Source of the DNA: Halobacteriales archaeon QS_1_68_17
GTDB taxonomy: Archaea; Halobacteriota; Halobacteria; Halobacteriales; Haloarculaceae
Length of the DNA: 64,000 bases
Assembly: GCA_003021105.1 (NCBI GenBank)
Contig: PXRG01000031.1
Coordinates: forward strand, 1-64,000
Reading direction: 5' to 3'
Shown here: positions 1 through 64,000 of the stretch, one piece after another
How positions within the stretch are numbered: position 1 is the first letter of the stretch
How the letters are laid out: each line of letters starts with the position of its first letter
Translations under genes and position numbers: made by a program
Notes under the pieces: model-generated
Told to the model about the DNA's origin: nothing
Database searches by the model: none
The model's input: the letters and a program-made list of their open reading frames with translations, nothing else

Positions 1-73
1 CATCCACGTCTAAGTTCTCTCTGAGTAGGTCTGCGAGTGTCATGGACACCACTCACTACGACCTGCTCACTTC

Positions 74-2233
74 TCAAACTCCCTCAACTAGACAGTGCCG
101 AGATTTTGCTAATCTCAGCCATAGATCATAGTTTTCGAAGTAATCTATCGCCTTCGAAAGCTCTCGCTGGGCTTCTTCATATCTCTCCAAGAGATTTAGT
201 GTATCACCTCTAGCGAAATACAGCTCGCCAAATTCCCCACCGGCTTTAATTGCTTCATCGTATTTTTCCAAGCCCTCCTCTAAATTCCCGGACCCTACTA
301 GGGTCATCCCTAAGCCATGGAGGACACGGGGGTCGTCCGGCCAGCCTTCGTTTGCTCTTTCGTAATGATCAAGGACCCTATCGATATTATGCCGTGACGG
401 CAAGAAACGCGCCAAATTATAATTCACATACGGGTTATCGGGGTTACTCTCCACTGCTTCTTCTAAGTGCTCAAGCCCTTTCTCACGATAGCAAAATTCC
501 GAATATACTACCCCACACATGTTTTGGACGTACATCGACTCTGGTGCCAATTCTAATGCTCGTTCAAGATGTGGCTCGATCCGTGAGAAATCTGGATTCT
601 GACGGTGTCTTAATCCTTGAACGATGCGTACTTGGACTCGAGCTGCCGAATCTTTATTTAGATTGAAAGCATCCTCGTCCCACTCTAAGACGTGATCACG
701 GAATCGATTTACGACACTTGAGGGGACTTCCTCTACGGCGTCCAGCTGCGCCCCGTGGGTAATGAAAAAGAACCCCGCAACCTCCTCTTCTGGTATACCG
801 AGCTCAAGCCATTGAGTTTTGAGTAGACGCGCGATAGCGGGTTCGAAATTAAGAGGATCACCATCTAGAGCATTCTCGAAGACGTCTTGAGTCGTTGCAA
901 GAGTTGGTAGGATGAGGTGCTCTCGAAGTAATTTGATCGAGAGCAGAACCCGTCTTGCATCATCTGATTGTTGTCTCAAAGTTCGATATTGCTTAGCCCA
1001 AATACCCTCCGCATCAGCCGGTATTTCTTGGATCTTCGATTCACAAATCTCATCTTCCTCAATCATCTGTTCTACTGCCGAAACAGTATAGTGGGGAGAC
1101 GGGTCTGCACGGACAATCTTAGAGGCGAGTAGGTCTACGAACCGCTCGCCTACGTTGATTTCCTGATTTCGAAAACAAGACTTGACAATCGACTTAATCT
1201 GTTCAGGTTCGAGAGAATGCAGACGGACTTTTGTAAACTCGTCCCAAAGATGATCTGAACCACTAAACAACCTGGGGAGGGAACTAAGCCGCTCAGACCG
1301 TAACGAGAGAAGATTGATCAACTCTGAGTCATCCTCTAATTCTGTTTCGAAACGAGAAATGGCCAAATGGAGCGGGTGAGTCTCGGCGGTCATATGATGA
1401 CGGTGGATATCGTCACAAACGAACAAGGTGGTCCCAGAGAGGTCTTCACTGAGCAGATCCCCGACATCCTCTTCAACGAAGGAGTCTCGGAATTCGACGA
1501 CTTGATCAATACCCTTTTCTTCCACTTTTCCCGAGATGAGCTGTAGTAACGATCGTGTTTTTCCCGTACCTTTCTTTCCGATGATCAGAAGGTCATCTTC
1601 ATCGGCTGCCCTCCGTAGTTCGTCCCTCTTGGTGAAATCCGGAGGATTACGATCTCGGTTATTTATAGTCTGTAGACTAGATGTGGTGAATCGCTTGTCC
1701 TCGCAATAGTGGATCAGATAATGATCGTTCTTCCGGGCATGTTGAGTTGACCTGTCAACCTTTTCAGATAGGCGGTTTAACCTACGAAGTATCTCTATAT
1801 TAGCTTCGAGACCTAGTTTTGAAGTTAGGCCAGCTTCGTACACTTTCTTGACGAAAGTCACCGAAGCATCGTCGAGAGCCTGTTCCGCTGCTTGACGGAC
1901 TTCCTGCTCAATCTCCTCTTTCGGCTCCTCATCGGCGATGGAAGTAGATAGAATGATCTCTGTGATTTCCTCAACGACACTCACTCGATCCTCAAATAAA
2001 GTGGAAGGTGCTGCGTTGTCCCTTGTGTTGAGTTCGTCGAGGACGGGCGCTATATCTACATCGTGAGGGACCCGGGAATCGATTTCGGTCTGGAGGGAAA
2101 TTTCAAACTCTGAGTTGATGTCTTCGAGGACCTCCGGATGATCGGATAGGTGACGATGTATCGACCGAAATTTCTCTAACGAGATATCGGATATAGCACT
2201 GCTAATCACACCCAATACGATCGTCTCGTACAT
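74..2233 (-). CDS. STAND-like P-loop NTPase with C-terminal TPR repeats, candidate defence protein
   Basis: 719 aa. A Walker A motif GKKGTGKT lies at residues 219-226 and a Walker B strand TTLFVCDD at about 268-275, followed by a helical region. From about residue 545 to the end there are tetratricopeptide-like repeats (for example PHLERALELAPES, HLEEAVESNPDN, KYDEAIKAGG). This order, an N-terminal module, an NTPase and a helical repeat sensor, is that of STAND ATPases, some of which are anti-phage sensors. The N-terminal 200 residues are helical and acidic; I recognise no nuclease, protease or TIR motif. Codons are AT-richer than neighbours, which suggests transfer. It is divergent from the ExoVII genes. 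A defence role is inferred from architecture and its place in an integrated element; a regulatory ATPase is the alternative. Confidence 0.7.
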   Translation of the reverse strand: MYETIVLGVISSAISDISLEKFRSIHRHLSDHPEVLEDINSEFEISLQTEIDSRVPHDVDIAPVLDELNTRDNAAPSTLFEDRVSVVEEITEIILSTSIADEEPKEEIEQEVRQAAEQALDDASVTFVKKVYEAGLTSKLGLEANIEILRRLNRLSEKVDRSTQHARKNDHYLIHYCEDKRFTTSSLQTINNRDRNPPDFTKRDELRRAADEDDLLIIGKKGTGKTRSLLQLISGKVEEKGIDQVVEFRDSFVEEDVGDLLSEDLSGTTLFVCDDIHRHHMTAETHPLHLAISRFETELEDDSELINLLSLRSERLSSLPRLFSGSDHLWDEFTKVRLHSLEPEQIKSIVKSCFRNQEINVGERFVDLLASKIVRADPSPHYTVSAVEQMIEEDEICESKIQEIPADAEGIWAKQYRTLRQQSDDARRVLLSIKLLREHLILPTLATTQDVFENALDGDPLNFEPAIARLLKTQWLELGIPEEEVAGFFFITHGAQLDAVEEVPSSVVNRFRDHVLEWDEDAFNLNKDSAARVQVRIVQGLRHRQNPDFSRIEPHLERALELAPESMYVQNMCGVVYSEFCYREKGLEHLEEAVESNPDNPYVNYNLARFLPSRHNIDRVLDHYERANEGWPDDPRVLHGLGMTLVGSGNLEEGLEKYDEAIKAGGEFGELYFARGDTLNLLERYEEAQRELSKAIDYFENYDLWLRLAKSRHCLVEGV

Positions 2234-2422
2234 CTTCGTTCAAGGATAGACGCCGTCATAAATCAGCACTTCGATCAACAGGTTCACTGTCGGATGACGA
2301 GTTCTGCGAAACTAGGACACTCCAAATGTAGTCCACCGCCTGTGGGGAATCCCACATCAACCTCCTCTCACTCCAATATTCAAGTAGCAACACCTTCGAT
2401 AGTTCACCCGAAACGATCTGCA

Positions 2423-3427
2423 ATGGGCGAGATGGCCGAGAGGGGTGACGAGACTTCATCTGACGGCCTGCTTACGGTCGAACAGCTAAATGGCCGGATT
2501 GCCCAGGTCGTCGACTCTGCGGCCGACCTCCACGGCGTCCGCTGCATCGGAGAGGTCACGAACGTGAGCGACAGCGACGTGGCCATCTATTTCACGCTCA
2601 CCGACGGCGAGCACGAACTCCCCTGTGTAGTCTGGGAGAGCCGTTACCAGAACATGGACGTCGACATCGAGGACGGTCAAGAGGTAATCCTCGAGGGGAG
2701 CGTGGACTACTGGACCGAGGGCGGGAAGATAAGCCTGAAACCATGGCAGGTCAGCGAGGTCGGTGAGGGCGAACAGGCCGCTGCCCTCGACAGACTCGAA
2801 CAGGAACTCGGGGAGCGAGGCTGGTTCGACGACGAGCGGAAGCAGTGGCCGCCCGAGTTCCCCGAGCGAGTCGGTGTGGTCACGTCGCTCGACGGTGATG
2901 CTCGATACGACATCCAGAGCGCCATACACGGTCAGGACCCTACAATCGATCTCCTCATCAAGGATGCGACGGTCCAGGGACCCGACGCCCCGCGGTCGAT
3001 CGCGAACGGGATCCATCACCTGGATCGGCCCGAGGACGTCGATCTGATCATCGCCGGACGTGGAGGCGGGAGCGACACGGACCTGATGGCCTTCAACTCG
3101 GAAGAAGTGGCAGAAGCGATTTTCACGGCAGGGACACCGGTGGTCACAGCAATCGGCCACACGGACGACCGCTTCATCGCGGACAGGGTGGCCGATATGG
3201 CGGCGATCACGCCGTCCCGGGCTGGAGAGTACTTCGCTGCCTCCCGGGAGGACTTCCTCGACGGAACTGTCGAGCCACTCGACCGGGAGCTGGAGGACGC
3301 CTACGACACGTACCAGCGTCAGCAGGAGCTCTCCCAGGAGTCGCGGCGAGCCGCGAAGTACAAGGCGGGGATGATCCTTCTCGGCCTGTTACTACTGATC
3401 GTTCTCGTGCTCTGGCTGGTGGTGTGA
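2423..3427 (+). CDS. xseA: Exonuclease VII large subunit-like protein with a C-terminal membrane anchor
   Basis: 334 aa from ATG 2423 (ATG 2432 is also possible; the frame is open upstream to 2294 without family similarity). An N-terminal OB fold (LLTVEQLNGRI to the KPWQV region) binds single-stranded DNA in the family. The ExoVII catalytic core is clear: GRGGGSDTDLMAFN, then PVVTAIGHTDDRFIADRVAD and ITPSRAGEYF. Bacterial XseA is about 450 aa with a long coiled coil; here that part is short and the protein ends in a Leu/Val-rich transmembrane helix (last ~20 residues). The xseB-like gene starts within or 2 bp after its stop, so the two are one operon. The anchor suggests that the nuclease sits at the membrane, which is unusual. 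Codon use is typical for the host, unlike the two flanking AT-rich genes. Confidence 0.85.
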   Translation: MGEMAERGDETSSDGLLTVEQLNGRIAQVVDSAADLHGVRCIGEVTNVSDSDVAIYFTLTDGEHELPCVVWESRYQNMDVDIEDGQEVILEGSVDYWTEGGKISLKPWQVSEVGEGEQAAALDRLEQELGERGWFDDERKQWPPEFPERVGVVTSLDGDARYDIQSAIHGQDPTIDLLIKDATVQGPDAPRSIANGIHHLDRPEDVDLIIAGRGGGSDTDLMAFNSEEVAEAIFTAGTPVVTAIGHTDDRFIADRVADMAAITPSRAGEYFAASREDFLDGTVEPLDRELEDAYDTYQRQQELSQESRRAAKYKAGMILLGLLLLIVLVLWLVV

Positions 3428-3429
3428 TC

Positions 3430-3615
3430 ATGGCCAAGGACCGGGACATCGACGAGCGGATCGAACGCGTCGAGGAGATCATCCAGCAACTCGAGTCCGG
3501 TGAGGTGGACTCCGGTACTGCAGAACAGCTTTTCGAGGAGGGCCAGAGAAAGCTCGACGAGGTGCGCGAGATCCTCGACCATGGAGACGCCGAGATCGTC
3601 GAATTGCCGGAGTGA
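3430..3615 (+). CDS. xseB: Exonuclease VII small subunit-like protein
   Basis: 61 aa from ATG 3430; an in-frame GTG at 3424 overlapping the xseA stop would add two residues. The protein is a short acidic helical hairpin (DERIERVEEIIQQLESG then ELFEEG-like QLFEEGQRKLDEVREIL), the size and pattern of XseB, which in bacteria binds the XseA coiled coil in several copies. Immediate coupling to xseA supports a complex. The C-terminal tail is acidic. No other function fits as well. Confidence 0.8.
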   Translation: MAKDRDIDERIERVEEIIQQLESGEVDSGTAEQLFEEGQRKLDEVREILDHGDAEIVELPE

Positions 3616-3704
3616 GCGCCGGGCGACTCGCCCGTGCTAGTCTTTCTGGAAGCTTAGGAAAACCCCCGCGTCCAATTAAAGTACTTGCCAACGAGTAACC
3701 ACAT

Positions 3705-4718
3705 ATGCTCCACGACGCCCGCTACCTCCAGGCGGAGTTCGTCCCTAGGGAGGTGGTCCACCGCGACGCTGAGGTGAACCACCTCTCGAGCGTGCTCGAA
3801 CCCATCACCTGGGGCGAATCTCCCGAACCTGCCCTCCTGACTGGTCCCACCGGATCCGGGAAGACCTGCATTGCGAAGTTCACCGTCGACGAACTCCATC
3901 AGGAGAGCCTCGACCTCGATTCGCAGTACGTCAACTGCTGGGAGGACCACTCTCGCTTCCAGGTCCTCTACCGGATCCTCGACGGTGTCCAGAGCACCGT
4001 CGACATCCACCGTCAGTCCACACCACGAGACGTCCTCCTCGAACGGCTGCGGGAGCACGATGGACCGCCCTGCGTCGTCACGCTCGACGAGGTGGACCAG
4101 CTCGAGGACAAGGATCTCCTCTACGACCTCCACCGGCTGCCGAAGTTCTCTCTGATCCTCATCGCGAACAGTCAGGAGGAACCGATGGCCACGCTCGACG
4201 CTCGCCTCTCCAGCCGCCTCCGGGGATGCGAGCACATCCGGTTCCACCGGTACACGACCGACGAACTCGTCGACATCCTTCGCGAGCGGGCCGACCGGGC
4301 GCTCGTGCCCAATGCCATCCAACGGTCGGAGCTGGAACTCATCGCGAACGCGTCGGGTGGCGACGCCAGAGTCGCCATCACGACGCTCCGGACCGCTGCC
4401 CGGAAGGCCGAACAGAACAACGCGAGTCAGATCACCGAGGACCTCATCGAGTGTGCCCTCCCCGAGGCCAGAGAAGAGATCCGCCAGAAGAGCATCGATG
4501 CACTAACCGACCACCAGCGTGCGGTCTACGACGTGATCGAGGAGTTCGAGGAGATCGCTCCTGGGGACCTCTATCAGGAATATCGGAACCGGGTAGAGAA
4601 TCCGAAGTCCGATCGAACGGTCCGGAACTACCTCAAGAAGATGATTCGGTACAATCTGGTCACTGCAGAGGGATCGACCCAAGATCGCGTCTATCGATGT
4701 GTTCATTCTCGAACCTGA
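3705..4718 (+). CDS. Orc1/Cdc6-family replication initiator (AAA+ and winged helix)
   Basis: 337 aa. Walker A GPTGSGKT near residues 48-55 and Walker B VVTLDEVDQLED near residue 125 mark an AAA+ ATPase. RLSSRLRGCEHIRF contains the sensor and arginine region, and the C-terminal ~80 residues (LTDHQRAVYDVIEEF to RTVRNYLKKM) form a winged-helix DNA-binding domain. Haloarchaea carry many orc1/cdc6 paralogues; those on elements usually serve their own origin. The 89-bp upstream gap has an ATTAAAGT promoter-like stretch and a GGAAAACCCCCGCG run near 3658 that weakly recalls the G-rich part of an origin recognition box, but I see no set of repeats. It probably gives the element replication or maintenance ability after excision. 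Confidence 0.88.
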   Translation: MLHDARYLQAEFVPREVVHRDAEVNHLSSVLEPITWGESPEPALLTGPTGSGKTCIAKFTVDELHQESLDLDSQYVNCWEDHSRFQVLYRILDGVQSTVDIHRQSTPRDVLLERLREHDGPPCVVTLDEVDQLEDKDLLYDLHRLPKFSLILIANSQEEPMATLDARLSSRLRGCEHIRFHRYTTDELVDILRERADRALVPNAIQRSELELIANASGGDARVAITTLRTAARKAEQNNASQITEDLIECALPEAREEIRQKSIDALTDHQRAVYDVIEEFEEIAPGDLYQEYRNRVENPKSDRTVRNYLKKMIRYNLVTAEGSTQDRVYRCVHSRT

Positions 4719-4821
4719 CTGAGTCCCGAATGCTAGTTCTCGATCACTGTATCGGAGCAGGGTTCGGCTTACGGACTATACCCTCCTCTTTTGTACACTC
4801 CGGTAAGACCGAATGGTGTAA

Positions 4822-7800
4822 ATGAGCGATTCCGTCCTTCTCTCACCAATTCAGTGGGTTGAAAATCCGATGGTGGGGGCTGGAGCTCTAACGTTGGCAG
4901 GGACATTGCTTGTAGTATTTGTAGTCTGGCGAGTGAAAAGTCGATACTTCCTGTTTCCCCAGCGGTCACTACGCACCAAGACAATAGTTCGGTCGCTTCG
5001 CACTGATGCGGTATCGTATTTGTCTGTCCTGGGGTTTGAGTCACGTGAGTTTCTAACCCGCCTCCTTACAAGTTGGAGCTGGCTCTGGCCCACGCTGGTT
5101 TCAGTGCTCATCGTAGCAATTCCTGTACTTCTTAGCATACCAGCTGGGGAAGTTTCACCCTCAGATGTCGAACTCGCCTGGCAAGGCCAAGTCGGACTTG
5201 TCGGCGTGAGTGTGATCGTAGTGGTCTTTCTCCTTGAGATAATTGCAGATAGGCCTTACCGGGTAGCATTACTCAGGAGATTCTTGGCCGATGCCTGGAT
5301 TCTTCCGGTCGTTTCGTTCGTACTAGCTGCCATCTTGGTAAATGGAATTGTGCTGTTTTCCCCCGTACCGGTGCCGTCGTCGACATTACTCGGTAGCCTC
5401 GCGCTCGCGGGACTGACGCTTATTGCAATCGGAGGGTTGTACTTTCGGGTTGTTGGATTCGTATTCAAGCGCCCGGGACAAGATTATATCAAGCAATCCT
5501 TGCTACAAAGCGCCGAAAGAGATGCTGAGGTCCAACTATTACGGCATTCTGCTGAATCAATTCTCGAGGATGAAGTTGATGTCCAGACGGGATATCCAGC
5601 CCTGAGTTTGCAGCTAACAGGAGGGTATCGTCTGACCGGTGAGGAAGCAGGTATCTCTGGATACGTAGCCGACGTGAATACTTCTACAGTCGCTCAGATC
5701 CGGAGTTTAATTGAGCAATCGGCCGTTGAGCAAGATGGAGATCAATGTGAGTCGGAAAGTCTGACGATCTACTTCCCCCGTACGATTGGTGATTATATTC
5801 GCGATGAAACGCTCCTTTTGCAGTTGAATCGATCTCCCCCCGACGACGTCGAGCCTCAACTTGAGGATCTTTTGCGTCAGTCAATCAAAACCCAGGAATC
5901 GGGGCCCTGGGTTATTGAGCGTGAGCCGTTCCATGACGATCGTGAGACGGTAAAACAGCGAGGGATAGACTCGGTAACCAACCGGGACTATAGTACGCTT
6001 GAGGAGACGTTGGAAACTCAGCAGGACATCGTGAGGAGATATCTTGATTCTGTATCGAATCTATCCGGGCCGGATCTTTCTCTGGACTCTTGGGCCATGT
6101 CTTCCATTATCGACGATCAGATGGATCTGTATCGAACAGCCCTTGATAATGAAGACGAGACGGCGGTGCAGGAGATATTGTCTACTATCCAGCAAGAAAC
6201 TTTCCGGTCCCGTGATCAAGGAAATCTCCCCGTATTCGATTCTGCATTTAGCAAGCTTCGCCAGTCGTATCAACTTGCATCTCCGGAAAGCGAGATTGGA
6301 GATTACACCGTCCTGGTGATCCGGGAAGTGGTTATCGGAGTGCCTGATATCGCCAGCGCCGATTCGGAGCAAGAACTTGCCCAATTTGTCTCCCTTCATT
6401 CTACTGTTTACTCAAACTTGGAATGGTTGTTTATCACCGCAATGCGTGAACAGGACGACCTCTCATTCACTCGTTTCTGGAACCTGACTGGAGATCTCTA
6501 TACTTCCAAGAGACCAGCTGAGATTGGGTCGGATATCACGCGGTTTGAGATTGAGTTAGACCGTACAGAGGACCCGGAGGAATCGGAGCGACTTGAGTCT
6601 CAAATTAAGTTTAAAGAGCAAATTCATGAACTGGTGGAAGACGCTCAAAATGAAAAGGACCAGTTGTTATTCGGGGCCGGGGCTTGGCTCCTCCATTCTG
6701 TAAAAGAGGACCGAATAGAAGCGGAATTTGCGAGGAGTGTTTTCAAAGACGTGGTCAAACCACATTTCGACTCGCTTGGCTCCTTATCAGATGCATTCTC
6801 CTCCATCAGGGAAACAGGGAAAATGAACTTTGAAAAATGGTCATGGCAGGAGTCACCAGACGACTTTGGCGGAGCGAGAATGCAATCAATGGCAATCAAC
6901 ACGTGGTTGATCGATTTTTACTGTCAGATGTCAATCTTGGTTCTGAATGACTCATGGTTGGCAGAAGATCATGAAGACCTGCCTGCTACAAATCCAATCT
7001 CCTCAGAGGCAGTGCAAAGCATACCGGTTCAAAGTGTTGAGTCAACGATCACTGAAATCACTACCTCAGCTCCCTGGGACGGATTCTATGACGGGATTTC
7101 GCAAATAGAACGACGGAAGAACACGATCATTGCGCTTCATAGGGTCGCCAAAGAGACTCATGAGGACGAACAGGCACAGAAGATTATCGACGCGGATCTT
7201 GATGACGAGGCTGTCTCCTGTTATCTCGAGAGATTCCGCGAGGGCTTCGATCAGGGTTCAACGACTCTCGACGTGCTTCGGAAGTATGGATGGATTGAAC
7301 GAGTTCGTGAAGAGTCCTCGGAAGATTCGAACACACTCTATTACACCTCCAACTATCCGAAGGAGAATTTCACGACCGAGTACTCAGAACACCGCGGTCA
7401 CGACTTCGAAAACGCTGGTGAGAGTTTCGCAGACGGGGTGTGTGAAGAAGTCCTCGAAATACTTGAAGAGTTGTTTGAAGAGCGCTCGCTGAGTGGGCTT
7501 AGGGAGCTCTCTGAAGTGGTCCGACGGATCACTGAGAATCAGTCAGATCGATCTATCCAAGCTATAATTCTCAGACGCACACGGCTCAAGAGTGAACTCG
7601 CCGATGACGACGAATGTTCGGCAGTAGATGATTCTACTGAGGATGGACCAGTTGGGTATTACAATGAGATACCGGTTTACCGCGAATCATGTGGGGAGTT
7701 CGATGCACTCCTGATTACTGAGACGGAGTCCCCCGTCGTGATTGAGTATCCATATTCAGACTGTTCCATTGAAGCAGAAGTTATTGGGCTTACCGAGGAC

Positions 7801-7959
7801 AATCTGGAGGACCATCTCTCAGATCCTGCCGGTCTATCCGAAGAAAAACGGCGTGAATGGTTCCAACGGGTCATCCTGAGAGGCAAATATCGGTTCGATG
7901 TCAACGATCTCGAAGGTCCCCTAGGGTACCGGCTAACTCAATCAGATAACACCGGATAG
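4822..7959 (+). CDS. Large membrane protein of unknown family (5 TM helices, ~830-residue cytosolic part)
   Basis: 1,045 aa, not recognised. Five hydrophobic segments lie at about residues 13-35, 85-106, 124-145, 158-180 and 190-216, followed by a long acidic, mainly helical region without an ATPase, protease or nuclease motif that I can identify. A more beta-like C-terminal section starts near residue 930 (PVYRESCGEFDALLITE). The gene starts 103 bp after orc1/cdc6 on the same strand and has markedly AT-rich codons (ATA, TTA and AGA are common), unlike the host core. That composition and its place beside a recombinase point to recent transfer. A membrane-bound defence or conjugation-related role is possible but unproven. 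Confidence 0.75.
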   Translation: MSDSVLLSPIQWVENPMVGAGALTLAGTLLVVFVVWRVKSRYFLFPQRSLRTKTIVRSLRTDAVSYLSVLGFESREFLTRLLTSWSWLWPTLVSVLIVAIPVLLSIPAGEVSPSDVELAWQGQVGLVGVSVIVVVFLLEIIADRPYRVALLRRFLADAWILPVVSFVLAAILVNGIVLFSPVPVPSSTLLGSLALAGLTLIAIGGLYFRVVGFVFKRPGQDYIKQSLLQSAERDAEVQLLRHSAESILEDEVDVQTGYPALSLQLTGGYRLTGEEAGISGYVADVNTSTVAQIRSLIEQSAVEQDGDQCESESLTIYFPRTIGDYIRDETLLLQLNRSPPDDVEPQLEDLLRQSIKTQESGPWVIEREPFHDDRETVKQRGIDSVTNRDYSTLEETLETQQDIVRRYLDSVSNLSGPDLSLDSWAMSSIIDDQMDLYRTALDNEDETAVQEILSTIQQETFRSRDQGNLPVFDSAFSKLRQSYQLASPESEIGDYTVLVIREVVIGVPDIASADSEQELAQFVSLHSTVYSNLEWLFITAMREQDDLSFTRFWNLTGDLYTSKRPAEIGSDITRFEIELDRTEDPEESERLESQIKFKEQIHELVEDAQNEKDQLLFGAGAWLLHSVKEDRIEAEFARSVFKDVVKPHFDSLGSLSDAFSSIRETGKMNFEKWSWQESPDDFGGARMQSMAINTWLIDFYCQMSILVLNDSWLAEDHEDLPATNPISSEAVQSIPVQSVESTITEITTSAPWDGFYDGISQIERRKNTIIALHRVAKETHEDEQAQKIIDADLDDEAVSCYLERFREGFDQGSTTLDVLRKYGWIERVREESSEDSNTLYYTSNYPKENFTTEYSEHRGHDFENAGESFADGVCEEVLEILEELFEERSLSGLRELSEVVRRITENQSDRSIQAIILRRTRLKSELADDDECSAVDDSTEDGPVGYYNEIPVYRESCGEFDALLITETESPVVIEYPYSDCSIEAEVIGLTEDNLEDHLSDPAGLSEEKRREWFQRVILRGKYRFDVNDLEGPLGYRLTQSDNTG

Positions 7960-8094
7960 AACTGATTTCGGAAATTCTCTCCTCCTCCTGAGTTGTCGAC
8001 CATAGACTACTGAGGGTCAGGTATTCACAGTTCATGAAACACTGGAAATACCGCGCCCTTGCTTAATTTTCTCGCGCCCCCAGTCGGAATTGCA

Positions 8095-8295
8095 ATGTCC
8101 GACAACCAACCCGACGTCGCCGACGAACCGGCGTTGCTCGTTTGTCCGAACGGTCACACCACTTGGACCGCGACGAACGGCCACTACTGGTGCCACGAGT
8201 GCAGCCAGATGCACGGTGTCGACCCGGAGTTCGACGAGCTCCACGACCCGGAGACCGGCGACGCGGTCCCCGCAAGCAGGGTGAGTGCCTCGTGA
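8095..8295 (+). CDS. Small zinc-finger protein of the element
   Basis: 66 aa from ATG 8095. The frame is open upstream to 8059, but the extra residues are not protein-like. CPNGH followed by HYWCHEC gives a Cys/His set (CxxxH...CxxC) consistent with one zinc site. The C-terminal tail is acidic. Its stop overlaps the start of the next small gene. Similar short zinc proteins are common near integrases of haloarchaeal viruses and plasmids, where roles in regulation are assumed rather than shown. Confidence 0.7.
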   Translation: MSDNQPDVADEPALLVCPNGHTTWTATNGHYWCHECSQMHGVDPEFDELHDPETGDAVPASRVSAS

Positions 8296-8485
8296 GCCGC
8301 GACGTCCCCGATCGACGCGGCGGTACGCGAGGGAGAACAGGGAGAAGCTGGAGTACATCGTCCGGCACGGCAGCAGCGTGGAGATCCGCGCCTACGCGGG
8401 TGCGTTACTCATCCACGGGCTGTCCGATCCGGAGATCGATCGCGTCATCGACGAACTGGAGACCGGTCGGGAGGTGCTGAACTGA
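8285..8485 (+). CDS. Small helical protein next to the integrase
   Basis: 66 aa from GTG 8285, overlapping the previous stop by 11 bp and ending 2 bp before the convergent integrase stop. The N-terminus is Arg-rich (PREPRRPRSTRRYARENREK). The rest is helical, with LSDPEIDRVIDELETG resembling a short DNA-binding or dimerisation helix. I recognise no family. The start is uncertain because the first 12 codons overlap the preceding gene. Its placement suggests an accessory of integration or excision, but that is inference. Confidence 0.55.
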   Translation: MPREPRRPRSTRRYARENREKLEYIVRHGSSVEIRAYAGALLIHGLSDPEIDRVIDELETGREVLN

Positions 8486-8487
8486 TG

Positions 8488-9741
8488 TCAGCTGTCCCCA
8501 AGCGCTTCCCGGAACCGCTCGGCGTCTTGGAGGAGGTCGGGCCGGTTCTCGAAGACGGTCATGGCCTCCTGGGCCTTCTCGATGTCGTCGAGGAGCTCGA
8601 GGTCCTCCTTGATGAGCTTGAGGATGGCGTCGCGGAGGTCCTGCTCCTCCGCCTTGATCTCCTCGACGGCGTCGTGGGAGGTCGCCTGCCCGCACCAGAC
8701 GCAGAAGTCCTTCTCGCGAGGGGTCTCCTTCCCGCAGCGCGGGCAGTCCATCGGCGCGATGGGATCGGGCTCGTCCTCCTCGTCGATCTCGGCGCCGTGG
8801 ATCTTCGCGAGTTCGCGATCGGCGTCCTCGCCGAAGACACTGACGTAGCGGGCGGCGACGTCGCTCCCGCGGACCCAGCCGTGGTGATCCTCGATGTGGG
8901 CCTGGTTCATGCCCTGCGAGGCGAGGTAGCTCGCGGAGCTCTTCCGGAAGTTGGTGAAGGTGACGGGTTTGTTCACGCCCGCGTCCTCCGCGGCGCCCTC
9001 GAGGATCTTGGTGAACATTCGGTAGGAGAACTCCTCGGGACGGTTCAGCTTGCACCACAGCGGTGCGTTCGGATCGTCCCGCGCCGGATGATCCGAGAGC
9101 CACCGCTGAAGGTACGGGACGGACGGGATCAGCGTGACCGTCCGCTGGCCGGTTTTCCCCTGGAAGGTGAGCTGGTAGCCGTGGCGGTGGTCGGCGACGT
9201 CGCCGATGGTGAGGCTGCGGATCTCGCCGCTGCGCGCGCCGGAGTCCCAGGCGGCGGCAATGAGCGCGGCGTCCCGGCTGTGGTTCGTCGCCTCGATCAT
9301 GGGCAGGACGTCCTCCTCCCAGTGGAGCATGTCGCCGGGGTTCGGCGCGGGGTCGTAGTTCCGGGGCGTCCCGGAAGGGACCCAGTCGATGCTCTCCGGC
9401 GGGTCATCGTCGTCGCCGTCAGTGACGCGGCGACCGAAGACGCGGAGCGCGACCCGGAAGTCCCGGTTCGTCTCGACGTTGTCGTAGGTGCGGTTGATCC
9501 AGCGGACGAGCTCCTCGGTGGCGTCGCGGTCCTCCAGCGCGTCGGCAAGCCCGCCGACCTTCTCGGCCATGTTCGTGCAGTGGCTGAGGAGCTTGAGGTG
9601 GCGGTGGTCGCTGTACTGCTGCTGGAGGAGGTAGAGTTCGTCGCTGAACTCCAGGAGGACCTTCCGGTCGGCGTCGCTGACGTCGTCGGACTCCCGGATC
9701 CGCTCGCGCATGCTCTCGATCTGCGTGGCCGGATCGGTCAT
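8488..9741 (-). CDS. int: Tyrosine recombinase (integrase) with C-terminal zinc ribbon
   Basis: 417 aa. The catalytic residues of the tyrosine recombinase family are readable: Arg170 in SGARSGEIRSL, Lys196 in QGKTGQR, Arg266 in TNFRKSSASYLA, His287 in HHGWV and the nucleophile Tyr299 in AARYVSVF. The HxxR histidine appears as Thr263. After the domain there is a CPRCG...CVWCG zinc ribbon (Cys333, 336, 347, 350) and a helical tail, an arrangement seen in haloarchaeal integrases. The N-terminal ~100 residues look like a core-binding domain. The gene starts 50 bp from the tRNA-derived attachment core, with its promoter in between. It should catalyse integration into, and possibly excision from, the tRNA gene. 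Confidence 0.92.
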   Translation of the reverse strand: MTDPATQIESMRERIRESDDVSDADRKVLLEFSDELYLLQQQYSDHRHLKLLSHCTNMAEKVGGLADALEDRDATEELVRWINRTYDNVETNRDFRVALRVFGRRVTDGDDDDPPESIDWVPSGTPRNYDPAPNPGDMLHWEEDVLPMIEATNHSRDAALIAAAWDSGARSGEIRSLTIGDVADHRHGYQLTFQGKTGQRTVTLIPSVPYLQRWLSDHPARDDPNAPLWCKLNRPEEFSYRMFTKILEGAAEDAGVNKPVTFTNFRKSSASYLASQGMNQAHIEDHHGWVRGSDVAARYVSVFGEDADRELAKIHGAEIDEEDEPDPIAPMDCPRCGKETPREKDFCVWCGQATSHDAVEEIKAEEQDLRDAILKLIKEDLELLDDIEKAQEAMTVFENRPDLLQDAERFREALGDS

Positions 9742-9747
9742 GCCAGT

Positions 9748-9783
9748 ACATGTGCCCTCACCTCATTTAAATTATGACATGTG
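9748..9783 (-). promoter_or_regulatory. Integrase promoter flanked by ACATGTG direct repeats
   Basis: Between att and the integrase start there is an AT-rich TATA-like stretch (AATTTAAAT on the minus strand, about 9767-9775). The heptamer ACATGTG occurs at 9748-9754 and again at 9777-9783, 29 bp apart. The repeats could bind a regulator or the recombinase itself. This is inferred from spacing only. Confidence 0.4.
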
Positions 9784-10938
9784 AACCGATGGTTCAAATC
9801 CGGGAGGCGGCATACTTTTCCGACGAGCAACACTGCGAGCCGCAAATACGCGGTTCCGATCGGTTTGAACCAGACGAGACGCAGCGACGAGGGACGCGAG
9901 CCGACCGTCTCGGCGAGGTTCACGATCCGGGAGGCTGCCGAAGCGACGGAGGACCGCGGCCGCTCGAGCGTCGATCGAATCGGGTTCGAGGACGGCGTGT
10001 GAGACGAGTAGCCGCTCGAGTGCCGTGTGCCACTGGTCGTAGTAGATGCGTTCGGTCGCGGCGGCGTCGGCCTCTCGGTCGCGGTCGTCGTCGGTAGCGT
10101 AGGCGTCGGCTGGTGTCGCCTCGACCGCCTCGATCAGTCGCCGCTGGAACGCCGACCAGTCGAACCCGTCGCCCTCGTCGTACAGGGCGACCGTCACACC
10201 GAAGGCCCGCGCCTGCCACGGCGCCGAGAACGTCGGCTCCGCGTCGACGCCGAGGAGGTCCGCGAAGGCGTTGACGGGATCCGCATATCCCCCGTCGGCC
10301 GCCGGTCCCGCGTCCGTCGTCCCGGGAGCGTCGAGCCGTTCGACGCCGATCATCGAGTCGCGGGTGACGAGATCCGCGAGTTCGTCCTCGTCGTACCCGT
10401 CCGTTCCCTCGGGCCGCCTCGGCAGGACCATGTACCTGATCTCGGAACTGGAATCCCAGACGTCGACGTCGATCCCGTCGTCGAGTTCGAGGCCGAACTC
10501 CCCGAGGACGGCTCGCGGCTCGCGGACCATTCGGGATCGGTAGGACGGCGTCTTGTACCACGTCGGCGGCAGCCCAAGCAGCGACCACGGGTAGCACGAA
10601 CACAGCGTGCAGACGACGGCGTTGTGGACGTCGGCAGTGTTTTTCTTCACGTCGATGTGCTGGACGCCGACGTCGAAATCGAACTCGTCGATCGCCGCAG
10701 GTGCGTCCTCGAGAAGTCGCTCCTCGAACGCGGGGTCGGTCCACGCCCGGGCAACGACACGGGCCCCGTTCTGCGGACCGATATCGCGTTCGTAGGCGGC
10801 TATCGCCTCGTCGATCGCGTCCGTCGAGACGATCCCCTTTTCGACGAGCAGGGATTGGATCGCTCGAACGCGGGGGCGTGGATCGGCGGCTGTTTCGTCG
10901 TGGTCGTGCCCGGTATCGTGGTCGTGTTCGTCAGTCAT
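9772..10938 (-). CDS. nthA: Nitrile hydratase alpha subunit fused to accessory (activator) domain
   Basis: 388 aa from ATG 10938, which overlaps the beta stop by 8 bp. The His/Asp-rich N-terminus may bind metal. CTLCSC at residues 110-115 is the cysteine claw of nitrile hydratase; Thr in the second position marks the cobalt type. From about residue 230, FSAPWQARAFGVTVAL and YYDQWHTALERLL match the separate accessory protein that usually loads the metal, here fused to the C-terminus. The enzyme hydrates nitriles to amides. The final ~14 codons read antisense through the tRNA-derived att core and stop (TAA, 9774-9772) in element DNA, so integration changed the C-terminus. Whether activity is kept is unknown. 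Confidence 0.88.
   Translation of the reverse strand: MTDEHDHDTGHDHDETAADPRPRVRAIQSLLVEKGIVSTDAIDEAIAAYERDIGPQNGARVVARAWTDPAFEERLLEDAPAAIDEFDFDVGVQHIDVKKNTADVHNAVVCTLCSCYPWSLLGLPPTWYKTPSYRSRMVREPRAVLGEFGLELDDGIDVDVWDSSSEIRYMVLPRRPEGTDGYDEDELADLVTRDSMIGVERLDAPGTTDAGPAADGGYADPVNAFADLLGVDAEPTFSAPWQARAFGVTVALYDEGDGFDWSAFQRRLIEAVEATPADAYATDDDRDREADAAATERIYYDQWHTALERLLVSHAVLEPDSIDARAAAVLRRFGSLPDREPRRDGRLASLVAASRLVQTDRNRVFAARSVARRKSMPPPGFEPSVHMS
9791..9812 (+). other. Attachment site: 3' end of a tRNA gene, probably tRNA-Phe
   Basis: GGTTCAAATCCGGGAGGCGG plus CA reads as a T-loop, the T-stem 3' strand and the acceptor 3' strand of a tRNA. The bases to the left (TGTGAACCGAT) cannot pair as a T-stem, so the tRNA body is absent. 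A tract TACTTTT follows, like a tRNA terminator. From memory the same 3' end occurs in Haloferax tRNA-Phe (acceptor 5' strand GCCGCCT). This is therefore the distal att site; the complete tRNA should lie left of the window. Confidence 0.78.
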
Positions 10939-11626
10939 TGTCGTTCTCCTCTGCGGGTCGCAGATACGGTTCCCAGAGATCGACGTGAATCGTATCGTCG
11001 GGGTTCTCGGTGTCGGGGCCCCACACCTCGTCGGCTTCGAAGGCGACGGTGTACAGTGGCTCGTCTCGTTCCTCGCCGTGGGCGTTGGCGTCCGGGAAGA
11101 CGTGGTTTCCGTGTACAGTTCGGATTTCGCCGGTCGTTCGCCGGACGTAGCGCGGACAGCGCGTGTGTCCATCGGGGTGGCTGTTGCGCACTCGAACCGC
11201 GTCTCTCTCGGCGAACCGGGGCTCGTCGTCCGGCCGATCGAACGATGCCGGTCGATCGAACGCGTCTCTGACTCGCTCGGCGAGGTCGGGGTCCCGCCGT
11301 TCGGGGACCAGTTCCGCGGGATCTTCGAGGTCGCGCGCTCGGCTGTTGGCGGCCTCGATCTCGGCTTCAGTGAGATGGCCTTTTTCCACGAGATTCCGCT
11401 CGAGGCTCGCCAGCCAGCGTTCGAAGTACGTCGCTTCGAGGTAGTCCGCTGGCGCCATCCGCTCGATACCGTAGCGGCTTTCGTCGATGTTGTAGATCCC
11501 CTGCGGTCGGATCGCGCGCACCAACGCAAAGACGACCCGCTCCCAGTCCGCGTGGAATTGGGCATCGTCGTCGACGGGGACGGTCCCGAAGCCGTGCATC
11601 CCGCCCATATCGTGGATGCCGTCCAT
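10931..11626 (-). CDS. nthB: Nitrile hydratase beta subunit
   Basis: 231 aa from ATG 11626, chosen because the family begins MDGIHDMGGMHGFG. An in-frame ATG at 11707 would add 27 residues without family similarity. The N-terminal helical domain contains EATYFERWLASLERNLVEKG. The C-terminal SH3-like barrel contains VRVRNSHPDGHTRCPRYVR and GNHVFPDANAHG, which are typical. It pairs with the downstream alpha gene (8-bp overlap) to form the heterodimer whose interface holds the metal site. Gene order beta-alpha is that of cobalt nitrile hydratases. Confidence 0.92.
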   Translation of the reverse strand: MDGIHDMGGMHGFGTVPVDDDAQFHADWERVVFALVRAIRPQGIYNIDESRYGIERMAPADYLEATYFERWLASLERNLVEKGHLTEAEIEAANSRARDLEDPAELVPERRDPDLAERVRDAFDRPASFDRPDDEPRFAERDAVRVRNSHPDGHTRCPRYVRRTTGEIRTVHGNHVFPDANAHGEERDEPLYTVAFEADEVWGPDTENPDDTIHVDLWEPYLRPAEENDND

Positions 11627-11824
11627 GCGAACCGTATTCACCTCGTCCGCCCAAATAGCTTCGTGACTGGGAGCGACCGGGAAGCGGTACTTCTCTTCTG
11701 TTGCCAAGCGATCTGATAGTCCCTACGAGGCGTGGATTCTGAAAGGGGCGTCTCCTTCCCGAGGACTCCAAGCGGAACGACTGCAAACGGCCAGCGCCGT
11801 CTGCACGCTCCGGCGCGTAGTTCC

Positions 11825-12148
11825 TTACGCCGCCGCTTCCGCACAGTCGTCGTGGACGACCTCGTCGTTCTCGTTCGGTCTCCGACGCTGGCCCGGTTGG
11901 ATGGGTTCGCCACAGACCGCACAGCGCAGCTCCGCGCCCTCGCTGGTCGCGTCGATACCTAACTTCTCCTCCAGTTCACGGGAACCAGTCGCCGCGTTGT
12001 ACCCGAGTGCGAGCGCACCGATACCGGCCAGCACCCCGCTCACTCGCTTTCCCTTCCGAAGCGAACCGATTGCGACGACGGTCAGCGCGATCGCGAGAAC
12101 CGTTCGGGCGAAGCGATTCCGATCACCGATGTTCTTGCGCAACTCCAT
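11825..12148 (-). CDS. DUF2892-like membrane protein with C-terminal zinc finger
   Basis: 107 aa from ATG 12148; the upstream in-frame ATG at 12199 is less likely. MELRKNIGDRNRFARTVLAIAL followed by a second hydrophobic helix (VSGVLAGIGALALGYNAATG) is the two-helix pattern of DUF2892 inner-membrane proteins. The tail CAVCGEPIQPGQ...HDDC forms a zinc site facing the cytosol. Function is unknown; many haloarchaea have several such genes. It is separated from nthB by 198 bp. Confidence 0.7.
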   Translation of the reverse strand: MELRKNIGDRNRFARTVLAIALTVVAIGSLRKGKRVSGVLAGIGALALGYNAATGSRELEEKLGIDATSEGAELRCAVCGEPIQPGQRRRPNENDEVVHDDCAEAAA

Positions 12149-12542
12149 ACAGGTAAATCGGGCCGAGAGGCCTTGTAGTTCATCGCCGAAATTCCACATC
12201 CCGTTTCGAGCCGATTTTCATATCTCCAGTTTCACTAAACCGATCTCGCATTCATGCGGAGATACTGCGGTAAATACGGCGACGTGTTGAGTCTGGCCCA
12301 GATGCGTGAGTTGTCCTCACGGGACCTTGCAACTCATACTGGTGGCTGTAATTCTTTTACTCAACAGTCTCTGCTATCTGCGGATACAGACCCTTCCCGC
12401 CTGGATTCTCAATTCGAGTTTTCACGTACTTACAGCCACCAGTATCAGCAGTCGATCCGGGGGATATTTTCGGCCCGGGAAAGATCGACTCCATTCATTT
12501 TGGAGACACGACTCTTTTTCTCGTCTGAACCGTTATCTACCT
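12149..12542. other. Non-coding stretch with a MITE-like element
   Basis: Nearly 400 bp without a convincing gene. Open frames here lack start context and protein-like composition. The only structure seen is the 110-bp element with perfect 16-bp inverted ends at 12336-12445. Confidence 0.5.
12336..12445. mobile_element. MITE-like element with 16-bp terminal inverted repeats
   Basis: ATACTGGTGGCTGTAA at 12336-12351 is repeated as its exact reverse complement at 12430-12445. The 110-bp unit has no coding capacity, and the internal sequence beyond the ends is not palindromic. No clear target-site duplication is visible. The ends differ from those of the 107-bp family elsewhere in the window, so this is a separate family. 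The parent transposase is not in the window. Confidence 0.55.
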
Positions 12543-12720
12543 ATGATCGACGCTTGGAATCTGTCCTCGACGCAAGTCGGCTGGGGAATCGTCGGCATCA
12601 CCGTGTTCGCTCTTGTATTCGTCGCACTGTACTCTCTGATCGGTGGATCGTCCTGGGTCTTTTCCTCTATTACGCGACGAGACCGGTATACCAGTGGCTG
12701 GACTCTCACCGGCAGGTGAA
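12543..12720 (+). pseudogene. Frameshifted N-terminal remnant of an AI-2E-type transporter
   Basis: From ATG 12543 the frame reads a hydrophobic helix (GIVGITVFALVFVALYSLIGG). Similarity then continues in the +1 frame as IVLGLFLYYATRPVYQWLDSH, which resembles the start of haloarchaeal AI-2E/PerM family membrane proteins. The remaining ~270 residues of such a protein are absent. A frameshift plus loss of most of the gene indicates a remnant. The family assignment rests on this short stretch. Confidence 0.5.
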
Positions 12721-13205
12721 CGAGACACCGTTTTCGAGTTGCGCGACGTCAAGACCCACTCGAAGCGATTCGTCGGGATTACGTCCGAGACACGGAGAGG
12801 CGCACCGAACCGAGCCCCGGCCATCTCCGCGCAGATGGTGGACGGCCGGACCCCGATGAACCTGTCGGCGTGGATCTCGACGACGCGGAACCACTGGGGA
12901 AGGCCCGGAGCCACTCGAACGGCGGGAAGTTCCAGCGGCGCTGGAACGGGTGGATACGCGCTTGCGAGAGCCATTCCGGGTCGAATCTGGCGCCGCGTTC
13001 GCGGGTCGTGGTGGGTTCGCCGTCGTTGTTCGCGTGACAAACGTCGGCCGGTCGAGAACGAACTGTCCTCCCGGATCTGCGACGACACTCCCGACGGGGA
13101 GCCCATCGCCGCCGGGGGCGATTCGACGCGGGTGTCCATCGATCCCGGGACGCGGGGGCCACGATCTCCCCGGGGACTGGCGCGAGACGTTCGCATCGGC
13201 CCCGG
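12721..13205 (+). other. Degenerate sequence, probable gene remnants
   Basis: No intact gene is visible. Short protein-like stretches appear in shifting plus-strand frames: ERDTVFELRDVKTHSKRFVGI, then FRVESGAAF...VVVRVTNVG in another frame, then NELSSRICDDTPDGEPIAAG in a third. This suggests the decayed end of an unrelated gene. The family was not identified. Confidence 0.35.
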
Positions 13206-13213
13206 TGACTGAT

Positions 13214-13320
13214 AGTGATTGTTGCGATTATTTTCGTGACCACGTCACGTGAATAGTTGGTTCGCGGGCTGAACCCCACGAATTGTGACTTCTCGGCGGT
13301 AACGAGTCGCAACAATCACT
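13214..13320. mobile_element. MITE, copy 1 (107 bp)
   Basis: Terminal inverted repeats AGTGATTGTTGCGA (13214-13227) and TCGCAACAATCACT (13307-13320) enclose a non-coding core. The reverse complement differs from the copy at 17435-17541 at only three positions. Flanking TGACTGAT occurs at 13206-13213 and again at 13322-13329, a possible 8-bp target duplication; part of it (CTGAT) also borders the other copies, so it may belong to the element. No transposase is present; it must move in trans. Confidence 0.8.
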
Positions 13321-13433
13321 CTGACTGATCGCACGACGGGACGCGGAATTCCCCGCGTCCGGACCGTGCTCGGTTATCAACTCTGAGACCTGGGGGACAG
13401 TATTTAAAATGACAGTTCGAGACACGAGCGTTC

Positions 13434-15926
13434 ATGGACGGCGATCGCACGGATGGCACGGCCGGGCCCTCCGAGACCGGTGGCGGTGTCGGACCAGTCG
13501 CCGGCGGATCGGGCGGGGACGAGGAGTCGACGGACGGGTTCGAGCGTACCATAGAGAGGTACTGTGCGGTCATGCGGGCGGCTGCGGAGGGTGATCTCAC
13601 GAGGCGGATGGATCCCGAAGTCGGCGACGAGGCCACCGCGGCGTTCGCTCGGACGTACAACGAGATGATGGACGAACTGGAGGGGACTCTCCGGACAGTC
13701 TGGTCGTTCTCGGGCGAAGTGGAGAAAGCGGGCGGGTCGGTCGCCAGCGGCGCGAGCGAAGTCGAGGCCGCCAGCGAGCGCGTCACCGAGAGCATCCAGG
13801 AGATTTCCGATCGGACGACCGACCAGACGCGGAACCTGACGTCGGTTTCCGACGAGATGGAGGACATCTCGGCGGCGATCGAGGAGGTGTCGGCGTCGGC
13901 CTCGGAGGTCGCGGAGACGGCCAGAGAGGCCACCAGACGGGGCGAGGAGGGCCGGGAGTCCGCCGAACTGGCGATCGAGGAGATCGACCGCGTCGAGGCC
14001 GCCAGCGAGGAGATCGTCGAGAACATCGAGGCGCTCGACGACCAGATGTCCGAGGTCGTCCGGATCATCGACTTCATCACCGACATCGCGGAGCAGACGA
14101 ACATCCTGGCGCTGAACGCGAACATCGAGGCCGCACGCGCGACCGACGCGAACGGCGGGTTCGCCGTCGTCGCCGAGGAGGTCAAGGACCTCGCGGAGGA
14201 GACCAAGGAGGCGGCCGCGGAGATCGAGTCGGTCATCCGGGAGGCACGCGCGCAGACCGAGCGGGCGGTCACGGACATCCAGTCGACGAGCGACTCCATC
14301 TCCGAGGGCGCCCGGACCGTCGAGGAGGCGCTGGACGCGCTGACCGAGACGGTCGAATACGTCGAGGAGGCCAGCGAGGGCATCCAGGAGATATCGAGCG
14401 CCGTGAACGACCAGGCCAACGCCAACCAGGAGGTCGTCGCTAGCGTCGCCGAGGTGGCCGACCTCAGCGAGGAGGTCGACGACCAGGCCGACAGCATCGC
14501 CACCGCCGCGCGCCGTCAGACCGACTCGATCGCGTCGATATCGCGGGAGACCTCCGATCTCAGGGCGAGTGTCACCTCCCTCGAAGAGTCCCTGACCGAC
14601 TTCGCGATCAACGAGTGGGGCCAGCGCATCAACGACCACTGCCGGGAGGCCGGCATCGACTGGCGCCAGTGCGAGGGTGCCACCATCCGGCTCGGGCTCG
14701 CGGAGGGGCCGTTCCCGACGACGACCGAACCGCTGCTTCCCTTCTTCGAGGAACTGACCGGGATAGAGGTCGAGTACAGCGTCCAGATGGAGGACAAGCT
14801 CTTCGACCAGCTCGAACGCGACCTGGCCGCCGGGAAGGGCCGGTACGACGTCTTCCAGCTCGGGATGTGGCCGGCCGCGGGCTACCACCACAACGGCTGG
14901 GTGAAAGACCTCAACGAGTTCATGGCGGACGCGTCGCTGACCGACAGACGCTGGTACCACGTCGAGGACTACCACGACAGTTTCCTCGACGCGTTCACCT
15001 ACCGGGGCGACCGGGTGGCGTTTCCCTTCGGGATCGAGGCCGCGGGCTGTGTCGCCTACGACAAGCCCACGTTCCAGAAACTCGGACTGGAGCCGCCGAC
15101 CGACTTCGAGACGCTCCGCCACGCCGCGAAGACGATCCACGAGTCCGACGATGTCGACCGGGCCGGCTTCGTCTCCCGGGCGACCGCCGACACGCTCTCG
15201 ACGCACAACTTCGTGGCGATGTTCAAGTCCCACAGCGCCGACTGGCTGGACTATCGGCGCCGCGAGGCGACGCTGAACGCCCCCGAAGGCGTCCGGGCGC
15301 TGGACCTCTACGCCGAATTGCTCCGGGAGTACGGTCCGCGGGACGTCGGTTCGATGAACTGGCTGGCCGCCAACCAGGCCTACGGCGAGGGCAACGTCGG
15401 CATCCTCTATCACACCCCCCAGACAGCGTCGGTCTTCTCGGACGAACAGTTCGACCGCACGGAGTTCCTGCCACCCCTGGAGGGCCCCGACGGCGACCGC
15501 ATCGCTGGCACCTCCGCGTGGGCACTGGGGATAAACGCGTTCTCGGACGCCCCCGACGCGGCGTGGCTGTTCCTCCAGTGGGCGACCTGCCGGCCGACGA
15601 ACCTGCTGCTCTCGACCGACCAGTGGACGGGCCAGGAGAGTTTCGGCCAGGCGCGGATCAACTGGCTCGTCGACCAGCCAGAACTCGACACGCGGGGCCA
15701 CCCCGAGTCGTGGAACGCCGCGCACACCGATGGGTTCGACCTGATCCCCTCGGACCCGCCGCCGGTGCCGCTTCACACCCCACAGAACATGGACATCATG
15801 ACGGAAGTCGCCGAGGCGATGCACTCGACGATCGTCGGCCGGACGTCCGCCCAAGCCGCCTTCGACGACGCCGCGCCGCGGATCACCGAGCACGCCCGGC
15901 AGATCCCCGACGCCTACCTCCGCTGA
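13434..15926 (+). CDS. Soluble chemoreceptor (MCP signalling domain) fused to a solute-binding-protein domain
   Basis: 830 aa. After a Gly/Asp-rich N-terminus, residues ~40-100 look HAMP-like ([16 protein letters not shown]). Residues ~100-400 are the coiled-coil MCP domain, with the hairpin tip [16 protein letters not shown] near 220 that contacts CheA/CheW. From about residue 414 ([17 protein letters not shown]) to the end there is a family 1 extracellular solute-binding protein fold ([45 protein letters not shown]). No transmembrane helix or signal peptide is visible, so the binding domain should be cytosolic and C-terminal to the signalling domain, the reverse of usual receptors. It likely senses an internal sugar-like ligand and feeds the CheA-CheY-CheF route to the archaellum. 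No che genes adjoin it. Confidence 0.9.
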
Positions 15927-16178
15927 CCTGCTCCCCGGGGATCGCTCCGCGCCCCGACCGTCGTCCGATCGAACAGATCTCCGGACGGGAACGGGGCGAC
16001 GACCGCCTATTATCGGCGCTAGAAAAATTTAAATATCGTATATTCAATTAAATAAAACAGGTACGTCGGGAGAGCGGACGCGCGGGGACGCGCCCGAGCG
16101 CCGTCCCGGGAGCGACGGGGAGCACGACCTGCAGGAGAAACTGGGGACCGTCGAGCGCGCGAGTTCTACGACAGCGCA
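15927..16178. other. Intergenic, AT-rich promoter-like island
   Basis: Most of this 252-bp gap is GC-rich and featureless. Positions 16020-16065 form a sharp AT-rich island (AATTTAAATATC and ATTCAATTAAATAAAAC) that could hold a promoter for the following remnant gene or bind chromatin proteins. No RNA gene is apparent. Confidence 0.35.
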
Positions 16179-16460
16179 ATGCGGGACCGGTTGACCGACA
16201 GGATGCAGTCGTTCATCGACGACCGGATCATGTTTTTCCTGTCGACCGCGGACGCGGCCGGCGAGACGGACTGTACACCCCGGTTCGGGCCGGAGGGGTT
16301 CGTGAACGTCCTCGACGAGAAACACGTCGCCTATCCGGAGTACCGGGGCAACGGCGTCCACGCGTCGCTGGGCAACATGCAAGAAAACCCCCACGCGTCA
16401 CTCCTGTTTCTGGACTGGTGGGAGACGACGGTCGGGCTCCACGTCAACGGCCCCGGACGA
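16179..16460 (+). pseudogene. Truncated pyridoxamine 5'-phosphate oxidase-family protein
   Basis: FIDDRIMFFLSTADAAGETDCTPR, GFVNVLDEKHVAYPEYRGNGV and ENPHASLLFLDWWETTVGLHVNG match the N-terminal half of PPOX-fold flavin-binding proteins. The upstream part (LQEKLGTVERA, then REFYDSAM) is in two frames, which shows a frameshift before ATG 16179. After about 16460 the similarity ends abruptly and unrelated sequence follows. The family is ~200 aa, so this is an inactive remnant. Confidence 0.75.
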
Positions 16461-17014
16461 TCCGGGTACGTTCCAGTGATTGCGGTTGGTTCCCGGAGAC
16501 CGAGGGTTCAGGTACGGGACGGCACTACCGACCGTGTGAGCAACCCCGATTACTCGGCGGCAGGCGTCTCTCGGGCAGCGCCCTCGGATCGGCGGCACTC
16601 GCGGTCGCGGCCGCCGTGGGATTCTCTGGCCGCGCCGCTGCCGATCCGGAACCGCAGGTGGAGGGCCGCATCGTCGCGCCCGGTGCCGTGCCCACGCCAG
16701 CGCGGTGGGGCACCGACATCGCCGGATTCTTCGTTCACATCGGTCCGCGCGTGGACCCGGCCGCGGCACAGGTTTCCGACCAGTGTGCGTTTGCCGACTG
16801 GCGGCCGAGCGAAACACGCCAGTGCGACGTGGTCCTGATAAACCGCCTCGACGAGTCGAGCGCGTCCGTCCGGCTCCCGCTGTACGTTCCCGACCGGATC
16901 GACGTCAACGCGGGCGACCTGTTCATCGTCAACCGCGTCCACCCCTGCGAGAGCGGCTACACGGGCATCGAACTCGAACAGATCGGGGCCGACCCCTCTC
17001 TCCCGTCGCAGTAG
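16418..17014 (+). CDS. Secreted protein of unknown function, start uncertain
   Basis: The open frame covers 198 codons, but the first ~45 overlap the PPOX remnant and are not protein-like. The believable part begins with a signal-like segment (GGRRLSGSALGSAALAVAAAV...AAADP), followed by a ~120-residue exported domain (FFVHIGPRVDPAAAQVSDQC, CDVVLINRL, PLYVPDRIDVNAGDLFIVNR) with three cysteines. A GTG at 16536 in another frame would give a natural VSNPDYS start, so one frameshift may separate start and body. It could be a recent pseudogene or carry a sequence error. The family is not recognised. Confidence 0.45.
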   Translation: MGDDGRAPRQRPRTIRVRSSDCGWFPETEGSGTGRHYRPCEQPRLLGGRRLSGSALGSAALAVAAAVGFSGRAAADPEPQVEGRIVAPGAVPTPARWGTDIAGFFVHIGPRVDPAAAQVSDQCAFADWRPSETRQCDVVLINRLDESSASVRLPLYVPDRIDVNAGDLFIVNRVHPCESGYTGIELEQIGADPSLPSQ

Positions 17015-17150
17015 TCCCGTTCTCGCACCCGCCCCCGCTCCCGCGCTTTCCCGACTCGCTGGTTCGCTGGCTCGCCGGCCTGTCGGCCCGCTGGCCCGTC
17101 GCCCTGCCGGTCCTCGCTCCGTTCTCCCGAGAACCCGGCGGCCGCGGGCG

Positions 17151-17294
17151 CTACAGTCCGACGAGGTCGTCGACCTCGACGTCAGTGAGCCGGCCGCCAC
17201 AGGCCCCGCAGGACTCGATGTCCCGGGGGCCCGCTCCGCCTTCCATGTGCAGGATTCCACACTCGGTACAGACCTCGATTTCTGCCTTGATCAT
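17151..17294 (-). CDS. Two-CxxC zinc microprotein (47 aa)
   Basis: 47 aa, MIKAEIEVCTECG...SCGACGGRLTDVEV. Two CxxC knuckles (CTEC and CGAC) spaced by 20 residues form one zinc site. Haloarchaea encode many such single-zinc microproteins; a few have been linked to biofilm and stress phenotypes, most are uncharacterised. The start ATG at 17294 and stop at 17151 are clear, and composition is typical of the host. It lies alone between the secreted-protein frame and MITE copy 2. Confidence 0.75.
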   Translation of the reverse strand: MIKAEIEVCTECGILHMEGGAGPRDIESCGACGGRLTDVEVDDLVGL

Positions 17295-17434
17295 GCGCCC
17301 TGGCGTTCAGATCCGACGGGCAAGTGCTTTGTGACCACTCGCCCGGTAGACACGGGGATACGGGCGTCGTGTCACCGCCGCGGAACCGCCCACCGAGAGC
17401 GGACGATACCGCCCGGTCGAGGGCGGAGCCTCAT

Positions 17435-17541
17435 AGTGATTGTTGCGACTCGTTACCGCCGAGAAGTCACAATTCGTGGGGTTCAGCCCGCGAACCAACC
17501 GTTCACGTGACGTGGTCACGAAAACAATCGCAACAATCACT
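17435..17541. mobile_element. MITE, copy 2 (107 bp, inverted relative to copy 1)
   Basis: Ends are AGTGATTGTTGCGA (17435-17448) and TCGCAACAATCACT (17528-17541). It is ~97% identical to the reverse complement of copy 1. Its right border, read on the minus strand, is TGATAGTGA, whose TGA is the stop codon of the adjoining surface-protein gene. No clear target-site duplication is visible. Confidence 0.8.
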
Positions 17542-17542
17542 A

Positions 17543-18076
17543 TCAGACTATTCGCCGGGCTGCCAGCACGCCACCGACCAGCGCGAGCAGCGCCGCGGCG
17601 ATCCCGAAGCCGGGACCCGATCCGGACGATCCGCCGTCGCCGGTCGTGGACTCGTCTTCCATCGACTCGTCCTCCATCGAATCGCCCGGCATGGCGTCGT
17701 CGGTCGTCGACGGTTCCGTCATCGTCGTGGAGTCGCCTTCCATCGACCCGTCTTCCATGGAGTCACCTTCCATCGACCCGTCTTCTATGGAGTCACCTTC
17801 CATCGAGTCATCGTTCATGGACTCGTTTTCCATGGAGTCGTCGCTCATCGACTCGTTCTCCATGGAGTCGTCTTCCATGGAGTCGCCTTCCATCGAATCG
17901 TCGAACGTGGACTCGTCGGCCATCGACTCGTTGTCGCCCATCGTTTCCCCGGTCGTCGTCTCCTCCTGTAGCGACAGGCTCGTCCCGTCGGTCGCGGCCA
18001 TCGCCGGGGCGGTCCCGACGAGCGCGGCGACCAGGACGAGCGCGATACCTGTCGTCATCCGAAGTCGGTCGGACAT
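17543..18076 (-). CDS. Secreted low-complexity surface protein with PGF-CTERM sorting signal
   Basis: 177 aa from ATG 18076; the frame is open upstream to 18175 but only this start gives a signal peptide (MTTGIALVLVAALVGTAPAMA). The mature part is dominated by pentapeptide-like repeats of the type SMEGD, SMEDD, SMENE. The C-terminus SGPGFGIAAALLALVGGVLAARR is a PGF-CTERM signal (PGF, hydrophobic helix, Arg cluster), normally processed by archaeosortase A and lipid-anchored. The repeats are rich in Ser, Asp and Met, possibly a glycosylated or cation-binding wall spacer. The stop codon is supplied by the border of MITE copy 2. Confidence 0.85.
   Translation of the reverse strand: MSDRLRMTTGIALVLVAALVGTAPAMAATDGTSLSLQEETTTGETMGDNESMADESTFDDSMEGDSMEDDSMENESMSDDSMENESMNDDSMEGDSIEDGSMEGDSMEDGSMEGDSTTMTEPSTTDDAMPGDSMEDESMEDESTTGDGGSSGSGPGFGIAAALLALVGGVLAARRIV
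17643..17910 (-). repeat. 15-bp-type tandem repeats coding for SM(E/D) pentapeptides
   Basis: Many units of the type GACTCCATGGAA/GGC or GAC occur in tandem, in 15-bp register, on the minus strand. They encode SMEGD, SMEDD and SMENE. Neighbouring units are near identical, so length changes by slippage or recombination are likely. Confidence 0.75.
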
Positions 18077-18250
18077 GACAGCCCCTGCTTCCCCGAACTC
18101 GTGTTTTACAGTTTTCTGAAATTTATCGCAACTCAGTCCGGACTCCGTTCCCCGGGCGTCCGGGATCGGTGGCAACTCCGTCCGGACTGGATCTAGAATT
18201 GGCGGCGGACACCGGAAGGCTCAACGGCACGCGGGCCGCGGAGTCGGAGG

Positions 18251-18982
18251 ATGAGCGTGCGTGGGGACTATCTCGCCGGCGCGCGGGCCGTCGCCCCGGT
18301 GCTGGTCGGCATCGTGCCGTTCGGGCTGATCGCCGGCGCGACCGCCGTGGCGGCGGGCATCCCGCCGTTCCAGGCGGTGGCGATGTCCGTGATCGTGTTC
18401 GCCGGCGCGTCACAACTGGCGGCTATCGACCTGATCGGCCGGACCGCGCCCGTCGGGGTGGTCGTCCTGACGGCCGTCGTCGTCAACCTCCGGCTGACGA
18501 TGTACAGCGCGTCCATCGCGCCCTACTTCCGGGGGTTCCGGGCCCCCGCGAAGTGGATCAGCGCGTACGTCCTGACGGACCAGGCGTACGCGCTGTCGCT
18601 GACCGAGTTCCGGGAGACCGCGCCCGACGAGCGGAGCCGGCTGTGGTTCTACCTCGGTGCGGCGACGCCGCTGTGGCTCGTCTGGCAGGTCGCCACGGCG
18701 GTCGGCGCCGTCCTCGGCGCGAGCGTCCCCGAGGGCCTCTCGCTCGGCTTCGCGGTCCCGCTGACGTTTCTCGCCCTGCTGTTTCCCGCGATCGAGGACC
18801 GGCCGACGGCGGGCGCGGCGCTGGTCGCCGGCGTCGTCGCCGTCGCCGGCGCGCCGCTGCCGTTCAATCTCGGCCTCGTCGCCGCGGCGATCGCCGGCGT
18901 CGCGGCCGGCACCCTCCTGGAGATGCGGGCTGGCACGTTCCCGACGACCGGGCACGTCCCGGACGACGGTGAGTCGGCATGA
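18251..18982 (+). CDS. azlC: AzlC-family branched-chain amino acid permease
   Basis: 243 aa, with about seven hydrophobic helices. The N-terminal LVGIVPFGLIAGATAVAAGIP and FAGASQLAAIDLIG with LRLTMYSASIAPYFRG are typical of AzlC, the large subunit of an exporter for branched-chain amino acids and analogues. Its stop overlaps the azlD start by 4 bp (ATGA), so the two are translationally coupled. No regulator is adjacent. Confidence 0.92.
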   Translation: MSVRGDYLAGARAVAPVLVGIVPFGLIAGATAVAAGIPPFQAVAMSVIVFAGASQLAAIDLIGRTAPVGVVVLTAVVVNLRLTMYSASIAPYFRGFRAPAKWISAYVLTDQAYALSLTEFRETAPDERSRLWFYLGAATPLWLVWQVATAVGAVLGASVPEGLSLGFAVPLTFLALLFPAIEDRPTAGAALVAGVVAVAGAPLPFNLGLVAAAIAGVAAGTLLEMRAGTFPTTGHVPDDGESA

Positions 18983-19323
18983 CTACGGCCTACGACCCCC
19001 GGACGATCTGGCTGATCATCCTCGCGGCGGGGCTCGGGACCTACGTGCTCCGGCTCTCGTTTATCCTGCTTTTCGGCCGGATTCGACAGCTCCCGCCGAC
19101 CGTCGAGGGCCTGCTCCGGTTCGTGCCCGCGGCGGTCCTCGCGGCGCTGGTCGTCCCCGCCGTCGTCTCGCTCTCGCTGACTCCCGCCCCGGCGCTGTCG
19201 TTCCGGACCGGGCGCGTTCTGGCGGCGGTCATCGCGGCGCTTGTCGCCTGGCGAACCGGGAACATCCTGGCGACCATCGGCGTCGGCATGGCTGCGCTGT
19301 GGGGCTTCGGGGCGCTCGGATAA
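18979..19323 (+). CDS. azlD: AzlD-family transport protein, partner of AzlC
   Basis: 114 aa with four hydrophobic helices (IWLIILAAGLGTYVLRLSFIL and LLRFVPAAVLAALVVPAVV among them), the length and pattern of AzlD. It is the small subunit of the AzlCD exporter and is coupled to azlC by an ATGA overlap. The last segment TGNILATIGVGMAALWGFGALG is a typical end for the family. Confidence 0.92.
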   Translation: MTTAYDPRTIWLIILAAGLGTYVLRLSFILLFGRIRQLPPTVEGLLRFVPAAVLAALVVPAVVSLSLTPAPALSFRTGRVLAAVIAALVAWRTGNILATIGVGMAALWGFGALG

Positions 19324-19390
19324 ATAGAACAGTTCGCCCGGGTGGCCGTCGGGCGGGCGGTCCGTGGTGGCGGCTCCTCCCGCGGCGTCC

Positions 19391-19729
19391 CTACTCTTCT
19401 TCCTCTTCTTCCTCTTCTTCCTCTTCTTCGGACGGTTGCAGGAGGACGAGCACCTCCCAGGTGTTCCTGGCGGCGTTGAAGAGGCTGTTCAGGACGTAGT
19501 CGTTTTCCCCGAGTCGGATCGGCTGCTGGGGGTGCGTGAGTGTCACCCACTGGAGCGTCGGCGTCGAGACCCGGGCCTCGGCGAGCGACTGCTGGCCCCG
19601 GGGTATCTGGGGCTGTGATTGCCCCGCTGGCGGTTGCTGTTCGGGGGCGGACTGGGCGGCTCCCTGTCCCGGCGGCTGGCTTTGCGGTGCGGGCTGTCCG
19701 GGTTGCCCCGGCTGGTTTCCGTAGGACAT
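19391..19729 (-). CDS. Q/P-rich protein ending in a poly-glutamate tail
   Basis: 112 aa from ATG 19729; an upstream in-frame ATG at 19756 is also possible. Residues 1-50 are Gln/Pro/Gly-rich and unstructured. Residues ~50-98 (TPTLQWVTLTHPQQPIRLGENDYVLNSLFNAARNTWEVLVLLQPS) look like a small folded domain. The tail is about 13 consecutive Glu, encoded by a TCTTCC microsatellite (19393-19430). The folded part resembles uncharacterised haloarchaeal proteins that I cannot name. The tail length is likely variable between strains. Confidence 0.6.
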   Translation of the reverse strand: MSYGNQPGQPGQPAPQSQPPGQGAAQSAPEQQPPAGQSQPQIPRGQQSLAEARVSTPTLQWVTLTHPQQPIRLGENDYVLNSLFNAARNTWEVLVLLQPSEEEEEEEEEEEE

Positions 19730-20282
19730 GTGTCCCGTTACCTTTCCGGTAGTCACGCGGAAAAGCCCGGTGGTCGTCCGACGGTTCGCCGGACGACGTC
19801 GTCGACGCTCTCCCGTTTGTCCCCGTCCGAAAACGGCATCGCCGCGACAGCGCCCTCGCCGCCCCTACAGCTACAGCCAGGCGTCCGCACCGCGGAACCC
19901 GCGGCCTCTCGCCTCCCCGACCGGCGCGTCCCCGTGACGCTTCCCCGCGAAAAAAGCGGTCGACCGGTCGTTAGCCGGTGATGTTCGTGTCGCCACCGGG
20001 AGTCTCGGGCACCCTTCACTACCGCCCGGAGCAGAAAAAAGCGCGCGGCGCGTTGTTCCCCGGCGGCATCGAAATCTACCGCCCCGCGAGTTGTCGCGGC
20101 CGCATCCGGACGATCCGTCGCACGCGGGCCGTTCGTTTTCTCGCCGATTTGCAACGACTGGCCCCGACTCGTCGGAATCCGTCACCGACTGGTTGCCGGC
20201 TCCCACGGTCGTCGTTTTCGGGGACAACACTCCCCGGCATCGTGTCGAAGCGCGTAAGGGTCCCGCCGTCGTTGGGGGTCAC
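19730..20282. other. Intergenic, no gene seen
   Basis: About 550 bp with no convincing gene on either strand. Open frames are Arg/Pro-rich shadows. A 28-codon frame on the minus strand (19839-19753) cannot be supported. No inverted repeats or RNA genes were noticed. Confidence 0.4.
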
Positions 20283-20849
20283 ATGTGGCCCTGGGGACAC
20301 CTCGCCGTCGGGTACATCTGTTTCTCCGTGTACTGTCGCGGCCGGTCCGGACTCCCGCCCGCCTCGCTCCCCGCGCTGGCCGCCGCCTTCGGATCACAGT
20401 TCCCCGACCTCGTCGACAAACCGCTGGCCTGGACGTTCGCGGTGTTGCCAAACGGCCGGTCGCTGGCCCACTCGCTTCTGGTCGCGGCGGTCGTGCTGAC
20501 GGTCGTCGTCGCACTCGCCCGCCGGGTCCGGCGGCCGCTGGTCGGCGTCGGGTTCGCGGTCGGCTACGTCTCACACTCGCTGGCCGACGCGCTCTACCCC
20601 GCGATCGAGGGCGACGTCGTCGACCTCGGCTACCTCGCCTGGCCGCTGGTCCCGGCCGTCGGGTACGAGACCGAACAGAGCTTCGTCGCACACTTCATGG
20701 CTCTGGAGCCGTCGCCCATGCTCGCGTTCGAACTGGTGCTGGTCGTCGCGGCGGTGCTCCTGTGGCGCGCCGACGGCTACCCGGGCCTGTGGACGGTCCT
20801 GCCCCGGCGGCCCGCCGAGGGCGACCCCGACCGCCGGCCCGAGCGGTAG
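20283..20849 (+). CDS. Membrane-bound metal-dependent hydrolase (YdjM/DUF457 type)
   Basis: 188 aa from ATG 20283; the open frame runs further upstream but WPWGHLAVGYICFSVYCRG is the normal start of the family. His in WGHLAVGY, FGSQFPDLVDKPLAW and SLAHSLLVAAVV carry the His/Asp residues thought to bind metal, and GYVSHSLADALYP adds another His and Asp. Three or four membrane helices are present. YdjM-like proteins are widespread inner-membrane proteins without an agreed substrate. It is convergent with the dehydrogenase gene, 1 bp apart. Confidence 0.8.
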   Translation: MWPWGHLAVGYICFSVYCRGRSGLPPASLPALAAAFGSQFPDLVDKPLAWTFAVLPNGRSLAHSLLVAAVVLTVVVALARRVRRPLVGVGFAVGYVSHSLADALYPAIEGDVVDLGYLAWPLVPAVGYETEQSFVAHFMALEPSPMLAFELVLVVAAVLLWRADGYPGLWTVLPRRPAEGDPDRRPER

Positions 20850-20850
20850 C

Positions 20851-23547
20851 CTACCAGGTCAACCCCTCGTAGGTGATCCCCGCCCGCCGTTCGATCGCCC
20901 GCCGCCCGTCCACGACGACCGGGTCGGCCATCGCGTCGAACTCGGCGTCGAGCGTCCCGAACTCGTCCCAGCCGGTCACGACGACCGCGCCGTGGGTGCC
21001 CGCCAGCGCGTCGGCCGCCGAGTCGGCGTACTCGACGCCGGGGAACCGCTCGCGCATCGCCCCGGCCGCGACCGGGTCGTAGGCGACGACGTCGGCTCCC
21101 CGTTCCTGCAGTCCCTCGATGACCGGGATCGCCCGCGAGTTCCTGATGTCGTCGGTGCCCGGCTTGAACGCCAGCCCCAGCACCGCGACCCGCTTCCCGG
21201 CGACGTCGACGTGGTCGTCGAGCAACGCCAGCAGCCGCTCGGGCTGGCGGTCGTTGACCGCCACGGCGGACTCGAGCATCCGCGGTTCGTAGCCGGCCTC
21301 GCGGGCGGCGTGGACGAGCGCTTTCACGTCCTTGGGGAAGCAGTTGTGGACCACAACACCATCAGTCGTCACGAACGTGTGTGTGTCCGCAACTTCCAGT
21401 GAGTACACGTCGACTTCGTCTTGCGTAACGGAGACATCACGCACCGCTACGGTCGTATAGGATGCTCCGACATCGTGGTCTGTCGGACGGATATCCCGAT
21501 CGTAACTGGCGAGACGACGCTCAATCTTCTCCCGTTCGGCCGGTAGAAACATGTCCTTCAACGCCGCGATTTGGCGTTTCGAACGTATCCGGATGCAATG
21601 CGCCGGTTGCGTCGATTTTTGGGATTGCGAGGGTTTATAGCTCGGAACGATCCCGAGGCTGTGCAGGAGGAACTGCATCCCCTGAACGAGTTCCTCACTT
21701 ACCGATCCGTACTCGTAGACAACGGCATTCGAACGGCTCGTGTACTCGATGTATCCGTCCCCACGGAACAGTCCGGAAAGAAGCGCCTTCCGATGGCTCT
21801 CCGGTTCTTGATATGCAAGATCGGGAATACGTGCCGAGTACGATCCAGTACCGCACCCGAGCCACTCAAGGAAGTATGCGAGGACGCGGCTAGAAACTTC
21901 TATCTGCGTCGCGGTTTCTTGTGTTTCTGTACGATACCGTATACCGTGCTCCTCGAGATACGATTCGACATCTGCGACGTACTTTTCTTCGTCAGTTGGG
22001 TGGAAACTCAGGAAGATACGTCGACGCCTCGTCGAATTCTCGTCGTGTATATGTCCCTCACTCAGGTAATACCCGATAAATCGCCAGAAATTTTCGTCCG
22101 CGGAAAGTACCGCAGGGACGTATGCCTGGCCGCCGCCAACTGCCGTGTAGAGACCGACGTCAGTCCGGTCTAGTGGTAATTCGTCCTCGAACTCGAGAAA
22201 TATATCGAGTATGATGTAGTTGTTGCGGACAAATTCGTGAACCTTGTCGTCGCTGAACCGGTCGTTGTACTCGGACAGTACGTCTCTCAATTGGCTTTTG
22301 ATCGATTCGAAATCGAACGACGGCTTCAGATACACGCCCTCGTTGTCGAAGGCTGGCGATGCGTCGACGATATCAATGAGATCGAACGATCCGACGAGAT
22401 CACACGGCAAGCCTGTCTGGACTGGTAGCTTGTCGCCCTCCGCGAGCGACTTCGCCTCTCGAATGATGGTGTTTCCCTCCGCGACAGTTACCATCGGATG
22501 GTCGTGAGTGACGATCACTTCTTTGTTCATCCCGGTCCGAATCGCATGGAGTTCGCCATCGTATGTCCGTCGTGTCGCGGCTGTGACTGGCTTGAATACG
22601 AACTCTCCGTCCGAGTCACAACTGAGGACGGAGACATTATCCGTCGGACTGTCGGCCGCGTATCGGTCAAAAAACTCCGCAAGCGTGAGGAGGTGCGTCC
22701 CGGTTTCGTCTTTAGCTATGACCCGCTGGTCGCCTGTGAGACAGCTCCCTCCCCAGCCGACGCCGCTCCGGAGGAACTTCGCGCCGATGCGGTCGTCGAG
22801 TCCGATGGCCTCGGCGACCTCGTAGGCGTCGACGCCGTACTCCTTGCAGACGTTCCCGAGGTCGTTGATCAGCGAGACCTTCGCCGCGAGGAAGGCGTTG
22901 TTCGCGTACTTGATCATCTCGGCCTCGCGCCGCCCCGTCTCGACGACCGGCGTGTCCCACTCGGCGACGAGCGGTTCGTAGATCTCGGCCAGCAGGTCGA
23001 GCGCCCGCTCGTCGCCGTCCGTGCCGAGGACGATCTTGTCGGGGTCCATGAAGTCGTCGACCGCCGACCCCTCGCGCTGGAACTCCGGGTTGACCGCGAC
23101 GCCGAACGCCTCGCCGGCGGTCTTCCCCGATGCCTCTTCGAGGATCGGCGTCAGCACGTCCTCGGTCGTGCCGGGGATCACGGTGCTTTTGACGACGACC
23201 AGGTGGTAGTCCGGCTTCGTCGCCAGCGCCTCGCCCACGGCGCGTGCGCCCGCCTCCATCACCGAGAGGTCGATGCTCCCGTCCTCGTTTGCCGGCGTCG
23301 GGAGCGCCAGAATCGTCACGTCCGTCCCGCGGATTGCCCCGTAGTCGGTGGTCGCTTGCAGGCGGTCCCCGCCGTAGGCCTCGACCAGCGGATCGAGGCC
23401 GGGTTCGTGGATCGGCCCCCGGCCATCGTTGAGCGCCGCGACGACCTCCTCGTCGACGTCGACGGCCGTCACCTCGTGGCCCAGATCCGCCAGACAGGCC
23501 GCGACCGTGGTCCCGACGTAACCGCTCCCGACGATGCTGACGCGCAT
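20851..23547 (-). CDS. UDP-glucose/GDP-mannose-type dehydrogenase interrupted by an intein
   Basis: 898 aa precursor from ATG 23547 (MRVSIVGSGYVGTTVAACLAD, the NAD-binding Rossmann start; an upstream ATG at 23631 is unlikely). Residues 1-268 and 736-898 are the extein, together 431 aa, the normal size for UDP-glucose 6-dehydrogenase. NPEFQREGSAVDDFMDPDKIVLG and KYANNAFLAAKVSLINDLGN are family signatures. The catalytic motif GGS-CFPKDV is split exactly before its Cys by a 467-aa intein, so the enzyme is inactive until splicing. It should oxidise a UDP-hexose to the uronate for surface glycans. The next genes, a nucleotidyltransferase and an epimerase, are divergent. Confidence 0.93.
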   Translation of the reverse strand: MRVSIVGSGYVGTTVAACLADLGHEVTAVDVDEEVVAALNDGRGPIHEPGLDPLVEAYGGDRLQATTDYGAIRGTDVTILALPTPANEDGSIDLSVMEAGARAVGEALATKPDYHLVVVKSTVIPGTTEDVLTPILEEASGKTAGEAFGVAVNPEFQREGSAVDDFMDPDKIVLGTDGDERALDLLAEIYEPLVAEWDTPVVETGRREAEMIKYANNAFLAAKVSLINDLGNVCKEYGVDAYEVAEAIGLDDRIGAKFLRSGVGWGGSCLTGDQRVIAKDETGTHLLTLAEFFDRYAADSPTDNVSVLSCDSDGEFVFKPVTAATRRTYDGELHAIRTGMNKEVIVTHDHPMVTVAEGNTIIREAKSLAEGDKLPVQTGLPCDLVGSFDLIDIVDASPAFDNEGVYLKPSFDFESIKSQLRDVLSEYNDRFSDDKVHEFVRNNYIILDIFLEFEDELPLDRTDVGLYTAVGGGQAYVPAVLSADENFWRFIGYYLSEGHIHDENSTRRRRIFLSFHPTDEEKYVADVESYLEEHGIRYRTETQETATQIEVSSRVLAYFLEWLGCGTGSYSARIPDLAYQEPESHRKALLSGLFRGDGYIEYTSRSNAVVYEYGSVSEELVQGMQFLLHSLGIVPSYKPSQSQKSTQPAHCIRIRSKRQIAALKDMFLPAEREKIERRLASYDRDIRPTDHDVGASYTTVAVRDVSVTQDEVDVYSLEVADTHTFVTTDGVVVHNCFPKDVKALVHAAREAGYEPRMLESAVAVNDRQPERLLALLDDHVDVAGKRVAVLGLAFKPGTDDIRNSRAIPVIEGLQERGADVVAYDPVAAGAMRERFPGVEYADSAADALAGTHGAVVVTGWDEFGTLDAEFDAMADPVVVDGRRAIERRAGITYEGLTW
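21343..22743 (-). other. Intein with LAGLIDADG homing endonuclease, in the dehydrogenase active site
   Basis: 467 aa starting CLTGDQRVIAKD (block A Cys1) and ending VVVHN, followed by Cys+1 of the extein. Block B is VTHDHP at residues 78-83 with the Thr and His needed for the first step. The terminal His-Asn pair and the following Cys are intact, so splicing should work. Two dodecapeptide motifs, FIGYYLSEG (222-230) and LLSGLFRGDG (321-330), mark a LAGLIDADG homing endonuclease; Glu replaces Asp in the first. Intein codons are AT-richer than the extein, as expected for recent horizontal homing. Confidence 0.93.
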
Positions 23548-23703
23548 TGGTGGCCATTCCGCGGCGACGGTCTTGAGGATTCGGATGCGTCGGCGGCTAT
23601 CCCCGTCGGTCCCGCCGTTGTGCGATCCCACGACCCCACGATCCCACGATCCCGTGTCCCGGTAGGAAAAAGGTATTTAGTCGCTGACCGGGACCGTTCT
23701 TCC

Positions 23704-24450
23704 ATGAAGGCCGTCGTGCTGGCCGCCGGCGAGGGGACGCGACTGCGGCCGATCACCGAGGACAAACCCAAGGGGATGGTCGAGGTCGACGGGAAACCGC
23801 TCCTGACCCGCTGTTTCGAGCAGCTGGTCGAGCTGGGCGCGGACGAACTGCTCGTCGTGGTCGGCTACATGAAAGAATCGATCATCAGCCACTACGGCGA
23901 CGCGTTCGACGGCGTGCCGATCACCTACGCCCACCAGCGCGAACAGAAGGGGCTGGCGCACGCGCTGCTGACCGTCGAGGACCACATCGAGGACGACTTC
24001 ATGCTCATGCTGGGAGACAACGTCTTCGACGCCAACCTCCGGGACGTGCTCAACCGCCAGCGGGAGTCGCGCGCGGACGCTGCTTTCCTCGTCGAGGAGG
24101 TCCCGCCGGAGGAGGCCAGTCGGTACGGGGTCTGTGACACCAACGACTACGGCGAGATCGTCGAGGTCGTCGAGAAACCCGAGGACCCGCCGACGAACCT
24201 CGTGATGACCGGCTTCTACACGTTCACGCCCGCCATCCTCCACGCCTGCCACCTCGTCCAGCCCTCGAACCGCGGCGAGTACGAACTCTCCGAGGCGGTG
24301 GACCTGCTGATCCGCTCGGGACGGACAATCGACGCCATCCGGATGGAGGGATGGCGGATCGACGTCGGGTATCCCGAGGACCGCGAGGAGGCCGAACGCC
24401 GCCTCCGCGAGGCCCGGGGGACGGTCGACGACGGGGCGGAGGCCGACTGA
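23704..24450 (+). CDS. Sugar-1-phosphate nucleotidyltransferase (UTP/dTTP-glucose type)
   Basis: 248 aa from ATG 23704. MKAVVLAAGEGTRLRPITEDKPKGMVEVDGKPLL is the nucleotide-binding signature, and LMLGDNVFDANL is the acidic metal site. VEVVEKPEDPPTNLVMTGFYTFTP and WRIDVGYPEDREEAERRL complete the family. It makes NDP-sugar from sugar-1-phosphate. Divergent from the dehydrogenase and followed by the epimerase, it likely supplies UDP-glucose for the uronate and glycan route (AglF-like in haloarchaea). The base specificity cannot be read from sequence alone. Confidence 0.9.
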   Translation: MKAVVLAAGEGTRLRPITEDKPKGMVEVDGKPLLTRCFEQLVELGADELLVVVGYMKESIISHYGDAFDGVPITYAHQREQKGLAHALLTVEDHIEDDFMLMLGDNVFDANLRDVLNRQRESRADAAFLVEEVPPEEASRYGVCDTNDYGEIVEVVEKPEDPPTNLVMTGFYTFTPAILHACHLVQPSNRGEYELSEAVDLLIRSGRTIDAIRMEGWRIDVGYPEDREEAERRLREARGTVDDGAEAD

Positions 24451-24532
24451 CGTCGCCCGCGGGGACGTCGGTCGCGGGTCCGCCGGCCGCCGCCTCAACG
24501 GTTTTTTGTCCCGCGGACGACTCGCCCCGACA

Positions 24533-25519
24533 ATGCAGATTCTCATCACGGGCGGCGCGGGTTTCATCGGCGGCCACCTCGCCGAGCGGTTCGCCGGCGA
24601 CGGCCACGACGTGACGGTGTTCGACAGCTTCGAGCCGTTCTACGACACCCGGATCAAGGACCACAACGTCGAGGTCGGCCGCGAGGCGGCCGCGGCGGGC
24701 GGTGGCACCTACCGGCTCGTCGAGGGCGACGTCCGGGACGCCGACCTCGTGGCCGAGGTGGTCGGGGACGCCGACTACGTCTACCACCAGGCCGCCCAGG
24801 CCGGCGTCCGGCAGAGCGTCGAAAACCCCCGGAAGTACGACGCGATCAACGTCGACGGGACGCTGAACGTCCTCGACGCCGCCCGCGATTCCGGGGTCGA
24901 GCGGGTGGTCGTCGCCTCCTCGTCGTCGGTCTACGGGAAGCCCCGGTACCTGCCGTACGACGAGGACCACCCAACGACGCCGGTCAGTCCCTACGGCGCG
25001 TCGAAACTGGCCGCCGAGCGGTACGCCGGCGCGTACGCCGAGGTGTACGACCTTCCGACGGTCTCGCTCCGGTATTTCACCGTCTACGGCCCGCGGATGC
25101 GCCCGAACATGGCGATCACGAACTTCGTCTCCCGGTGTCTGAACGGCGATCCCCCCGTCGTGTACGGCGACGGCTCACAGACCCGCGATTTCACCTACGT
25201 CGACGACGTGGTGGCCGCGAACGTCACGCTGCTGGACACCGACGCCGCCGACGGCGAGGTCCTCAACGTCGGCAGCACCGACAACATCGACGTCGAGACG
25301 CTGGCGACGGTGGTCCGGGACGAACTCGCGCCGGACCTCGAACTGGTCTACGACGAGCGCCACGACGCCGACGCCGATCACACCCACGCCGACGTCTCGC
25401 GGGCCCGCGACCACCTCGGCTACGAACCGACGACGACCATCCGCGAGGGCGTCCGCCGTTTCATCGACTGGTACCGCCAGAACCGCGACTGGTACGAACC
25501 GCTCGTGGTGAACTCCTGA
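24533..25519 (+). CDS. NAD-dependent nucleotide-sugar epimerase (SDR family)
   Basis: 328 aa from ATG 24533. MQILITGGAGFIGGHLAERF is the extended-SDR NAD site (GxxGxxG). ASSSSVYGKP and SPYGASKLAAERYA give the catalytic Ser and YxxxK, and YFTVYGPRMRPNMAI is typical of UDP-glucuronate or UDP-glucose 4-epimerases. The gene lies 82 bp after the nucleotidyltransferase on the same strand. With the dehydrogenase it could convert UDP-glucose to UDP-galacturonate or epimerise a related sugar for S-layer or archaellin glycans. Confidence 0.9.
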   Translation: MQILITGGAGFIGGHLAERFAGDGHDVTVFDSFEPFYDTRIKDHNVEVGREAAAAGGGTYRLVEGDVRDADLVAEVVGDADYVYHQAAQAGVRQSVENPRKYDAINVDGTLNVLDAARDSGVERVVVASSSSVYGKPRYLPYDEDHPTTPVSPYGASKLAAERYAGAYAEVYDLPTVSLRYFTVYGPRMRPNMAITNFVSRCLNGDPPVVYGDGSQTRDFTYVDDVVAANVTLLDTDAADGEVLNVGSTDNIDVETLATVVRDELAPDLELVYDERHDADADHTHADVSRARDHLGYEPTTTIREGVRRFIDWYRQNRDWYEPLVVNS

Positions 25520-25915
25520 CGCCCCGGCCTCCCCGTCTCGACGGCGACAGCGACGGGTGCCGACACCCCGTGGTCCGGACGTTCTTCGGGCGCGTACGGA
25601 CGGTCTCACGAGTGTCGGGCCGGGGCGTAGCCGCCGTGACTGGCCGCGGGTCCGCTCGCTGCCCGGTCGCCGACGGGTGCGGTCTGCCCCGTGTGTCGAG
25701 GAGCTATAGCGTCCCAAGGCAACGCACTCCGTTTTTGGATGTCTCTCGTCAAGCGTGTCAGGGGGGAGAGGGGTAAAACCGCGCAGACACGGCCGCGTTC
25801 GGTTTTCCGGCCGCGACCCGTCCCCGACAATATGGCTACCGCAAATATAATACAAGAAATTTATGTATACATTAAACATCAAAATTTAATACGCAACAGA
25901 AAAAATGCCTGGCTG
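25520..25915. other. Intergenic; second half belongs to the 312-bp tandem repeat
   Basis: No gene is seen from 25520 to about 25750. The remainder is the upstream half of repeat copy A and includes an AT-rich promoter-like block (about 25838-25905) just before the first small peptide gene. Confidence 0.5.
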
Positions 25916-26035
25916 ATGTCTGGGGAAGAAGACATCGACTACGAGGACGAGATCGAACAGCGCAAGAACGACGTCGTCACTCCGGGCCTGCCGACTGTCG
26001 GCCCGACCATCGACCCGAGAAACACCGGCTACTGA
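25916..26035 (+). CDS. Small acidic peptide, copy A (39 aa)
   Basis: 39 aa starting MSGEEDIDYEDEIEQRKNDV, then a Pro/Gly/Thr-rich end TPGLPTVGPTIDPRNTGY. The first 20 residues are identical to copy B except one (E5K), while the C-terminal part differs in length and sequence. An AT-rich stretch ending AAAATTTAATAC lies ~25-35 bp upstream, which would give a leaderless or nearly leaderless transcript. A three-codon frame ATGCCTGGCTGA overlaps the start in both copies. No signal peptide or Cys. The function is unknown; the constant-leader, variable-core pattern recalls peptide precursors, but no modifying enzyme adjoins. Confidence 0.6.
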   Translation: MSGEEDIDYEDEIEQRKNDVVTPGLPTVGPTIDPRNTGY

Positions 26036-26215
26036 CGCCTAGTGGGCGTGCGCTGTTCGGGTGTATCGGGGGGTAGAATCGCGCGGATGCGACCGCGTTG
26101 CGTTTTCTGGCCGCGACTCGTGCCCGGTAGAGTGACTGGTTTTCGTAGATAATTTATATATTTAAAACTATAAAAATATCAAAATTTAATACACAACAGC
26201 AAAAATGCCTGGCTG

Positions 26216-26347
26216 ATGTCTGGGGAAAAAGACATCGACTACGAGGACGAGATCGAACAGCGCAAGAACGACGTCATCGTTCCGGACACCATCGGGGACA
26301 CCGGTCCTGTCGGCCCGGTCCCTGACCCGAGAAACTACGGCTACTGA
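26216..26347 (+). CDS. Small acidic peptide, copy B (43 aa)
   Basis: 43 aa starting MSGEKDIDYEDEIEQRKNDV, then IVPDTIGDTGPVGPVPDPRNYGY. It is paralogous to copy A; both end in DPRN(T/Y)GY. Upstream the AT-rich block TTTATATATTTAAAACTATAAAAATATC differs in sequence from copy A but keeps AAAATTTAATAC. Conservation of the reading frame and start despite core divergence argues that both are translated. Its role is unknown. Confidence 0.6.
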   Translation: MSGEKDIDYEDEIEQRKNDVIVPDTIGDTGPVGPVPDPRNYGY

Positions 26348-26531
26348 CGCCTAGTGGGCGTGCGCTGTTCGGGTGTATCGGGGGTAGAATCGCGCGGACG
26401 CGACCGCGTTCGGTTTTTCCGGTGGCTGTCGGTGACAGCGACGGGAGCGTCCCGCACGCGGGATCGCTTTCCCGTCGGCTGTCGTCCATCGACGAACGTC
26501 GGCACCTCGCGGTGCCGAATCTCCCGCAGTA

Positions 26532-28322
26532 TTACTCGACGGTGACGCTCTTGGCGAGGTGGCGGGGTTTGTCGATGGACCGACCGAGCAGCGCCGCGGT
26601 GTGGTAGGCGACGAGCTGGAGCTGGACGTTCGCCGTGACGGCGGTGGTCCGGGGGTGCTGGGCCGGGATTTCGAGGACGTGGTCGGCGTACCGCTCGACG
26701 TCGGACTCGCCGTCGGTGACCGCGACGACGGGCGCGTCGCGGGCCTCGACCTCCTTGACGTTGCCGACCGTCTTGGTCGCCCGCTCGTCGTCGCCGGTGA
26801 CGACCGCGAAGACGGGCGTGTTCTCGGTGACGAGCGCGAGCGGGCCGTGTTTGAGTTCGCCCGCCGCGAACCCCTCGGCGTGCTCGTAGGTGATCTCTTT
26901 CATCTTGAGCGCCCCCTCCAGCGCGACCGGGTAGTTGTACCCCCGGCCGATGAAGAAGTAGGCGTCGGCGTCGCGGTACCGTTTTGCGATCTCGCGGGCG
27001 CGGGAGTCGTCGAGTATCTCCTGGATGTCGCCCGGCAGGTCCCGGAGCGCGGCGATGATCTCCCGGCCGTCGGTGACGTTGGTCGTCGCCAGCGAGAGGA
27101 GGTTCAGCGCGGCCTGCTGGCTGGCGAAGGTCTTCGACGCCGCGACGCCGATCTCCGGCCCGGCCCGGATGTACAGGACGTGGTCGCACTCGCGTGCGGC
27201 CGTCGACCCGACGACGTTGGTGACCGCGAGCGTGCGTGCACCCCGGCGGCCGGCCTCCCGGAGCGCGCTCAGGGTGTCCGCGGTCTCGCCGCTCTGGGTC
27301 ACCCCCACCACGAACGCGTCGCCGATCGGCGGCGGGCTGGTGGCGTACTCGCTGGCCAGGAATGCCTGCGCCGGGATGCCGACCTCGCGGAACATCTCCG
27401 CGCCGTACAGCGCCGCGTGGTAGGAGGTCCCGCAGGCGACGAACTGGACCGCGACGGGGTTCAGGGTGCCGAGGTCGCCGATGTCGACCTGCCCGCCGAG
27501 TTCGTCGACCCGGCCCTGGAGGCACTGCCGGAGCGCCCGCGGTTGCTCGTGGATCTCCTTGAGCATGAAGTGGTCGTAGCCGCTCTTGCCGGTCTCCTCG
27601 GGGTCCCACTCGACGGTGTCGACCGGCTTCTCGACGACCGCTCCCGACTCGTCGCTGACCGTCCAGCCGTCGCCGTCGATCCGGGCGAACTCGCCGTCGT
27701 CGATGTAGACCACCCGGTCTGTGTGGTCGCGGAACGCCGGCACGTCGCTTGCCAGGTAGTAGGCGTCCTCGCCAAGCCCCAACACGAGCGGCGAGTCGTT
27801 GCGCGCGGCGAAGACGGTGTCGACCCCCGCGACGACGACCGCGACCGCGTAACTGCCGTCCAGGCGGCCGACGGCCTCCCGGACCGCCGACTCGGGGTCG
27901 GCCCCGTCGGCCAGCGCGTCCTCGATCAGGTGCGGGACGACCTCCGTGTCGGTGTCGCTTTTGAACCGGTGGCCCGCGGTGGCGAGTTCGTCCCGGAGCG
28001 ACTGGTAGTTCTCGATGATGCCGTTGTGGACGACCGCCACGTCGCCGGTACAGTCGAGGTGGGGATGGGCGTTCTCGTCGGTCGGCGGGCCGTGCGTGCT
28101 CCAGCGCGTGTGCCCGATCCCGACCGACCCCGCGAGGTCGCGGTTCTCGACCGCCGACCGCAGGTCCGCGATCTTCCCCGCGCACTTGCAGACGTCCAGG
28201 TCCGCCCCCGAGAGGGCGACCCCGGCCGAATCGTAGCCGCGGTACTCCAGTTTCGACAGCCCCTCGACGAGCACGTCCAGCGTGTCGCCGTCGCGGCCGG
28301 CACAGCCGATGATCCCGCACAT
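26532..28322 (-). CDS. glmS: Glutamine-fructose-6-phosphate aminotransferase (isomerising)
   Basis: 596 aa. After Met, the N-terminal nucleophile Cys2 opens the glutaminase domain (MCGIIGCAGRD, IGHTRWSTHGPPTDENAHPH, VVHNGIIENY). Two SIS sugar-isomerase domains follow (FVACGTSYHAALYG, TQSGETADTLSALR, GRGYNYPVALEGALKMKEI) and the end KPRHLAKSVTVE is canonical. It makes glucosamine-6-phosphate from fructose-6-phosphate and glutamine, the entry to amino-sugar nucleotides. Its start shares one base with the stop of the upstream glmU-like gene (TGATG), forming a two-gene operon for UDP-GlcNAc-type sugars. Confidence 0.96.
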   Translation of the reverse strand: MCGIIGCAGRDGDTLDVLVEGLSKLEYRGYDSAGVALSGADLDVCKCAGKIADLRSAVENRDLAGSVGIGHTRWSTHGPPTDENAHPHLDCTGDVAVVHNGIIENYQSLRDELATAGHRFKSDTDTEVVPHLIEDALADGADPESAVREAVGRLDGSYAVAVVVAGVDTVFAARNDSPLVLGLGEDAYYLASDVPAFRDHTDRVVYIDDGEFARIDGDGWTVSDESGAVVEKPVDTVEWDPEETGKSGYDHFMLKEIHEQPRALRQCLQGRVDELGGQVDIGDLGTLNPVAVQFVACGTSYHAALYGAEMFREVGIPAQAFLASEYATSPPPIGDAFVVGVTQSGETADTLSALREAGRRGARTLAVTNVVGSTAARECDHVLYIRAGPEIGVAASKTFASQQAALNLLSLATTNVTDGREIIAALRDLPGDIQEILDDSRAREIAKRYRDADAYFFIGRGYNYPVALEGALKMKEITYEHAEGFAAGELKHGPLALVTENTPVFAVVTGDDERATKTVGNVKEVEARDAPVVAVTDGESDVERYADHVLEIPAQHPRTTAVTANVQLQLVAYHTAALLGRSIDKPRHLAKSVTVE

Positions 28323-29515
28323 CAGCGCACCACCTCCACGCCCTCGTCGATCTGCCCGCTCACGTGGACGCCGGTGTGGAGGTGCGCGCTCGGCCCGACG
28401 AGCGACCCGGGGGCGAAGCTCACACACCCGTCGGCCCGCACCCGGTCGGCCAGCACCGCCCCGAGGTGCTGGTCGTCGAACATCCGGCCGTCGATGCAGA
28501 CCTCTGCCCGCCCGCCGGGGACGACGCTGCCGGCCCCGATCCGGACATCCTGGCCGGTCACCGTGTCCAGCAGCGTCGATCCGGCGTCGGCCCGCGTGTC
28601 CGCGTCGAGGACGCTCCGGCTCACCGTGGTGTTCGCCCCGACGGTGACGTTCCGCCCGAGGGCGGCGTCCGGACCGACGACCGTCCCGGGTCCGACCTCG
28701 CAGTCCGGGCCGACGACGACCGGCGGCTGGAGCGTCGCCGACTCGTGGACGCGGGCGTTCTCGTCGACCCAGACGCTCGGCTCGCGCTCCGGTTCGACGG
28801 TGCGCCCGCGCGCCAGCACCTCCCGCGCGACCGTCAGCAGGTCCCAGGGGTATGTCGCGTCCACCCACATGCCCCCGGTCTTGACCCCCCGGACGCGCTC
28901 GCGCTCGACCAGGCGGGCGATGGTGTCTGTCAGCGCGAGTTCCCCCTCCTGGCGCGGGGTGTCGGCGATGGCCGCGAAGATCCCCGGGTCGAACGCGTAG
29001 ACGCCGCCGTTTATCAGCCGGTACTCGTCGGTGTCGGGCTTCTCGACGATCTCGACGATCTCGCCGTTCCGGAGCGACACCGCACCGTACTGTCGGGTGT
29101 CGGGCCGCTCGACCACCGAGAGCGCGGCCGTCCCGTCGTGGTCGGTGAAGGCGGCGATCACGTCGTGGATCATCTCGGCCTCGATCAGGCGGTCGCCGTT
29201 GAGCACGACCGCCGGCTCGTCGACCGCGCTCCGGGCCTGGAGGAGCGCGTGGCCGCTACCCAGCTGTTTCTCCTGCATCACATACGTCAGTGGCACGTCC
29301 CGGTACCTGGGGCCGAAGTACTCCTGGACGCGGTCGTGCTTGTAGCCGACCACGACCACGATCCGCTCCATGCCGGCCGCGATCAACGCGTCGAAGACGT
29401 GCTCTAAGATCGGTCGGTTGGCGGCGGGCAACATCGGCTTCGGCCGGTTCCGGGTCAGCGGCCGGAGCCGCGTCCCTTCGCCGGCCGCGAGGACCACTGC
29501 CGTGCGTACGCTCAT
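28322..29515 (-). CDS. glmU: GlmU-like bifunctional sugar-1-phosphate nucleotidylyltransferase/acetyltransferase
   Basis: 397 aa. The N-terminal nucleotidyltransferase (VRTAVVLAAGEGTRLRPLTRNRPKPMLP, EKQLGSGHALLQA, VVLNGDRLI) is followed from about residue 245 by left-handed beta-helix repeats (VVVGPDCEVGPGTVVGPDAALGRNVTVG). This is the layout of archaeal GlmU/Sta-type enzymes that acetylate glucosamine-1-phosphate and transfer UMP. Overlap with glmS supports UDP-GlcNAc synthesis. Some related proteins are thymidylyltransferases, so the acetyltransferase step is inferred from context. Confidence 0.88.
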   Translation of the reverse strand: MSVRTAVVLAAGEGTRLRPLTRNRPKPMLPAANRPILEHVFDALIAAGMERIVVVVGYKHDRVQEYFGPRYRDVPLTYVMQEKQLGSGHALLQARSAVDEPAVVLNGDRLIEAEMIHDVIAAFTDHDGTAALSVVERPDTRQYGAVSLRNGEIVEIVEKPDTDEYRLINGGVYAFDPGIFAAIADTPRQEGELALTDTIARLVERERVRGVKTGGMWVDATYPWDLLTVAREVLARGRTVEPEREPSVWVDENARVHESATLQPPVVVGPDCEVGPGTVVGPDAALGRNVTVGANTTVSRSVLDADTRADAGSTLLDTVTGQDVRIGAGSVVPGGRAEVCIDGRMFDDQHLGAVLADRVRADGCVSFAPGSLVGPSAHLHTGVHVSGQIDEGVEVVR

Positions 29516-29593
29516 ACGACTGTCTCGTCAGGCGCGACCGTTAAAGTTCTGGGCCGGATTCCCCGGAGTAGGAACGGCTTACCGCCGTCCGGC

Positions 29594-30487
29594 CTACCGT
29601 TCGTTTATCGTCTCGCTGGCCATGTTCCGCCCCTGTGCGTTGAGTTCGACCTCGGTCCGGGTTCGCACCTCGTCGACCGTCCCGACCTCCAGGAGGCGCT
29701 GGTAGACCTCCTCTATCTCCTCGACGCTGACGCCGACGAAGTCGGCCATCTCGAACGGCGAGACGCCCGAGTACAGCGCCATCAACACCTGGCTCTCTAG
29801 CTCGTCGAGCTGTGCGCTATCGTCGCGTTCGTCGATCACCGAGACGAAAAGCGCCCGCAGGACCGACGCGTGTCGCTCGGTCCCCGAGAGGTAGGTCTCG
29901 ACGCTCCGCCCGTCGTCGTCGGTGTGCTCGACCGCGACGACCGTCCGTTGCTGGCCGGTCACCGCCTGCTCGCTGGTCTCGACGGTCCCCACGTCGTCGA
30001 GTTCGCAGTCGACGGTCCCCACGTCGTCGAGTTCGCAGTCGACGGTCCCCTCGCCGCCCGGGTATGTCAGCTGGAAGGCGTCCGTCGAGACGGTAAAGCG
30101 CGCCTTCCGCCACTCGGCGTCCTTGACGACGCCGCCGACCACGGCGGGGTGTTTCGCCAGGACCACCTCGCCCCCGACGTTCGTGCGGTAGTAGATCCGC
30201 TCGAAGTCGTCCCCGCCGGCGGCCAGCAGAACGCTGTTGCCCACCGAGAGGACGACGGCACCCGTCGCGTCCACGCCCTCGGGTACGACCGACTCCCGGT
30301 CTGCCGGCACGGTTACTTTCCCGTGCGGGATCGCCTGCCTGTTCCCGTCGCCCGCGACGATCAGCCGCCTGTCGGTCAGGACCAGCCGGCACGACCGCCA
30401 GCGCGGCTCCCCGACCGGCTCGCCGTCCCGCACCGCGTAGCAGACGTCCCCCGCGACGTCCGCGACTTTCCGTTCTTGGTCGCTCAT
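29594..30487 (-). CDS. cheF: CheF-type chemotaxis adaptor
   Basis: 297 aa. The N-terminal half (CRLVLTDRRLIVAGDGNRQAIPHGKV) and the C-terminal SQVLMALYSGVSPFEMADFVGVSVEEIEEVYQRL helix-turn-helix segment match the haloarchaeal CheF family (DUF439). In Halobacterium, CheF connects CheY to the archaellum motor. An exact tandem duplication inserts the decapeptide GTVDCELDDV twice at about residues 147-166. The gene stands apart from other che and arl genes here; it could act with the soluble chemoreceptor at 13434, but linkage is loose. Confidence 0.88.
   Translation of the reverse strand: MSDQERKVADVAGDVCYAVRDGEPVGEPRWRSCRLVLTDRRLIVAGDGNRQAIPHGKVTVPADRESVVPEGVDATGAVVLSVGNSVLLAAGGDDFERIYYRTNVGGEVVLAKHPAVVGGVVKDAEWRKARFTVSTDAFQLTYPGGEGTVDCELDDVGTVDCELDDVGTVETSEQAVTGQQRTVVAVEHTDDDGRSVETYLSGTERHASVLRALFVSVIDERDDSAQLDELESQVLMALYSGVSPFEMADFVGVSVEEIEEVYQRLLEVGTVDEVRTRTEVELNAQGRNMASETINER
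29981..30050 (-). repeat. 30-bp in-frame tandem duplication inside cheF
   Basis: The unit GACGGTCCCCACGTCGTCGA plus GTTCGCAGTC occurs exactly at 29981-30010 and 30011-30040, with a 10-bp partial third copy. It encodes two consecutive GTVDCELDDV blocks. Exact identity indicates a recent event. Confidence 0.9.
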
Positions 30488-30633
30488 CGAGCGCGCTCGT
30501 GGGACAGTTCCGGCCTCCCGTCCTTTTAATTCCCGCCCCGATTCCGATCACATCGGCCCGCGCGCGGCGCTCGTCGGCGGTGTCCGGGAGCCGAACGGAA
30601 AGGGTGTTAGGCCCGCCGTCCCTGCTCCCGGCA

Positions 30634-31917
30634 ATGACACTCCTCGACGACGCGCGGGCGGCGCTGTCGGCCGGGCCGCTCTGTGATTCCTGTCTCGGCC
30701 GGCTGTTCGCCGACCGGAGTTTCGGGCTGACAAACGCCGAGCGGGGCCGCTCGCTCCGGGTGACGCTGGCGCTTTCCGACGACGAGCCGTTCGACCCGCC
30801 CGACGAGTGCTGGGTCTGCGAGGGCGAGGCCGCGCCCGACCGGATCGAGGCGTGGGCGGACCGGGCCGCGGCGGCGCTGGACCGCTACGCGTTCGACACC
30901 TACCAGACGGGGACGCGCGTGCCGCCGCTGTTCGAGGAGAACGACCGCCTGCTCCGCGAGGAGGCGGGGCTCCCCGCGGACGCCGGCGAACCGCTGAAGG
31001 CCGAACTCAACCGCGAGGTCGGCAAGCGTATCGGCCGGCAGACGGGCGCGGAGGTCGACTTCGAGCGGCCGGACGTGCTCGTGGTGCTCGATCTGGCGAC
31101 CGACGAACTCGACGTCCAGGTCAACTCCGCGTTCGTCTACGGCCGCTACCGCAAACTCGAACGGGGCATCCCGCAGACGGAGTGGCCCTGCACCGACTGC
31201 AACGGGACCGGGATCGACCGCGGCGAGTCCTGCGAGGGCTGTGGCGGGTCGGGCTACCGCTACGACGAGAGCGTCGAACAGCTCACGGCCCCGGTCGTCA
31301 GGGACGCGATGGACGGCACGGAGGCGGTCTTCCACGGCGCGGGCCGCGAGGACGTCGACGCCCGCATGCTCGGGTCCGGCCGGCCGTTCGTGATCGAGGT
31401 CAAGGAACCCCGGGACCGCGACGTCGACCCGGCCGACCTCCAGGCCCGGATCAACGAGTTCGCGGACGGCAGGGTCGAGGTCGAGGGCCTCCACCCGGCG
31501 ACACACGGGATGGTCGAGCGGGTCAAGGAACTCGACGCGGCCAAGACCTACCGGATGGCGGTCGCCTTCGCGGAACCGGTCACCGGGGAGGCGTTCGCCG
31601 ACGCGCTGGCGCGACTCGACGGCGCGACCGTCCACCAGGAGACACCCGAGCGCGTCGCCCACCGCCGCGCGGACATCACCCGCACCCGCGAGGTCTACGC
31701 GGCCGACGGCGATCTGACCGACGACCGCCGCGCCACCGTCGAGATCCGCGGCGAGGGCGGCCTCTACGTGAAGGAACTGGTCAGCGGCGACGGCGGGCGC
31801 ACGGAACCCGGCCTCGCGGGTCTGCTCGGCGTCGACGCCGAGGTGACCGCGCTCGACGTGCTCGACGTCGAGGGCGAGGACGAACCCTTCGAGCGCGAGG
31901 CGTTCTTCCGGGACTAG
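30634..31917 (+). CDS. pus10: tRNA pseudouridine synthase Pus10
   Basis: 427 aa from ATG 30634. The N-terminal THUMP-like part has zinc cysteines (LCDSCLGRLF, ECWVCEG), with more at CTDCNGTG and CEGCGGSG. The catalytic region VFHGAGREDVDARMLGSGRPFVIEVKEPR carries the conserved Asp. TREVYAADGDL and IRGEGGLYVKELVSGDGGRTEPGLAGLLG complete the Pus10 C-terminus. It modifies uridines 54 and 55 in the tRNA T-loop, as archaea lack TruB for that site. It is divergent from cheF across a 146-bp gap. Confidence 0.96.
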   Translation: MTLLDDARAALSAGPLCDSCLGRLFADRSFGLTNAERGRSLRVTLALSDDEPFDPPDECWVCEGEAAPDRIEAWADRAAAALDRYAFDTYQTGTRVPPLFEENDRLLREEAGLPADAGEPLKAELNREVGKRIGRQTGAEVDFERPDVLVVLDLATDELDVQVNSAFVYGRYRKLERGIPQTEWPCTDCNGTGIDRGESCEGCGGSGYRYDESVEQLTAPVVRDAMDGTEAVFHGAGREDVDARMLGSGRPFVIEVKEPRDRDVDPADLQARINEFADGRVEVEGLHPATHGMVERVKELDAAKTYRMAVAFAEPVTGEAFADALARLDGATVHQETPERVAHRRADITRTREVYAADGDLTDDRRATVEIRGEGGLYVKELVSGDGGRTEPGLAGLLGVDAEVTALDVLDVEGEDEPFEREAFFRD

Positions 31918-32137
31918 TCCCTTCCCGGGAGACCGAAGCGTAACGCCCCGCACGGTGACGACGGCCGTCTCCGCCGGCGAGGCGGGGCGTGGCTCTTTTT
32001 CCCGGGCGCTCGCCGGATTATCGGTAGTGGATACCACAACCGTTCGTGTGACCGCTCGGTGATCGCTAAAATATACCATCCTGTCGTGCATACACAGTCG
32101 TGCGCTCGTCGCAACCCCCGTCCGACTGGAGGTTCGC

Positions 32138-32290
32138 ATGACCAAACATCGGTGGCTGTTCGGCTGGGGGTTGGGTTCTATCTCGGTCGCCGCCGCCTCG
32201 CTTTTGGGACCCGCTGTACGTCGTCGAGACCGGCGGCAACCCGTTCGAACTCGGGTTGCTGGGAGAGTTTTCGGCTCTCTGGCGATCGGT
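32138..32290 (+). pseudogene. N-terminal remnant of an MFS-type transporter
   Basis: MTKHRWLFGWGLGSISVAAASLL continues in another frame as PLYVVETGGNPFELGLLGEFSAL, which resembles the first helix and loop of MFS proteins (xPLYVVxLGGxPFxLGLLG). The remaining ~350 residues are absent and downstream sequence changes frame again (IWNEGDYDDGVTWGVHP). It is a short decayed fragment; the family call is tentative. Confidence 0.4.
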
Positions 32291-32418
32291 CGCTCAGGAT
32301 CTGGAACGAGGGCGACTACGACGACGGCGTGACCTGGGGCGTCCACCCCGTCGCCGTCGAACCGGGACGGGACGCTCCTACCGGGCGACGGTAACTCTCC
32401 CGGCAATGAGACGAACGG

Positions 32419-32577
32419 TCACCCCGTCGTGTGGACGTTCGTCGTCCCGCACTCCGGGCACCGCGTGATCGACCCGAGCGTCGGGTGGTCGACCCGCTCC
32501 CAGGCCTCGCCCGCGGCTGCCTCGAACCCACACTCGTAACAGTGCAACGCCGGACCTGATGCCGATTGCTCTGCCAT
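32419..32577 (-). CDS. Zinc-ribbon microprotein (52 aa)
   Basis: 52 aa, MAEQSASGPALHCYECGFEA...TRCPECGTTNVHTTG. The CYEC and CPEC knuckles form a rubredoxin-like zinc ribbon around a short central helix (AGEAWERVDH). Such stand-alone ribbons are frequent in haloarchaea and of unknown function. The start ATG at 32577 and the stop TGA at 32421-32419 frame it cleanly; the family has about this size. Confidence 0.75.
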   Translation of the reverse strand: MAEQSASGPALHCYECGFEAAAGEAWERVDHPTLGSITRCPECGTTNVHTTG

Positions 32578-32766
32578 GTGATACTGTTTGACGTACCCGA
32601 TATTAGTGGTTACTGCGGCCCCGCCGCCGCCGATCGGTTCTCCCCCCGACGGCGGCCCCAGCGCGGTCGTCGTTCGCCTCCGGTGGCGGTGTCGTTGCGG
32701 TCGTCGCCTCTTCGACGGTCTCCGGTCCCCAGCGGGGGATCTCTCGGCAGGCGTCCCCGGTTTCGT

Positions 32767-32872
32767 AGTGATTACTGTGAGTCTTTACCGCCGTGACGAT
32801 CCGTGTCGATGATGAGAGCCACTGCATCGGCATCTTTCGACACCGCCGATGACACTATTCACAGTAATCACT
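32767..32872. mobile_element. MITE, copy 3 (106 bp, diverged)
   Basis: Ends AGTGATTACTGTGA (32767-32780) and TCACAGTAATCACT (32859-32872) are exact inverted repeats. It shares the outer AGTGATT, the internal TTACCGCCG and its length with copies 1 and 2, but its core differs. Its right border supplies TGATAGTGA on the minus strand, and the TGA is the stop of the MFS transporter gene, as for copy 2. Confidence 0.7.
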
Positions 32873-32873
32873 A

Positions 32874-34160
32874 TCAGTCCCCGGCGGCGGGTCTCCCGGG
32901 GGCGTCTCGGACGCCGTCGCCGACCTGGGTGTAGACGAGCGCGAGGCCGACCGCGCCCCCGGCGGTGGCGACGACGAACGGGACCGGGAAGCCGAAGCCG
33001 ACGAGGATGCCGGACAGCAGCGTCCCGACGGCGATGCCGAGGCCGAAGCCCATCGTCAAAATCGACAGCGTCGACCCGGACTGTCCCTCGCCGGCCATGT
33101 CGCCGGCCAGCGCCAGCGACGGCGCGAACACGGCGGCGACCGCCACGCCCTGGAAGAACCGGAGCCCGACCATCGGGACCGGCGCGGTGACGAACCCCTG
33201 TGCCAGCGTCGTCGGCAACAGGAGGACGAACCCGCCGAGCAGGAACGGCTGCCGGCCGTACCGGTCGCTCAGCCGGCCCAGCGGGAGCTGGAAGAGCACG
33301 TTCGCCAGCACCGTCGCGCCGAACTGCAGCGAGAACATGAACGTCCCCTGGTCGAGCCTGGCGTTGAGGACGTTGGCCAGCGGCGCGTAGATGGCGATGC
33401 TCAGCGCCATGACGACGGTGGCGATCCCCAGCGCGAACACCGGGTCCAGCCCCCCGTCCGGGTCGCGGACCCGGATCGAGATCTCCTCGGCCGCCGCCTC
33501 CTCGGTCCGTTCGGGGTCGTGGATCAGGACGGCCACGAGGCCGAAACTGATCGCCGCCCCGGCGACGGCCACGAGGAAGGCGGCCTCGAACCCCGAGACC
33601 GCGACGTCCCCGACCGCGTACGGACCGGCCGCGACGACGCCGCCGGCGACGAGCGGGCCGATCCCGAACCCCAGCAGCCGGAAGGTGTTGAACAGCCCGA
33701 AGTTGCCCCCGCGGTCGTCCGGCCCCGAGAGTTCGTTGACCAGCGCGACCGTCACCGGGATGGTGAAGGCCGCCCCCACGCCCTGGAGCGCGCGCATCAG
33801 GAGGACGGCCAGGTAGTCCGTGAAGACGATGTAGCCGGCGCTCCCGACGGCCACCAGCGCCAGGCCGAAGAGGAGAAACGCCTTCCGCTTCCCGGACCGG
33901 TCGGACAGCGCCCCGGTGAACGGCTGGCCGAAACTGTTGAGAAAGCCGAACAGCGAGAGGACGATCCCGATGAGCAACTCCGGGGTCAGCGTGAACGCGA
34001 CCGACCCGAGCGCGACCGTCGTGCCGACGAACGCCGGCAGCGCGACGGCCTGGCTCCCGATGTACAGCGGCAGGACGACGACCAGAAAGGAGTTGGCGAG
34101 CGCGTCGACCATCCGGGCCAGCGCGAGCGTCAGAATCCGACTGTCGAGGTCGAACTCCAT
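32874..34160 (-). CDS. MFS transporter
   Basis: 428 aa with about 12 hydrophobic helices. FLNSFGQPFTGALSDRSGKRKAFLLFG is the MFS loop 2-3 motif (GxxxDRxGRK type) and PLGRLSDRYGRQPFLLGG repeats it in the second half. LMRALQGVGAAFTIPVTVALVNEL is typical of helix 4. The substrate cannot be read; drug or sugar efflux are possibilities. The stop codon lies in the border of MITE copy 3, so the native C-terminus may have been longer. ATG 34160 is the natural start. Confidence 0.88.
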   Translation of the reverse strand: MEFDLDSRILTLALARMVDALANSFLVVVLPLYIGSQAVALPAFVGTTVALGSVAFTLTPELLIGIVLSLFGFLNSFGQPFTGALSDRSGKRKAFLLFGLALVAVGSAGYIVFTDYLAVLLMRALQGVGAAFTIPVTVALVNELSGPDDRGGNFGLFNTFRLLGFGIGPLVAGGVVAAGPYAVGDVAVSGFEAAFLVAVAGAAISFGLVAVLIHDPERTEEAAAEEISIRVRDPDGGLDPVFALGIATVVMALSIAIYAPLANVLNARLDQGTFMFSLQFGATVLANVLFQLPLGRLSDRYGRQPFLLGGFVLLLPTTLAQGFVTAPVPMVGLRFFQGVAVAAVFAPSLALAGDMAGEGQSGSTLSILTMGFGLGIAVGTLLSGILVGFGFPVPFVVATAGGAVGLALVYTQVGDGVRDAPGRPAAGD

Positions 34161-34317
34161 CCACTCCCGGTAGCGGCTCCCGCTCCTTCAGCCTGTTCAC
34201 TGCCCCCGGCACGCCGCTCCCACGCGCCGGTTCCCCGCGGGCCGTCCGCCGACCGCGTCGCCGGCCGGCACAACGATTAAGGAATCGTAGCCCCTGCTAC
34301 TTTTGAGGTGTGTGACC

Positions 34318-34467
34318 ATGTGCCACCACTGGGAGTTCAGCTACGAGGACCTCCGCGAGGCCGCCGAAGAGCGCGAGAAAGAGGAGGAAAAACCCGAGTT
34401 CGCGGAGCCGGACCTGTCGGAACCCGCGATCGAGGAGCCGGAGATCCCCGAACTCGCTGACGACTAG
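34318..34467 (+). CDS. Small acidic conserved-type protein (49 aa)
   Basis: 49 aa, MCHHWEFSYEDLREAAEEREKEEEKP then repeated Glu/Pro segments (EPDLSEPAIEEPEIPELADD). The MCHHW start could bind a metal through Cys and two His. It precedes rnhB by 36 bp on the same strand. A short promoter region with TTAAGGAATCG lies upstream. The function is unknown; similar short MCHH proteins occur in haloarchaea as far as I recall. Confidence 0.65.
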   Translation: MCHHWEFSYEDLREAAEEREKEEEKPEFAEPDLSEPAIEEPEIPELADD

Positions 34468-34503
34468 CACAACGCCTTTCTTTTCGCCCGCCGACCGCCA
34501 GCC

Positions 34504-35145
34504 ATGGCAGCCTTCGGCGTCGACGAGGCCGGGAAGGGACCGGTCCTGGGGTCGATGTTCGCGGCGGCGGTCCGGGCCGACCCCGGGGCGCTCCCCGCGG
34601 GGATCGACGACTCGAAACGGCTCGCGCCGGGCCGGCGCGCGGACCTGGCCGCGCGACTGCGCGACGACGACCGGGTGGCCGTCGGCGTCGCCGAGATCCC
34701 GGTCGCGCGCATCGACGAGCCGGAGACGGACATGAACACGCTCACCGTCGGGGCCCAGGCCCGGGCGCTCGCGGCCGTCGCGGGGGACGGCCTGGCCGGG
34801 GTCGTCGACGCGGGCGACACCGACGCCGACCGGTTCGCCCGCCGGGTCGCCGACCGGGTCGACGCGGCCGTCGAGGTGCGGGCCGAACACGGGGCCGACG
34901 AGCGCCACGCTCTCGTCGGCGCGGCCTCGGTCGTCGCCAAGGTCGAGCGCGACGCCCACGTCGACGCGCTGGCCGACGCGTACGGCGACGTGGGTAGCGG
35001 CTACCCGAGCGACCCGACGACCCGCGAGTTCCTCCGGGCGTACGTCGACGAGCACGGCGACCTGCCGGCCTGCGCCCGGGCGTCGTGGTCGACCTGCGCG
35101 GACGTGCTGGCCGCGGCCGAACAGTCCCGGCTCGGGGAGTTCTAG
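34504..35145 (+). CDS. rnhB: Ribonuclease HII
   Basis: 213 aa. FGVDEAGKGPVLG holds the first catalytic Asp-Glu pair (DEAGKG where most have DEAGRG), DSKRLAPGRR follows, VVDAGDTDADRF carries the third Asp and GAASVVAKVERDAHV the remaining active-site region. It removes RNA from RNA-DNA hybrids and misincorporated ribonucleotides. Its stop overlaps the convergent secD stop by two bases (35143-35144). Confidence 0.95.
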   Translation: MAAFGVDEAGKGPVLGSMFAAAVRADPGALPAGIDDSKRLAPGRRADLAARLRDDDRVAVGVAEIPVARIDEPETDMNTLTVGAQARALAAVAGDGLAGVVDAGDTDADRFARRVADRVDAAVEVRAEHGADERHALVGAASVVAKVERDAHVDALADAYGDVGSGYPSDPTTREFLRAYVDEHGDLPACARASWSTCADVLAAAEQSRLGEF

Positions 35146-36725
35146 TCGAGCATCAGGTTCCGGAGCACGTCGCCGTAGGCGGGCCGGGTCACCAGCACGC
35201 CGAGCAGGACGCCGACGATGGTGACGATGGCGAAGCCGGTCAGGTCACCCAGCGAGAGCACCGTCAGCGGGCTCATGGCGACGATCGTCGTCGCGGCGGC
35301 CGCGCCGATCACCCAGAAGGCCTTCCGGAACCGGTTCTGGAACACCCGGCCGGTGGCGACCTCGCCCTCCTGGAGGATCTCGTCGGCGATGATGATGAGG
35401 TCGTCGACGCCCGTCCCGATGACCGCGATGAACCCGGCGATGTGCGAGAGGTCGAGCGCCAGGCCGACCGTCGACGCGAACCCGAGCAACAGGAACACCT
35501 CGGCGGCCGCCGTCGCCAGCATCGGCACGGCGACCCGGGGGCTGCCGTACCGGACGAAGACGACGCCGCTGACGGCGGTCCAGGCGATCAGGCCCGCCAC
35601 CAGCGAGAACAGCTTGAACTCCTGGGCGAGGCTCGGCTGGAGGTAGTAGCTCGTCCCCTCGTCGATGTCCAGTTGCGTCGGGAGCGCGCCGGCCCGGAGG
35701 TTGATCTGGAGGTCGCGGGCCTGGGAGATGTTGGTCGTGGTCATCCGGAACCGCGGGTCCTCCTCGAACGCCCCGCTCTCGATGTTCTGTGCGAGACCGC
35801 GGCTCATATCGGCCGCGTAGACCGTCCGTCCGTCGACGACGGTGTTGAGACAGTAGCCGGTGGAGTTGGGCGGCGTCACGCCCTCGTTGTTGCAGTTGTT
35901 GACCCCCGGACCGGTGAAGCCGAACTCCTGTATCGCGTTCGAGTAGTTCCGGGCCGCGTCTGGTTTCAGCGTGACCGGCACGTACGCGCCGCCGCGTTCG
36001 GACTCCCGGGCGACGCCGATCTCCTGGAAGTCGTTCTGCGTCGCCCCCCTGGTGAGCAGCGGGACCGTCCTGGTGCCGTTCTCGGTCGGGTACTGGGCGA
36101 CGATCCGGGAGACGCCCCGGTCGCCGACCAGATCGAGCACCTCCGTGCGGTTGGCGTTCGGTACCTCCACGACGACGAAGTACCGGCCGGTGCCGCTGGA
36201 GACGACGCTCGCGCCGCCGCCGGTCAGGCCGCCGCGGTTGATCTTGTCGTTGAGCACCCGCACGGCCAGTTGCCGCGTCGACTTGCTCACGCCGGGTTCG
36301 ACGTCCCCGGCGGTCGCGTTCAGCCCCGCCGCCCGGAGCGCCGCGGCGAACTCCTCGTCCGAGACGCTGTTGTCGAAGACCTCGACCGACCCGCCGCGGC
36401 CCGGACTCGCCCGCTCGTTGGCCGACTGGACCTTCACGTCGGCGGCCGTCAGGCCGAGTTCGCCGGCCACCGTCCGCGCGATCCGGTCCTGCCGGTCGAT
36501 CCGCTGGGGCACGTCCAGCGGCTGGGCGATTTTGCCTTCGAGGGGCGCGCGGATGCGGGTCCCGCCGGCCAGTTCGAGCCCGTAGTTGAGGTTGGTCGGC
36601 CCGCTGCTGACGGTCGCGTTCGCCCCGTCGCCGGCCGCGCCGCCGACCGGTCCGAACAGCGCCACGCCGCTCGCGACGACGAACACCGTCAGCAGGACGA
36701 TCCGCCAGTTCTCGCGGATGCTCAT
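35142..36725 (-). CDS. secD: Protein-export membrane protein SecD
   Basis: 527 aa from ATG 36725, overlapping the secF stop by 4 bp (ATGA). One N-terminal helix is followed by a large extracytoplasmic domain (DLQINLRAGALPTQLDI, VVDGRTVYAADMSRG) and five C-terminal helices with IAGFIAVIGTGVDDLIIIADE, the RND-type signature with paired Asp. With SecF it assists Sec-dependent export using the ion gradient. The order secF-secD is the haloarchaeal one. Confidence 0.95.
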   Translation of the reverse strand: MSIRENWRIVLLTVFVVASGVALFGPVGGAAGDGANATVSSGPTNLNYGLELAGGTRIRAPLEGKIAQPLDVPQRIDRQDRIARTVAGELGLTAADVKVQSANERASPGRGGSVEVFDNSVSDEEFAAALRAAGLNATAGDVEPGVSKSTRQLAVRVLNDKINRGGLTGGGASVVSSGTGRYFVVVEVPNANRTEVLDLVGDRGVSRIVAQYPTENGTRTVPLLTRGATQNDFQEIGVARESERGGAYVPVTLKPDAARNYSNAIQEFGFTGPGVNNCNNEGVTPPNSTGYCLNTVVDGRTVYAADMSRGLAQNIESGAFEEDPRFRMTTTNISQARDLQINLRAGALPTQLDIDEGTSYYLQPSLAQEFKLFSLVAGLIAWTAVSGVVFVRYGSPRVAVPMLATAAAEVFLLLGFASTVGLALDLSHIAGFIAVIGTGVDDLIIIADEILQEGEVATGRVFQNRFRKAFWVIGAAAATTIVAMSPLTVLSLGDLTGFAIVTIVGVLLGVLVTRPAYGDVLRNLMLD

Positions 36726-37579
36726 CGGGCGATCCCCTCGTACTTGTACCAGCGCAACAGGCTCATGTTCAGCATGTACGTGTTCATCAGGTCGGCTGCC
36801 AGTCCGAACACGAGGACGGTCCCGATCGCCGGCAACAGCGGGATCGCAAGCAGGCTCGCGGCCACCGTCATCACGGTCATGGCGGCGATGGAGGTCAGCG
36901 TCATCGTCACGCCCGTCCGCATCGCCCGGTAGGCGCTCTCGTAGAAGCCACCACGGCGCTTGAGGATGTGGTTGTTCAGCAGGATGTCCGAGTCGACGCT
37001 GTACCCGATCAGCATCAACAGTGCCGCCACGGTCCCCAGCGAGAGCTTGATCCCGAGGACGTTCATCAGCGCGACCGGGATCACGATGTCGGAGAACGCG
37101 GAGGCGACGACCGCGATGGAGGGCACGAACGTCCGGAAGAGAACGAACACCAGCAGGCTCATCCCGACGAACGCGACCGCCACGCCGATCAGCGCCTGGC
37201 GCTGGGAGTCGGCCCCGAAGCTCGCGGACCGCCCCTGGATCGACACGATCTCGTAGCCGGCCGCCCTGGCCTGGCGTTCGATGGCGGTCGTGTCCGTCGA
37301 CTGGGTCGTCACGATGTACTCGTTGTCGCCCGCGATGGGCTGGATGGAATCGATCGGCACGTCGAACGACTCCCGGATCGCGGCCGGCGAGTCGCCGGTC
37401 GCGATCTGGATCTCCGTCCCCCCGGTGAAGGCGATCCCCGGAGCGACCGGTGCGCCGGTCGTGACGTACCACCCCGCGAGGATCAGCAGCGCGACCCCCA
37501 GGACCGCCAGCGGCACGGCCGCGAGCTGCCGGTTTGAGTACCGGGTGTAATCGACCTCCGGTACCTCGAACTCGATCAT
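36722..37579 (-). CDS. secF: Protein-export membrane protein SecF
   Basis: 285 aa from ATG 37579 (MIEFEVPEVDYTRYSNRQLAAVPL); the frame is open upstream to 37693, but those residues are not family-like. Helix 1 is followed by GIAFTGGTEIQI in the extracytoplasmic domain. LLMLIGYSVDSDILLNNHILKRRGGF is the conserved SecF helix 4-5 region. It is translationally coupled to secD and forms the SecDF complex. Confidence 0.95.
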   Translation of the reverse strand: MIEFEVPEVDYTRYSNRQLAAVPLAVLGVALLILAGWYVTTGAPVAPGIAFTGGTEIQIATGDSPAAIRESFDVPIDSIQPIAGDNEYIVTTQSTDTTAIERQARAAGYEIVSIQGRSASFGADSQRQALIGVAVAFVGMSLLVFVLFRTFVPSIAVVASAFSDIVIPVALMNVLGIKLSLGTVAALLMLIGYSVDSDILLNNHILKRRGGFYESAYRAMRTGVTMTLTSIAAMTVMTVAASLLAIPLLPAIGTVLVFGLAADLMNTYMLNMSLLRWYKYEGIAR

Positions 37580-37757
37580 GCCTGCCGGTGTGATTCGACC
37601 CCGAATAAGCCTTCTGAAGTCGGTGCTCGCGCGGCTCGACGGCCTCCGACCGCGAGCCGATCCGGCCGCTCGGCGGCCCGGAGAGCCGTTCACTCGCCGG
37701 TCGAGCGGCGGCCGACGAGTCGTTCGCCGCCGACCGATCGATGGCCCGGCGAGTCGC

Positions 37758-38528
37758 TCACTCGCCGGCCGCGCGGTCGGTCCCGGTCCCGGTCCCGGTC
37801 CCGGTCCCGGTCTCGGCTCCGGCCGCGGGCACTGCCCGCGTCGCCGTCGCCTTGAACGCGGCGACGACCGCCGCCCCCGGCCGCAGTTCGAGGCGGTCGA
37901 CGCTGGCCTCCGTGACGAACGCCGTGAGCCGCTCGTCGCCGACCGCGACCGTCACGACCGCGACGGTCTCGCCGCGGTCGACGCCCGCGACCGTCCCCTC
38001 GAACCGGTTGAGCGCGCTCGTCTCCCCGGCCGCGGGCGTCTCCGCCGGGAGCGACAGCGTCACCGCGTCCGCCCGGATCGTCACGTCCACGTCGGTCGCG
38101 TTCCCGGACGCGATCGCCCGGACCGGCCCGACAGCCGTCTCGACGGTCGCCAGTTCGCCCGCCCGCTCGACGACCGTCCCGGGGATGACTGTCCACTCGG
38201 TCCCGGCGACGCGGTCGAACTCCGCCCGGAGCCGCGCGAACTCCGCGAGCAACCGCCGCCCGCCGTCGGCGAGTTCGCTCCCGCCGCCGCCGCTCCCGCC
38301 CCGGCGGCGCTCGACGAGCGTCCCGAACGCCTCCTCGAGTTCGACCACGCGCCGCTGGGCGTGGGCGAACGACCGCCCCAGCGCGTCGGTGGCGGCGTTC
38401 AGCGATCCGTGCTCGTCGACGGCCCGCAACAGCGCCGCGTCGTCGGCGTCGAACACCACGTCGCCGGCCCCGATCCGGGCCTCGAACTCCGCGTCCAGCA
38501 CGGCCGCCGGTACGGCGACTCCCGACAA
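37758..38528 (-). CDS. ModE-like regulator with TOBE domains for the tungstate transporter
   Basis: 256 aa if started at TTG 38528; GTG 38501 is the alternative, and no ATG is available. The winged helix (DDAALLRAVDEHGSLNAATDALGRSFAHAQRRVVELEEAF) is the ModE DNA-binding domain. Residues ~125-240 hold Mop/TOBE oxyanion-binding repeats (ALNRFEGTVAGVDRGETVAVVTVAV). It follows tupC by 83 bp on the same strand, so it likely represses the operon when tungstate or molybdate is plentiful. The C-terminus has a (GT)n tail from a GGTCCC microsatellite. Confidence 0.85.
   Translation of the reverse strand: MSGVAVPAAVLDAEFEARIGAGDVVFDADDAALLRAVDEHGSLNAATDALGRSFAHAQRRVVELEEAFGTLVERRRGGSGGGGSELADGGRRLLAEFARLRAEFDRVAGTEWTVIPGTVVERAGELATVETAVGPVRAIASGNATDVDVTIRADAVTLSLPAETPAAGETSALNRFEGTVAGVDRGETVAVVTVAVGDERLTAFVTEASVDRLELRPGAAVVAAFKATATRAVPAAGAETGTGTGTGTGTDRAAGE
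37779..37818 (+). repeat. GGTCCC hexanucleotide microsatellite
   Basis: About seven consecutive GGTCCC units with one late change (GGTCTC). On the minus strand they encode the alternating Gly-Thr tail of the ModE-like protein. The tract is in frame, so length changes would not break the protein. Confidence 0.85.
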
Positions 38529-38546
38529 AACAGTTCTCCCGGTCCC

Positions 38547-38638
38547 GGTCAGTCCTACTTTAGCTCGCGTGTGACTCGACCGCGTCGAGGTCGGCCTCCG
38601 TCTCCGCCTGGTCAGTCCTGCTTTAGTTCGCGTGTGAC
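38547..38638. repeat. 29-bp direct repeat copying the tupC 3' end
   Basis: GGTCAGTCCTACTTTAGCTC plus GCGTGTGAC at 38547-38575 recurs with two changes at 38610-38638. The second copy contains the tupC stop and its last codons (VTRELKQD). The copies start 63 bp apart, a multiple of three. It suggests a tail duplication followed by truncation of the gene. Confidence 0.75.
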
Positions 38639-39421
38639 CGGGTCGGTCGCTCCGTCGTACACCAGTTCGCCCTCGACGAACTGCCTGGTCCGGGGGTCCG
38701 AGGGCGACTCGAAGATCAGTTCGGGGGGGCCGAACTCGACGAGTTCGCCGTCGAGCACGAACCCCACGCGGTCGGAGAGCCGCTCGGCCTGGTGCATGTC
38801 GTGCGTGGCGACCACCACGCCGACGCCGCGCTCACTCGCGCGCTCGATGGCCCCCTCCAGGACTGCCGTGTTCCGGGGATCGAGGTTCGACGTCGGCTCG
38901 TCTAACAACATGATCTCCGGATCGACCGCCAGCGCCCGCGCGAACGCCACCCGCTGGGCCTCGCCGCCGGACAGCGACAGGGCGTTCTGGTCGACCTTCC
39001 CCGCTAGCCCGACCGTCTCGAGGGCTCGCGCGGCCGACGCCGGCAGGTCGGTCCCGCCGACGAGTCCGGCGAGCCAGCCGCGCAGCCGGTCGTCCCACGC
39101 TTCCCGGACCCGGACCCCGTAGGTCACGTTCCGCGCGACCGGTGCGTTGAACAGGCTCGGTTCCTGGAACACCATCGCCAGCCGCCTGCGGATCGCCAGC
39201 CGCCCGTCCCCCGGCCGGTCCCAGACGTCCTCCCCGTTCCAGGTGATCGCTCCCGCGTCCGGCCGCCGGAACAGCGCCAGCAGCCGCAACAGCGTCGTCT
39301 TCCCGGTCCCCGAGGGGCCGACGACCGTGACGACCTCCCCCGGCGAGACGTCGATCGAGACGTCGGAGAGCACCGGTTCGTCCCCGTAGGACAGCGAGAC
39401 GCCCTCGGCCGCGAGCGTCAC
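38612..39421 (-). CDS. tupC: Tungstate ABC transporter ATP-binding protein
   Basis: 269 aa from GTG 39421, which overlaps the permease stop by 4 bp (GTGA). Walker A is [12 protein letters not shown], the signature [18 protein letters not shown], Walker [14 protein letters not shown] and the switch His [13 protein letters not shown]. Together with TupB-like permease and TupA-like binding protein it forms a tungstate/molybdate importer driven by ATP. The 3' end appears duplicated downstream. Confidence 0.92.
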
Positions 39422-40122
39422 GGTTCGCCCCTCCCGCGACCGCGGCTCCTGATCCACGACCCCAGCGAGTTCACGCCCAGCACCAACACGAGGAGGATCA
39501 CGCCTAGCACCAGCCCCACCTCGTAGCGGCCCTGCCGGGCCTCGACGGTGATGGCCGTCGTGAGCGTCCGGGTGTAGGAGGTCCCGTCGCTGAACACGAT
39601 GTTGCCGCCGACGATGAGGATCGACCCCACCTCGCTGATCGCCCGGCCGAACCCCGCCAGGACCGCCGTGACGATCCCGTAGCGGGCTTCCTTGATGACC
39701 ACGAGGCCGACGTCGGCGTCGGTCCCGCCCATCGCGCGGGCGGCGTCGCGGACCGGCTGGCTGATCTCCTCGACCGACGAGAGGCTGATGCTCGTGATCA
39801 CCGGCGTCGCCAGGACGAACTGCGAGGCGATCATCGCCTGCGGGGTAAAGGCCAACTGGAGGTCCCCCAGCGGCCCGCTGTTCGAGAGCACCATCAGGAC
39901 CACCAGCCCGACGACGACGCTGGGAAAGCCCATCCCGGTGTTGATGACCGCCGTCACCACCCGCTTGCCGGGGAAGTCCGTGAACCCGATCAGAAGCGCG
40001 ACCGGCAGGCTCGCCAGCGTGCTCAGCGCGACTGCCGTCAGGCTCACCTGCAGCGAGACGAGGACGATGCTGACGACGTACGTCCAGCCGCCGTCGGGGA
40101 GCTGCACGAGCTGGCCGATCAT
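39418..40122 (-). CDS. tupB: Tungstate ABC transporter permease
   Basis: 234 aa with five to six hydrophobic helices. The permease EAA-type loop is [31 protein letters not shown], and [26 protein letters not shown] is typical of TupB. It overlaps tupC and lies 12 bp after tupA. The encoded protein sits in the membrane as a homodimer in known systems. Confidence 0.92.
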
Positions 40123-40134
40123 GCCGGCGGACGC

Positions 40135-41175
40135 TCAGTACCCCCGCGGGACTTTCGTCTCCACCCAGTAGAGGTACTGCGTGTTCCGCCGCGAGAGCGA
40201 CGCCGCCTCCTGGGCCGAGTACCCCTGCGGGACGTACTGACTGAAGTTCGGTTCCTCGCTGATGGCATTCGGGAAGAACAACTGTGACCCGTTGGTCGTG
40301 TAGTTTTCGATCATCCGCTGGCCCTGCGGGCTCGTCAGGAACCCGGCGTAGGCCATCGCGGCCTGGTAGTTCACATCGTCGTACTTCGCGGGGTTGACCG
40401 GGATCACGCCGTAGGGGTTCTTCAGGATGACCGGCCCGTCCTTCAGCGGCCCCTCGACGTGGATCACGAGGCCGATCTCGCTTTGCATCGAGAGGTAGGT
40501 CCCGCGGTCGGCCAGCGTGTACGCGCCGGTCTGGCTGGCCTGGACGAGCGTGTCGCCCATCCCTTTCCCGACCTCCCGGTACCACTGGCCGCCCGGATCG
40601 GTCCCGGCCTGCTCCCAGATGAGCTGTTCTTTCTTGTGGGTCCCCGAGTCGTCGCCGCGGGAAACGAACGTCGCGTCCTCGCTCGCGATGGTGGTGAACG
40701 CCTCCGTCGCGCTGCCCGTCCCGTTGATGCCCGCGGGGTCGTCTTCCGGGCCGACGATCACGAAGTCGTTGAACATCACGTCCCGGCGGTTGACGCCGAC
40801 CCCGTCCTGCATGAACTGGTCCTCGGCCCCGCGGGCGTGGACGAGGATGACGTCGGCGTCCCCGTCCCTGGCCGTCCGGATGCTCGCGCCGGTTCCCTTC
40901 GGGATCGTTTTGATCGTCAGCCCGTAGTTCTCCTCGAACGTCGGGTGCAAGGCGTCCAGAAGCCCCGTGTCGTAGGTGCTCGTCGTCGTCGCCACCACTA
41001 GTTCGCCGTCGCCGATCTGTCCGCTCGCCGCCGAACTGCTGCCGTCCTGCATCTCCGTCGCGTCCGCGGTCGTCTCGGCCTGGCTCGCCCGGCTTCGCCC
41101 ACCCGTACAGCCGGCGACGCCGGCGAGCGCACCGAGCCCCGCCGCTTCGAGGAACCGCCTCCGTTGTATCGGCAT
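40135..41175 (-). CDS. tupA: Tungstate-binding lipoprotein of ABC transporter
   Basis: 346 aa from ATG 41175. [26 protein letters not shown] is a twin-arginine signal with a lipobox ending at Cys, so the protein is lipid-anchored outside the cell. [23 protein letters not shown] and [25 protein letters not shown] are the oxyanion-binding TupA motifs, and [14 protein letters not shown] is the second binding region. The upstream start at 41292 would place the Arg pair internally and is rejected. It delivers tungstate, needed for the AOR at 53406. Confidence 0.93.
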
Positions 41176-41427
41176 AGAAATAACGGTCGTGCGCGGGAAC
41201 TTAAGGGTTCCTACTCGGACGAAACTTATTTCGGTTACAGCAATCCTCGCCGCGGAAGCGATACCGGCGACAAGCGGGCTACTACAGTCCATTCGCGCCG
41301 ATTCGCCGGTCCCGCGTCAACCGGTCGTAGCCACATTCAGTTACGTCGACCGTCGCGGATCCGGCCGTCGGTGGTCGCGGTCGCACGTCCCCCGGACACC
41401 TTTGTACGTCGACCGTCTACTTGGGGT
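41176..41427 (-). promoter_or_regulatory. tup operon promoter with a candidate operator palindrome
   Basis: On the minus strand CGAAATAAG (about 41224-41233) looks like a BRE plus TATA element. About 25 bp downstream lies an inverted repeat GGAAC-TTAAGG-GTTCC (41196-41211), well placed to be an operator at the transcription start, perhaps for the ModE-like protein. The rest of the 252-bp gap contains only the start region of the divergent small gene. Confidence 0.4.
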
Positions 41428-41772
41428 ATGAGCAGACAACAGGAGCGACCGGACGCGGACGCCGAGACCGCCGAGCACGTCGTCGTCTCGTATCCCGCCG
41501 ACCTGAGCGACTGGGGCCGCTTCCAGGTCGAGAAACCGTCGTTCGTCTCGTGGCTCCGGAAGACCCGCGACGACGTTGCGGCCGGCGACACCTGGGAGGA
41601 GTTCGTCGGCGTGGGCTGCTGTGGCAACACCCTCGACGTCCCGCTGCGGGTCGAGGACGTCGTCGGCGGCGACCGGATGGGCGAGGACACCGACATCGAG
41701 TTCTCGGTCCGCGAGGCCTGCGACATCCAGGGTGGCTGGGCGGTCCAGAGCGACGGCGGTCCGACCGTCTAG
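41428..41772 (+). CDS. Conserved-type haloarchaeal protein of unknown function
   Basis: 114 aa from ATG 41428; the frame is open upstream but lies in the tup promoter. VVVSYPADLSDWGRFQVEKPSF, DTWEEFVGVGCCGNTLDVPLRV and EFSVREACDIQGGWAVQ describe a compact alpha/beta protein with a CC pair and a later Cys that might bind metal. Its stop overlaps the convergent next gene. I do not recognise a functional family. Confidence 0.7.
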   Translation: MSRQQERPDADAETAEHVVVSYPADLSDWGRFQVEKPSFVSWLRKTRDDVAAGDTWEEFVGVGCCGNTLDVPLRVEDVVGGDRMGEDTDIEFSVREACDIQGGWAVQSDGGPTV

Positions 41773-42227
41773 GGCAGGTACCGGACGCTCACGACCCCGG
41801 CCCGCGACCTGATCTCGACGCGTTCGACGCCGAGCCGCGCGGCCCGCTCGCGGATCGCCGGGTCGTCGCGCACGTCCGCGACCGCCTGCTCGGTGTCGTC
41901 CTCGGGCACCGTCAGGACGTGCAGCTCCCCGTCACCCGCCCGTTCCTGCCGGGTGACGCCGCCGACGGGCTGGTCGGCGGCGAGTTGCTGTTCCTGACGG
42001 GTCGGCGGTTCCGGGCTCTCCTCGACGGTCACGGTCCGCCGGTCCTCGAGTTCGACGACGCGCCAGGCCACCTCCAGCGGCGGCTCCGCCTCGACGGTCG
42101 CGTCGACGACCTCGCCGGCCTCGACGCCGGGGTTCTCCGCGAGCGCGTGGACCTGCCCGCCGTCGACGTCCCGGAGTACGGCCGTCTCCTCGTCGGCCTC
42201 GGTCACGAGGAAGGTCCCGGTCTTCAT
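41769..42227 (-). CDS. DUF5812-like haloarchaeal protein
   Basis: 152 aa from ATG 42227. KTGTFLVTEADEETAVLRDVDGGQVHALAENPG is the start that I associate with DUF5812, a haloarchaea-only family. A small beta domain that may be OB-like (VDATVEAEPPLEVAWRVVELEDRRTVTVEES) is followed by an acidic linker and a C-terminal alpha/beta section (ELHVLTVPEDDTEQAVADVRDD). No activity is known. Confidence 0.7.
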   Translation of the reverse strand: MKTGTFLVTEADEETAVLRDVDGGQVHALAENPGVEAGEVVDATVEAEPPLEVAWRVVELEDRRTVTVEESPEPPTRQEQQLAADQPVGGVTRQERAGDGELHVLTVPEDDTEQAVADVRDDPAIRERAARLGVERVEIRSRAGVVSVRYLP

Positions 42228-42304
42228 GCCCGTGCGGAGGGCGCGGCCGCTTTTGCGCGTTTCGCTCGCGGGGCCGGTCGCCGTCGACCGCCAGTCGTCG
42301 CGGC

Positions 42305-42835
42305 TCACCGCAGGAGCCGATGGACCAGCCCCATCAGGGCGGCCGCCAGCGCCGGCGGGACGACGCCCGCGACCGCCGGCAGGTCGTACAGCAACCGGAT
42401 GGCGGGCGCGATCACCCCGGCCGGCGGCTGTTGCTGTGCGGGCGGGACGCTGGCGACCGCGCCGAGGTAGGTCGTGACGACGAAGACGTAGCCCGCGGCG
42501 GCGAGCGCGGCGTCGTACCGCCGGTCGGGGCTGCCCCGCCGGTGCCGGCGGGCGACCAGCAGGACCGGCGCGACCAGCGGGCCGACGACCAGCAGGCCGA
42601 CCACGACGAAAAACGACCGCGAGAGCGTGAACACGCCGCCCGCGGTGCCGGTGGTCCTGGCGATCAACAGCACCAGCGCCGCGGTAAAGAGGAGCGCGAT
42701 ACCGGCCGCCAGCAACCCCCCGACGACCGCGTACGAGCGGAACAGCCACGAGTCGCTCGTCCGGACGGCGTAGGGAAACGCCCCCAGGATACCCCCGTAC
42801 GCGTCCTCGCCTGTCCCGGTCGCCGTCTCGCTCAT
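42305..42835 (-). CDS. Membrane protein of unknown function
   Basis: 176 aa with four hydrophobic helices (SYAVVGGLLAAGIALLFTAAL, RSFFVVVGLLVVGPLVAPVLLVA, YDAALAAAGYVFVVTTYLGAV and a C-terminal VVPPALAAALMGLVHRLL). A Pro/Gln-rich loop lies before the last helix. It is the pattern of many uncharacterised haloarchaeal membrane proteins. It is divergent from pgi. Confidence 0.7.
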   Translation of the reverse strand: MSETATGTGEDAYGGILGAFPYAVRTSDSWLFRSYAVVGGLLAAGIALLFTAALVLLIARTTGTAGGVFTLSRSFFVVVGLLVVGPLVAPVLLVARRHRRGSPDRRYDAALAAAGYVFVVTTYLGAVASVPPAQQQPPAGVIAPAIRLLYDLPAVAGVVPPALAAALMGLVHRLLR

Positions 42836-43016
42836 CGACGGGGATAGGGACGGTCCCGAATTAAACGGCGCGATCCATCGAGCCGGCGAGTCGGCGGCCC
42901 GGCGTCCGCGGGGCCGGGAATCCGGGGAGCCACGGGGTTAGCCGGCCGGGGAGCCAGCGGTCAGCGAGCGGGCGCGTGACGCCAACGCTTTGGTGGATGG
43001 TTGCGGAGGTGCCGGT

Positions 43017-44315
43017 ATGCGAGTCGACATCGGCAACGCACTCGATTCGGTGGCGATGCCGGGGGTGCCCCGCGACGCGCTCGACCGCCTGGACGAGCGG
43101 GTTGCGGACGCACACGAGCGCATCGAGCGCGGCCGGGCCGGGGACGAGTTCGGCTACGCCGCGTTGAACCTGCCCGAACGGACCGATCCGGACGCGATCC
43201 GCGCGGCGGTCGAACCGGTCGCCGGCGCGGAGGCGATCCTCACGGTCGGCATCGGCGGGAGCGCGCTCGGGGCGGCGACGGTCTCGACGGCGCTGTCGGA
43301 CGGGTCGGAGCCGGGCCTGTTCACGCTCGACAACGTCGACCCGGCCGAGACGGTCGAACTCCTCGAACTGCTCCCGCTGGCCGACACCGCGGTCAACGTC
43401 GTCTCGAAGTCCGGCACGACCGCCGAGACGCTGGCGAACTTCCTCGTCGTCCGGGAGGCGTTCGAACGGGCGGGCGTCGACTGGACCGAGCGGACCGTGG
43501 TCACGACCGGTCCCGACGGGCCGCTCCGCGACCTCGCCGACGAGCACGGCCTGCCGGCCCTGGACGTCCCCGAGGGGGTGCCGGGCCGGTTTGCCGCGCT
43601 GTCGGCGGTCGGGCTGGTGCCGGCCGCGATCCAGGGCCACGACGTCGGGGCGATCCTCGCGGGCGGCCGGGAGGTGACCGACGCGCTGTCCGGCTCGCTG
43701 TTCGAGACGCCGGCCTACGCCTACGGCGCGGTCGCGTACGCGCTCTGCCGGCGCGGCGCGGGAACGGTGGCGATGATGCCCTACGCGGAGCGGCTGGAGC
43801 CGTTCGCCGAGTGGTTCGCCCAGCTGTGGGCCGAGAGCCTCGGCAAGGACGGCGTCGGCCAGACGCCCGCCCGGGCGCTGGGTGCGACCGACCAGCACTC
43901 GCAGCTCCAGCTTTACCGGGCCGGCCCCCGGGACAAGTTCGTCACGCTCGTCCGGCCCAGCGAACGCCCGTCGTGTCCGATCCCGGAGACGGACGTCGAG
44001 GGACTGTCCTACCTCGGCGGGGCCGGCCTGGGCGAACTGCTCGCCGCGGAGTTCGAGGCCACGGAGGCGAGCCTCGCGGCCGCCGACCGGCCGAACGTCC
44101 GCGTCGAGATAGACCGGCTCGACGCCCGCGGCATCGGCCGGCTGCTCGCGGGCATGGAGGCGGCCTGTATCCTGGCCGGCGAACTCTCGGGAGTGGAGAC
44201 GTTCACCCAGCCGGCCGTCGAGTGGGGCAAACGGGCCGCCAGGGGACTGCTCGGCGGCGGCGACTTCCCGGAGGCCGAGGCGGTGGCCGAGAAGACGACC
44301 CTGGAAGTGGAGTAG
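43017..44315 (+). CDS. pgi: Glucose-6-phosphate isomerase
   Basis: 432 aa from ATG 43017 (an upstream in-frame GTG/ATG at 42990 is less likely). LTVGIGGSALGAATVSTAL and VVSKSGTTAETLANFLVVRE form the sugar-phosphate SIS sites. AESLGKDGVGQTPARALGATDQHSQLQLY contains the catalytic Glu and His regions of PGI. It interconverts glucose-6-phosphate and fructose-6-phosphate, the substrate of GlmS. Its last codons (TTLEVE, stop) seed the 42-bp repeat that follows. Confidence 0.95.
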   Translation: MRVDIGNALDSVAMPGVPRDALDRLDERVADAHERIERGRAGDEFGYAALNLPERTDPDAIRAAVEPVAGAEAILTVGIGGSALGAATVSTALSDGSEPGLFTLDNVDPAETVELLELLPLADTAVNVVSKSGTTAETLANFLVVREAFERAGVDWTERTVVTTGPDGPLRDLADEHGLPALDVPEGVPGRFAALSAVGLVPAAIQGHDVGAILAGGREVTDALSGSLFETPAYAYGAVAYALCRRGAGTVAMMPYAERLEPFAEWFAQLWAESLGKDGVGQTPARALGATDQHSQLQLYRAGPRDKFVTLVRPSERPSCPIPETDVEGLSYLGGAGLGELLAAEFEATEASLAAADRPNVRVEIDRLDARGIGRLLAGMEAACILAGELSGVETFTQPAVEWGKRAARGLLGGGDFPEAEAVAEKTTLEVE

Positions 44316-44490
44316 TAGCGCGATTCGATGGGACGGACGACCCCGGAAGTGGAGTAGTAGCGCGATTCGATGGGACGGACGACCCCGGAAGTGGAGTAGT
44401 AGTGCGATTCGATGGGACGGACGACCCCGGAAGTGGAGTAGAAGCGCGATTCGATGTGACAGACGACCCTGGAAGTGGAGTAGAAGCGCA
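44297..44490 (+). repeat. 42-bp tandem repeats grown from the pgi 3' end
   Basis: The block GACGACCCCGGAAGTGGAGT plus AGTAGCGCGATTCGATGGGACG recurs about 4.6 times with few changes. The first unit includes the pgi stop codon region (GACCCTGGAAGTGGAGTAG), so the array is a repeated copy of the gene end plus a 23-bp spacer. The period is a multiple of three. No protein-coding role on the plus strand is visible because TAG recurs in every unit; the minus strand stays open. Confidence 0.9.
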
Positions 44491-44523
44491 GGCCATTTAG
44501 CCGCGACATTCCAACCCCGGGTC

Positions 44524-45627
44524 ATGGGATCGAATCCGGCGGCCAGCGCCGGCGTCGTCGTGGCGGGGGTGGCCTTGGTCGCCAGTTTCCTCGGGTGGCC
44601 GGGCGACCCCGCGGTCGGCGGGCTGCCGGTCGGGGGCGTCGTCAACGCCGCCGTAGCGGGGGTGGCCCTGGCCGCCTTCCTGCTCCGGCGACACGGCGTG
44701 CTCGGCCGGGTCCCGGGGGCGGCGCTCGCCGGGGTCGCCTCCCTGCTCGTCGTCGGGTTCGCCGCCTCCCGGGTGGTCGCGGCGACGCCGGACGGCGGCA
44801 CGACGCCGGCGCTCGGCGCGGGCGTGCCGGTCGCCGTCGCCGCGGGTGCGCTCGCGGTCGTCGCGGCCGCGGTCGACGGCCAGGGCCTCCCCCGGAGGCG
44901 GCTGGTCGAACAGCTCTCGGACGCCCTGACGGCGGCGTTCGTCGGGCTAGTCGGCTTCCTGGTCGGCTCGGTGTTCACCGCCGTCGTCACCGTGTTCGCG
45001 GCCGGCGTCGGCCGGGCGGTCCTGTGGACCGTCTCCGTCGTCGGGTTCGGAGTCGGCCTGGCGGCGTTCGTCGCCGCCTACCTGCGCGTCCGGGAGTACG
45101 ACGTGTCGTACGTCGACCTCGCGTGGCCGGACGCCCGGGACCTGGGCTACGCGGTCGCAGGGACCGTCGCCCTCCTGGTCGCGGTCGTCCTCGTCAGCGC
45201 CCTGTTCCGCCAGCTCGGGCTGCCGACCGCCACAAGCAGCATCGAGCGGACCGCCCGGAGCGTCGCCGACCCGGACTTCCTGCTCGTGCTCGTTCCGCTG
45301 TCCTGGCTCGTCGTCGGCCCCGGCGAGGAACTGGTGTTCCGGAATATCGTCCAGAAGTCGCTGTACGAGTCGTTCTCGCCGTGGGGAGCGGTGGTCGTCG
45401 CCAGTGCCATCTTCGCGCTGGTACACGTCCCGCAGTACTACTCCCCGAACTTCGTTGCGATGGCGAGCACGCTCGCAGCCGTCTTTCTGCTGGCGCTGAT
45501 CCTCGGGGCGACCTACTACCTGACCGAGAACCTCCTGGTCCCGATTCTCATTCACGGGAGCTTCAACGCCGTCCAGTTCCTGGCGCTGTACGTCCGGCTG
45601 GCGACCGACGTGTCCGTCCCGCTGTAG
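44524..45627 (+). CDS. CPBP-family intramembrane metalloprotease (CAAX/Abi type)
   Basis: 367 aa, with about nine hydrophobic segments. The protease motifs are in the last third: GPGEELVFRNIVQKSL (EExxxR type), FALVHVPQYY (His) and LLVPILIHGSFNAVQF (HxxxN). In other organisms such proteases mature small peptides or prenylated proteins. The N-terminal ~200 residues are extra membrane helices. It begins 34 bp after the pgi repeat array. Confidence 0.88.
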   Translation: MGSNPAASAGVVVAGVALVASFLGWPGDPAVGGLPVGGVVNAAVAGVALAAFLLRRHGVLGRVPGAALAGVASLLVVGFAASRVVAATPDGGTTPALGAGVPVAVAAGALAVVAAAVDGQGLPRRRLVEQLSDALTAAFVGLVGFLVGSVFTAVVTVFAAGVGRAVLWTVSVVGFGVGLAAFVAAYLRVREYDVSYVDLAWPDARDLGYAVAGTVALLVAVVLVSALFRQLGLPTATSSIERTARSVADPDFLLVLVPLSWLVVGPGEELVFRNIVQKSLYESFSPWGAVVVASAIFALVHVPQYYSPNFVAMASTLAAVFLLALILGATYYLTENLLVPILIHGSFNAVQFLALYVRLATDVSVPL

Positions 45628-45689
45628 CGACACCCCGTCTGCCACCCGTCTGACGTGTTTTTATCCCTGATAGCGGCGTACCGTTCTCC

Positions 45690-45827
45690 ATGCCAACCCG
45701 GTACACGGTCGTGTTCGAGGACGACGAACACGTCCGGGAAATCCGGACCCTGGCCCGGGAGTACGACCTCACCGAGGAGGAGGTGTTGCGGCAGTTGATC
45801 GACGTCGGGCTAGAGCAACTGGACTAG
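45690..45827 (+). CDS. Small CopG-like (ribbon-helix-helix) protein, 45 aa
   Basis: 45 aa, MPTRYTVVFEDDEHVREIRTLAREYDLTEEEVLRQLIDVGLEQLD. One beta strand followed by two helices is the pattern of a ribbon-helix-helix monomer that dimerises to bind DNA. A TTTTTATCCC tract lies just upstream, suggesting that the promoter sits at the end of the preceding gap. Its stop overlaps the convergent nob1 stop by two bases. Confidence 0.65.
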   Translation: MPTRYTVVFEDDEHVREIRTLAREYDLTEEEVLRQLIDVGLEQLD

Positions 45828-46282
45828 GCCGGGTTCTTCCGCGAGAGTTCGCTCCCGCAGACGGGACAGCGGTCGTGGTTCTCCTCGAACTCGCGGCCAC
45901 AGCCCCCACACTGGAACTGCCAGTCGCGCTGTTCCGCGATGCCCTCCCGGTTGATCACCTCGACGTCGACGTCGAGTTTCTCGGCGACGTTCTGCATCGC
46001 GTAGTCGTCGGTGACCAGGCGGCCGTCGAGTTCGAACGCCGCGGCGAGCAGGCGGACGTCGGTCCGGGAGAGCTCCGCCAGGTCGCCCGTCTCGCGGGCG
46101 GCCCGCTCGACCCGCTCGACGGTCTCGCTTTCGGGAATGTGGAGGTGCATCCCCGAGCCTTCCATGGCGTCGAACCGGTAGGCGCTCTCGTCTTCGAGTT
46201 CCTCGCGCACCAGCGGGATGGTGGCGATTCGCTCCTGTGTGTGATACTCGTTGATAAAAGCGGACGCGTCGAGAATGTACAT
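45824..46282 (-). CDS. nob1: NOB1-family endonuclease (PIN domain and zinc ribbon)
   Basis: 152 aa. The PIN domain has its acidic residues in MYILDASAFINEY, LSRTDVRLLAAAFEL and LVTDDYAMQNVAE. A zinc ribbon (CGGCGREFEENHDRCPVCG) closes the protein. In archaea NOB1 cleaves the 3' end of the 16S rRNA precursor. The start shares one base with the stop of the PRC-barrel gene (TAATG), a common haloarchaeal pairing. Confidence 0.95.
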   Translation of the reverse strand: MYILDASAFINEYHTQERIATIPLVREELEDESAYRFDAMEGSGMHLHIPESETVERVERAARETGDLAELSRTDVRLLAAAFELDGRLVTDDYAMQNVAEKLDVDVEVINREGIAEQRDWQFQCGGCGREFEENHDRCPVCGSELSRKNPA

Positions 46283-46521
46283 TACCGGTCGATGATCATG
46301 TGGTCCTTGATCGCCTGCACGCGGTCGGCGGGGACACGGTACCGACCGTTCTCGTCGACCTCGAAGTCGCCGGCCCGGCTGTCGTCGTCCGGTTCGACGA
46401 TCAAACTCCGGAGTTTGCCGGTTTCGAGATCCATCGTGATGTTGTACAGCATCCCGAGCTGGGCGCCGTCGACGCCGGTCACGGCCTTCCCCGACAGGTT
46501 TTCCGCGAGTATATCTACCAT
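46282..46521 (-). CDS. PRC-barrel domain protein
   Basis: 79 aa from ATG 46521; upstream in-frame starts are not family-like. ILAENLSGKAVTGVDGAQLGMLYNITMDLETGKLRSLIVEP is a PRC barrel, and NGRYRVPADRVQAIKDHMII closes it. The domain occurs in RimM-type ribosome maturation factors and in photosynthetic reaction centres. Coupling with nob1 suggests a role in rRNA processing or ribosome assembly. Its start faces the infB promoter. Confidence 0.88.
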   Translation of the reverse strand: MVDILAENLSGKAVTGVDGAQLGMLYNITMDLETGKLRSLIVEPDDDSRAGDFEVDENGRYRVPADRVQAIKDHMIIDR

Positions 46522-46689
46522 AGACCCGTGTACCGATGCCAGTACCATAAACGCCACGGGCCGTCCGACATCCGTCTGCCGTCCGGGACCATCGCGCCGC
46601 CGGAACGACACGCCGGCCGGCAGCGATGACGAAGCGCTTAATTGGCGTGCCCGGTTGGTATCCGGTAGTGATTCTTCACGGTGATATCT

Positions 46690-48501
46690 ATGTCGGAACC
46701 AACTCCAACGGACACCACAGCGGGCGGGGAGGGCCTACGCACGCCGATCGTCGCGGTGCTCGGTCACGTCGACCACGGGAAGACGAGCCTGTTAGACGAG
46801 ATCCGCGGGTCGACGGTCAGCGAGGGTGAGGCGGGCGCGATCACCCAGCACATCGGCGCGACGGCGGTGCCGCTGGACGTGATCTCCCGGATGGCCGGAA
46901 GCCTGGTCGATCCCGAGGACTTCGACCTGCCGGGACTGCTCTTTATCGACACGCCCGGTCACCACTCCTTTACGACGCTCCGCTCGCGTGGCGGGGCGCT
47001 GGCCGACATCGCCATCCTCGTCGTCGACGTCAACGACGGCTTCCAGCCACAGACGCTGGAGGCCATCGACATCCTCAAGCGGACGGCAACCCCCTTCATC
47101 GTCGCCGCCAACAAGGTCGACACCGTCCCCGGGTGGAACCCGAATCCCGGCGCGCCGATCCAGGCGACGCTGGACGACCAGAGCGATCGCGTGCAGGACG
47201 ACCTGAACCAGCGGCTCTACGAGATCATCGGCCAGCTGAGCGACGAGGGGTTCTCGGCCGACATGTACTGGCGGGTCCAGGACTTCCAGAACAACATCGG
47301 CGTCGTCCCCGTCAGCGCCGAGACCGGCGAGGGTGTCCCCGACCTGCTGACGGTGCTGATGGGGCTCTCGCAGCGCTTTCTCAAATCCGAGATGGAGGTC
47401 GACGTCACCGGCCCCGGTGCTGGGACGGTCCTGGAGGTCAAGGAGGAACGCGGCTTCGGGACGACCATCGACGTGGTGCTCTACGACGGGACCATCCGCC
47501 CGAACGACACCATCGTCGTCGGCGGCGTCGAGGCCCCCATCGTCACGGACGTCCGCGCGCTCCTCCAGCCCCGCCCGCTCTCGGAGATCCGGACCGAGAA
47601 ACAGTTCGAGAAGGTCGACGAGGTGTCGGCCGCCGCCGGGATCAAGGTCGCCGCGCCCGACCTCGACGACGCGATGGCCGGCGCGCCGATCCGCGTGATC
47701 CGCGACCGCGACCGCGGCGCGGTCATCGCCGAGGTCGAGGAGGAACTCGCCGAGATCGAGGTCACCACCCGGGAGGAGGGCGTCGTCGTCAAGGCCGACA
47801 CGCTCGGCAGCCTGGAGGCGCTCGCCGACGCCCTAGACGAGGCCGAGGTGCCGATCATGCGCGCGGAGGTCGGCGACATCGCGCCCCGCGACGTCCGGGT
47901 GGCCGAGACGGCCAACGAACCCACCCACCGTGTCGTGCTCGGCTTCTCGGTCGACACGCTCGGCGACGCCGACCGGCTGGCCGACCAGGAGGACGTCCGC
48001 ATCTTCGACCACGACGTGATCTACCGCCTCGTCGAGGACTACGAGGAGTACGTCGAGGGAATCGAACGCGAGCAACAGGACCAGATCCTCGAAAACATCA
48101 CCCGACCCGCCCGGTTTCGCATCCTCGAAGACCACGTCTTCCGGCAGTCGAAGCCGGCGGTCGTCGGCATCGAGGTGCTCTCGGGCACGCTCAAGCGCAA
48201 CTCCCGCGTCGCGAAGTTCGAGAACGGAGAGACCGACCGCGTGGGCCTCCTCAAGAGCATCCAGGACGAGGGCGAGGACGTCGACGAGGCCCGCACCGGC
48301 GACCGCGTCGCCGTCTCCATCGACGGCCCGACTGTCGGCCGCGGCATCGACGAGGGCGACGAACTCTGGATCGAACTCCCCGAAAAGCACGCCAAGATCC
48401 TCGAACAGGAACTTTCCGATGACATCCCTGCCGACGAACTCGAAGCGCTCACCCAGTATCTCGACAAGCGCCGCCAGCGCGACCCCTTCTGGGGCAAGTG
48501 A
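46690..48501 (+). CDS. infB: Translation initiation factor aIF5B (IF-2 homologue)
   Basis: 603 aa from ATG 46690. G1 is [12 protein letters not shown], the switch region [12 protein letters not shown]3 DTPGHHSF and G4 AANKVD. Domain II ([25 protein letters not shown]), domain III and a domain IV barrel ([27 protein letters not shown]) follow. It is a GTPase that joins ribosomal subunits at the end of initiation. It is divergent from the PRC-nob1 pair, a conserved arrangement. No intein is present. Confidence 0.96.
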
Positions 48502-48551
48502 CCTCCGCCGCCCGGTAATAATATTTAATTAGCCGGGGACACATACCACGG

Positions 48552-48749
48552 ATGGAGGCAACTATCGTTTCGACACGACCGCGGACTCCCGACCTGGTGC
48601 TCTCGGCGATCCCGGGGCTGTTGCTCGCCGGGTTGCTCGCCGGGGCGCTGTCGTCTGTGCCCGGCGTCGCGGCGACCCTGGCGAGCGGCGCGGCCGCGGG
48701 GCTGGCGGTCGGATACGCGCTCTTCTACGACCCCCCGGCGGTCGGCTAG
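48552..48749 (+). CDS. Small two-helix membrane protein
   Basis: 65 aa. Two hydrophobic helices (LVLSAIPGLLLAGLLAGALSS and VAATLASGAAAGLAVGYALFY) in an otherwise polar short protein. ATG 48552 follows an AT-rich promoter-like sequence (TAATAATATTTAATTAG). Its stop overlaps the convergent next stop by 4 bp. The function is unknown. Confidence 0.7.
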   Translation: MEATIVSTRPRTPDLVLSAIPGLLLAGLLAGALSSVPGVAATLASGAAAGLAVGYALFYDPPAVG

Positions 48750-49099
48750 CGGGCAGTCTGTGTGACGTCGTCCATCGAGCGTTTGACCTGGAGGGCGGCG
48801 CTGGCGGCCAGGCCGAGCGCGAGGTCCTCGCGCTCGTCGGGGGTGATCGTCGTCTCGGCATCGGCGTCGGGCGCGTAGTCGGCGCTGACAATCGACCCGA
48901 CGGGCGGCTGGACGGCGATCCGCGCTCGCGGGCCTTCGGTCCCTTCGCTCAGTTCGGAGCCGACCACGAAGTCGTTCGGGAGGAGTTCGCGGGTCCGGGC
49001 GGCGACGCTGACGAGGTCCTGGCGGAGCCGGCGACGCTGTTCCGTCGACAACTCGACGGCACCCACCGACCGATCGGCGAACGGCGCGTTTCCGTACAT
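48746..49099 (-). CDS. DUF5811-like haloarchaeal protein
   Basis: 117 aa from ATG 49099; the frame is open to 49195 but VELSTEQRRRLRQDLVSVAARTRELLPNDFVVGSEL is near the start of what I recall as DUF5811. The C-terminal half is beta-rich (RARIAVQPPVGSIVSADYAPD), then a helical end. Restricted to haloarchaea, of unknown role. It is next to the arginine decarboxylase, 49 bp apart on the same strand. Confidence 0.75.
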   Translation of the reverse strand: MYGNAPFADRSVGAVELSTEQRRRLRQDLVSVAARTRELLPNDFVVGSELSEGTEGPRARIAVQPPVGSIVSADYAPDADAETTITPDEREDLALGLAASAALQVKRSMDDVTQTAR

Positions 49100-49148
49100 G
49101 CGGTGTCCCCGGCGGGTACGACAGCAGGGGTTAAAAAATCCTCGCCTC

Positions 49149-49622
49149 TCAGAGGAGCGGTCGGCTCTCCCCGAACGCCGCCAGCACGACCGCACACGCC
49201 CGTTCGTCCGGGGGTCCCTCGACTCGCCGGACGACGGTCTCCTCCTCGACGAACGTCCACTCCCGGAGGTCGCGCCCGGCGGCCAGGCCGGCCTCGATCT
49301 CCGTGCGGACCGCCCGCTCGGTCCCGCCGGCGGCCTCGTAGAAGACGCCCCGTCCGGACTCGCTTCTGGCCCAGCCGATGCCCGCGGCCGCCGTCTCGTC
49401 CGGGCCGGCGGGGGCCCGCCCCTGGACGACGTAGAGGCCGTTCCCGGCCGCCCCGAGGTCGGGAGCGGTCCCGACGACCGCCAGGCTCGCGTCCGCCGGC
49501 AGGATCGACGAGAGCGGGACGAGGTTGTAGTTCTCCACGCCCGCGTCCGCGAGCGCGGCGTCGTAGGCGGCGGTCCCGGTCGGGCCGGCGGCGGTCCCCC
49601 ACACGACCCGGATGACGCTCAT
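49149..49622 (-). CDS. pdaD: Pyruvoyl-dependent arginine decarboxylase
   Basis: 157 aa from ATG 49622. The self-cleavage site is in NYNLVPLSSILPADA, where the Ser-Ser bond is cut to give the pyruvoyl group. VVQGRAPAGPDETAAAGIGWAR is part of the substrate site. The enzyme makes agmatine from arginine for polyamines and for the agmatidine in tRNA-Ile2, which is why archaea conserve it. Length and motifs fit the family. Confidence 0.92.
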   Translation of the reverse strand: MSVIRVVWGTAAGPTGTAAYDAALADAGVENYNLVPLSSILPADASLAVVGTAPDLGAAGNGLYVVQGRAPAGPDETAAAGIGWARSESGRGVFYEAAGGTERAVRTEIEAGLAAGRDLREWTFVEEETVVRRVEGPPDERACAVVLAAFGESRPLL

Positions 49623-49793
49623 ACCGGACGTCGGCGGACCGGACGGTAAGGGGTTTCGTTTTCGCACCCGTCGGCCGCCCTCGTCGGCGTTCGCGTCGTC
49701 ACGACTGCCGCGATGCGAGTCCCGCCACGCTCCGACTGCCGCGGTGTCGAATTCCGCCGGCGGCGTCGGGCGGTGCCGAATCCCGCGACTCTG

Positions 49794-50072
49794 TCAGGCG
49801 GCCCCGAGCGACGCCGCGGCCGGCCAGGCGGCCGGTGCCACCGTCGTCTCGCAGTGCCGGCAGTAGACCGCCGCAACGTCGTTTTCGGTCCCGCAATCCC
49901 GGCAGACGACGCCCGGCCGATCCGGGCCCGGGCCGTCGCCGGGATCGCCGGCGGCCGGTGCGTCGTCCCGTTCCCCGCCGCGACGGCAGCCGACGAACCC
50001 CGCGGCTCCCAGGACCGCCAGCAGTGCCACCAGCAGCGCCGTCCCGAAAACGGCCGCGGCGGTCGTGCTCAT
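49794..50072 (-). CDS. Membrane-anchored zinc-ribbon protein (92 aa), last gene of the PBP-fold operon
   Basis: 92 aa. One N-terminal hydrophobic helix (AAAVFGTALLVALLAVLGAAGFVG), an acidic/Pro-rich linker, then VVCRDCGTENDVAAVYCRHCE, a four-Cys zinc ribbon. Its start overlaps the stop of the preceding gene by ATGA, so it is translated from the operon. Such ribbons may mediate protein contact at the membrane. It could tether the three cytosolic binding proteins, but no direct evidence exists. Confidence 0.72.
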   Translation of the reverse strand: MSTTAAAVFGTALLVALLAVLGAAGFVGCRRGGERDDAPAAGDPGDGPGPDRPGVVCRDCGTENDVAAVYCRHCETTVAPAAWPAAASLGAA

Positions 50073-51034
50073 CGGTCGATCCGCGCGGCGTAGTCGCCGA
50101 TGGCGTCCGTGCTCGCGCCCAGATACTCGTTGGTCCAGGCCGCGTCGGGATCGACCGGGCCGTCGAGGAGGTCCGTTTCCGCGAGCGTCCCGGCCAGCGT
50201 CCGCCAGCGCTCGCCGTCCTGGTTGCCCCACCCGGCCTGCCGGACGTGGTCGGCGAACTGGAGGTCCTCGGCGGCCCGCCGGAACTTCAGGCGCTCTATC
50301 TCCCGGCGGCGCTCCAGCGTGGCGTTGCGCGCGACCAGCGCGTCGACGGCCGCGTTCGGATCGTTCGTCGCCGCCGCCCACCCCCGCGCGGTCGCCCGCA
50401 GGAACGCCCGCACCGCCCCGGGGTCGTCGGTGACCAGTTCGTGGTTGGCGACGATGGTCATCCCGTAGATGTCGAGGTACGACCCGATGTGGAGTTCGTC
50501 GGCCGCGTGGTCGTGTTCCCACTCCAGTTCCGTGCCGTTGGTCACGACGCCGACGGCGGCGTCGACCTCGCCGTCGAGCAGCTGGTGCTGGACGCGGTGG
50601 TGGGTGTTCGGGTCGACCGGCAGCAACTCCACGTCCTCGCGGATCCCCTCGTTTTCGAGCAGCTGGGCGGTCAGGATGCGCGTCTTGGTCGCGGAGGGCG
50701 CGACGGTCCGGCCGGCCAGCTGTCCCGGCCGTTCGAGCGGCTCGCCGAACACGTCCCGAAGCGTGTAGACGGCGGCGGGCGTCTTCTGGGTGACCGCCGC
50801 GACCGCCAGCGGGTCGAAGCCCTCGCTTTGCACCGAGAGGACGGCGCTCCCGCCCGCCAGCCCGAGGTCCGACCGGCCGCGGGCGGTCTGCTCGGCCGCG
50901 AACGGCGAGCCGTGGCCCTCGACGAACTGGACCTCCAGCCCCTCCTCGTCGTAGAAGCCCCGGTCCCTGGCGAGGAAGTACGGGGCCTGGAAGCCGTTGG
51001 GCTCCCAGTTCAACTGGAAAGCGACCGTCGTCAT
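50069..51034 (-). CDS. Cytosolic periplasmic-binding-fold protein (NMT1/THI5-like), third of three
   Basis: 321 aa from ATG 51034. MTTVAFQLNWEPNGFQAPYFLARDRGFYDEEGLEVQFVEG is the NMT1/THI5/SsuA-type start, and VAPSATKTRILTAQLLENEG and GEVDAAVGVVTNGTELEW are typical of the fold. There is no signal peptide, lipobox or Tat motif before the first strand, so it should stay in the cytosol. It is chained by ATGA to the genes on both sides. Family members are transporter binding proteins or, in THI5 and dihydroxyphthalate decarboxylase, enzymes. No permease or ATPase gene is nearby. Confidence 0.82.
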   Translation of the reverse strand: MTTVAFQLNWEPNGFQAPYFLARDRGFYDEEGLEVQFVEGHGSPFAAEQTARGRSDLGLAGGSAVLSVQSEGFDPLAVAAVTQKTPAAVYTLRDVFGEPLERPGQLAGRTVAPSATKTRILTAQLLENEGIREDVELLPVDPNTHHRVQHQLLDGEVDAAVGVVTNGTELEWEHDHAADELHIGSYLDIYGMTIVANHELVTDDPGAVRAFLRATARGWAAATNDPNAAVDALVARNATLERRREIERLKFRRAAEDLQFADHVRQAGWGNQDGERWRTLAGTLAETDLLDGPVDPDAAWTNEYLGASTDAIGDYAARIDR

Positions 51035-52017
51035 TCGACCTCCAGCCGGAAGGTGCCCTCCGGGATGTGGTCGACCCCGAGCGCGTCGCCGCCGGCCACG
51101 TCCAGCAGGTGGTCGAAGAGCCGTTCCATTCCCGCCACGGTCTCGGCGTCCCAGTCGCGGACGACCATGTCGCGCCAGCCGTCCCGGACCGCCCGGACGA
51201 TGGCCGGGTCGTCGTAGGTCATCAGCTTCGACCCGATCTCCTCCCAGATCTCGTCGTCTTCCACGAGGTAATCGACGACCTCCCGGTAGGCGCGCTTGAA
51301 CGAGCGGACGGCCTCGGGGTGGTCGGCGAGGTAGGATTCGCTGGTGAGGAAAGTAGAGACCGGCAGCCGGTTGTCCGTCTCCGAGAGCCGCTGGACGAGC
51401 GTCGACATCGGCAACACCTCGCGGTAGTCGCCCCGTTCGGTGATCTCGGGGACGATGGGCCAGAACTGGAGGACGGCGTCGACCTCGCCGTCGTGGAGCA
51501 GTTCCGTCAGCCCGACCTTCGACCCCGCCTCGACGGGCGTGGCCTCCTCGTCGGGGTCGAAGCCGTGGTACTCGCGGCAGGCCGCGCGGACGAGGATCCA
51601 GTTCTTGTCGAGGCGGCGGACGACGCCGATCCGGTGGCCCGGCAGGTCCTCGATGCCCCCGATGTCGGTGTCGGTCGGCGCGACCAGCCCCCCGACGGTC
51701 CGGCCGTAGGGGTGGAAGGCGACGATGGGCGCGCCCTCGGCGCGCTCGCGGGCCGTCGAGATGTAGTCGATGTCGATGAGGTCGGCGTCGCCGTCCTGGA
51801 GGCGCGCCTCGACGGTCTCCATCCCGCCTTCGAGTTCGTCCGAGACCAGTTCGACGTCGAGGTGGAAGCCGTGGTCGTGGTCCAGCCCCAGGCGCTTGAT
51901 CGTGTAGAGCATGTACCGGGGGCTGCCGTTGTGCTCGAAGCGGGCGCGCATCACCGGCAGGTCCCCGGGGTCGCCGTGCTGTGCGTCCAGCGCCGCCTGC
52001 TGTGTTGCGATGTTCAT
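51031..52017 (-). CDS. Cytosolic periplasmic-binding-fold protein, second of three
   Basis: 328 aa from ATG 52017. RARFEHNGSPRYMLYTIKRLGLDHDHGFHLDVELVSDELEGG has the binding-protein start without an export signal. DADLIDIDYISTARERAEGAPIVAF and LPGHRIGVVRRLDKNWILVRAACREY are the ligand-cleft strands. It overlaps both neighbours by ATGA. The similarity to its paralogues is in the fold, not in close identity, so the three probably bind different ligands or act as different enzymes. The actual substrate is unknown. Confidence 0.8.
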   Translation of the reverse strand: MNIATQQAALDAQHGDPGDLPVMRARFEHNGSPRYMLYTIKRLGLDHDHGFHLDVELVSDELEGGMETVEARLQDGDADLIDIDYISTARERAEGAPIVAFHPYGRTVGGLVAPTDTDIGGIEDLPGHRIGVVRRLDKNWILVRAACREYHGFDPDEEATPVEAGSKVGLTELLHDGEVDAVLQFWPIVPEITERGDYREVLPMSTLVQRLSETDNRLPVSTFLTSESYLADHPEAVRSFKRAYREVVDYLVEDDEIWEEIGSKLMTYDDPAIVRAVRDGWRDMVVRDWDAETVAGMERLFDHLLDVAGGDALGVDHIPEGTFRLEVE

Positions 52018-52901
52018 AGGGGAGCGACGATGGCACCGATGTCGGCGTCCTCGTCGATGAGGCCGCGGCGTTTCATCCAGTCGAGGTGGTCGTCTAGTTC
52101 CGCCCGGTCCGCGAACTCCGGGGTCTCGTACTCCGGGACGGTGATCGACGCCCGGATCGCCTCCATGTCGACCTCGGCGAACAGGTCCGGGGCGACCCGC
52201 AGGTCCTCTGTCAACATCGCCAGGTACTCGTCGCGGAACGACTCGGGGTCGTCGTTGATCTCGGCGACGGCCCGCTCGTATCCCTCCATGAACGCCGCCA
52301 TCGTCGCGTCGTCGACGTGGTCCGCGCCGACGATGCCCATGTGGTTCTCGAACTCCAGGACCTTCTCGAACCCCAGGTGCTCGGCGAGCGTGCTGTGGGG
52401 CTCCAGCAGGGAGACGGCCGCGACCTCGCCCTCGCGGAGCGCGGCCAGCCGGTCGGTCGGCATCCCGTGGTGTTCGAGGTCGACCGCCGCCGCCGGCAGG
52501 TGGTCCTCCAGGGCCCGCCGGACGGTGTACTCCTGGCCGGTCCGCATGTTCACGCCCACCGGCACCTCGGCCAGGTCCCCCGGCGTCTCGATGTCGGTCC
52601 CCGGCCGGGTGTAGACGCTGTAGGGCTGGTCAGCGAAGGTCCCGCTGGCGACGATCCGGCCGTCGCCCATGTCCCAGGTCCGCTTGATGCTCTCCCACTT
52701 GCAGATCGGATAGAGGTCGACGTCGTTGTCCTCCGTCAGCGTCTCGTCGGCCGGGATGTACTTCCAGTCGACCTCCGCCCGGTCGCGCTCGACCAGTTCC
52801 ACGTCCAGTCCAGCCTCGGCGAAGTACCCCCGCTCGCTGGCGACCCGCTGGGGCAACATGAACGAGAACGGGAGGTGGAACAGCCTGATACTGTCTCCCA
52901 T
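52014..52901 (-). CDS. Cytosolic periplasmic-binding-fold protein, first of three
   Basis: 295 aa from ATG 52901. IRLFHLPFSFMLPQRVASERGYFAEAGLDVELVERDRAEVDW starts the fold directly; there is no signal peptide. DVDLYPICKWESIKRTW, RPGTDIETPGDLAEVPVGVNMRTGQEYTV and GEVAAVSLLEPHSTLAEHLG follow the SsuA/THI5 pattern. It leads the four-gene ATGA chain and is divergent from a cupin gene with a strong TATA region between them. An enzyme related to THI5 or to decarboxylases of this fold is as likely as a transport component. Confidence 0.8.
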   Translation of the reverse strand: MGDSIRLFHLPFSFMLPQRVASERGYFAEAGLDVELVERDRAEVDWKYIPADETLTEDNDVDLYPICKWESIKRTWDMGDGRIVASGTFADQPYSVYTRPGTDIETPGDLAEVPVGVNMRTGQEYTVRRALEDHLPAAAVDLEHHGMPTDRLAALREGEVAAVSLLEPHSTLAEHLGFEKVLEFENHMGIVGADHVDDATMAAFMEGYERAVAEINDDPESFRDEYLAMLTEDLRVAPDLFAEVDMEAIRASITVPEYETPEFADRAELDDHLDWMKRRGLIDEDADIGAIVAPL

Positions 52902-52983
52902 GCTACGTGGTAGTCCCCGCGCTCGAACTTAAAAATAACGAGGGAAGGTTTATAAGGATAAGCGTGGCAAGTCAGAGCGCACC
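52902..52983. promoter_or_regulatory. Divergent promoter between the PBP-fold operon and the cupin gene
   Basis: The 82-bp gap holds AACTTAAAAATAACGAG and GTTTATAAGGATAAG. TTTATAAG is a good haloarchaeal TATA box for the rightward cupin gene, about 35 bp before its ATG. The left AT-rich block could serve the leftward operon. Shared regulation of both sides is likely by proximity. Confidence 0.6.
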
Positions 52984-53409
52984 ATGGAGCGCGTCTCGGC
53001 GGACGAGCGGGAACCGGCACGAGTCAGCGACGGCATCTACCTCGCGGATCTGGCGACGGGCGAGCGCGCGGGGATGACCTACTGGCGGATCGATCCGGGC
53101 GAGCGGCTCCCCCCGCACCGGCACGACAACGAACAGATCGGCTACGTCATCAGCGGCCGCCTCGTCGCGCTGGTCGAGGGCGAGGAGCACGTCCTCGAAC
53201 CGGGCGACTCCTACGCGTTCCCGAGCGGCGAACTACACGGCGCGGAGAACAGGGGCGACGAACCCGCGGTCGGCGTCGGCATCCTCAGCCCGCCGCGGGA
53301 CGAACCCGACTGGAGCGACGGGACCGCGGACGCGGAATCCGAGTCCCAGTCCCGGTCCGAATCCGAATCCGAGTCCGGGACCGCCGCCAGCCCCGCCGAG
53401 TCGGACTAG
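52984..53409 (+). CDS. Cupin-domain protein with Ser/Glu repeat tail
   Basis: 141 aa from ATG 52984. The cupin barrel is PPHRHDNEQIGYVISGRLVALVEGEEHVLEPGDSYAFPSGELHG, with His, Glu and a later His for a metal ion. The last 35 residues are a low-complexity Ser/Glu tail (ESESQSRSESESESG), encoded by TCCGAG-type repeats. Small cupins of this type act as metal-dependent isomerases, dioxygenases or sensors. Its stop overlaps the AOR stop by two bases; the genes converge. Confidence 0.85.
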   Translation: MERVSADEREPARVSDGIYLADLATGERAGMTYWRIDPGERLPPHRHDNEQIGYVISGRLVALVEGEEHVLEPGDSYAFPSGELHGAENRGDEPAVGVGILSPPRDEPDWSDGTADAESESQSRSESESESGTAASPAESD

Positions 53410-55064
53410 ACGCGTTCCGCGGGCACGGTCCCGTCGTCGTTCCAGCCCCGCATCTCGTAGTACGCCGACAGTTCCGCGTCCAGCCCCGGCAGGTCGTAGG
53501 GGAGCGCGTCGTCGTCGCTCCGGTCGAACCCGCGGCGGTTGTTGAACGCCCGTTCCAGGTCGACCACCCGCGCCCCGACCGCCAGCAGGTCGTCGTAGTC
53601 TGCCCCGAGCAGCGTCCCCAGACGGTCGTCGGTCACCACGTCCCGCGAGAACCGGCAGACGACGCCCGAATCGAGGACCGCGTTGTGGTTCTCCTGGGCG
53701 ACCAGGGTGGCGGCCTTCCCGGCCACGCCCTCGGGTTCGAGCGCTTCCTCCTCGTCGACCAGGGGGTACTCGCGTTCGTACATCGCGGCGTAGAGGTGGT
53801 CGGCACCGCGGTTCGACGTGGCGAAGGCGAGCCCCTGGCCGTTGAGCGCCCGGCCGTCGTGGGCCGAGAACTCCATGCCTTTCATGGTCCAGTTCTCCAC
53901 GCCGAGTTCGTCGTGGACGCGGTCGATGCCCTCGGCCAGCAGGTCGCCGACGCCCTCGCGGCGGGCGATCTTCTCGATCAGCTCGTGGGCGAGGTCGGCG
54001 TCCCCGAACCGGTCCTCGCTGGCGAGATAGGCCGACACCACGTCCCCACACGAGATGGTGTCCAGCCCGAGTTCGTCGCACAGGTCGTTCGAGACCATCA
54101 CGTCCACGACGTCGTCGATCCCGGCGTTCGACCCGAAGGCCATCACCGTCTCGTACTCCGGCCCCTCGGTCTCGACGCCCCGCGTTTCGTCCCTGGTCGG
54201 GAGTTTGCACGCGAAGGCACACTGCGAGCAGGTCCCCTTCTTGTACTTTTTCTCCTCGACGCGGTCGCCGCTGATCCCGGCCGCGCCCTCGAAGCGAAGC
54301 GCCGAGAAGTACCGGGTCGGGAGCGCGCCGAACTCGTTTGCGAACTCCGTGAGGCTGGTCGTCCCCTGCCGGCGCATGATGTTGTCGCTGGTCGCCGCCT
54401 CGCGGTGGACGTCCGCGGTCACGTCGGGCAACTCGACGGGCCGCCGCGAGTCGCCGTCGAACGTGAGTAGCTTGACGTTCTTCGACCCCAGCACCGCCCC
54501 GAGTCCCCCGCGGCCGAACGTCCGGTGTTCGGTGGTCATGATCGAGGCGAACCGGACGCGGTTTTCCCCCGCCGGTCCGACGCAGGCGACCGCGTCCTCG
54601 CCGAGGCCGTGTTCGCGCTCGACGTAGTCGCTTATCGCCGACACCCGCCCCCCGGCCAGTTCCGGCACCGGTTCGAAGGTCGCGCCGTCGTCCCGGACGT
54701 GGACCGCCAGGGGTTCGTCACTCCGGCCGGTGATCCCGACGGCGGCATACCCGGTGTCCGCGAAGTTCCGCGAGAGGTACCCGCCGGCGTTCGAGGACAG
54801 CAGGCCGCCGGTCAGCGGCGACAGCCCCGTGCAGTTCATCCGGCCGGTGAAACTCGTCGTCGCGGTCTGGAGCGGGCCGGTCGTGAAAAACACGGCGTTC
54901 TCTGGTCCGAACGGGTCCGCGTCGAACGGGATCCGCTCGTAGGCCAGTTTCGTGCCGACTCCGCGTCCCCCGACGAAGGCCGCCAGCACGTCGTCGACGT
55001 CCTCGGTCCGGGCCTCGCGGTCCCCGACGTCGACCGTCAGAAGCGGCCCGCGAACGTGTCTCAT
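53406..55064 (-). CDS. aor: Aldehyde:ferredoxin oxidoreductase (tungsten enzyme)
   Basis: 552 aa from ATG 55064 (MRHVRGPLLTVDVGDREA); the upstream ATG 55130 adds unlike residues. GGRGVGTKLAYERI and NAVFFTTGPLQTATTSFTGRMN are the pterin-binding N-terminal motifs. GTCSQCAFACKLPTR with a later Cys in LGLDTISCGDV provides the four ligands of the Fe4S4 cluster. RASIMTTEHRTFGRGGLGAVLG-type sequence is also present. It oxidises an aldehyde to an acid with reduction of ferredoxin. The window also encodes a tungstate importer and MoaE. Subfamily and substrate are not readable. Confidence 0.92.
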   Translation of the reverse strand: MRHVRGPLLTVDVGDREARTEDVDDVLAAFVGGRGVGTKLAYERIPFDADPFGPENAVFFTTGPLQTATTSFTGRMNCTGLSPLTGGLLSSNAGGYLSRNFADTGYAAVGITGRSDEPLAVHVRDDGATFEPVPELAGGRVSAISDYVEREHGLGEDAVACVGPAGENRVRFASIMTTEHRTFGRGGLGAVLGSKNVKLLTFDGDSRRPVELPDVTADVHREAATSDNIMRRQGTTSLTEFANEFGALPTRYFSALRFEGAAGISGDRVEEKKYKKGTCSQCAFACKLPTRDETRGVETEGPEYETVMAFGSNAGIDDVVDVMVSNDLCDELGLDTISCGDVVSAYLASEDRFGDADLAHELIEKIARREGVGDLLAEGIDRVHDELGVENWTMKGMEFSAHDGRALNGQGLAFATSNRGADHLYAAMYEREYPLVDEEEALEPEGVAGKAATLVAQENHNAVLDSGVVCRFSRDVVTDDRLGTLLGADYDDLLAVGARVVDLERAFNNRRGFDRSDDDALPYDLPGLDAELSAYYEMRGWNDDGTVPAERV

Positions 55065-55190
55065 GAGTGGGTCACACGCCCGCCGGTACCAAAAAGTCAG
55101 GCCCTCCGCGCGCCCGCCAGCGTCAAACATCCGCCCCGCCGTACGCCCGAGCGGGAAAAGCTATTTTTGCCAGTCCGCGGCCCTTCTACT

Positions 55191-55622
55191 ATGGACGCGG
55201 TCGATCACATCAACGTCGACGTAAACGACCTGGACGCCTGTTTCCGGTTCTACCGGGACGTACTCGACCTGGAGTTGCTCCGCCCGCCGGCGGACTTCCA
55301 GGGCGACCACGCCATGTTCGCGGCGGGCGAGACCGTGGTGACCCTCGCCGAGACCGGGCGGGCCGAGGGCTGGACGCCGGCGGACCTCGACCACCCGCTG
55401 GACAAGGCCCATATCGCCTTCGCCACCGACCGGGAGACCTACGAGGCGCTGATCGACGACCTCGACGGCCAGTTCCCCAAGCAGGGTCCCTACGACTGGG
55501 GGGAGTTCGAGGGCTTTTACTTCCTCGACCCGGACGGGAACCTCCTCGAAATCGTCACCTACGACCCGCTCCCCGACGGGGTAGACCGGGAACTGCTCGA
55601 CCACGATTCGATCCACGAGTAG
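55191..55622 (+). CDS. VOC-family (glyoxalase/dioxygenase-like) protein
   Basis: 143 aa from ATG 55191, preceded by an AAGCTATTTTTG promoter-like region. MDAVDHINVDVNDLDACFRFYRDVLDLELLRPPADF and FEGFYFLDPDGNLLEIVTYDP are the two vicinal-oxygen-chelate modules with His and Glu metal ligands. Members are glyoxalases, epimerases or ring-cleaving dioxygenases. It is divergent from the AOR gene, so it may share aldehyde-related metabolism. Confidence 0.88.
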   Translation: MDAVDHINVDVNDLDACFRFYRDVLDLELLRPPADFQGDHAMFAAGETVVTLAETGRAEGWTPADLDHPLDKAHIAFATDRETYEALIDDLDGQFPKQGPYDWGEFEGFYFLDPDGNLLEIVTYDPLPDGVDRELLDHDSIHE

Positions 55623-55706
55623 CTGCCGACACGGTTCGATCCGCGGTCGGTTACGCCGGGGACTCGGTCAAGGATCGGCCGCCGCGGTCACGACCACGAC
55701 CCCGTT

Positions 55707-55976
55707 TTAGGGTCCGTAGTGGCGGCGCATGCGCCGCTGGTACCCGCGCCGCCGCTCGGCCGCCCTGGCGATGTCCTCGGGCGTCACCGCCCGGTTGCGC
55801 CAGCGGGCCTGCTTGGCGGCCTCGTCGGCGACGACCTCCGTCAGCGCGGCCGCGGCATCCTCGTGTGGCTCCTCGCCCGCGGCTTCCGCGAGCGCCTCGT
55901 CGATTGTTTCCCCGTCGATCACGTCTCTGATCGTCTCGCGGACCGCGGCGGTCCGCTCTGGCGTGTCTCTGGCCAT
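55707..55976 (-). CDS. Small helical protein of unknown function
   Basis: 89 aa, MARDTPERTAAVRETIRDVIDGETIDEALAEAAG then an Arg-rich end (RAAERRRGYQRRMRRHYGP). All-helical, acidic first half and basic second half, which suggests RNA or DNA contact. A promoter-like gap of 128 bp separates it from the HemQ-like gene upstream. The family is not recognised. Confidence 0.6.
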   Translation of the reverse strand: MARDTPERTAAVRETIRDVIDGETIDEALAEAAGEEPHEDAAAALTEVVADEAAKQARWRNRAVTPEDIARAAERRRGYQRRMRRHYGP

Positions 55977-56104
55977 ACAACTCCGTCACTACGACGATCG
56001 AGGACATATACCTCGCTAGGGGACTCTCGCGCCGCGAACGCGGGCGTGCGACGCCCTCCGCTGGTAGGCCGGGAACGCCCATCGCGGGTGTTCGACGGTC
56101 CGCC

Positions 56105-58069
56105 CTACGCCAGGAACACGTGTCGGGGACGGCCGTCGAGCACTTCGCGGCCCCACTGGACGGTCTCGGCGAACTCGTCGGACCGGAAAAACGCCATCGC
56201 GTCCTCGCGGGCGTCCCAGTTGCTGGCGATGAACATGTCGGTGTCGTCCTCGCGGTTGACGAGCAGGTTCGTCTCCCGGTGGCCGTCCATCCCCGCGAGC
56301 AACTCCTCTACCTCCGCGAAGGTCTCGACGAACACCTCGCGGAACTCCGGTTTGACAGTGTAGAACATCCCCATCGTCCCGAAGCCGTCGCCCTCGCCGG
56401 CCCGGCCGACGACGCCGGGCAGGTCCGCCAGGAAATCGCTCGCGGTCTCGGCGGCGCTCTCGGTCTCCCAGATGCTCACCACCGCGTTCGGCCCGTCCTC
56501 GCCCTCGTAGACCGCCGTCTTGACGTGGGTGTCGTAGTGGTCGAAGCTCTCGCGGAGGTCCCCGACCTCGGCCGCGAGCGCCCCGGGATCGGCCGTCGAG
56601 TACAGCACCAGCGCGTACACGTCCTCGCCGTGGGGCGTGCCCGCGTAGATGCCCAGGTCCGCGAGTTGCGCCCGGACGTCGTCGGCGTCCCCGTCGGTTC
56701 CACCGGCCGCGTCGGCCGCGTCGTCCTCCTCGGCCGCGTCGGGATCGCCGAGTACGCCGCCGACGCCGCCGGAGACGCCGGGCAGTTCCGTCAAAAAGCC
56801 CGCGGCCGTCTCGGCGGCCCCCTCGTTGGTCCAGACGCTGACGACCGCGGCCTCGCCGCCGCTCGCGCGGACCGTCGTCAGGACGTGGCTGTCGTAGTGC
56901 TCGAAGTTCCCCCGCAGGCCGTCGAGGTCGTCGGCCAGGTCGCCGGCGTCCACCTCGGCGTCGAACACCAGCGCGTAGTCGCCGTCGTCGTAGTCGCTCC
57001 CGGCGTGGATGCCAAGCGAGGCGAGACGCCGGTCGACGTTGGGGTCCTCCGTGACGTCGGCGTCGCCGCTGTCCGGCCGCCCCGCGGCCGCGCTGTCGTC
57101 GCTGTCGTCGCTGCCGTCCCTCTCGCCGGCGTGGGGGTGGTCGCCCTCCCCCGGACTGCCGGGATGGACCCCGCCGTGTCCGCGCCCGTCGCCACCGTCC
57201 GCGTCGCCGCCGACCGCGCCGCCGGCCCGGGCCGCCGTCGCCGCGGGCGCGTCCCCGGCGTCCGCGTCGCCGCCCTCCCCCGTCGGCACCGGTTCGCCGG
57301 CCAGCAGGGCCGGCAGGTCCGCCGGCGGGAACCGCCGACCGAAGTAGAACGGCCCGAACTCGGCGTACTTCGAACTGGAGGGGTGGAACCGCATCTCGTA
57401 GATCAGGTCCTTGATGTCGGTCGCGTCGTCGGCCCACAGCGTGACGCCCCACTCCCAGTCGTCGAAGCCGACGCTCCCCGAGATCATCTGGGTGACCTTC
57501 CCGGCGTATTCTCTGCCGATGTCGCCGTGCGCGGCCATCAGGTCCGCGCGCTCGTCGAACGGCAGCTCGTACCAGTTGTACTCGGGGTCGCGCCGCTTCG
57601 ACATCGGGTAGAAACTGACGTGCTCGGCGTCGGGTATCTCCGGGTGGAGCCGCGACTGGATGTACTGGTAGAGCCCCGAGTCCTCGTCCAGTTCCCCCTC
57701 GAAGTACTCCCGGGCCTTCTCGGTGTACCCGGAAGCCTCTGTCACCGAGACGTACGACGAGGACTGGTCGGTGAACCCGGCCAGTTCGGTCCGCTCGAAG
57801 CGGCGCTCGGCGGTGTCCAGGTCGGCCACCGTCGGCCGCAGGTGGACGATCAGCAGGTCGGCCTTGTGACCCAGCACCGAAAAGACCGCCGAGTCACCTG
57901 CCGGCGCGTCCGCGACGGACTCGTGGGCCCGGAGGTAGTCGATCCCCTCCGCGAGCGCCCGGTCGCGCACCTGCTCGGGCGCTTCGCGCCAGGCGTCCCA
58001 GTCGATCGTCCGGAGGTCGTGGAGGACGTACCAGCCCTCGTCCGTCGGTGGGGGGTCGCGTCGCTGCAT
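56105..58069 (-). CDS. HemQ/chlorite-dismutase-like protein fused to an ABM domain, with two internal repeats
   Basis: 654 aa from ATG 58069 (MQRRDPPPTDEGWYVLHDLRTIDWDAWRE); the upstream start at 58213 is not family-like. Residues 1-245 are the Cld/HemQ fold, with the heme-side His in ADLMAAHGDIGREYAGK and GFDDWEWGVTLWADD. A Gly/Asp/His-rich linker follows. Two related ~80-residue units (VDRRLASLGIHAGSDYDDGDYALVF and VRAQLADLGIYAGTPHGEDVYALVL) precede the C-terminal antibiotic-biosynthesis-monooxygenase domain (MFYTVKPEFREVFVETFAEVEELLAG). It resembles the haloarchaeal PitA-type fusion. Likely roles are heme synthesis or degradation; the repeats may be further ferredoxin-like heme-binding units. 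Confidence 0.85.
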   Translation of the reverse strand: MQRRDPPPTDEGWYVLHDLRTIDWDAWREAPEQVRDRALAEGIDYLRAHESVADAPAGDSAVFSVLGHKADLLIVHLRPTVADLDTAERRFERTELAGFTDQSSSYVSVTEASGYTEKAREYFEGELDEDSGLYQYIQSRLHPEIPDAEHVSFYPMSKRRDPEYNWYELPFDERADLMAAHGDIGREYAGKVTQMISGSVGFDDWEWGVTLWADDATDIKDLIYEMRFHPSSSKYAEFGPFYFGRRFPPADLPALLAGEPVPTGEGGDADAGDAPAATAARAGGAVGGDADGGDGRGHGGVHPGSPGEGDHPHAGERDGSDDSDDSAAAGRPDSGDADVTEDPNVDRRLASLGIHAGSDYDDGDYALVFDAEVDAGDLADDLDGLRGNFEHYDSHVLTTVRASGGEAAVVSVWTNEGAAETAAGFLTELPGVSGGVGGVLGDPDAAEEDDAADAAGGTDGDADDVRAQLADLGIYAGTPHGEDVYALVLYSTADPGALAAEVGDLRESFDHYDTHVKTAVYEGEDGPNAVVSIWETESAAETASDFLADLPGVVGRAGEGDGFGTMGMFYTVKPEFREVFVETFAEVEELLAGMDGHRETNLLVNREDDTDMFIASNWDAREDAMAFFRSDEFAETVQWGREVLDGRPRHVFLA

Positions 58070-58286
58070 ACCGGGCCTTCGAACGGCGGCGTAAGGAGGT
58101 TTCCGTTCTCCCACGATCCGCTTCGCGGTCTCTTTCCGCCGGGAGTCGTCCACGGAGGAGTTCGCGGCGAGACGCCGGACGTGGCTGTGCTCCTGCGACC
58201 GGTACCGCGCCATCGACGCCTCCCGAAGCGGGCGCGTGGTGCAATTCGGGATCGCGGCGGGGAGACCCCGATCTCGGGTGAGGGGC

Positions 58287-60029
58287 CTACCCGAGCATCT
58301 CCGGGATGACGATCGACGCCACGATCACGCCGATCATCAGCAGGCTGGTCCCGAGCGTGATCGCGGTCGTGAGCCGGCGGCCCCGCGAGACGGGGAGCCT
58401 GGCGACGACGGCCTCGACCGAACTGCGGAGGAGGTGGCCGCCGTCCAGCGGGAGCGCCGGGATGCAGTTGAACTGGCCCAGGACGATGTTGATCCAGGCC
58501 GTCCAGAACAGCAGGTTCGCCAGCGTGAACACGCCGCCGCCGAGCACCCCGAGCGGACCGGTGGTGACGTAGAAGCTACTGATCGTCGGGGAAAAGCCCG
58601 CGAAGTTGTACGGCAGCAATCCGACGGGCTCGGCGAGCGGGAGCACGAACAGCAGGTACACGCGCTGTGCGAACAGTAGCGACGGACCGTCCCCGCCGCC
58701 GCCGAGAATCCCGAGGTAGAGCGAGGCCGGGTAGGGTTTGATCCCGAAGTCCGTGACCACGACCCCGCTCGTCCCGTCGTTCGTGCGGAGTCCCAGTCCC
58801 TCCAGGCCGCCCTCGGGGACCGTCACGTCGAACGTCCGGCGTTCCCCGTCCACGTATCCGACGACTCGGACGGTCGTGCCGGGATCGACCCCCTCGAACC
58901 GGTTCTGGAGGTCGGCAGCCGTGACGATCCGCCGGCCGTCGACCGCCGTGACGACGATCGTCTCCTCGGGGTCGACGGCATCCCCGGCGAGGGTACTGTT
59001 CGCGCCGACCACCGCCGAGGCACCGATCGGCGTCCGGACGGACTCGCCCGACGCCGTCTCGATCACCGCGACGCTCCGGTTTGCCACCGCGTCGCGGAAC
59101 TCGGTTTCGGTCCTGACGGCGGTGCCGTTGACGGCCGTGATGGTCGTGTTGACCCCGACCGGGGCACCCTGTGTGCTCCTGACGACGATGACCTCCCTGT
59201 CGACGGTCACCGATTCCCCGCCTTTCAGCCCCACTTCGACCGCCGGGCGGTCGACGTCGTCCAGCCTCGCGTCGAGGTCGGATTCGTTCTCGACCGGCAC
59301 GCCGCCGACCGACGTGATCACGTCGCCGCCGCCGATTCCGCTCGTCGCGGCCGGCGTGCCGCTGTAGACGCCGCCGACCGGGACGCCGTCGGCAACGGCG
59401 ATGGCACCTGACACCGGCCCGATCAGGAGGACGAGAGCGATCAACGCGAGGGCGAAATTGTTGGTCACGCCGGCGGCGAACATCCGCGTCTGGCCGCCGC
59501 GGCTCGCCTCGGCGCGGCTCCCTTCGTCGGGTTCGACGAACGCCCCCAGTGGCACGATCGTCAGGAACGCCAGCCCCATCGACTCGATCTCGATGTCCTC
59601 GACGCGACACATCAGGCCGTGGCCGCCCTCGTGGACGATCAGCCCCAGTACCATCCCGGCGACGATCTCGGGGGCCATCGACAGCGGGAGGAACTGGTTC
59701 ACGCCGGGGATGGCGAGGATGTTCTCGGGCTTGGTCAGCGCGGAGGGCTGTGGCTGTTTGAGCGAGAAGTACGCACTGACGAGGAACAACACGAGCGATC
59801 CGAACATCACGACCAGCGTGATCCCGACGCCGAAATTGGCGTACGCGCGCCAGAACCGGCGCGGCCGGGCCAGCCTGTCGAGAAACACCTTCCCGCGCTG
59901 GGTGTGGACCGTCGTCAAGGGTCCGTTGAGCCGCACCGACTCGGGAAGCAACCCCCGGGTCCGCAACGCCAGTCCCAGCGTCGTATAGAGGATAATCCCG
60001 GCTAGTACCCACGTCAGTGTGCGTACCAT
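58287..60029 (-). CDS. Site-2-type intramembrane metalloprotease (M50) with PDZ domains
   Basis: 580 aa from ATG 60029. MVLGLIVHEGGHGLMCR is the HExxH zinc site in a helix, and NIVLGQFNCIPALPLDGGHLLRS is the second motif with Asp. Between them lie two or more PDZ-like domains (GVYSGTPAATSGIGGGDVITSVGG, and TTVRVVGYVDGERRTFDV). It cleaves membrane-bound regulators in known cases. The N-terminal ~60 residues contain an extra helix. Confidence 0.92.
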   Translation of the reverse strand: MVRTLTWVLAGIILYTTLGLALRTRGLLPESVRLNGPLTTVHTQRGKVFLDRLARPRRFWRAYANFGVGITLVVMFGSLVLFLVSAYFSLKQPQPSALTKPENILAIPGVNQFLPLSMAPEIVAGMVLGLIVHEGGHGLMCRVEDIEIESMGLAFLTIVPLGAFVEPDEGSRAEASRGGQTRMFAAGVTNNFALALIALVLLIGPVSGAIAVADGVPVGGVYSGTPAATSGIGGGDVITSVGGVPVENESDLDARLDDVDRPAVEVGLKGGESVTVDREVIVVRSTQGAPVGVNTTITAVNGTAVRTETEFRDAVANRSVAVIETASGESVRTPIGASAVVGANSTLAGDAVDPEETIVVTAVDGRRIVTAADLQNRFEGVDPGTTVRVVGYVDGERRTFDVTVPEGGLEGLGLRTNDGTSGVVVTDFGIKPYPASLYLGILGGGGDGPSLLFAQRVYLLFVLPLAEPVGLLPYNFAGFSPTISSFYVTTGPLGVLGGGVFTLANLLFWTAWINIVLGQFNCIPALPLDGGHLLRSSVEAVVARLPVSRGRRLTTAITLGTSLLMIGVIVASIVIPEMLG

Positions 60030-60189
60030 TATCCCGAACGAAGGGGCAAGCCGCAAAGAGGGTTTGGTTTGCCGGACACGGCGGCCGGGCGACGGCCGCG
60101 ACGCGGCTCCCGTCCCGCGATCGGCCGGACGGTCGGCCGGGGGATCCCCGATCGACCGGAGGATTCGCCGGGGGGCAGGTTCACGGGGG

Positions 60190-61824
60190 TTACTCCTCGC
60201 GGCGCAACCGCCGGACGACGAACTCCCGGTCCAGCGCCGCGAGGAACGGCCCCAGCCGCGGTCCCTGGTCAGTGTCGAGAAACAGCCGGTAGCCCGCGGC
60301 GAAAAAGGCCCCCACGTCGACGCCGTGGCGCTTTGCCGTTTCGTAGATCTCGCCCTGTAGCTCCTCGGGGTCGGGGTCGGTTTCGACGATTCCGGCCAGT
60401 TCGTCGAGCGCCGCCTCGACGGCCGGGTCGAACTCCGCGTCGGGGAGCGTTTCGGCCAGCCGGTAGTTGTACTCGTTGTCGGTCCGCTCGGCCCACCGGC
60501 GGGCCTTCTCGACGCGTGCGAGCGCCCGCCCGACCGCCTCTGGCTGGGCGTCCTCGGGGATGTGCCCCTCCCGGCGGGCCATCGTTTCGCGGAGCGCCGC
60601 GTCGTCGGTCATGCCAAGCACTGCCGCGAACGTGTAGGGCAGCCGGATCCGGTCCTCGTGGACCTCGTCGACGACCATGGGGTAGGCCCGCTCGGCCAGT
60701 TCCCGCGTCTCCTCGTCTGCCTCGACGTCCCCGAAGTACACCCGCTCGAACCGGTCGAACTCGTCGACCAGCTGGTCCACGTTCTCGACGCTGAAGTCCC
60801 GCTGCTTGTGGGGGTTTTTGACGAAGAAGTACCGGAACACCTCGGGTTCGAGCAGGTCGAGCACCTCGTCGACGGTGACCACGTTGCCCGCCGACGAGGA
60901 CAGCGCCTCCCCGTCGACGGTGAACCACTCGTAGACCATCGGCACCGGCGGTTCGATGCCCAGGACGTTCCGTGCGATGTCCTCGCCGCTCGGCCAGGAC
61001 CCCTCGGCGTGGTCCTTCCCGAACGGCTCGAAGTCGACCCCGAGCAGTTCCCACTGGGCCGGCCACTCGAACCGCCAGGGGAGTTTCCCCTCCCGGAGCG
61101 TCGCGGTCCCCGCGTGGCCACAGCCCTCGATCACCCCGTCGCCGGCCTCGACGTCCGCACAGACGTACGAGACCGTCCCCGCCTCCAGGTCGAGGCCGGC
61201 GATCCGCTCGGTGAGGTGGCCACACTCCGCACACTGGGCCTGGAAGGGGACGTACTCGTCGTCGACCTTGGCCTGGTAGGCCGAGAGTACTTCGCGGGCG
61301 GTGTCCAGGTCCGAGAGGATCCGCCGGGTCACGTCCTCGAACGCTCCCTCCTCGTAGAGCGCGGTGTTCGAGACGAACTCCACGGGGACGCCCAGTCGGT
61401 CGGCGCTGTCTTCGAGCAGGGCGGTGAAGTGGTCGCCGTAGGAGTCACAGCAGCCGAACGGGTCCGGGATGTCGGTGTAGGGCTTCCCGAGGTTGCGCCC
61501 GAGCGCGCCGGCGTCGACCTCGCCGAGGCCGACGACGTTCCAGTCCAGGTCCGCGAGGGTGCGGGGCACCTTCCGGAGGCGGTCCCTGTCGTCGCTGGTG
61601 AACACCTGCCGGACCTCGTGGCCGCGGTCGCGGAGCGCCTCGGCGACGAAGTACCCCCGCATGATCTCGTTGAAGTGGCCGATGTGGGGCACGCCCGACG
61701 GGGAGACGCCGCCCTTGACGACGATTGGATCGTCGGGATCGCGGGCCTCGACGGCGTCCGCGACGGCGTCGGCCCAGAACGCCCGGTCGCCGCCGGTCCC
61801 GACCGCGTAGGGGTCCTCACTCAT
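60190..61824 (-). CDS. lysS: Lysyl-tRNA synthetase, class I
   Basis: 544 aa. VSPSGVPHIGHFNEIMRGYFVAEAL carries the HIGH motif, and ALSSSAGNVVTVDEVLDLLEPEVFRYFF the KMSKS equivalent. CAECGHLTERI and CADVEAGDGVIEGCGH contain cysteines of a zinc site. Class I LysRS is the archaeal type. It overlaps the upstream pyrH stop by 8 bp, so both are co-transcribed. Confidence 0.95.
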   Translation of the reverse strand: MSEDPYAVGTGGDRAFWADAVADAVEARDPDDPIVVKGGVSPSGVPHIGHFNEIMRGYFVAEALRDRGHEVRQVFTSDDRDRLRKVPRTLADLDWNVVGLGEVDAGALGRNLGKPYTDIPDPFGCCDSYGDHFTALLEDSADRLGVPVEFVSNTALYEEGAFEDVTRRILSDLDTAREVLSAYQAKVDDEYVPFQAQCAECGHLTERIAGLDLEAGTVSYVCADVEAGDGVIEGCGHAGTATLREGKLPWRFEWPAQWELLGVDFEPFGKDHAEGSWPSGEDIARNVLGIEPPVPMVYEWFTVDGEALSSSAGNVVTVDEVLDLLEPEVFRYFFVKNPHKQRDFSVENVDQLVDEFDRFERVYFGDVEADEETRELAERAYPMVVDEVHEDRIRLPYTFAAVLGMTDDAALRETMARREGHIPEDAQPEAVGRALARVEKARRWAERTDNEYNYRLAETLPDAEFDPAVEAALDELAGIVETDPDPEELQGEIYETAKRHGVDVGAFFAAGYRLFLDTDQGPRLGPFLAALDREFVVRRLRREE

Positions 61825-62503
61825 CGTCGGGGACGACGTCGGTGCCGTCGTGGTCGCCCGCGACGGCCGCGGCGACGTTCTCGGGGTCGGTGCCGTCGAC
61901 GACGACCGCCCGGAGGCCGCCCCGTTCGATGACCTTCGCCGCCAGCAGGTCGACCGGCGCGTTGCTCCCGGCGTCCATCTCGATGTCCGTGACGAGGTCG
62001 ATCAGTTCCCCGGTGCCGATCTCGGCGTACTTGATGGCGTCGGCGTCCTGGGTGGGATCGGCGTCGTAGACGCCGGGGACGCTCGTCGCCAGCACCAGCA
62101 GGTCGGCGTCGACGTACTCGGCCAGCGACGCGGCTACGGCGTCGGTCGTGTGGGCCGGCGCGGTCCCGCCCATCACCGGGAGGTCGCCGCGGCGCATCGC
62201 CTCGCGGGCGGCGTCCAGGTCCTCGGGCGGGGCGGTCGTGGCCCGCTCGCCCAGCGCGGCGATCAACAGCCGGGCGTTCAGCCGCGTGACGGCGATCCCG
62301 AGCCCGTCGAGCGCGATCTCGTTGGCGCCCAGAGCGCGGGCCGCGGCGATGTACTCCCGGGCGGTCGGCCCGCCGCCGACGACCGCGCCGAGCCGGTGGC
62401 CCGACGCTTCCAGGTCCTCCAAGACGGCAGCGTACGCCCGGACCCGCTCCGGGTCGAGGTCCGGGGCGAGGACGCTGCCGCCGACAGAGACGACGACGTT
62501 CAT
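61817..62503 (-). CDS. pyrH: UMP kinase
   Basis: 228 aa. VVSVGGSVLAPDLDPERV and VVGGGPTAREYIAAARALG are the amino-acid-kinase phosphate-binding motifs; PVMGGTAPAHTTDAVAASLAEYVDADLLVLATSVPGVYDADPT is the archaeal UMP kinase nucleotide region. It phosphorylates UMP to UDP. Coupled to lysS, an order common in haloarchaea. Confidence 0.95.
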   Translation of the reverse strand: MNVVVSVGGSVLAPDLDPERVRAYAAVLEDLEASGHRLGAVVGGGPTAREYIAAARALGANEIALDGLGIAVTRLNARLLIAALGERATTAPPEDLDAAREAMRRGDLPVMGGTAPAHTTDAVAASLAEYVDADLLVLATSVPGVYDADPTQDADAIKYAEIGTGELIDLVTDIEMDAGSNAPVDLLAAKVIERGGLRAVVVDGTDPENVAAAVAGDHDGTDVVPDDE

Positions 62504-62594
62504 GCTACCGGCCCTATCCCCGAGGCAGTCTTAAGGGTTGCCAAGCCGCCCGACAGACGAAGGCTACAAGCGCCTCGCCGCCCTCCGGGCGGAC

Positions 62595-63398
62595 ATGCAC
62601 GCGCTCGGCATCGCCGGCCCGGGGGCCGACGACCTCGCGGACCGGTTCGTGGACCACCTGACCTCGCTGACCGACGACCGCCGGGTCGCCCGCGTCGCCT
62701 GCGACCAGCGAACGGCCGACGGCGGCGCGACCCTCGAACGGCCGGCGGCGACCCGTTACGAGCGGACGGCCGACGGCTGGCGGGCCAGCGGCGAGGACAT
62801 CTCGCTGACGGAACTACTCGACCGCCTGGCGGTCGACCACGACTACGCCCTGCTCGTGGACTGCCCGGATGCCGACGTTCCCCAGGTGGCGCTGGGCGAC
62901 GCGGCTGTCGACGATCCGCTCCTGGCGGCCGACGATCCCAGGGACCTCGATCCGGCCGCCGTCGTCGACGCCGTCACTGACACGGAGCCACACGAGACGC
63001 TCGAATCGCTCGTCCGGCGGGCCAAAGCCTCCCCGCAGGCAGAGCAGGCCGGCGCGATAGCGACCTTCACCGGGCGCGTCCGCGCGAAGGAACACCCCGA
63101 CGACGAACCGACCGAGTTCCTCGAATTCGAGAAGTACGAGGGCGTCGCCGCCGAGCGGATGGACGCGATCAGCGCCGACCTCGAGGAACGCGACGGCGTC
63201 TTCGAAGTGCTCATGCACCACCGGACCGGCGTCATCGAGTACGGCCGCGACATCGTCTTCGTCGTCGTCCTCGCCGGCCACCGCGAGGAGGCGTTCCGGA
63301 CCGTCGAGGACGGCATCAACCGCCTGAAAGACGAGGTCCCCATCTTCAAAAAGGAGGTAACGGTCGACGAGGAGTTCTGGGTCCACGACCGCGAGTGA
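62595..63398 (+). CDS. moaE: Molybdopterin synthase catalytic subunit MoaE with a degenerate MobB-like N-terminal domain
   Basis: 267 aa from ATG 62595 (MHALGIAGPGADDLADRFVDHL); the frame opens at TTG 62538, but this ATG matches the usual start. The first ~125 residues look like MobB, yet the GxxGxGKT P-loop is reduced to GPGADDL, so nucleotide binding is probably lost. Residues from ~140 are MoaE: GAIATFTGRVRAKEHPDDEPTEFLEFEKYEGVAAERM and HHRTGVIEYG, with the catalytic Lys. It makes molybdopterin for Mo/W enzymes such as the AOR at 53406. Divergent from pyrH. Confidence 0.88.
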   Translation: MHALGIAGPGADDLADRFVDHLTSLTDDRRVARVACDQRTADGGATLERPAATRYERTADGWRASGEDISLTELLDRLAVDHDYALLVDCPDADVPQVALGDAAVDDPLLAADDPRDLDPAAVVDAVTDTEPHETLESLVRRAKASPQAEQAGAIATFTGRVRAKEHPDDEPTEFLEFEKYEGVAAERMDAISADLEERDGVFEVLMHHRTGVIEYGRDIVFVVVLAGHREEAFRTVEDGINRLKDEVPIFKKEVTVDEEFWVHDRE

Positions 63399-63651
63399 CC
63401 CCGTAGCCCCGGCGATCGATATTTATTTCTTACTATTAAAGAAAAAATATAATCCGGCGGGCCGACACAGCCTGCCCGCCCGCGTTACCGACATAACGTA
63501 TTTAGAACGCGATATAAAATGTCTCGCGCTCTCTCGAAACGTCGTAAAACATTCGAATCGTTTGTCTTCACGCTGAAAAGGGCCGAAGTAACGCTAAACT
63601 TCCTCCCTTTATATGACCATCAGGTGGGTAGCGGGGAGCGAGGTGACACAG
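63399..63651 (+). promoter_or_regulatory. AT-rich intergenic promoter region
   Basis: The 253-bp gap contains TATTTATTTCTTACTATTAA and GAAAAAATATAATCC near 63420-63450 and CCCTTTATATGACC at 63605-63618. The last is a TATA box ~40 bp before the next ATG. No RNA gene, repeat or further gene was seen. Confidence 0.45.
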
Positions 63652-63888
63652 ATGAGCACGACTCAGCCCTCCCCCGAGAGCAAGGAAGAACGCCTTCGCT
63701 CGTACCTCAGACAGAAGGCCGCCGACGGCGAGCTCTACTTCAAAAGCAAGTTCATCGCCGACGAGGTGGGTCTCTCGGCGAAGGAGATCGGCGCACTGAT
63801 GGTGAAGCTCCGGGACTCGGCCCCGGAACTCGAAATCGAGAAGTGGTCGTACACGAGCGCGACCACCTGGCGCGTCGAACCGGCCTGA
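63652..63888 (+). CDS. Small winged-helix-like haloarchaeal protein
   Basis: 78 aa from ATG 63652; an upstream in-frame ATG at 63613 is within the TATA region. KEERLRSYLRQKAADGELYFKSKFIADEVGLSAKEIGALMVKLRDS reads as a winged-helix DNA-binding unit, followed by EIEKWSYTSATTWRVEPA. It resembles the haloarchaeal DUF7123 family as I recall it. Its AT-rich upstream region suggests strong or regulated transcription. The target genes are unknown. Confidence 0.75.
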   Translation: MSTTQPSPESKEERLRSYLRQKAADGELYFKSKFIADEVGLSAKEIGALMVKLRDSAPELEIEKWSYTSATTWRVEPA

Positions 63889-64000
63889 AACCGCCCGGCC
63901 ACCCCACGACTCACGCTCCTTCGGCGCGTTCCCCGCGCGCCCGTCCCCCGATTCGAAGCCCGGGCTGTCATCGGATTTATGCCCGACGACGCGCTAGCAT

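Follow-up and report, generated by a model that had tools for sequence, protein, structure and literature searches.

Nearly all descriptions of PQQ biology come from bacteria, where the enzymes and carriers concerned are periplasmic. PqqT, a periplasmic carrier of Methylobacterium (Methylorubrum) extorquens, binds PQQ with a Kd of 50 nM (PMC12124388), and its PDB entries bear the titles of PqqT with PQQ (9b1u), PqqT with PQQ and Gd (9b1v) and the Y161W form with PQQ (9ooz). In Gram-negative bacteria, PqqU allows PQQ to be scavenged without being synthesised (PMC12124388). For the haloarchaea, we found nothing in the open-licence literature on PQQ, on cytosolic THI5-fold proteins, on lanthanide dehydrogenases or on aldehyde ferredoxin oxidoreductase (AOR) together with PQQ. 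The haloarchaeal gene set considered here suggests an unrecognised archaeal way to handle, or even to make, PQQ inside the cell.

The gene set and its conservation

The window, by which we mean the whole 64,000-nucleotide stretch of contig PXRG01000031.1 that was analysed, contains on its minus strand, in this order, the genes SBP3 (P0003, 295 aa, positions 52014-52901), SBP2 (P0002, 328 aa, 51031-52017) and SBP1 (P0001, 321 aa, 50069-51034), referred to below as the trio, and then P0004 (92 aa, 49794-50072), whose product carries a transmembrane segment and a zinc ribbon (Pfam DUF7577, 30.4 bits). The preliminary description of the locus spoke of three genes of the SsuA/THI5 fold linked by ATGA overlaps, and this was borne out: all three products match Pfam NMT1 (PF09084) above its cut-off (28.0 bits for SBP3, 47.5 for SBP2 and 115.9 for SBP1), and both the ORFs and the sequence show the overlap at all three junctions from SBP3 to P0004. 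As had also been stated, the trio proteins lack signal peptides; the same is true of their orthologues. In both groups neither a Tat nor a lipobox pattern was seen and the N-terminal hydropathy is low, true importer lipoproteins taken for comparison having values of 1.7-2.1 and a Tat lipobox. Equally, no permease or ATPase gene adjoins the cluster in the window, and the trio does not form an ABC importer operon in the sense of an exported SBP with adjoining permease and ATPase genes.

A cupin gene (P0006, 141 aa, 52984-53409, plus strand; Pfam Cupin_2, 1.2e-21) is divergent from SBP3. Beyond it lie the AOR gene (P0005, 53406-55130, minus strand) and, divergent from the latter, the gene of a VOC-superfamily protein (143 aa, 55191-55622, plus strand; Pfam Glyoxalase, 4.5e-10). 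All of these had been recognised, and the cupin is divergent as described, but AOR lies on the strand of the trio and converges on the cupin. Its start is probably at 55064, 66 bases inside the called position 55130, since the orthologues align from approximately residue 23. P0005 is assigned as an aldehyde ferredoxin oxidoreductase by its AFOR_N and AFOR_C domains and the four cluster cysteines, C301/C304/C308/C492, all of which are conserved. The conserved residues H45, H47, E50/Q51 and H85 of the cupin are probably a metal site, and the conserved H6, H74 and E120 of the VOC protein are probably a metal triad. A putative tungsten cofactor in AOR would agree with the presence of TupA/TupB-like genes at 39.4-41.2 kb of the window.

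The trio, cupin, AOR and VOC genes occur, at 58-84% identity, clustered in the same or nearly the same arrangement in six other genomes, and, of 394 haloarchaeal genomes, the 52 that contain SBP2 (at least 65% identity in each) are precisely those that contain SBP3 (at least 62%), which argues that the cluster has not arisen by chance. We read the 34 trio loci in which SBP2 had been identified. Hardly any of them lacks a member of the trio, the cupin adjoins the trio in 32, always on the opposite strand, and VOC is likewise present in 32, while AOR was seen in only 12; the stable unit thus consists of the trio, the cupin and VOC, AOR being optional. P0004 is lineage-specific: the zinc-ribbon gene included in the chain by the preliminary description does encode a membrane protein and is translationally coupled to SBP1, but of the six relatives that carry the cluster only one gave a match to it, a weak one, and it was ruled out as a member of the system because it is not conserved. 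A pattern scan of 85,000 species genomes returned 35 loci, all haloarchaeal or in MAGs labelled euryarchaeal, with Halomarina, Natribaculum, Natrinema, Natrialba and Halolamina among the hosts. The comparison of gene order proposed at the outset therefore gave a conserved trio block that usually has no transporter adjacent to it (importer genes lie within approximately 10 kb in 6/34 loci). Signal peptides, or a permease and ATPase co-conserved at most loci, would have spoken for an importer; they were looked for and not seen; the set is conserved and cytosolic.

Relatives of the trio proteins

The best relative of SBP2 among solved structures is PqqT (9b1u; 28% identity, phmmer E 1.9e-26), the next protein reaching 1.1e-5. 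When the AF2 model of SBP2 was submitted to Foldseek, ranks 1-3 were taken by three PqqT entries (TM 0.83/0.91, rmsd ~2.2, E 1.6e-23), followed by THI5 (TM 0.64, E 5.7e-14). In the tree, SBP2 groups with PqqT with support of 99/97, and an aligned loop is nearly identical in the two proteins (RLGV..ALDKNWILLRAQARE and RIGV..RLDKNWILVRAACRE, respectively). The LDKNWIL motif and F185-W186 are invariant in SBP2 (alignment A1). Y161-W162 of PqqT aligns with the latter pair, so that DKNWIL and W162 are kept and Y161 is replaced by the invariant F185. We do not equate PqqT K142 with the lysine of LDKNWIL: the two would coincide only if a signal peptide of 27 residues were counted, and Y161W is numbered by the chain. 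By sequence, predicted fold and tree SBP2 is thus identified as a PqqT homologue, and it may work like PqqT; we do not file it as PqqT because it lacks the signal peptide that would direct it to a periplasmic or extracellular location. Ligand specificity in the SBP fold drifts easily at 28-30% identity, which counts against simply assuming PQQ as the ligand of SBP2.

SBP1 is closest, among solved structures, to the thiamin-precursor SBPs (ThiY, 4nmy) and to THI5 (E 9e-11). It shares 36-44% identity with the lipoproteins of the importer described below, which are its sister in the tree (support 95/80), and SBP1, the importer SBP and the sensor domains of HTH-NMT1 regulators make up one clade. 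The similarity of SBP1 and of the importer SBP is to thiamin/pyrimidine binders (4nmy, 3ix1) and not to PqqT, which counts against the PQQ reading. THI5-type chemistry was excluded for SBP1, in which the CCCFC motif, K62 and H66 are absent; we take K62 and H66, in THI5 numbering, to be the catalytic residues. SBP3 is an isolated branch of the tree. Its profile gave only marginal matches to PDB sequences (3qsl, 6e-4), and its AF2 model (pLDDT 89.5) matches THI5, TauA and ThiY in Foldseek. The 16-sequence alignment A2 contains the conserved cleft-type motifs FHLPFSF, YPICKWES, RTGQEYT and ENHMG, with C67-K68-W69-E70 invariant.

Quinoprotein alcohol dehydrogenases and the ABC importer

A putative PQQ-type alcohol dehydrogenase resembling the methanol/ethanol type (qADH) is present in 71/394 haloarchaeal genomes. 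It matches PedE, PedH and XoxF in the PDB, scores 382.6 bits with TIGR03075 (below the curated cut-off of 480) and has no signal peptide. Most of the sequences keep the vicinal CC, GGEYG, GNPGP and WDYD motifs; in bacteria, the second Asp of WDYD marks lanthanide-type enzymes. The gene occurs in 47 of the 52 trio genomes and in 24 of the 342 others (p 4.5e-37; this and the other Fisher tests ignore shared ancestry, and the genus-level count given below agrees). Three of the five trio genomes without qADH carry another PF01011 quinoprotein, each with its own U305, the name given here to a protein of ~300 aa outside any Pfam family. In one nearly complete trio genome (G029), no PF01011 quinoprotein was found, and this counts against the PQQ link. 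Paired with U305, qADH lies within ~10 kb of the trio in 15/34 loci, and the trio and the main qADH type are at most 10 kb apart in 21 of 39 genomes, which belong to four families.

Some U305 homologues (L067, L069, L089, L136, L137 and L144-L146) have a Tat-like RRxFLK N-terminus, so export of qADH by hitch-hiking is possible in those lineages. A strict division into cytosolic and exported qADH according to the electron carrier, 2Fe-2S ferredoxin or Tat cupredoxin, was abandoned in view of the exceptions (L131-L134, L068, L079), and only a tendency is left. A formate dehydrogenase alpha gene is located near the trio in four loci, and the one tested scored above the TIGR01591 cut-off; it would fit methanol as one qADH substrate, which is speculation.

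The importer genes, which stand before or after the trio in 6/34 loci, encode an NMT1-type binding protein, two permeases, an ATPase and an HTH-NMT1 regulator, and the binding protein is a Tat lipoprotein wherever its start is intact. Of the 49 genomes with an orthologue of this lipoprotein, 47 also carry qADH (p 2.5e-40), and in 39 of these 47 the importer lies at most 15 kb from qADH. The label "transport-free" that was first given to the cluster thus holds for the window but not for the wider system, in which an ABC importer is co-inherited with the same dehydrogenase. The 71 qADH genomes divide into 26 with importer and trio, 21 with the importer only, 21 with the trio only and 3 with neither, that is, 68/71 have one or both. 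The figure rises to 70/71 if two divergent importers are counted, which stand beside qADH in two of the three "neither" genomes; the third of these is a 70%-complete MAG. Over all genomes, trio-or-importer and qADH occur together in 68, the former alone in 6, the latter alone in 3 and neither in 317 (p 3.7e-65). At the level of genera, the corresponding counts are 21, 2, 0 and 73 (p 3e-19). In all but a few of the trio-only genomes, no further NMT1 protein equals SBP1 in strength, and some of the strong ones in those few are HTH-NMT1 regulators. As 21/71 qADH genomes have the trio without this type of importer, the entry of PQQ is not explained there by a handling module.

The MAG from which the window comes is 60.8% complete. 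Its contig C33 holds a quinoprotein with U305 and a Tat cupredoxin; that quinoprotein, the only one seen in the MAG, is more distant and sits on another contig than the trio, which counts against the PQQ reading. Contig C9 encodes an NMT1-domain protein of the HTH-NMT1 type, and no importer was found among the four NMT1 matches of this MAG, which is weak evidence at such completeness. In 32 genomes, a profile search without a positive control among them gave no match to PqqC, and no PqqE was found above the cut-off.

Proposed function and comparison with known systems

Two independent lines, the homology to a PQQ carrier and the co-inheritance with quinoproteins, point to PQQ. Since, moreover, PqqC gave no match and PqqE none above the cut-off, we interpret the trio as a module for handling PQQ in the cytosol, in the service of quinoprotein alcohol dehydrogenases whose aldehydes AOR would oxidise; we put the probability of this at approximately 0.5. 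In the cytosol, SBP2 would bind PQQ, alone or complexed with a metal; SBP1, being of the same stock as the importer lipoprotein, would bind the imported ligand after uptake, and SBP3 would bind a related ligand or an intermediate. The trio, cupin and VOC protein may hold, process or pass on the cofactor, which would be loaded onto the methanol/ethanol-type quinoproteins, whether these act in the cytosol or are then exported by Tat. Aldehydes would be formed by the dehydrogenase, and AOR, where present, would turn them into acids. The aldehyde- or acid-forming pathway suggested in the preliminary description thus stands as far as a link to alcohol, aldehyde and acid oxidation is concerned, the aldehyde former being most likely the co-inherited quinoprotein alcohol dehydrogenase, but its specific enzyme models do not: the THI5-like one fails on the residues missing from SBP1, and the decarboxylase one on the fact that SBP2 is nearest to a PQQ-binding protein by both sequence and fold.

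Given that trio and importer complement each other and that the two metalloenzyme-like partners are strictly conserved, a cofactor-making role fits nearly as well as a carrier role. The trio, cupin and VOC protein would then form a cytosolic route, not related to PqqA-E, that yields PQQ or a quinone like it, with SBP2 at the last, product-binding step. Such a route would agree with the partial replacement of trio and importer by each other (26/21/21/3, "neither" being depleted, p 0.008), with the PqqC and PqqE results, and with the intact probable metal sites of the cupin and VOC protein, which accompany the trio in 32/34 loci and look like enzymes and not carriers. SBP1 and SBP2 are, moreover, 80% conserved, versus 71% for the importer SBP in the same genomes, SBP3 has its invariant C67-K68-W69-E70, and the SBP fold includes the cofactor-making enzymes THI5, MqnA and MqnD. 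However, the set was not seen to have a precursor gene, radical-SAM protein or oxidase of its own, importer and trio are present together in 26 genomes, PqqT itself is a plain binding protein, and none of the genomes could serve as a positive control in the search for PqqC. We therefore consider synthesis rather unlikely, and it is similarly doubtful that it replaces PqqA-E and the importer in the ~21 quinoprotein-bearing haloarchaeal genomes concerned.

That the whole regulon degrades one (hetero)aromatic alcohol, taken up by the importer, oxidised by qADH and AOR and modified in its ring by the SBP-fold, cupin and VOC proteins acting as decarboxylase and dioxygenases, appears unlikely to us. 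A decarboxylase and a desulfinase of the SBP fold are known (9jp7 and 2de2 among the Foldseek matches), the cupin weakly resembles gentisate dioxygenase, and AOR and AOR2 adjoin the trio or qADH; yet the best match of SBP2 is specifically the cofactor binder PqqT, importer-only genomes run qADH without the trio, and a ring hydroxylase was not seen as a conserved neighbour of the trio loci. Alternatively, the trio proteins might sense or buffer a vitamin, such as a thiamin-type pyrimidine, and be linked to the quinoproteins only indirectly through shared ecology. This would suit SBP1 and the importer SBP, whose best matches are ThiY and the thiamin-binding 4nmy, as well as the HTH-NMT1 fusion in their clade, which suggests that the SBP fold is used here for sensing in the cytosol. 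Three structural and two metalloenzyme-like genes, however, exceed the needs of a sensor, and neither the linkage of trio and qADH in 21/39 genomes nor the similarity of SBP2 to PqqT would be explained, so that we regard this as very improbable.

With the PQQ-handling reading, a conserved gene set that matches no families other than sulfonate/thiamin-type transport proteins acquires a likely function. If it is true, cytosolic PqqT-like carriers, associated with quinoprotein alcohol dehydrogenases that lack signal peptides and complementary to an ABC importer, would open archaeal PQQ metabolism, and possibly lanthanide metabolism, to tests in culturable haloarchaea. Among the known systems, the HMP-P synthase THI5/THI13 has its fold and cytosolic location in common with SBP1, and CCCFC, K62 and H66 belong to THI5 only. 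ThiY and 4nmy, SBPs of ABC importers, are the nearest solved structures to SBP1 and the importer lipoprotein, but SBP1 is a protein of the cytosol, and quinoprotein loci are where its clade belongs. Bacteria that rely on PqqU would resemble the bearers of the haloarchaeal set in that they use quinoproteins without PQQ synthesis and depend on uptake; PqqU is, however, a TonB outer-membrane receptor, whereas the haloarchaea have an NMT1-type ABC importer and/or cytosolic SBPs. PqqT shares its fold and the DKNWIL loop with SBP2, and both are linked to quinoproteins of the methanol/ethanol type. Unlike PqqT, SBP2 is archaeal, has no signal peptide and is chained with two more SBP-fold proteins in a set that also includes a cupin and a VOC protein.

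Possible electron carriers and partner proteins of the quinoproteins

Near the PQQ-type quinoprotein alcohol dehydrogenase gene (qADH), which is co-inherited with the signal-less NMT1-fold trio SBP3-SBP2-SBP1 across haloarchaeal genomes, a 2Fe-2S ferredoxin gene is found in loci L018, L060, L066, L070, L135 and L141, whereas L067, L068, L079 and L131–L134 carry a Tat cupredoxin gene there instead. The difference in neighbours suggests that the electron acceptors of qADH differ between the two types of loci.

In the window's own genome, L080:8335-11892 (contig C33) encodes a quinoprotein of a second type, whose match to the main qADH is 44% and which has an anchor-like C-terminal tail, accompanied by a Tat cupredoxin and a homologue of U305, a family of quinoprotein partners of about 300 aa (L018:3224-4141; homologues, e.g., in L067, L144 and L146). 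Genes of 410 and 479 aa nearby resemble, by eye, those of an alcohol dehydrogenase of the iron type and of an aldehyde dehydrogenase. U305 matched no Pfam family. The N-termini of some members are Tat-like and others have lost this feature; U305 is possibly a small subunit that exports the dehydrogenase by hitch-hiking.

Variation at the trio loci and a likely regulator

In several genera the stretch from the trio region to qADH/U305 contains a gene for an AAA ATPase of the CDC48 type (L018:4374-6569; L022:3412-5589). The family of L067, L069 and L089 shows a tandem duplication of SBP2, and the trio there is followed by a gene for formate dehydrogenase alpha. Halolamina salifodinae and a relative (L062 and L072) have SBP3 and SBP2 with no adjoining SBP1.

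Genes for HTH-NMT1 fusions (L022:17528-18793, L063:3225-4475 and further loci) lie close to qADH and to the ABC importer that also tracks it. Pfam reports NMT1 alone and the HTH part was read by eye; the fusion is likely a regulator with the binding-protein fold as its sensor.

Probable tungstate transport genes in the window

A TupA-like binding protein gene (product scoring 201 bits against a cut-off of 400) and a TupB-like permease gene occupy 39418-41175 on the minus strand, about 12 kb from the aldehyde ferredoxin oxidoreductase gene; the pair probably encodes a tungstate importer.
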